Shown here: piece by piece, positions 1 through 21,498 of the stretch
Layout: the number at the start of each line of letters is the position of its first letter
Numbering within the stretch: the stretch's first letter is position 1
IMG/VR virus record: IMGVR_UViG_3300003543_000061
Location: 1 to 21,498 of that record
Reading direction: 5' to 3' (one strand)
Source of the DNA: a virus
Length of the DNA: 21,498 nucleotides
Translations under genes and position numbers: made by a program
The notes under the pieces: generated by a model
The model's input: only the letters and a program-made list of their open reading frames with translations
The model's database searches: none
Told to the model about the DNA's origin: nothing

Positions 1-66
1 CTTAAAAACTATATTGAGATGTTTCTTAAAAAGTTGGCACACGGAAAAGTTGTTATAAAAGACTGA
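1..66 (+). CDS. C-terminal end of an upstream protein (partial)
   Basis: Frame 1 is open from the first base to a TGA at 64-66 and gives 21 residues ending in LAHGKVVIKD. The codons read as ordinary protein with a basic C-terminus, and the stop lies just before the next small gene, so this is probably the tail end of a gene that begins outside the window. The fragment is too short to assign a function, and a chance open stretch of 21 codons cannot be excluded in AT-rich DNA. Confidence 0.45.
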   Translation, partial: LKNYIEMFLKKLAHGKVVIKD

Positions 67-115
67 TGTAGTATTGCTACTAATGATAAGTATAACAAAC
101 GAAAAATTTACGATT

Positions 116-256
116 ATGAAAAACGGATTTATAGAACAAACAGCAAATGATTACGATATGCCTTATAGTGAGGTAGAATGGATTTATAACAAGTGGAATG
201 ATAAAGGACTCTTCTATGAAAAACTAGAGGATTATATCAAAGAACGAGCTAAGTAA
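116..256 (+). CDS. small acidic phage protein, unknown function
   Basis: This is a 46-residue protein (MKNGFIEQTANDYDMPYSEV... to KLEDYIKERAK), predicted to be mostly helical and mildly acidic, with two aromatic-rich segments around YSEVEWIYNKW and LFYEKLEDYI. The start was placed at the ATG at 116. The frame is open further up to an ATG at 83 and a TTG at 74, but the extra residues look like read-through of the leader, and the core of the protein begins at MKNGFIEQTA. Small proteins of this general appearance are common in early or accessory regions of flavobacterial phages (recollection, not a search). No catalytic motif is visible. It is followed by a 105-bp gap containing an inverted repeat. 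Confidence 0.6.
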   Translation: MKNGFIEQTANDYDMPYSEVEWIYNKWNDKGLFYEKLEDYIKERAK

Positions 257-271
257 ATTTTATGTTTTGTT

Positions 272-321
272 ATACATTGTTGTATGGCAAAGCGTACCGT
301 TTTAATGGCATACAACATGTG
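272..321. repeat. imperfect inverted repeat between small genes
   Basis: The left arm 274-286 (ACATTGTTGTATG) pairs with the right arm 309-320 (CATACAACATGT) as 12 base pairs with one bulged T at 277, around a 22-base loop. It sits in the 105-bp gap upstream of the secreted barrel-like gene at 362. It lacks a following T-tract on the plus strand, so it is not a classical intrinsic terminator. It could be an operator, an mRNA-stabilising hairpin or a remnant of a mobile hairpin site. The pairing is seen directly; the role is unknown. Confidence 0.55.
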
Positions 322-361
322 ATATCCATACTTACAAAATATAACTAATTAAAATAAACAA

Positions 362-868
362 ATGAAAAAACTAACAACATTATTACTGCTAATTTCTATG
401 TCAGCAATAGCGCAAATAGAAATCTCAGTATTTCAAAATTTAGACCTCAATAGAACGGATATTATTACTTCAGTTAAAATATACAACTCAGGAAAAAGAC
501 CAGATAATTGGAGTAAACAAATATATGCTTTCCCATTATTTGAATATGCAGACTTTTCAGACGGTAAGTATCTACGATATTCCGCAGGAATAGGATATGA
601 ATTTCTACACAATAATAGAGCAACGTTATCACCATCTTTTGATTATGGTATTGTGAATAAAGTCTATAATGACACCGCTGATATAAGTATGGGGTCTTTC
701 CAAGCAGGGTTAGATATATCTTATAAGATACTTCCTAATTTTAAAATAAGTGCTTTGTGGGTAGTTACAGAAAACCCTACAAAGATTGATACTAATTTCT
801 TTATAGGACTTCAGTATATATTTTCAAAGAAGTACAAGAGAAGATGGTTAGCACCTAGATTTATATAA
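362..868 (+). CDS. secreted protein, probable small outer-membrane beta-barrel
   Basis: The 168-residue product starts with a clear signal peptide: KK at 2-3, a hydrophobic core LLLLISM at 7-13, and an A-I-A cleavage motif at 15-17. The mature part has about eight alternating, aromatic-edged segments that read as amphipathic beta strands (near 19-27, 33-42, 52-62, 70-82, 87-97, 109-121, 126-136 and 144-154). The last one, NFFIGLQYIF, ends in Phe like an outer-membrane protein signature and is followed by a basic tail (KKYKRR). The number of strands and the size fit OmpX/OmpA-type eight-stranded barrels. The start ATG at 362 follows an A-rich leader. An outer-membrane protein in a phage accessory region suggests a host-modifying (lysogenic conversion or superinfection exclusion) role, but this is inference. 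A secreted periplasmic beta protein is the alternative. Confidence 0.7.
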   Translation: MKKLTTLLLLISMSAIAQIEISVFQNLDLNRTDIITSVKIYNSGKRPDNWSKQIYAFPLFEYADFSDGKYLRYSAGIGYEFLHNNRATLSPSFDYGIVNKVYNDTADISMGSFQAGLDISYKILPNFKISALWVVTENPTKIDTNFFIGLQYIFSKKYKRRWLAPRFI

Positions 869-886
869 CTAATTTAAAACAAAAAT

Positions 887-1294
887 ATGAGACAGATTGT
901 AAAAATTGACGTGGACAAAAATGGAAAAACGATTACTAAACTTTTTGATATAGACGAAACTATATTTAATGGCTTTTATTTTACTATGGACGCAAAAAAA
1001 GTAAAGGATAACATTAAAAGGTTTGGGATTAAAAAAAGACCTGCAAAAACATACGATGATATTGGTGTGCAATACTCTAAAAATGGGGAATGTGTAATTG
1101 TAACTTTTAATGTTAGACAACCCAATATTAATGTTTACGGACAATTTTTATTGGGAAAAGAAGTTAAGCAATTAGATATTTTGAACTGCGAACACCCTGC
1201 TGTAAACGGACTTAAAACCATTTTGATGGATGGGTGCGACCTTGCAAAAGTGCAAACAATGGAAGACTTACTTAAATTAGAAAGACTGATGTAA
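887..1294 (+). CDS. hypothetical protein, 135 residues
   Basis: The protein is soluble-looking and mixed alpha/beta: an N-terminal beta hairpin (QIVKIDVDKNGKTITKLFDID), a lysine-rich middle, a beta segment around GECVIVTFNVRQPNINVYGQFLL, and a C-terminal helical part ending TMEDLLKLERLM. It has two cysteines near the end (NCEHP and DGCDL) but no recognisable metal-binding spacing and no signal peptide. The ATG at 887 has an A-rich leader closely similar to those of the genes at 362 and 1319, which supports the start. I do not recognise the family. Its place among accessory genes upstream of the terminase gives no strong hint of its job. Confidence 0.7.
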   Translation: MRQIVKIDVDKNGKTITKLFDIDETIFNGFYFTMDAKKVKDNIKRFGIKKRPAKTYDDIGVQYSKNGECVIVTFNVRQPNINVYGQFLLGKEVKQLDILNCEHPAVNGLKTILMDGCDLAKVQTMEDLLKLERLM

Positions 1295-1318
1295 GTTAGT
1301 CTTATTAAAACAAAAATC

Positions 1319-1618
1319 ATGGATGGTTTATATTTAGAAAAACACGAAATAAAACAATTAGACAAATTATTGAAACACGATGATACTATACCGTGCTGGA
1401 TTAAAACAAGAATACTAGATCACTCGCCTTCATTAGTCTGTAACGGAAACATTAGTGTTCAATTACTAAAAATGTTGGATGAAGAAATATTGCCTTTACT
1501 TGACGAAACGAAAAGAACAAACATACAGGGATCTATAAAAGAAACGTCAGATTATATTAACACACTCAAAAAAAAAATATATAATTATGAAAACACAACC
1601 AGTAAAAGAATTACGTGA
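1319..1618 (+). CDS. hypothetical protein, 99 residues
   Basis: The protein is mainly helical: LEKHEIKQLDKLLKHD, a central segment with Cys residues (PCWIKTRILDHSPSLVCNG), and a C-terminal helix rich in Glu and Lys (LDEEILPLLDETKRTN... to TLKKKIYNYEN). The start ATG at 1319 is preceded by TTAAAACAAAAATC, nearly the same leader as at 887. Its last 32 bases overlap the next small gene in another frame, and the final residues are encoded by an A-rich tract. No known family is recognised. The central pair of Cys residues is too widely spaced to call a zinc site. Confidence 0.6.
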   Translation: MDGLYLEKHEIKQLDKLLKHDDTIPCWIKTRILDHSPSLVCNGNISVQLLKMLDEEILPLLDETKRTNIQGSIKETSDYINTLKKKIYNYENTTSKRIT

Positions 1619-1742
1619 CGAGTTCGCAATGAACGCACTAAATATTCTACTCCTAAAAGACGATAACGGACTAGAAAACAGAAGAGATATATGCAGACAA
1701 GCGTATGTTATAGCCGACCAAATGATAAAAACACGACAATGA
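1587..1742 (+). CDS. small hypothetical phage protein, 51 residues
   Basis: A 52-codon frame starts at ATG 1587, inside the 3' end of the preceding gene, and ends at TGA 1740-1742, where it shares an ATGA overlap with the next gene. The product (MKTQPVKELRDEFAMNALNI..., ending ADQMIKTRQ) reads as a compact helical protein with a repeating hydrophobic pattern. It resembles a widespread class of small phage proteins containing RDEFA...ALN and a C-terminal YxxADxM motif, in my recollection. A competing frame starting at 1691 reads through the same region but gives an unlikely N-terminus, so I take this short gene as real. Function is unknown. Confidence 0.65.
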   Translation: MKTQPVKELRDEFAMNALNILLLKDDNGLENRRDICRQAYVIADQMIKTRQ

Positions 1743-1918
1743 AAAAAAAATATACAAAAGACCAGGACGAAAAAATAATAATGCTATTCAAAACTAATAA
1801 CGATAATCGAGTGATAACCATAGCAAAAAAAATGAACATTAATTACTCATACGTAAATAAAGTATTGGATAGTTATCTCAGTAAAAAAACGAAACATATA
1901 CATAAATTTGTTTTATAA
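1739..1918 (+). CDS. small basic protein with possible helix-turn-helix
   Basis: The 59-residue product starts MKKKYTKDQDEKIIMLFKTN and contains a segment (near residues 21-46: RVITIAKKMNINYSYVNKVLDSYL) that reads as a helix-turn-helix: a short helix ending AKKM, a turn NINYSY, and a recognition helix VNKVLDSYL. The first half, KDQDEKIIMLFKTN, could be the preceding helix of a homeodomain-like trihelical fold. The start at 1739 is chosen over the longer in-frame start at 1691 because it forms an ATGA overlap with the preceding gene, and the 16 residues upstream are translated from that gene's coding sequence. It is followed by a promoter-like site and hairpin, so it may be a local DNA-binding regulator. 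The assignment is from fold pattern only. Confidence 0.6.
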   Translation: MKKKYTKDQDEKIIMLFKTNNDNRVITIAKKMNINYSYVNKVLDSYLSKKTKHIHKFVL

Positions 1919-1937
1919 AGAATATTTTATATCTTTA
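1907..1937 (+). promoter_or_regulatory. candidate Bacteroidetes-type promoter
   Basis: TTTG at 1907-1910 and TATCTTTA at 1930-1937 are separated by 19 bases. This fits the Bacteroidetes promoter pattern TTTG-N19-21-TAnnTTTG, with the last G of the -7 box replaced by A. A short palindrome (TATAAA, six bases, TTTATA; 1914-1931) lies between the boxes. A transcript from here would begin around 1943-1947, exactly at the base of the hairpin at 1946-2028, and would lead into the membrane-protein gene at 2039. In AT-rich DNA such matches also occur by chance. Confidence 0.45.
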
Positions 1938-1945
1938 TAATCTAA

Positions 1946-2028
1946 ATAATAAACTCCCTTCCCTTCAAAAAATGACACAAAAAACCGAATAAAGGGGCGT
2001 TTTATAAGACAGCGAAGGGAGTTATTAT
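1946..2028 (+). ncRNA. long-stem hairpin leader, possible structured RNA
   Basis: ACTCCCTTC at 1953-1961 pairs perfectly with GAAGGGAGT at 2014-2022, and the stem extends outward with one bulged A to about 15 base pairs. The loop is 52 bases. The C-rich arm is followed by a second copy of CCCTTC (1961-1966), so the right arm could also pair in a shifted 7-bp register. The loop contains a six-codon frame, ATG 1972 to TAA 1992. This stands out because C/G-rich arms are rare here. It lies between a promoter-like site and the gene at 2039. It could be a 5' leader that controls the next gene, or a small RNA. No T-tract follows, which argues against a terminator. Confidence 0.5.
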
Positions 2029-2038
2029 AAAATTAATT

Positions 2039-2230
2039 ATGGATAAAGTTAAAATTATATCAGCAGTAACAATGATGTTATTATATATATCAGTAATATG
2101 CAACGTTGTAATAATGATACAAAATAATAATATATGGTATTTAAAAATAATGATAGCAATAATGGTGCTAATGTTAATAATAGGAATTACAACGATATAT
2201 ATTATAAAAAATGATTCAAATAAAAAATAA
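2039..2230 (+). CDS. two-helix membrane protein, holin candidate
   Basis: The 63-residue protein has two strongly hydrophobic helices (about residues 6-27 and 35-56) joined by a short polar turn (QNNNIWY), with a basic N-terminus (MDKVK) and a charged C-terminal tail (KNDSNKK). Size and topology fit class II holins, which have two transmembrane segments, both ends cytoplasmic, and a charged C-terminus. The gene lies alone after a hairpin leader and just upstream of the terminase genes. No endolysin is seen in this window, so the holin idea is not supported by a partner. An antiholin or another small phage membrane protein is an equal alternative. Confidence 0.6.
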   Translation: MDKVKIISAVTMMLLYISVICNVVIMIQNNNIWYLKIMIAIMVLMLIIGITTIYIIKNDSNKK

Positions 2231-2339
2231 TAATATACTCATTCAAGGAAAGAAAACAAGAAACCCAGAATTAATAGGGCTAGCATTACTAGACGCTATC
2301 GAAAATAAAAAAGTGTATTTATTAATAAAAGACAAATGA
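2211..2339 (+). CDS. very small hypothetical protein, 42 residues
   Basis: A 43-codon frame runs from ATG 2211, inside the end of the membrane-protein gene, to TGA 2337-2339, overlapping the next start as ATGA. The product (MIQIKNNNILIQGKKTRNPE..., ending VYLLIKDK) looks like an N-terminal beta strand pair, a helix ELIGLALLDAIENKK, and a final strand. The tight coupling on both sides and the absence of other coding potential in this 100-bp stretch support it. Its function is unknown. The translation is clear, but expression is inferred only from spacing. Confidence 0.55.
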   Translation: MIQIKNNNILIQGKKTRNPELIGLALLDAIENKKVYLLIKDK

Positions 2340-2575
2340 GTGAAAAAACAGAAATAGAATTAAAGATAATAAATGAAGCATCAAGGCTTTTAGCGAGGGA
2401 ATTAAAAGGAGATATTAAAGATATTACTTTTTTAGATAATCTTTTCTTCGATATTTCGGATAAGGTAGGACATGTTAAGAGGATAGAAAGCTCTACCTAC
2501 AACCACAGAAGACCCTCGACAACGTTTATAGAGTATCTTTTTCATAGAATTAAGAAAGGAGAATTAAAAATATAG
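2336..2575 (+). CDS. hypothetical protein, 79 residues
   Basis: The 79-residue soluble protein begins with an amphipathic helix (EIELKIINEASRLLARELKGD), has a hydrophobic middle (ITFLDNLFFDISDKVGHV) and a basic C-terminal part (RRPSTTFIEYLFHRIKKGELKI). It starts in an ATGA overlap with the previous gene and stops four bases before the small terminase gene, so it is probably co-transcribed with packaging genes. No family is recognised. The position just upstream of the small terminase is where many phages keep small accessory or HNH genes, but no HNH motif is present here. Confidence 0.65.
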   Translation: MSEKTEIELKIINEASRLLARELKGDIKDITFLDNLFFDISDKVGHVKRIESSTYNHRRPSTTFIEYLFHRIKKGELKI

Positions 2576-2579
2576 AGAT

Positions 2580-3086
2580 ATGGCAGCACCGAAAGGAGAT
2601 AAAAGAATAGGGAATGAGTTTTGGAAACTTAGAAGCAAACACGGAAGGGATAAACTATTTAAAACGCCTAACTTACTTTGGATTGCTGCAACCGAATATT
2701 TTCAATGGTGTGAAGATAACCCATTATATGAAGTAAAAGCATTCAACACAAGGGAAAACGGAATAGTTCAAGAACAACTCCCAAAGATTAGAGCATTAAC
2801 ATTAACGGGGCTTTGTTTATATTTAGATTGTAGCACGGAATACTTTAGACACTTTGAAACAAACAATAAAGATTCAAAAGATTTTATGCCAATCATTACA
2901 CGCATACGAGAAACTATATACACGCAAAAATTTGAAGGAGCAGCAGCAGACCTCCTTAATCCAAACATCATAGCAAGAGATTTAGGACTTGTAGATAAAA
3001 AGGAATTAGAGATAGAGCAAAAAATGACACCAGAAGAACGTCAAAAAGAAATAGCAGAATTAAAAGAAAAACTTTTAAAAGAATAA
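2580..3086 (+). CDS. terS: terminase small subunit (DNA-packaging protein)
   Basis: The 168-residue protein opens with MAAPKGDKRIGNEFWKLRSK, a pattern typical of small terminase subunits of the P22 gp3-like DNA-packaging family: a basic N-terminus followed by the LWIAATEYFQWCEDNPLYE helix and an LTGLCLYLDCSTEYFRHF helix-turn-helix-like segment near residues 75-93. A helical part KFEGAAADLLNPNIIARDLGLVDK (about 117-140) and an acidic coiled C-terminus (MTPEERQKEIAELKEKLL) follow, as in this family, where they mediate oligomerisation and contact with the motor. It recognises the packaging start on the phage DNA and works with the large subunit encoded 65 bases downstream. The assignment is from sequence pattern plus position. 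Confidence 0.8.
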   Translation: MAAPKGDKRIGNEFWKLRSKHGRDKLFKTPNLLWIAATEYFQWCEDNPLYEVKAFNTRENGIVQEQLPKIRALTLTGLCLYLDCSTEYFRHFETNNKDSKDFMPIITRIRETIYTQKFEGAAADLLNPNIIARDLGLVDKKELEIEQKMTPEERQKEIAELKEKLLKE

Positions 3087-3151
3087 CTGTCTCCACCGTG
3101 TGTAGAATGTTAACCAATCCATTGCTATTACTACAATCTCTATTTTACTAA

Positions 3152-4573
3152 ATGGAAATAAAAGGACACGAAATACAGAGATTAAAAAAACTACTTAGAG
3201 AAGAAGAAATATATCAGCTAGAAAAAGGACTAACAACCTTCAACCAAGACACATCCAAAAACTACAAAATACTATACAACGCAATAAACGACCAAGAATT
3301 TAACGGAAAGGGAGAATTAATAAATGGTTATAGTGGCGTAATATTAGAGGGGTCGAGTAGGTCCAGCAAGACTTGGGCATGGATATTCATAGTAATATAC
3401 CTAACAAAAATAAAGCACAAAGGGCAATCAATTAAAATAAACGTGTACAGGGAACACTTCGCAGACTTTAAAAAGACATTGTTTGATGATTTTAAGAGAG
3501 TGTTAGATTTGTTCGGGCTTCCTAATAAATTTCATAATGCCGAAAGAGTAGAGAGTTTTAAGATAGGAACGTCATCTATCCATTTACTAGGTTGCGATAA
3601 GCTAAAGGGTTCTGGTCACGGTTCTGGAAGTGACTATGCAATCTTTAATGAAATGATGTTCATAGATAAAAAAACGTACTTGCAAGCGGTAAAAAGATGC
3701 CGTTTTTTTTGGTTGGGTGATTACAATCCTAGTTTTACAGAACATTGGGTATTTGATAATGTTATCCCTCGTAATGATGTAGGATTTTTGAGAACAACAT
3801 TTTTAGATAATCCTTTTATTTCACCAAAAGAAAAAACAGAAATACTAATCACAGAGCCATACCTTACGGGAAGCTATGAAGTAACTGAAGATGATATTTT
3901 ATATAATGGTATTCCTATTTCAGAAAAAAACCAACCACCACCGCACCCAGTAAATGTAGAACAAGGAACAGCAGACGAGTTTGAATGGCGTGTTTATGGT
4001 TTGGGATTAAGAGGCGCAATGACGGGCGTTATTATAACGCAATTAGAATGGATAGATAAGTTTCCAAATATTGCCTATACATTTTCTAATGACTTCGGTT
4101 TTACTAACGACCCGAATGCCCTCGTAAAATACGCTGAAGATGAAAAGAATATATGGTTTGAGTTATTAATATACCAATCAATAGACACGCCAGATGAGTT
4201 GGCAGCAGCATTTGAAGCCGTTGGCGTAGAAATGGGGGATATAATTGCTTGCGATAGTTCAGATAAATATACAGGTGAAAACAAAGGAACGGTTGAGATG
4301 GTCCAAGGATTAAGAGATTTAGGTTATGATGAAGCTTTTAAAATCAGCAAAACAAAATCTATAATGTACTGGTTGTCCTCTATGAAGCGAAAGAAGTTAC
4401 ATTGCGTAAAAAACCACCTTTGGAAACACGTAAAAAAGGAAAAGGAAAACTATAAATTTAAAGAGGTAAATGGTATATTGATAAACCAACCTATTGACAA
4501 GTATAATCATATTTTTGATTCAGCAAGATATGGGCATATGAGCCACTCCAATAACTATGATATATTCTACTAA
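3152..4573 (+). CDS. terL: terminase large subunit (packaging ATPase/nuclease)
   Basis: The 473-residue protein is the ATP-driven DNA-packaging motor and headful or site-specific nuclease. A variant Walker A loop GSSRSSKT lies at residues 67-74, a Walker B-like segment DYAIFNEM at 161-168 (hydrophobic strand, catalytic Glu at 167), and a coupling motif LGDYNPS at 188-194. The C-terminal RNase H-like nuclease shows its aspartates in SNDFGFTNDP (D314), ACDSSD (D368/D371) and HIFDSARYGH (D456). Length and order match the Terminase_3-type family. The ATG at 3152 abuts the TAA of a 14-codon frame in the preceding gap. It acts on the portal encoded next. Confidence 0.93.
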   Translation: MEIKGHEIQRLKKLLREEEIYQLEKGLTTFNQDTSKNYKILYNAINDQEFNGKGELINGYSGVILEGSSRSSKTWAWIFIVIYLTKIKHKGQSIKINVYREHFADFKKTLFDDFKRVLDLFGLPNKFHNAERVESFKIGTSSIHLLGCDKLKGSGHGSGSDYAIFNEMMFIDKKTYLQAVKRCRFFWLGDYNPSFTEHWVFDNVIPRNDVGFLRTTFLDNPFISPKEKTEILITEPYLTGSYEVTEDDILYNGIPISEKNQPPPHPVNVEQGTADEFEWRVYGLGLRGAMTGVIITQLEWIDKFPNIAYTFSNDFGFTNDPNALVKYAEDEKNIWFELLIYQSIDTPDELAAAFEAVGVEMGDIIACDSSDKYTGENKGTVEMVQGLRDLGYDEAFKISKTKSIMYWLSSMKRKKLHCVKNHLWKHVKKEKENYKFKEVNGILINQPIDKYNHIFDSARYGHMSHSNNYDIFY

Positions 4574-4599
4574 TTAAAACTTATTATTTAGAATCGTTA

Positions 4600-4630
4600 T
4601 AAATAAGAAATTATTTACTATATTTGTAAC
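4600..4630 (+). promoter_or_regulatory. candidate promoter/operator upstream of portal gene
   Basis: The 76-bp gap before the portal gene contains TAAATAA-GAAA-TTATTTA (4600-4617), a perfect 7+7 inverted repeat, overlapping TATATTTG (4619-4626), which is an exact match to the Bacteroidetes -7 consensus TAnnTTTG. No convincing TTTG element is present about 20 bases upstream. The 20 bases 4611-4630 match 17 of 20 with 20142-20161, in front of the last gene of the window. This suggests a shared late-promoter module, possibly with a regulator-binding palindrome replacing the -33 box. Confidence 0.5.
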
Positions 4631-4649
4631 TATTCCAATAATTAATTAG

Positions 4650-6287
4650 ATGATACTTGGTGAGGACTTGATTAAAGAGTACATTCTTAAACCATACAAT
4701 GGTAATATTAACGACTACCGAAAAGAACACGACCGCTTAGATATTTACTACAACGGTGGCGATATATCTTCAGAGATAGAAAAAATTACATCTTTTGAGA
4801 ACGATGCACAAAAAAAGTTGCGGGATGATATTGCACGCTCACCAAAAGAACTCGTGCAACGATTACTTAATCAATTTAATAAAATATTCACCGCCAGCGG
4901 TGGTAGTAATACCTTTGATTTTGAAGTTGAAAAACAACAGGATGAATTTATAGACAATCTTGCAAAGTTACCTGAAGGCATATCATTAAATAAATGGATG
5001 CAAGACTACTGGTTTGAGGCATACATAACAGACCCCAATGGAATTATATTTATAGAATCTGAAACCAATGATGACCCAAAATCATATCCTACATATAAAT
5101 CAATAAATACTATTCACGACTATAAATTAACGTGGAGTAATTTTGAATATCTTATTTTAAACTTCGGAAAGTTTATAATTAATGACAAGGAGGTTAAGGT
5201 ATATAGGGTAATAGATGATGAAAAGGACGGACTTTATTATATGGAAAACCAAACGTTAATGGAGTTTGGAGATGATGCTATTATAACCCACGAAAACGGG
5301 TTTGTGCCTGCGGTTTTAATGTCAGACCTTATAGATAAAAAGACAGGAGGAAAGAAATCGTTTATTCATTCGATAGAGGAGATTTTAACGGAATATGTAC
5401 GAGAATCTTCGGTACTTTCGATATTCAAGTTTTTACACGCATATCCTAAGTACTGGCAGTATGTTAGCAAGTGTACAAAATGTTCAGGAACTGGAAAAAT
5501 ACCAGACCCACAGGATGAAACAAGTAAAATAACGTGTACGTCTTGCGGTGGCAAAAAGTTTAATTTAAAACTAGATGTTAGCGATGGTATTATGTTACCA
5601 TTACCAAAAACTAGCACCGACCCCGTGCTTGCTCCAAACATTGCAGGGTTTTCAGTACCACCTATTGATGCGTGGGATAAAATGGAAGCGTCATTAGATA
5701 GGCTAGAGAAAAAAATGCAGTTTGCTATCATAGGCACTTATTTAGAAGAAGAAAAATCAAATACAGCAACGGGGCGTTTTATAGACACCCAACCTTTAGA
5801 CACCGCTTTACATAAGTTTTCAGAATCAGAAGAAAATATAAAAAACAAGGTTGCTGACTTTATTGCTAGATGGATGTTTGGCAATGATTATGGTAGTTTA
5901 TTAATTAAGAACGGCAAGCGTTTTATTAGTGAACATCCCGATACTATTTGGGTGAAATATATAGAAGCAAAAAACAATAGCGCACCGATAACATCACTAA
6001 ATTATTTATACAAGCAATATTTAATGAGCGAATATCAGAACAATGCGGATATGTATGAGCAGAAACTAAAAGAGTTTTTAATAGAGCCATTGGTACATTA
6101 TAGCATTAAGGAAATAGATGATTTGAGCAGCGTTACTATGGCGGTACAAGTTCAGGAGAAAATATATTTTTCAGAGTGGTTAAACACTACAACGGATTTC
6201 ACGAAAGACGTTGAGATATTAAGAACAGAATTTCAAGAATTTATTAATCAAAAAGATTTAAAAGATGAAAGTATTAAAGAAAATTAA
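4650..6287 (+). CDS. portal protein with zinc-ribbon-like insertion
   Basis: The 545-residue protein lies directly after the large terminase and has portal length and features: an N-terminal polar part, a segment at about 100-225 with many beta strands, a long central helix around residues 340-365 (DAWDKMEASLDRLEKKMQ), and the LEEEKSNTATGRFIDTQPLDTALHKFSESEENI region typical of portal stem/wing. It forms the dodecameric ring through which DNA enters the head and to which the tail is later attached. Residues 275-299 carry C275-TK-C278-SGTGK and C296-TS-C299-GGKK, a DnaJ-like CxxCxGxG pair that should bind one zinc ion. No protease or MuF domain is attached. Its last 23 bases overlap the next gene. 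Confidence 0.8.
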   Translation: MILGEDLIKEYILKPYNGNINDYRKEHDRLDIYYNGGDISSEIEKITSFENDAQKKLRDDIARSPKELVQRLLNQFNKIFTASGGSNTFDFEVEKQQDEFIDNLAKLPEGISLNKWMQDYWFEAYITDPNGIIFIESETNDDPKSYPTYKSINTIHDYKLTWSNFEYLILNFGKFIINDKEVKVYRVIDDEKDGLYYMENQTLMEFGDDAIITHENGFVPAVLMSDLIDKKTGGKKSFIHSIEEILTEYVRESSVLSIFKFLHAYPKYWQYVSKCTKCSGTGKIPDPQDETSKITCTSCGGKKFNLKLDVSDGIMLPLPKTSTDPVLAPNIAGFSVPPIDAWDKMEASLDRLEKKMQFAIIGTYLEEEKSNTATGRFIDTQPLDTALHKFSESEENIKNKVADFIARWMFGNDYGSLLIKNGKRFISEHPDTIWVKYIEAKNNSAPITSLNYLYKQYLMSEYQNNADMYEQKLKEFLIEPLVHYSIKEIDDLSSVTMAVQVQEKIYFSEWLNTTTDFTKDVEILRTEFQEFINQKDLKDESIKEN

Positions 6288-6468
6288 AATTATTGTAAAC
6301 AAAGGAAAGGTTGAAGAAAAAACATCTGGAGTTGAACGTCCTGTAATGGATAGCGCAGCCGAAGATTTATTGATGCAATCGAAAGACGTGTTAGCAAAAG
6401 TAAAAGGAGTAAAAGAGATTAGCACCTTTACTTATTGGGAGGAAGTAAAAAAAGTAACTAAAAAATAA
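6265..6468 (+). CDS. small hypothetical protein in head operon
   Basis: The 67-residue protein is basic at both ends (MKVLKKIKIIVNKGK and WEEVKKVTKK), with a helical middle (SAAEDLLMQSKDVLAKVKGV). Its start ATG lies inside the end of the portal gene and its stop is three bases before the scaffold-like gene, so it is embedded in the head operon. There is no motif that I recognise. It might be a head-associated or scaffold-cofactor protein by position, but this is only inference from gene order. Confidence 0.6.
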   Translation: MKVLKKIKIIVNKGKVEEKTSGVERPVMDSAAEDLLMQSKDVLAKVKGVKEISTFTYWEEVKKVTKK

Positions 6469-6471
6469 AAA

Positions 6472-7290
6472 ATGTTAAAAAAAGAAACCATTGAGGCATT
6501 CGCCAATTTTTCGGGTGTTTCAGCTTCGGACTTAGAAGCAAAGATAAAAAGTGAAAGCGAGGAAGATATTACCCTGCGAGAAGTACAAGTATTTACAAAT
6601 GAGGAGCTAGATTCTAGAATTAAAAATGAAAAAAGCACCTCTTACAATGAGGGAAAAGATGCAGGAGTAGAAATGTTAGTGAAAAACAAAAAAAAGAAGC
6701 TAGGTTATGACTTTGAGGGTAAAGACTTAGATTCATTATTTAAGTTTCACACTACAAAAATAAAAGCAGGTTCTGACAAACCAAATGAAAAAATTACAGA
6801 GTTAGAGCAGGATATTATAAATATCAATAAAGCCCATAAAACTGTCGTTGATTCCTTAGAGTCTAAATATATTGATATACAAGGGAAATTAAATTCATCA
6901 ATAATTAGCAATGAATTACTATCTATTATTCCAGAAAAAACGGTAATACCAAAAAGCGACCTTGTTACGCTGTTTAATTATAACTTTACCGTTGAAAAAG
7001 AAGAAGGTAAAACGATTGTAAAACAACACGGAGAAACAATAAAAGACCAAAAAACAGCAACGCCACTATCTTTAAAGGATGTATTTATGAACTATGCAAC
7101 CGAAAAAAAATATATTGTTCCCCAAGGTGGTAGAGGTGGAGGAAATGAATCAGGGGATCAGGGTAGTAATGCTAAATCAATCTCACAATTTCAGACAGAA
7201 ATGGAGAAACAAGGAATTAACCTAAATTCACCAGAGTATCAAACAAAATATGCCGATTGGCGAAAAGTAAATAAAGAGGTAACGGCTTAA
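6472..7290 (+). CDS. probable capsid scaffolding protein
   Basis: The 272-residue protein is highly charged and largely helical. It has an N-terminal part FANFSGVSASDLEAKIKSE, coiled-coil-like stretches (LEQDIININKAHKTVVDSLESKYIDI), a Gly-rich linker QGGRGGGNESGDQG near residues 219-232, and a basic helical tail ending ADWRKVNKEVTA. This composition and its place immediately upstream of the major capsid gene are those of phage scaffolding proteins, which guide procapsid assembly and leave before DNA entry. No protease active site is visible, so a protease-scaffold fusion is unlikely. A minor capsid protein is the alternative. Confidence 0.65.
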   Translation: MLKKETIEAFANFSGVSASDLEAKIKSESEEDITLREVQVFTNEELDSRIKNEKSTSYNEGKDAGVEMLVKNKKKKLGYDFEGKDLDSLFKFHTTKIKAGSDKPNEKITELEQDIININKAHKTVVDSLESKYIDIQGKLNSSIISNELLSIIPEKTVIPKSDLVTLFNYNFTVEKEEGKTIVKQHGETIKDQKTATPLSLKDVFMNYATEKKYIVPQGGRGGGNESGDQGSNAKSISQFQTEMEKQGINLNSPEYQTKYADWRKVNKEVTA

Positions 7291-7383
7291 CCTTTAATAA
7301 GCCAAAATAAGATTACAGCCTAGATGTTGGCACAGGAGTAACAGCGAGATACAGCTTTATTATTAATATTAAAACATAATAAA

Positions 7384-8397
7384 ATGGCAAATTACGCAGC
7401 TTCTGTACTAGCGGAGGCAAAATTAATTTTAGCAGAACGTTATGCCTCGCCCGAAAAAAGATTAAAAACGGCTGGCGTAATCGGTGCATTTCTTAAAAAT
7501 ACCGACTTGGCAATTCCAAACGTCGGAACATTGAGAACAAAAGAAGAAAGAGCCGAAAAAGGTTATTTCTTTAACAGGTCTAAAAGAGCAACTACAAGCT
7601 CAAGAACACACAATCACGTTGGAACAATTGGAGATTCTACGCAAGTAGCTTTCAGTTGGGAGACTTTTGTTGACAAATCACAAACGTCATTAAAAAGAAG
7701 TGATAATAATGTTTTTGCGGATGCTTTAATCCTAGCAAATGAGTTTGACAATATGTTTAAGAACATACACGAAAGTGTAGATTCTTCTGCGTTAGCTTAC
7801 TTAGCGACAAACAAAACTTTAATTAATGTAGCAACAAAGAACGGAAGTTTTAGTGGTGCTAATAAAGTTTTTGAAATCTTAGCAGCGAGTAAAGAACGGT
7901 TTTTCCAATATGGGAAATCTATGTTAAAGCAAAACTATTACAAAGGATTATCGGATGTTATTCTTGACCCTATCCTTTACGCACAAGCAGAGTTTTTAGC
8001 ACAGCAAGGGCAATCAAATAGCACGAACTCAGGATTTCAATTTTCAGGGATGAATATGTTTGAGGCTATTGGTCTCGAAGATGCTAACTATGCTAATGGA
8101 ATCGGGTATTTTATTCCAGAGGGGTCTATTGGTGCGGTTGATTGGATTCCAACGCAAAACAGACAAGGAGTAGGAGACTATGATTCTGTATTAGGTGGTT
8201 ATGGTAGCATAATTGACCCATACACAGGATTAACTTTTGCGGTTCACGGTTATTCCGACAGAGCTGACACTTCAGCTTCAGGAGGTGATACTCAAGATGT
8301 GGTTACTAACTGGGAATTATCGGTAGATATGTCTTTCAATAATTCTCCTTTAACGACTGCAACGGAAACTACAATTTTTGAGGTAGGTCAGTTATAA
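7384..8397 (+). CDS. major capsid protein (HK97-fold expected)
   Basis: The 337-residue protein starts MANYAASVLAEAKLILAER and lies between scaffold-like and connector genes, which is where the capsid protein is expected. The N-terminal helical arm, the basic TLRTKEERAEKGYFFNRSKRA segment, a long helix around FADALILANEFDNMFKNIHESVD, and the late beta-rich part (GVGDYDSVLGGYGSIIDPYTGLTFAVHGYSD) resemble major capsid proteins of flavobacterial siphoviruses. The exact fold was not tested. The 93-bp gap before it holds no gene with a start; A/T-rich bases just before the ATG form the usual leader. Codon use is even, and the gene ends with TAA one base before the next ATG. Confidence 0.75.
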   Translation: MANYAASVLAEAKLILAERYASPEKRLKTAGVIGAFLKNTDLAIPNVGTLRTKEERAEKGYFFNRSKRATTSSRTHNHVGTIGDSTQVAFSWETFVDKSQTSLKRSDNNVFADALILANEFDNMFKNIHESVDSSALAYLATNKTLINVATKNGSFSGANKVFEILAASKERFFQYGKSMLKQNYYKGLSDVILDPILYAQAEFLAQQGQSNSTNSGFQFSGMNMFEAIGLEDANYANGIGYFIPEGSIGAVDWIPTQNRQGVGDYDSVLGGYGSIIDPYTGLTFAVHGYSDRADTSASGGDTQDVVTNWELSVDMSFNNSPLTTATETTIFEVGQL

Positions 8398-8398
8398 G

Positions 8399-8986
8399 AT
8401 GGCAACACTTAACGACATAAAGATTCTCTTAAAAAATAGAGTTGGTTTTAGAAAACCGATTGATGCTTCTTTCGAGGCGTTAGATTCGGATAATACACAG
8501 ACCGATAGCGGTTTAATATTTCAGGATGCCTATTCAATTATTACTATCGAAAATATTAAAGATAGTCAGCCAATTATAGAAATTCAGGATACTAAATTTA
8601 ATGAATACTTAAAAATTTTAAGAGAGTCTAATGTTTTAGAGATGTTGAATGATGTTTTTCAAGGGGAAAGCGTTATTGATGAAATTTGTATAAATGATGA
8701 TTTGTCAGTATTTGACAAAGCTATTTATTTAAGGATGGTTATTAAGGTTAGTGAGATGATACTTTCATCGCCACGCATTAATATTGGCACTCATAGATTG
8801 AATAAGGATGTATTAAATAAGTTGAGATTAGACCTAAACGGGTCAAATGACCAAAGAGGGTATCAAAACCCTAATGCTCCATATCATTTAGGATATACCA
8901 GTAGGTACAGGCGTGAGGTTGAAATATTAACCACAATGTTTAATAATAGTCAGGCTCAAATGTTAGATACTACAACGTTAGGATGA
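8399..8986 (+). CDS. head-tail connector-position protein
   Basis: The 195-residue protein follows the capsid gene by one base. It is mostly helical with an N-terminal part MATLNDIKILLKNRVGF, a middle of alternating helices (EYLKILRESNVLEMLNDVF, FDKAIYLRMVIKVSEMILS), and a C-terminal segment RYRREVEILTTMFNNSQAQM. Position after the major capsid and before the tail genes matches head completion or adaptor proteins that bind under the portal, such as HK97 gp6-like proteins, but I see no diagnostic motif. The next gene overlaps it as ATGA, indicating co-translation. Confidence 0.55.
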   Translation: MATLNDIKILLKNRVGFRKPIDASFEALDSDNTQTDSGLIFQDAYSIITIENIKDSQPIIEIQDTKFNEYLKILRESNVLEMLNDVFQGESVIDEICINDDLSVFDKAIYLRMVIKVSEMILSSPRINIGTHRLNKDVLNKLRLDLNGSNDQRGYQNPNAPYHLGYTSRYRREVEILTTMFNNSQAQMLDTTTLG

Positions 8987-9501
8987 ATAACAAGAAGTCA
9001 AATCCAGTAGGTATAGATGTTTTAATACAGAAACTCCAAGATAAGTTATACAAGGAGTTTGGGTATTTAAACGATATTGAAACTAATGATTTTGACGGTT
9101 ATGGGCGTATTTATTTAAATGAGAAAGACGGTAAAATAATGCCGTATCATTTTATCTCGGATAAAGAATACAAGCTAACAACTCTTGACGATTCAAAAGA
9201 CGGTATATTTTTCTTTATACAAGAAGAAACAGAAAAAAGGAAAAACAATTTTTTAACTTCTGAAGTTGGGATTGTTTTTCTATTAAATATTAAAAAAATA
9301 AAATCATCGATACTACATAGAGCTGATGAAGAGGTAAAACTTCAAATAATAGATGTTTTAAAAACATTTAGAGGTTATACTTGGGATGAAGTAATAAAAG
9401 GAAAAGAAGCATTAAGAGGGATTAATTTAAACCTTATAGATATGCAACCATTCCACTTTATTAAATTTAAAGGAACTATAAAGTATTACATAAACTGTTA
9501 A
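8983..9501 (+). CDS. head closure or tail terminator candidate
   Basis: The 172-residue protein begins in an ATGA overlap with the previous gene. It shows alternating strands and helices: a helix DVLIQKLQDKLYKEFGYL, beta pairs GRIYLNEKDGKIMPYHFI and EYKLTTLDDSKDGIFFFIQE, a strand GIVFLLNIKKI, a helix EEVKLQIIDVLKTF, and a last strand FIKFKGTIKYYI. An N-terminal helix followed by a sheet and helix is the pattern of siphovirus tail terminators (lambda gpU-like), and the gene sits directly before the tail tube candidate, which fits. Sequence alone cannot distinguish tail terminator from head closure protein. Confidence 0.5.
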   Translation: MNNKKSNPVGIDVLIQKLQDKLYKEFGYLNDIETNDFDGYGRIYLNEKDGKIMPYHFISDKEYKLTTLDDSKDGIFFFIQEETEKRKNNFLTSEVGIVFLLNIKKIKSSILHRADEEVKLQIIDVLKTFRGYTWDEVIKGKEALRGINLNLIDMQPFHFIKFKGTIKYYINC

Positions 9502-9511
9502 ATATTAAATT

Positions 9512-10363
9512 ATGATAATTAATGAAACTTGTGGAGGTGCAGCAGCAGCCACATTAAATACAGGAGGAAAAAAACAATGTACTCCAAAACCTATACGAGC
9601 CTATGCACTTGCTCGTAAAGACTTTGCTTTTGCAGATTTGGCAACGGCAAAAACTAAAGCAGCGTGGGATACTGCTAAAGAAGCTAAAGACATCGTTGTT
9701 TTTTGGGATGTAAACGAAGACCCTGCTCAAAATAACACCGAAGCAACAAAAAAAGAAGGACGTTTTAGAGATTACCCTTTAAAAGATGGTGTTCGAGGTT
9801 TAAAACTTAAACACTATTTGAGTGATATGTCTTATGACGCTTTACAGTCGTATGACAACTCTCTTGAATATACTCGTATGTTTAGAATCTTAGTAGATGG
9901 AAACTTTACTTTTGACCTTCAGGCAGACGGAACTTTAAAAGGCGAATCATTAGCAAACTTCTCCGTTGGTGTATTAAACGACACTACGGACGAAACACCT
10001 CAAAATTGTGAGGTTGATGTAAAATATGTTAAAAATACAAAATCTAATGCCAAACCAGATTTTGACTTAGAAGAATATGAGGGTATATATGACGTATCTT
10101 TTACGGTTGTTTCATCTTCGGCTACTGAAATAGTAGTAAAAGCTGATGCCGATGGTGCTGTTGGTAGTTTAGTACAAGCAGACTGGAAACTTGTAAAAAC
10201 TGATGGCTCTCTTCAAGCAATTACAGGTAGTGCTTATGATTCGGGAACGGAACAATATACACTTACAGGAGTAGGATTAGTTTCAGGAACATTGGGAACT
10301 GATGGGGTTATTGTTCAGACCGATATAATGTACCAAGGTGTAGATGTAGCAATTACTATCTAA
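9512..10363 (+). CDS. probable major tail tube protein
   Basis: The 283-residue protein has an N-terminal part rich in Gly, Ala and Cys (NETCGGAAAATLNTGGKKQC), a beta-rich middle (DIVVFWDVNEDP, GRFRDYPLKDGVRGLKLKHYL, MFRILVDGNFTFDLQADGTL), and a C-terminal stretch (about 190-283) with repeated strands and Gly/Asp turns (FTVVSSSATEIVVKADADG..., QYTLTGVGLVSGTLG), which reads as an Ig-like decoration domain. Major tail proteins often carry such C-terminal Ig domains, and it lies upstream of the chaperone-position and tape measure genes. It ends in a TAATG overlap with the next gene. The two early cysteines (C7, C22) are unusual for a tube protein and might form a disulfide or metal site. Confidence 0.55.
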   Translation: MIINETCGGAAAATLNTGGKKQCTPKPIRAYALARKDFAFADLATAKTKAAWDTAKEAKDIVVFWDVNEDPAQNNTEATKKEGRFRDYPLKDGVRGLKLKHYLSDMSYDALQSYDNSLEYTRMFRILVDGNFTFDLQADGTLKGESLANFSVGVLNDTTDETPQNCEVDVKYVKNTKSNAKPDFDLEEYEGIYDVSFTVVSSSATEIVVKADADGAVGSLVQADWKLVKTDGSLQAITGSAYDSGTEQYTLTGVGLVSGTLGTDGVIVQTDIMYQGVDVAITI

Positions 10364-10551
10364 TGAGGGTATATAAATCAATTTCATTCAGCGAGGGGAT
10401 AAAATGTTCTCTTGCTGAATTTAAAAAAGACTTTGCTCCATTGCTTAAAGGTTTAAGTAGTTCGGAGGTAAAGCAGGCTCATAAGTCAGCAACTAAGGGA
10501 AATGGAAAGGCTAATACAGATTCAGAACAACGCAAAAAGTCTGACACCTAG
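10363..10551 (+). CDS. small tail-region protein, chaperone-position
   Basis: The 62-residue basic protein (start in TAATG overlap) reads MRVYKSISFSEGIKCSLAEF, then a helix FKKDFAPLLKGL, and a Lys/Ser/Asn-rich C-terminus ending SEQRKKSDT. The next gene starts 50 bases before this one stops, in the +1 frame. Small genes between the tail tube and the tape measure usually encode tail assembly chaperones, often made as a frameshifted pair. No classical heptameric slippery sequence could be found in the overlap. It could therefore be an independent small protein; its function is not known. Confidence 0.5.
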   Translation: MRVYKSISFSEGIKCSLAEFKKDFAPLLKGLSSSEVKQAHKSATKGNGKANTDSEQRKKSDT

Positions 10552-10984
10552 GAGGGTAACGAGTGATTTATTCAGGTTTATAAAAACTATTGAGGACGAG
10601 ATTTTCGACTTAAATATTAATCAGTTATATAAAGCTGAAGATGCAGACGGTAATGACCTTGTAAATAAAGACGAACACTTTTCTGGTGTATATCAACCGC
10701 TAACAGTTGCGTTTGCAGCCGAAGAAAACCCTATACTTCCTAAAAAGGTTGGTGGGCTTTATAATTTCGGATGGGATGGTGAATTTTTAAAAGGTTTTGA
10801 GATGGTACTATTTCCAGACTTTGTAGAAATATTTAGCACAGGAGAAGGCACAGGAAAAAAGAAGGCATTTTTTGATGGCTATCAATCACTTTACGGACTT
10901 TCTCCGAAATCAATTTCCATTATCATAGAAAAAAGGCTACTACCTTTTATTAAAACATATTACGCCAAAAATCTATTAAAGTGA
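10502..10984 (+). CDS. tail-region protein, possible chaperone partner
   Basis: The 160-residue protein starts with MERLIQIQNNAKSLTPRRVT inside the preceding gene. A helix DLFRFIKTIEDEIFDLNINQLYK is followed by a middle with Gly/Asn turns (VGGLYNFGWDGEFLKGFEMVLFPDFVEIF) and a C-terminal helix KSISIIIEKRLLPFIKTYYAK. The frame is open upstream to 10472, so a fusion with the previous gene by +1/-2 frameshift is possible. No other start codon lies downstream near the N-terminus, which supports 10502. It is followed by a GTGA overlap. The position before the tape measure gene suggests a role in tail assembly, but no known family is recognised. Confidence 0.6.
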   Translation: MERLIQIQNNAKSLTPRRVTSDLFRFIKTIEDEIFDLNINQLYKAEDADGNDLVNKDEHFSGVYQPLTVAFAAEENPILPKKVGGLYNFGWDGEFLKGFEMVLFPDFVEIFSTGEGTGKKKAFFDGYQSLYGLSPKSISIIIEKRLLPFIKTYYAKNLLK

Positions 10985-11541
10985 TATATAACTCATTAGA
11001 TATTATTCCTGCAAAATTATTCCTAAAAATAGAGGAAACAGGAGATTATAGTCTTTTATCTACAGAGGAAACTAAAGAAGATTTAAAAACACTTTGGGAG
11101 TTGTTAGTTGCAGAAAACGACAGAATACACCCTAATAAGGAATCTAATAAATCATTAGACATCTACAAACAAATTGAGAAACATTGGACTAAGTATAAAA
11201 GTGTTTCTGCTGCCGTTTATTTTCTAAACAGAAAGAAAGACCAAGAGTTAACAGAATTAATACAAAGCTATGGTTATAGGTTGCGAAGCCGAGAGTTTAA
11301 GAAAGATTTAAGGGTTATTGAGAGAGAGGTAGAAAGTCTTAAAATTAGAATTAAGAGATTAGAGGGGCAACTACCTAAGAAGAATAAAAAAGAAACCTCT
11401 TTTGATGAGGTTATTATGAGTTATGGTGCTATAACAAACTCAGGTTTTATAGACACGAATACCATTACATTAATGCAATATTACGCTCTTGTAAGTATTG
11501 GCAACAAAAAAATTAAATCGATAGACAATGGCGGGAAATAA
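10981..11541 (+). CDS. tail-region protein with GTG start
   Basis: The 186-residue protein starts with GTG at 10981, in a GTGA overlap with the previous stop. Its N-terminus MIYNSLDIIPAKLFLKIEET is plausible and no in-frame ATG lies near it, so the GTG is accepted. It is helical, with a coiled-coil-like segment at about 117-134 (VIEREVESLKIRIKRLEGQL), and a C-terminal part FDEVIMSYGAITNSGFIDTNTITLMQYYALV. It overlaps the tape measure gene by 14 bases. Direct placement upstream of the tape measure fits a tail assembly chaperone (lambda gpG/GT analog), though no frameshift site was identified. Confidence 0.6.
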   Translation: MIYNSLDIIPAKLFLKIEETGDYSLLSTEETKEDLKTLWELLVAENDRIHPNKESNKSLDIYKQIEKHWTKYKSVSAAVYFLNRKKDQELTELIQSYGYRLRSREFKKDLRVIEREVESLKIRIKRLEGQLPKKNKKETSFDEVIMSYGAITNSGFIDTNTITLMQYYALVSIGNKKIKSIDNGGK

Positions 11542-14500
11542 GATAACTAGAAAGGATTTCATTGCTGATGATGCTCTCAATGTAGGTCAGGATATTGCAA
11601 AAGGAATACAGCCTGCTATTGATGCTATGGAGAAATGGCTTGAGGTTATTAAAAAATCATCCATTGAATATAAAAAGATTGGTGACCAGTTTAAAAAAGC
11701 AGGAAGCTCTAAAGAATTTATTACTACTAAAAAGGAAGAGGTACAACTATCGGAGCAGACTACTATTGCACTAAAAGAGCAACAGAAAGCGGAGTTAAAT
11801 CTAATAAGAACGAAATCAAAATTAGAGCAATCTACAGAAAGCACCAACAGGGCTTTAATTAAAGAAAGAACAGCGTTACAGGCAACTAACAAAGCTATAA
11901 AAGACCAAGCAAAAGAGCAGTTAGGGCTAGTTGGTACATATCAAAAATTAAACAGCAAAAGAACACAAGCGCAAAAGACACTTCAAAATCTACTTTCAGC
12001 CGATAAGCAAAATGTTCGTCAAATTAAGATAGCGCAAAAGGAATATGCAAAATTAAATACTAGAGTTTTAGCAGTCGATAGGGCAACAAATAACTATACT
12101 AAAAACATTGGTAATTATCGTTCTGCTTTAGGTGGGTTAACGGGGTCATTTCGTAGCTTAGTTTCTGCTTTAGGGTTAGCAAGTGGAATCTTTGCATTTG
12201 TGCAAGTAATGAGAAATGGTATAAAAATCATTCGAGATTACGGCAAGGCAAACGCTACATTATCGGCTGTTCTTCAAGTAACCAAATCTGAAATGTCAGA
12301 TTTAAGAGAAGAATCCCAAAGATTAGGGGCTGTAACTGTAAAAACTGCAAATGAAATAGTTGGTTTGCAAATCGCTTATGCGAGGCTTGGATTTGCACAA
12401 AAGGAGATAATTGACCTAACTGAATTAACTATTCAGGGATCAATCGCAATGAATTCTGGATTATCAGAAACGGCAAAATTAACAGGTGCTGTTATTAATT
12501 CAATGGATGAATTCAGCACAACAGATGCTGGACAAGTATTAGATATTTTAGCTTTGTCAACTGCAAGAAGTGCATTAGACTTTGAAAAACTCTCTATTGC
12601 TTTACCTAAAGTATTAGGTGCTGCAAACGCATTAAAAATACCATTTACAGAAGTTACTGCAACGCTTGGAAAATTAACAGATGCGGGGATTGAAGCTTCA
12701 ACAGCAGGAACATCATTGCGTAAAATATTTATTTCAGCAGCCAAAAGAGGTATTGATTATAAAGAAGCACTTGATAAAATTAGAGTTAGTACCGAAAAAG
12801 TAAAAACAGCTAATGAAGTGTTTGGTACTAGAGCAGCCGTTTCCGCCTTATTAATTGCTAAAAATGCGGAATCCGTTGATATATTAGATGAATCTCTAAA
12901 TAATGCAGCGGGTACTATTGAAAGTATGGCAAACAAGGAGCTTGATACTTTGGATGGTGCTTTACAATTATTAAAATCTGCTTGGCAAGGAATAGTTTTA
13001 GGTACTGATGATGCAAATAGTATTTCCACTAAGCTGAAAGAAACACTACAATTTTTAGCCAAAAACCTTAAAACGATTGTTATTGTTTTAGGTAGATTAA
13101 TAGGAATATTCATTGCCTATAAAGCCCTAGTTATAGCGGTTGGATTGGCACAAAAAGCCGTAACTGCATATACAATCGCTTATCGTATTGCGGTGGTTTC
13201 ATTAAATAGGGGCTTGCTAAGTGCTATAAAATCGATGCGCTTGTTTAAAGCTGCATTAACTACAACTGGAATTGGTATTGCTGTTGTGGCTATTACTGCA
13301 TTAGTGTACGCATTCACTAAATTAAACGTATCTCTTGAAGAAAGTATAAAAGCAACAAATGAATCTACCGAAGCATATTTAAAAACAAGGATTGAGCAAG
13401 AAAAACAAGCTAAAGTAGTTGATGATTTAACTTCAAAATATGAGGGTTTAACCGATGGTCATGTTCTAAATAATAAAGAACAAAAAGAACTTGATAGAAT
13501 TATAAAATTACTTGCAAAAGATTTTCCTTTAGCAGTTACCGAAGTTGATAAGTACGGAAATGCAATTGCAATAAGTACCATAAAAGTAAAGGAATTAAAT
13601 AAAGCAAATAAAGAATCGTTATTTGGAGGACAGAGAGAAAAAACACTTTTAAAAGAAAATGAAAATCAGTTAAAAAGATTAATTGCTCAACAATCTCGAT
13701 ATAATAATGTCCTTGAAGATGGAAAAGGATTTTATGTTGAAGGTGTTGGAGCTGTTGCTTCTTATAATGGTGTTTTAAAAACACAAGAAATAATACAAGC
13801 AAGGTCTGGAAATATTATAAAAGAAGGAAACGCCCTTACATCTGCCCAAATAGATTTAGTAAGTGAAGCAATCAAGAAAAATGAGGAGGAAATCGAGCAG
13901 AAAAAAGGGTATATTGCTACATTAAAAGACGAAATAAAAGCAAGAGAAGAGGTCGAAACATCAACAGTAAATAACAAAAAAACTACAATTGAAGAAGTAA
14001 AAGCCCTCGAAAAATTAAGAAATGAGTTATCGGGATTAAAAGAAAATCTAAACGACCTTACGGCAAACGGATATGATTCATTAACTGAATCACAAGCTCA
14101 GTCAGTTGTAGAAACCAGAAAACTAATTGCATCAAAACAAAGAGAAATTGATGCAATATTAGGAACTACAAAAGCATTAAAAGACAATTCGAAAGAAAGG
14201 GAACGTATTGCCAAAAAACAACGCCAAGACGCTTTTAACTTAGCAAAATTTACTATCAAGGAATCAATTAAAGGATTTGATGAAATCGCAAAGAGTGAAG
14301 AAACCTCATTATCGGAAAGGCTAGGGGCTATAAAATTAAAAGCAAGCGAGGAGTTAAAACTTGCAACATTAGTAAAAGAATTTAAGTTAGAAAAAGTAAA
14401 AGAGGGAAGCAATGCCGAATTATTAATATTAGCACAATTTGAAGCCGAAAAGAAACGAATAACAGGGAAAAGAGAAGATGGAGAAGATGGTATTGAAGCC

Positions 14501-15658
14501 ATTAAAATAGCACAAAACGCAGCTAAGGAAAAGGCAATTAGAGAAAAAGCTTTAGCAGACACCCTACGAGGAGAAAACGAGTTATTTAAAAAAGAGATTG
14601 CAATTGCTGACAATAAAGAGGCTGTTATTGAAGCACACGAAAGACGTATAGCAGAAATTAAAAAGAAGTATGCTTTAGAGGGTTTAAATGCTCAAATTGA
14701 TGCTTTAAAAGTGCTAATTGCAGCGACAGAAGAAGGTTCTCTTGAACGCATAGAAGCTGAAAAAAGATTAGCTCAGGCGCAGCTTGCAATTTCTAATATC
14801 ACAACGGAGCAGTTTATAATTAATGAGGACACAAAGACCGAAAAAATTAAACTCTCAACTGAAGAGATACTACAAATATCAAATGATTTAACGCAGGCTT
14901 TAGGAGATTTAGCCAACTCATTATTTGATAGAAAGATACAAAACATAGATGAAGAAATCCAACAGCTAGAAGACAGCTATTCTAAACAGTTAGAACTTGC
15001 ACAGGGTGACGATGAACAAACGAAACTTCTTGAAATAGAGCAGGAAAAAAGGAGACAGGAGTTAGAAAAGAAGAAACGTAAAGAGCAACGCAAGCAAGCG
15101 ATATTAAACAAGGCTTTAGCCGTTGTGGAGGTCGCTATAAACACAGCAATAGCAGTATCTAAAGTTTGGGGTCAGACAGGAATATTTGGACTAGCTGCTC
15201 AGATACCTGTTCTTATTATGGGAGCATTACAAACCGCTGCAATCATAGCAACACCTATACCAAAATATGCTAAAGGAACAGACAACCACTTTGGGGGCTA
15301 TGCTTTAGTAGCCGAAGAACGTCCAGAGGTTATCCAAGAACCTAATAAAATGCCATACGTACAAAAAACGCCTGCAATATTAGACCTTCCGAAACATACC
15401 AAAGTAACCCGTTCTGTTGAAGATTATAATAAATTGCTAAAATCTTCAATGCTAACATCCATAGAAACAGAAAATAATAAGCTAAATTCTTTTTATTCAA
15501 GACAGATTTTTGATGTACACAATAAGGAGCTTTTAAACGAAATGCAACTTACAAGAAAGGCAATTGAGAAAAATAAAACAAATATTTACGTACAACAACA
15601 AACACCGATAGACTTTGAACACGAACTTTTTAAGTTAAATAACACAAATTGGGGGTAA
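11528..15658 (+). CDS. tail tape measure protein
   Basis: The 1376-residue protein has the TP901-type tape measure core at about residues 257-410 (e.g. LQIAYARLGFAQKEI and LDFEKLSIALPKVLGAANAL), which is characteristic of this family. Coiled-coil regions occupy roughly 60-150, 790-830 and 1140-1190. Hydrophobic segments lie at about 200-238, 512-545, 578-598 and 1190-1250, as usual for proteins that later enter the host membrane with the DNA. A conserved-looking C-terminus (PKYAKGTDNHFGGYALVAEE, then PKHTKVTRS) follows. By the 0.15 nm per residue rule the tail would be about 200 nm. No lysozyme or peptidase domain is visible in it. It overlaps its neighbours by 14 and 10 bases. Confidence 0.9.
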   Translation: MAGNKITRKDFIADDALNVGQDIAKGIQPAIDAMEKWLEVIKKSSIEYKKIGDQFKKAGSSKEFITTKKEEVQLSEQTTIALKEQQKAELNLIRTKSKLEQSTESTNRALIKERTALQATNKAIKDQAKEQLGLVGTYQKLNSKRTQAQKTLQNLLSADKQNVRQIKIAQKEYAKLNTRVLAVDRATNNYTKNIGNYRSALGGLTGSFRSLVSALGLASGIFAFVQVMRNGIKIIRDYGKANATLSAVLQVTKSEMSDLREESQRLGAVTVKTANEIVGLQIAYARLGFAQKEIIDLTELTIQGSIAMNSGLSETAKLTGAVINSMDEFSTTDAGQVLDILALSTARSALDFEKLSIALPKVLGAANALKIPFTEVTATLGKLTDAGIEASTAGTSLRKIFISAAKRGIDYKEALDKIRVSTEKVKTANEVFGTRAAVSALLIAKNAESVDILDESLNNAAGTIESMANKELDTLDGALQLLKSAWQGIVLGTDDANSISTKLKETLQFLAKNLKTIVIVLGRLIGIFIAYKALVIAVGLAQKAVTAYTIAYRIAVVSLNRGLLSAIKSMRLFKAALTTTGIGIAVVAITALVYAFTKLNVSLEESIKATNESTEAYLKTRIEQEKQAKVVDDLTSKYEGLTDGHVLNNKEQKELDRIIKLLAKDFPLAVTEVDKYGNAIAISTIKVKELNKANKESLFGGQREKTLLKENENQLKRLIAQQSRYNNVLEDGKGFYVEGVGAVASYNGVLKTQEIIQARSGNIIKEGNALTSAQIDLVSEAIKKNEEEIEQKKGYIATLKDEIKAREEVETSTVNNKKTTIEEVKALEKLRNELSGLKENLNDLTANGYDSLTESQAQSVVETRKLIASKQREIDAILGTTKALKDNSKERERIAKKQRQDAFNLAKFTIKESIKGFDEIAKSEETSLSERLGAIKLKASEELKLATLVKEFKLEKVKEGSNAELLILAQFEAEKKRITGKREDGEDGIEAIKIAQNAAKEKAIREKALADTLRGENELFKKEIAIADNKEAVIEAHERRIAEIKKKYALEGLNAQIDALKVLIAATEEGSLERIEAEKRLAQAQLAISNITTEQFIINEDTKTEKIKLSTEEILQISNDLTQALGDLANSLFDRKIQNIDEEIQQLEDSYSKQLELAQGDDEQTKLLEIEQEKRRQELEKKKRKEQRKQAILNKALAVVEVAINTAIAVSKVWGQTGIFGLAAQIPVLIMGALQTAAIIATPIPKYAKGTDNHFGGYALVAEERPEVIQEPNKMPYVQKTPAILDLPKHTKVTRSVEDYNKLLKSSMLTSIETENNKLNSFYSRQIFDVHNKELLNEMQLTRKAIEKNKTNIYVQQQTPIDFEHELFKLNNTNWG

Positions 15659-17922
15659 ATAGTATTACATATAACGACAGGGTAAGGTATCAGCTTCAGC
15701 ACAAAACTTATGGCTCTCTAATTATAACGGAGCCCATAGGTTGGGAAAATGACGAAAAAGAGTACGCACGGCATGAGGTATATCACGGAATACTAACTAA
15801 ATTCTCTAATAGTTTAAAATTTATTGATGATGGTGCAAACTACATTACATTTATAAAAGATGTCTATGGAATTAATGATAATATAAGACTTACAAGAGAT
15901 GAAAAGAATCCAAATACCGATATATGGGAACGCTCATACTATGGTGATTTAGATTTGTCAACCTATGAAATAAGCAATAGAGAGGTATCCATAAAATTTA
16001 ATTCTTCAGGGTTAGAACAACTATTAAAATCTAGGGAATCGGAAAAGGTAGAAATAGAACGAGACACTTCAATGGATGGGGATAGTATTGGAGATTTGGT
16101 GATGAATACTACAAAACTAAACGGCAGACAAATATTTTTAATGACTACATATAAGGAAAATGAAACAAACGATTCTACTTATATGTATAACACAACCGCT
16201 AATGACAATGTAAGGGGTGCGTCTGTTGGTATTCCTTTAAAGTTGGTAGGTAAATCTCACGAAAATGCGCATACGGTAATACCACAAACAGCCATAGGAG
16301 ACAATTCTTTTGATAGGTCAGCAGTTGGAGATGTAGGTATGATGTTTTTTGCGGTAAGTGACTTAGATAGAACGCTGAGAATATCATTTAAAATATCTTT
16401 TAAGTTTGTAATTAATAACACCCATAGCGGTCACGACACCGATGATTATGATGATTTAGACTGGTCTATGTTTTGGCTAAGATTAGCAACGTATAAAGAT
16501 GGCTCGGATTTAAACTATAAAGAAGATAGGGTATTAGCGTTTTTAGGTTATGATGGTGTAAATGATAGCACTCACCACGATGTCCTAGATTATAATTTTC
16601 AGACCTTAACATATACATTTGATGAAACTATAAATTTATTAACTGGTGAAAGCCTATCTCTTCAATTTTCGCAATTAATGAGGGGAAAATATGCAGTAGG
16701 ACATCAAGCACATTTAAAAATAAATTGTGAAGACATAGATATTGAGTATTTCTCTATAGAAGAAGATAGTTTTTTTGAAGCCACAACGGCTAAAACCATT
16801 CTATCTCACGACCTTGGGAATAGATTAATTCAGATAATAACAGGAAAAGAAGATTTGTTTTATTCTGAAATTCTAGGCAGGCAGGACATTGGTTACTCTA
16901 GCAATGGTGAGGCTTCCTTTTTGGGGTTCACTCACGGTTTTTGGGTTCGCAACTTTGATCGGTTTCCAGAAGATGAAGAAAACAAATATAAAGGGTTTAC
17001 GACATCTTTTAAAGAATATTTAGAATCTATGTTTGCCCTTAGAAATTTAGGTCTAGGTATTGAAAGGCTAGGTTTTAAGGAAAGGGTAAGAGTTGAGAAA
17101 ATGGAATATTTTTACAACGGAAATATATTAATAAATCTACCTAATCAGGTACAAAATGTAAAAAGGAGTATTGCAAAGGAATATTATTATTCTGGTATTG
17201 AGGTCGGATTTTTAAAAGGTGGTGAATATGAGGAGGCTATGGGGTTAGATGAATATAATGCTAAATCGACATTTACAACCGTAATAACTAGGTTAAAGAA
17301 ATCTTATAAGGCACTTTCTAAGTATCGGGGTGATTCTTATGGTAAAGAGTTTGCGAGAAGAAAGCAAATATCATCATATCCTACGGAGGACACCACCTAT
17401 GATAAGGATATTTTTGTAATGGATTTAAAACAAGGTATAGGAGTGTTAGAGGAAAGGCTATGGCAGGATGATTTTGAGCAAGCACCAACGGGGGTTTTTA
17501 GCCCAGAAACGGCAACAAATTTAAGGCTTTCACCTTTTAATACGATGCTTTTACACGGGTGGAATATCTCTACGGGTTTTATAAAGTATGCTAGTGATTA
17601 TGTAAGGTATGGTAGTTCTGTTGCAAATAGTGGCTTAACTACAAAATTAGTAGGGGGGAATGAATATTCTGAAAATGGCAATATTATAAATTCAGAGTTA
17701 CAAAGACCTCGATACATTCCAGAGTGGATAGAATTTGAACACGAGGTGAATTTTGATTTAATAAAACAAGTAGAGGGTACTACTATCATATCGGGAAAAG
17801 AAACACCTAATTTTTATGGAAAGGTGCAATTCATTAACGAAATTGGAGAGAAAGAAAAGGGGTTTTTATTTAGCCTAAAACCCAATAAAAAAGGAAAGTG
17901 GAAAATATTAAAAAGCAACTAA
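15649..17922 (+). CDS. distal tail/baseplate protein, TTG start
   Basis: The 757-residue protein follows the tape measure gene and overlaps it by 10 bases. No ATG is available for about 140 codons, yet the first residues (VNSITYNDRVRYQLQHKTYG) read as a normal N-terminus, so the TTG at 15649 is the likely start. The protein is rich in beta strands, Asp and Tyr (for example EYARHEVYHGILTKFSNSLK and SYYGDLDLSTYEISNREVS), with a long middle carrying Asn/Asp-rich turns, and a Lys-rich tail. These are traits of tail-tip proteins that bind the end of the tape measure and the fibres. An HEVYH string is present near the N-terminus but lacks other peptidase features. The exact role is not established. 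Confidence 0.65.
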   Translation: MGVNSITYNDRVRYQLQHKTYGSLIITEPIGWENDEKEYARHEVYHGILTKFSNSLKFIDDGANYITFIKDVYGINDNIRLTRDEKNPNTDIWERSYYGDLDLSTYEISNREVSIKFNSSGLEQLLKSRESEKVEIERDTSMDGDSIGDLVMNTTKLNGRQIFLMTTYKENETNDSTYMYNTTANDNVRGASVGIPLKLVGKSHENAHTVIPQTAIGDNSFDRSAVGDVGMMFFAVSDLDRTLRISFKISFKFVINNTHSGHDTDDYDDLDWSMFWLRLATYKDGSDLNYKEDRVLAFLGYDGVNDSTHHDVLDYNFQTLTYTFDETINLLTGESLSLQFSQLMRGKYAVGHQAHLKINCEDIDIEYFSIEEDSFFEATTAKTILSHDLGNRLIQIITGKEDLFYSEILGRQDIGYSSNGEASFLGFTHGFWVRNFDRFPEDEENKYKGFTTSFKEYLESMFALRNLGLGIERLGFKERVRVEKMEYFYNGNILINLPNQVQNVKRSIAKEYYYSGIEVGFLKGGEYEEAMGLDEYNAKSTFTTVITRLKKSYKALSKYRGDSYGKEFARRKQISSYPTEDTTYDKDIFVMDLKQGIGVLEERLWQDDFEQAPTGVFSPETATNLRLSPFNTMLLHGWNISTGFIKYASDYVRYGSSVANSGLTTKLVGGNEYSENGNIINSELQRPRYIPEWIEFEHEVNFDLIKQVEGTTIISGKETPNFYGKVQFINEIGEKEKGFLFSLKPNKKGKWKILKSN

Positions 17923-19941
17923 ATGACTTACTCAGAGATACAAATAACGTTCAATGAAGATTTACAAATTGATAGTAATCTAGGGTTTACGATTTCTTCT
18001 ATTGACCCTATTATTTTGCAATATGTAGTCTTTAGATGGGTTACTATACGTTCTGCAATTTCAGAGGTCACAACAGGAACACCAACGGGAACGATAGGAG
18101 AAAGAACGGCTATTAATTTTGTAACGGCTTTTAATTTAGATTGGAATACTTCGGGAATTTATCAAATTACTCAATTGCTCAATGTTGTTACTATCAAATC
18201 GACAATTTCATATTTAAACTTTTCAAATCCTTTTAGTTATGATGATTGGTTAAATCCTGTTAACCCTAATGATGTTGTTTTTGTTATTGATAATTTTAGC
18301 GGTAATATATTTGATATTGATAGCGTGACATTTTCAGAATCTAGTAGTGCGTGTACACACATTGATATTAATGTTACCACTAGCACGCAAGCCTCTAGTT
18401 ATTCATATACTCGGGACTCCGCACCTATTGGGGTGACAACAAACCCTTTTACAATTACAATAGTAAGAGGTGGCTCTATAAGTTTAACCGTTAATAATGC
18501 CGATGGTGATGTCGCTACTCAGGTGATTGAAATACCAGATTCTTTTAATAGCGAAAGTTTTAATTTAGATATAAATACAAATCCAGAGGGTGCAACGGTA
18601 ATCGTAAATAGTGATTTATTTGGTTTAAATTTAGAATATTCATTATCAGGTGCAACTTGGCAGACCTCAAATGTATTCACAGGATTATCATCAGGCGATT
18701 ATACTCTTTATGTAAAAGACCAATATGGATGTACAAAAACCAAAAGCTTCTTTGTTTCGGAGTTTGGAATACAAAACCCATTTTTCTATATTTCAAAAGC
18801 AAATTCCTTTCGATGGGCGGAGCGTATAGTATGGGGTGATTCTGCAAACTATAAAACCGATGAAAATACTTTGAGTTGTGAGGTTGATGTACCTCTAGCA
18901 AAAAGAGAAATACAACAATTTCAGAGCTCAGATATAGAAACCCAACAAATAAAATCTAATTATAAGACCATTACGGCTCAGGTAGTTGATGAAAGTGGTA
19001 ATATTATCAATATACCCATTACTAAGATGTCTAGCAATATAGGATTAAAAGATAGTAGGGATGCTATAAAATACAATTTACAAAATGGCAAAACAGGTAT
19101 TTATTTCACAACTGGAAACATCTATGATTATGACTTAGGTAATGATATTGGCGACCATTCTTTAAACGGCTCACTTCCAGAGTGGGGAATATCAGGTAAT
19201 TATATAAAGTATGGAGGTGCGTGGTTTATGATTCAAGATATTATATATAACGAGGATAAAAACGCAGAGGTGCTAGTAATAGATAATGAATATTTAGGCG
19301 TTGAGGTTTCAGAGATTGTAAAGTCAATATTTAACAGACAGAATTATGAGGTTTATGAGTTTACGGTTGATTTCGTTACTTATATAAGTCAAACCATACA
19401 TTTGGAGCTTATAAATGCAGACCCTAATTTTACAGACTTAGAACATCATACTGAAGACATAAATATTGAAGTACGACAGGAAAACACCGTTGAGATACGA
19501 TATAAAAACAAAATAAATACGGACATTGTTTTCTCTACAGGAATAGAATTTAAAATAAGAGTCTTGCGAGAGGTCATAAATGGTAGATTAGAGGGTGAAA
19601 CTGAAAACTATAAAACCGATGCTACTACTATACTTTTAAATTCACAGGTATATGAAACGGACGAGTTTGAATTTCAGCCTATGACTAAGGAATTTATGCG
19701 AAAAACGGTGCTTGCTTTGATTCATACGGATGTAAAAATTGATGGTGTAGATTATGTTTCTTCGGGGCTTCCAGAGGTTGAGGGTGCGCTAGGTGAAACA
19801 AATTTATATATTGTAAAAGCAACGATGATAAAATCGAATTCGGTGTTTAATAGTAATAATTCTGAAAGTTTAGAATTTGATATTAATGGAGAAATACCTG
19901 GATTAGTAGATTATGGTGGTGGATGGGTTAAATGGAATTAG
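17923..19941 (+). CDS. tail protein with Ig/SprB-like domains
   Basis: The 672-residue protein starts immediately after the previous stop. The first ~135 residues are beta-rich. Residues about 141-206 read as one Ig-like unit, and 216-279 as a second, with LEYSLSGATWQTSNVFTGLS, GDYTLYVKDQYGC and a Cys at 270, which is the pattern of SprB repeats found in the gliding adhesin of Flavobacteria (Y-S-x-x-G-x-x-W-Q-x-S-N-x-F-x-G-L-x-x-G-x-Y-T-x-x-V-x-D-x-x-G-C). The rest has motifs of tail proteins of flavobacterial phages (FRWAERIVWGDSANYKTDEN, ITAQVVDESGNIINIPITKM). It probably sits at the tail tip and may contact the host surface. The last 14 bases overlap a minus-strand gene. Confidence 0.65.
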   Translation: MTYSEIQITFNEDLQIDSNLGFTISSIDPIILQYVVFRWVTIRSAISEVTTGTPTGTIGERTAINFVTAFNLDWNTSGIYQITQLLNVVTIKSTISYLNFSNPFSYDDWLNPVNPNDVVFVIDNFSGNIFDIDSVTFSESSSACTHIDINVTTSTQASSYSYTRDSAPIGVTTNPFTITIVRGGSISLTVNNADGDVATQVIEIPDSFNSESFNLDINTNPEGATVIVNSDLFGLNLEYSLSGATWQTSNVFTGLSSGDYTLYVKDQYGCTKTKSFFVSEFGIQNPFFYISKANSFRWAERIVWGDSANYKTDENTLSCEVDVPLAKREIQQFQSSDIETQQIKSNYKTITAQVVDESGNIINIPITKMSSNIGLKDSRDAIKYNLQNGKTGIYFTTGNIYDYDLGNDIGDHSLNGSLPEWGISGNYIKYGGAWFMIQDIIYNEDKNAEVLVIDNEYLGVEVSEIVKSIFNRQNYEVYEFTVDFVTYISQTIHLELINADPNFTDLEHHTEDINIEVRQENTVEIRYKNKINTDIVFSTGIEFKIRVLREVINGRLEGETENYKTDATTILLNSQVYETDEFEFQPMTKEFMRKTVLALIHTDVKIDGVDYVSSGLPEVEGALGETNLYIVKATMIKSNSVFNSNNSESLEFDINGEIPGLVDYGGGWVKWN

Positions 19942-20122
19942 ATTTATTGGTTAATTCCTTTAAATCATTTTTCAATATATGAAGATGTTGCTCGGTGGTG
20001 TAGTTGTTAATAGTAATGTTTGGATTTTCTTGGTAGTTATCTTTAAATAGTTTTTTTCCGATAACCTTACCAATTAACCAACCACCGCCAACAAAGAGAA
20101 TAAAAAGTATAATTATAAGCAT
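19928..20122 (-). CDS. small single-helix membrane protein, minus strand
   Basis: The 64-residue protein has one N-terminal transmembrane helix (about residues 2-18, IIILFILFVGGGWLIG), a basic stop (K19, K23, K24) suggesting the C-terminus lies in the cytoplasm, and a polar tail with the segment NPNITINNYTTEQHLHILKN, followed by an acidic/Lys helix. The TTEQHLHI style is reminiscent of small proteins in flavobacterial prophages (recollection). It is the only gene on this strand in the window, convergent with the tail protein gene (14-base overlap) and divergent from the fibre gene. This arrangement and its own promoter region suggest a moron-like accessory gene. A lysis or exclusion role is possible but unproven. 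Confidence 0.65.
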   Translation of the reverse strand: MLIIILFILFVGGGWLIGKVIGKKLFKDNYQENPNITINNYTTEQHLHILKNDLKELTNKSNSI

Positions 20123-20127
20123 AATGC

Positions 20128-20161
20128 AATATAATAAATAATTATTTAGTATATTAATAAC
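20128..20161. promoter_or_regulatory. divergent palindromic promoter/operator region
   Basis: Bases 20128-20155 form a 28-bp palindrome with one mismatched pair (20134/20149) around the perfect core TAAATAATTATTTA (20135-20148). Both strands therefore read TTATTTA-N-TATATT outward. The plus-strand copy 20142-20161 matches 17 of 20 with the site before the portal gene (4611-4630). The region lies between divergent genes, so it may hold two back-to-back promoters with a shared regulator site. The pairing and similarity are seen directly; the function is inferred. Confidence 0.55.
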
Positions 20162-20178
20162 CGAAAAATGAAAACACT

Positions 20179-21498
20179 ATGAGCTTAATATCTCAACTAT
20201 ATCAGTCGGTAGTATCTCTTACGGAAAGGGTAAATCTATGGGAGAACAACGCAAAGAGTAATGAGGAACTTCCTGTAATGAATCCAATCGACCGCACGGC
20301 TTTAAATAGGGTATCAAAAGATAATGTTTCAAAAGTTTTTACTATTCAAGAGCTTATTAACGACATTCAGCAGGAAAATGGGGCAACGAAAGAACATTTT
20401 TTAAACCTTTCGGGTATAGACACCTCTGTTAGTGAGTTAGATTATGTTGCTAGTGCTATAATTACAAAGGGAGAATTTTTAAAAGAAACTGGGGAACAGA
20501 TGGTATTCCAGACTTCGGTTGTTATTGGAACAGACCAGAGCGATTATGGCATTTTAAAGCGTTGGTATCGTTTCAAAAGAAATGATAATAATGTTGGTGG
20601 CGTTACGGGTTTTGTTGTTACCGATAATGATATAATGCCAGATGGAAGGATAGAAATAAACCTACAAGACAACTCGGATTTATTCATTGATTTGGGTGTT
20701 ATAAATAATCCCGATACTGTTGAGAGTGTTTTTAATTTAGGAATATTGGGAGAGCCTTACGTTATTGTCGGTGAGCAGTTTATAACTGGAATTTTAGATG
20801 GTGTGGATACTATTTGGCGTTTCAATGGTGGTGATGGTGCTTGGGGTGGTGACGATGTTGGTGACCCTGAATATCTTGCTGCGACTGCTGTGATGTTTGA
20901 TAATTTAAGTTTGCAGCCCGACACAGACCCTAACGTTGGAATCCCTGAAGCTCCTATTGACGGCTTTCCATATTCACGTCAGGATGCAGATTGGGTAAAG
21001 GCTTTTACTGGTTATCTTGGTATAAGTGAAACGGGAAACCCTGCTGACTTAGACTATGTATTAAAATGGGGAGATTACCTATTAGAAGGCTCGGGTGTTT
21101 ATATGGAGCTAAACGATGGTAATGGCGGTCCTATTACTATTTATAATACTTTCTTAAAATATGATTCAGCCGCTTTTAATAATCCCTTAATAGATGATGG
21201 TTTTATACCACATAAAGGATATGTAGATAATAAGATAACGGTGTATTCTGCTAACTTTACTGCTGATAGGTTTGGTTTTCACAACAATACTATCGAGGTA
21301 GATGGTGCTTTTACGGCAACATTGCCTTTAACTTTAGCTGTGCCAGTAGGTTCATTTTGCTATTTCATTCAGAAAGGAGCAGGAACATCTGTTTTAACAG
21401 CTGCAGCAGGCGTAAAAATAAACGGTGTGGATGGTAAAAGTTTAAATATATCTAATGTAGGGCAATATGGAGGGCTTAGGCTTTATAAAACAGCAGTA
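20179..21498 (+). CDS. tail fibre/adhesin-like protein (partial)
   Basis: The frame is open for 440 codons from ATG 20179 to the right edge without a stop. The N-terminus (MSLISQLYQSVVSLTERVNL) reads as a coiled-coil helix, followed by a part with SVSELDYVASAIITKGEFLK and then Asp/Gly-rich beta segments (GVINNPDTVESVFNLGILGE, GVDTIWRFNGGDGAWGGDD). The last part (TATLPLTLAVPVGSFCYFIQ, then KGAGTSVLTAAAGVKINGVD) is typical of repeats in phage fibre and appendage proteins that stabilise beta-prism or beta-helix shafts. The start forms an ATGA overlap with a 4-codon frame at 20168-20182. It is probably a host-binding fibre; the C-terminal receptor-binding end lies outside the window. Confidence 0.65.
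   Translation, partial: MSLISQLYQSVVSLTERVNLWENNAKSNEELPVMNPIDRTALNRVSKDNVSKVFTIQELINDIQQENGATKEHFLNLSGIDTSVSELDYVASAIITKGEFLKETGEQMVFQTSVVIGTDQSDYGILKRWYRFKRNDNNVGGVTGFVVTDNDIMPDGRIEINLQDNSDLFIDLGVINNPDTVESVFNLGILGEPYVIVGEQFITGILDGVDTIWRFNGGDGAWGGDDVGDPEYLAATAVMFDNLSLQPDTDPNVGIPEAPIDGFPYSRQDADWVKAFTGYLGISETGNPADLDYVLKWGDYLLEGSGVYMELNDGNGGPITIYNTFLKYDSAAFNNPLIDDGFIPHKGYVDNKITVYSANFTADRFGFHNNTIEVDGAFTATLPLTLAVPVGSFCYFIQKGAGTSVLTAAAGVKINGVDGKSLNISNVGQYGGLRLYKTAV

Follow-up and report, generated by a model that had tools for sequence, protein, structure and literature searches.

A divergent SprB-type repeat in a tail-tip protein family of Flavobacteriia phages

Gene order and parts of the tail-tip protein

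The whole stretch of DNA which was analysed, in the following called the window, is an IMG/VR virus record of 21,498 bases; its relevant features are listed in Table 1. The protein of interest is encoded by the second gene after the tape measure gene, and a PHROG search showed a match of its residues 4–635 to phrog_26672, "virion structural protein", with an E value of 2.9e-52. The 757-aa protein is a constant neighbour, with homologues encoded directly upstream of the tip gene in related loci; at one of these, L217, two ORFs (at 4983 and 6143) encode the homologue in separate parts. The putative fibre gene yielded only weak matches to tail-fibre or virion PHROGs (E 0.007–0.03). For gp98 of Cellulophaga phage phi19:1, a homologue of the tip protein, presence in the virion was detected by MS/MS, as stated in a note of its record. 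The initial annotation had spoken of a tail-tip protein; assignment to phrog_26672, the conserved order of genes downstream of the tape measure gene and the homologue detected by MS/MS agree with a protein of the tail end. Searching PDB with the sequence of the whole tip protein gave no match, and a profile of the 757-aa neighbour found none at E ≤ 1.

Table 1. Genes of the window and parts of the tail-tip protein, with positions in the window
Feature	Residues	Position	Strand	Remarks
Tape measure protein, 1376 aa		11528..15658	+	PF10145, E 4.3e-21; several tape-measure PHROGs
Virion structural protein, 757 aa, phrog_15220		15649..17922	+	directly upstream of the tip gene
Tail-tip structural protein, phrog_26672 family		17923..19941	+	672 aa
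N-terminal domain	1–129	17923..18309	+	lowest conservation, mean pairwise identity 17%
d1, Ig-like beta sandwich; probable degenerate copy of the SprB-type repeat	130–208	18310..18546	+	
d2, SprB-type repeat	209–282	18547..18768	+	whole-repeat HMM, hhalign, fold
d2, HMM core	234–280	18622–18762	+	
C-terminal module	283–672	18769..19938	+	own gene in Polaribacter phages Danklef and Freya
Putative fibre gene		20179..21498	+	open 3' end, runs off the window

Identity of the d2 domain

A repeat resembling those of SprB had been placed by the initial annotation at residues 216–279 (18568–18759). The position and the quoted motifs were found to be correct; the stretch lies inside the repeat, for which the limits given for d2 in Table 1 are better suited. 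The proposed verification with the Pfam family PF13573 failed, since the window protein gave no match at E ≤ 10, and a PF13573 scan of the window's own record was negative as well. None of 11 members of the tip family reached the cut-off of PF13573 (28 bits; best E 0.0099), and Pfam and NCBIfam scans of the tip protein and of the d1–d2 region contained nothing above cut-off; PEGA, CHB_HEX_C and Y_Y_Y appeared only as weak Pfam matches below their cut-offs. Judged from its matches in host genomes, the 37 positions of PF13573 correspond to the first half of the repeat, with its Cys, Gly-Gly and Pro-Tyr. In 29 sequences of the tip family the hallmarks of this first half (C12, GG26–27, PY30–31) are lost from d2; those of the second half (Y33, G53, Y55, D61, G64, C65) are each present in 83–100%, and d2 of the window has all six. 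Thus PF13573 misses d2 because it models just that half whose hallmarks are lost, which accounts for the domain being overlooked by standard Pfam annotation.

An HMM of the whole repeat (78 columns) was built from 30 host loci in Bacteroidota genomes. The genomes came from a scan using the phage domain; the loci were selected by PF13573, and phage sequence had therefore no part in choosing the repeats. This HMM matched the core of d2 in the window with 51.8 bits (E 3.6e-15 at Z = 1000), which is far above the maximum of 12.1 bits obtained with 5,000 block-shuffled proteins of the family, and the likeness to SprB repeats is thus real. In the other full-length members d2 scored 35–53 bits, and in L005 21 bits. 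An HMM of classic W-type repeats, from four loci of Flavobacterium beibuense, gave 22.1 bits in the window (shuffle maximum 7.2). Profile-profile comparison of d2 with SprB-type repeats by hhalign resulted in a probability of 98.7–98.9%. PKD was tried as an alternative identity and rejected: a PKD_4-type HMM scored 3.4 bits in the window, while shuffled sequences reached up to 11.2 with this HMM, and hhalign gave 13%, so that the domain is distinct from PKD.

A host protein suitable for a reciprocal comparison was an ORF of 6,744 aa from F. beibuense. It contains SprB repeats (3.6e-68 in the tested stretch) and carries a CHU_C signal at its end (5.2e-17), and the gene directly following is a PorP/SprF gene (porP/sprF, 7.6e-70); for these reasons the ORF was read as SprB-like; from its size and its neighbour it may be orthologous to SprB of F. 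johnsoniae. An HMM of its repeats scored 48.8 bits in the window (shuffle maximum 11.4). In the reverse search, 1,134 residues of this adhesin matched phrog_26672, a model independent of the HMMs built here, with E 1.7e-57, and the best stretch corresponded to model positions 213–283, exactly d2.

If d2 were merely a generic Ig-like or PKD-like domain, without a special tie to SprB-type repeats, the lack of a PF13573 match and the weak matches to PEGA, CHB_HEX_C and Y_Y_Y would be understandable. Moreover, a search of PDB with a profile of the host repeats also retrieves decoration and neck proteins of phages at about 1e-5 (decoration protein 5lxk, E 8.6e-6), and the SprB-type family therefore borders on general Ig-like domains; in phage virions, Ig-like domains are represented also by the BACON repeats of crAssphage. 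However, the profile of d2 itself found no phage Ig-like chains in PDB, only the grappling-hook protein GhpA of Aureispira (E 0.009). A generic nature of d2 is already contradicted by the whole-repeat HMM, the profile-profile comparison and the reciprocal match between adhesin and phrog_26672, and would appear extremely improbable. The same three lines of evidence confirm, at the level of sequence, that d2 belongs to the domain family of the repeats in SprB-like, T9SS-secreted adhesins of Bacteroidota.

A consequence for annotation should be mentioned. Since a host SprB-like adhesin is matched through the d2 columns, phrog_26672, which is filed under the category head and packaging, can mislabel host proteins, and SprB-like adhesins of hosts may be found annotated as "virion structural protein".

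The region preceding d2 is probably a degenerate copy. With the whole-repeat HMM, d1 of the window reached 11.8 bits, that of phi19:1 23.0 and that of L060 17.5, compared to the shuffle maximum of 12.1, and beta strands are present there in the AF2 model. The assignment is graded as probable and not as proved, since profile-profile comparison with SprB-type repeats yielded only 20%. In the alignment of the tip family, C144 (d1; 18352–18354) and C270 (d2; 18730–18732) are invariant; the pair of repeats has thus retained its outer cysteines and lost the inner ones.

Distribution, selection and origin

The d1–d2 region was found in phages of Cellulophaga, Polaribacter (P12002), Tenacibaculum and Leeuwenhoekiella. 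At eight of eight viral contigs located solely by their homologue of the 757-aa neighbour, i.e., without the SprB-type domain as a query, d2 was present in the next ORF. A consensus of the host repeat (54 aa, hand-edited from the HMM consensus) matched 12 of 50,697 phage records; ten came from phages of Cellulophaga, Polaribacter and Tenacibaculum, in each case with the match at the tip protein, and two were uncultured megaphages. The named phages with a d2 domain all infect Flavobacteriia, and the cellular relatives of d2 belong almost all to Bacteroidota; the link of the domain to host surface proteins is real. A module from which gliding adhesins of the hosts are built is a fixed part of the tails of these phages. 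Entries of uncultured phages named "SprB repeat" exist in UniProt, so that the occurrence of such repeats in phages is, in general terms, already on record in databases; within the collection of papers searched, none dealing with SprB repeats of phage proteins was found. The SprB-type domain is named neither in the records of the phrog_26672 isolates nor in the isolation paper checked, and the assignment of d2 is the first of a domain for this tail-protein family of Flavobacteriia phages, whose make-up was previously unknown.

Some loci differ in their arrangement. In the Polaribacter phages Danklef and Freya (L010, L011; 5454–7182) the SprB-type domain is absent; a separate gene corresponds to the C-terminal half of the tip protein, preceded by a gene for 180 aa, unrelated in appearance and with no SprB-type match found, which replaces the N-terminal half. 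In two contigs (L212 and L216, ORF at 7226) the tip protein has 860 aa, with about 190 aa inserted.

SprB-type repeats were also seen in other viral proteins. Proteins of 738–2065 aa with 4–14 tandem repeats are encoded on viral contigs, possibly not all of phages (L032–L045, L047, L049–L056, L058, L059, L067, L069, L074–L076); in L036 and L053, PF13573 and Cadherin were above their cut-offs. A distinct family of 530–544 aa contains two repeats (L046, L048, L057, L061–L066, L068, L070–L073), with a PF13573 match of E 2.4e-8 in L065. In a hub-like fusion of 978 aa (phage ORF L030:3572–6505), an SprB-type repeat (102–171) is combined with a "GCTDPAASNYNPAAQVNDGSC" motif and with a C-terminal region (497–930) which is homologous to the 757-aa neighbour (E 3.8e-54). 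The record LR756502.1, from an uncultured phage of 642 kb, has 12 places resembling SprB repeats, one of them at 516160–516318.

Within the tip family, mean identity was low in the N-terminal domain (17%) and in d1 (19%), and higher in d2 (34%) and in the C-terminal regions (30%). Values of dN/dS (omega) for d2 were 0.04 for the pair L002/L003 and 0.26 for phi19:1/Nekkels, and 0.23–0.45 for the N-terminal domain and d1, from a small sample of two pairs; in these two pairs, d2 is under purifying selection. Between phi19:1 and Nekkels, d2 is 60% identical versus 90–98% for the C-terminal regions, and d2 can therefore change fast in some lineages. GC and GC3 of d2 resemble those of the rest of the gene; together with the purifying selection, this ordinary base composition suggests that d2 is not a recent capture.

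For the phylogeny, a tree of 130 rows and 78 columns was calculated, which was mostly unresolved. Copies of the tip protein as one clade were not rejected (p-AU 0.72), the constrained tree being better than the free tree, and neither were all phage copies as one clade (p-AU 0.66). A comparison with host repeats had been recommended in the initial annotation; the direction of transfer is not settled by 78 columns.

Capture from host DNA had been named as a possible origin. A recent acquisition of the repeat from the present host of the phage would fit the near confinement of the domain family, apart from these phages, to surface proteins of Bacteroidota. However, the domain is kept in every full-length member sampled and in several phage groups, its base composition is that of the gene, the tip copies are compatible with one clade, and the copy in the window is at most about 50–60% identical to host repeats. 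Recent capture is already contradicted by these results and can be given hardly any credence. Alternatively, phages and Bacteroidota could exchange repeats repeatedly and in both directions, possibly also from phage to host. The occurrence of SprB-type repeats in two further kinds of proteins on viral contigs, in the hub-like fusion and in megaphage records would be in favour of such sharing; since a single clade of all phage copies was not rejected, it is considered rather unlikely.

Predicted structure, possible role and comparison with known systems

In the AF2 model of the tip protein (pLDDT 81.8), d1 and d2 are both beta sandwiches. The model of d2 resembles the Ig-like domain of SGBP-B with Z 8.0 and an rmsd of 2.4 over 73 residues, and the N-terminal domain gave weak fold matches to phage nozzle and tube proteins (Z 7.7–7.8); Z values of 8–9 are modest for a beta-rich model of 672 residues, and fold alone shows no function. 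PDB matches of the whole model with Foldseek (SiiE, S-layer, complement) were of the generic tandem-Ig type and were given no weight.

Ig-like domains serve as spacers in surface proteins of the SGBP type and in tail fibres. Similarly, d1 and d2 may act together as a rigid Ig-like stalk or spacer in the tail tip, with the variable N-terminal domain on one side and the conserved C-terminal module on the other. From its variability, the N-terminal domain would be the likelier contact surface; the C-terminal module, judging from its lower variability and from the gene split in Danklef and Freya, would provide the anchor at the tail tip. An adhesive role of d1–d2, if any, should be a weak and general contact with surfaces. 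The module probably entered phages long ago, from a pool common to phages and their Bacteroidota hosts. Taken together, a divergent Ig-like domain of the SprB family, with a probable copy before it, a function as stalk or spacer and an old entry into phages, is the reading which we consider fairly probable.

The initial annotation had suggested that the phage protein could mimic or contact the moving adhesin layer. The tip would then dock on the SprB layer or on partners of SprB, and the phage would attach to, or ride on, the gliding conveyor. Homology of the domain to SprB-type repeats and the Flavobacteriia hosts of the named carriers are consistent with this proposal, and contact with SprB is conceivable because papers on Flavobacterium and Cellulophaga have proposed that phages use gliding adhesins as receptors (PMC7345892, PMC13288928). 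On the other hand, the tip protein possesses a single well-conserved repeat, and repeats of the SprB type are common in many other surface proteins. SprB is attached to the surface via its C-terminal 368 residues and SprF (PMC9143113), whereas searches for a T9SS signal in the phage protein were negative, with no match to CHU_C or Por_Secre_tail. In addition, d2 is under purifying selection, unlike a varying receptor-binding surface. Contact or mimicry therefore appears quite unlikely, and its narrower form, a homotypic or partner contact with the moving SprB layer in which docking on the gliding conveyor would be the first step of adsorption, even a little less likely. With gliding adhesins as suspected receptors and with the domain now assigned, a role of the common domain in adsorption should be concretely testable.

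Full-length homologues with identical gene order and a common d1–d2 region are the other members of phrog_26672, namely Cellulophaga phi19:1 gp98, Nekkels gp50, Polaribacter P12002S/L gp28 and Tenacibaculum JQ, although the tip protein of the window is only 20–31% identical to the aligned isolates. The SprB repeat (PF13573) has its second half in common with d2, of the form YS.DG...Q.SN.F.GL..G.YT.YVKD..GC; proteins with SprB repeats contain many copies, whereas the tip protein is a virion protein with one good copy. The gliding adhesin SprB is very large, with tandem repeats, a C-terminal T9SS signal and sprF adjoining; in contrast, the window protein has 672 aa and phage tail genes as neighbours. 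Ig-like domains of phage virions, such as the decoration protein 5lxk, are sandwiches of the same kind, but lie beyond the reach of the d2 profile. The fold of d2 is like that of the Ig-like domain in SGBP-B of Bacteroides thetaiotaomicron (7kwb; 18% identity), which is a bacterial surface glycan-binding protein, whereas d2 is part of a virion protein. Finally, residues 9–321 of pb4, the straight central fibre of T5 and DT57C, can be aligned with tip residues 129–517 with a modest Z of 8.7–9.0 (rmsd 4.5–4.9 over about 230 residues, 11–12% identity).
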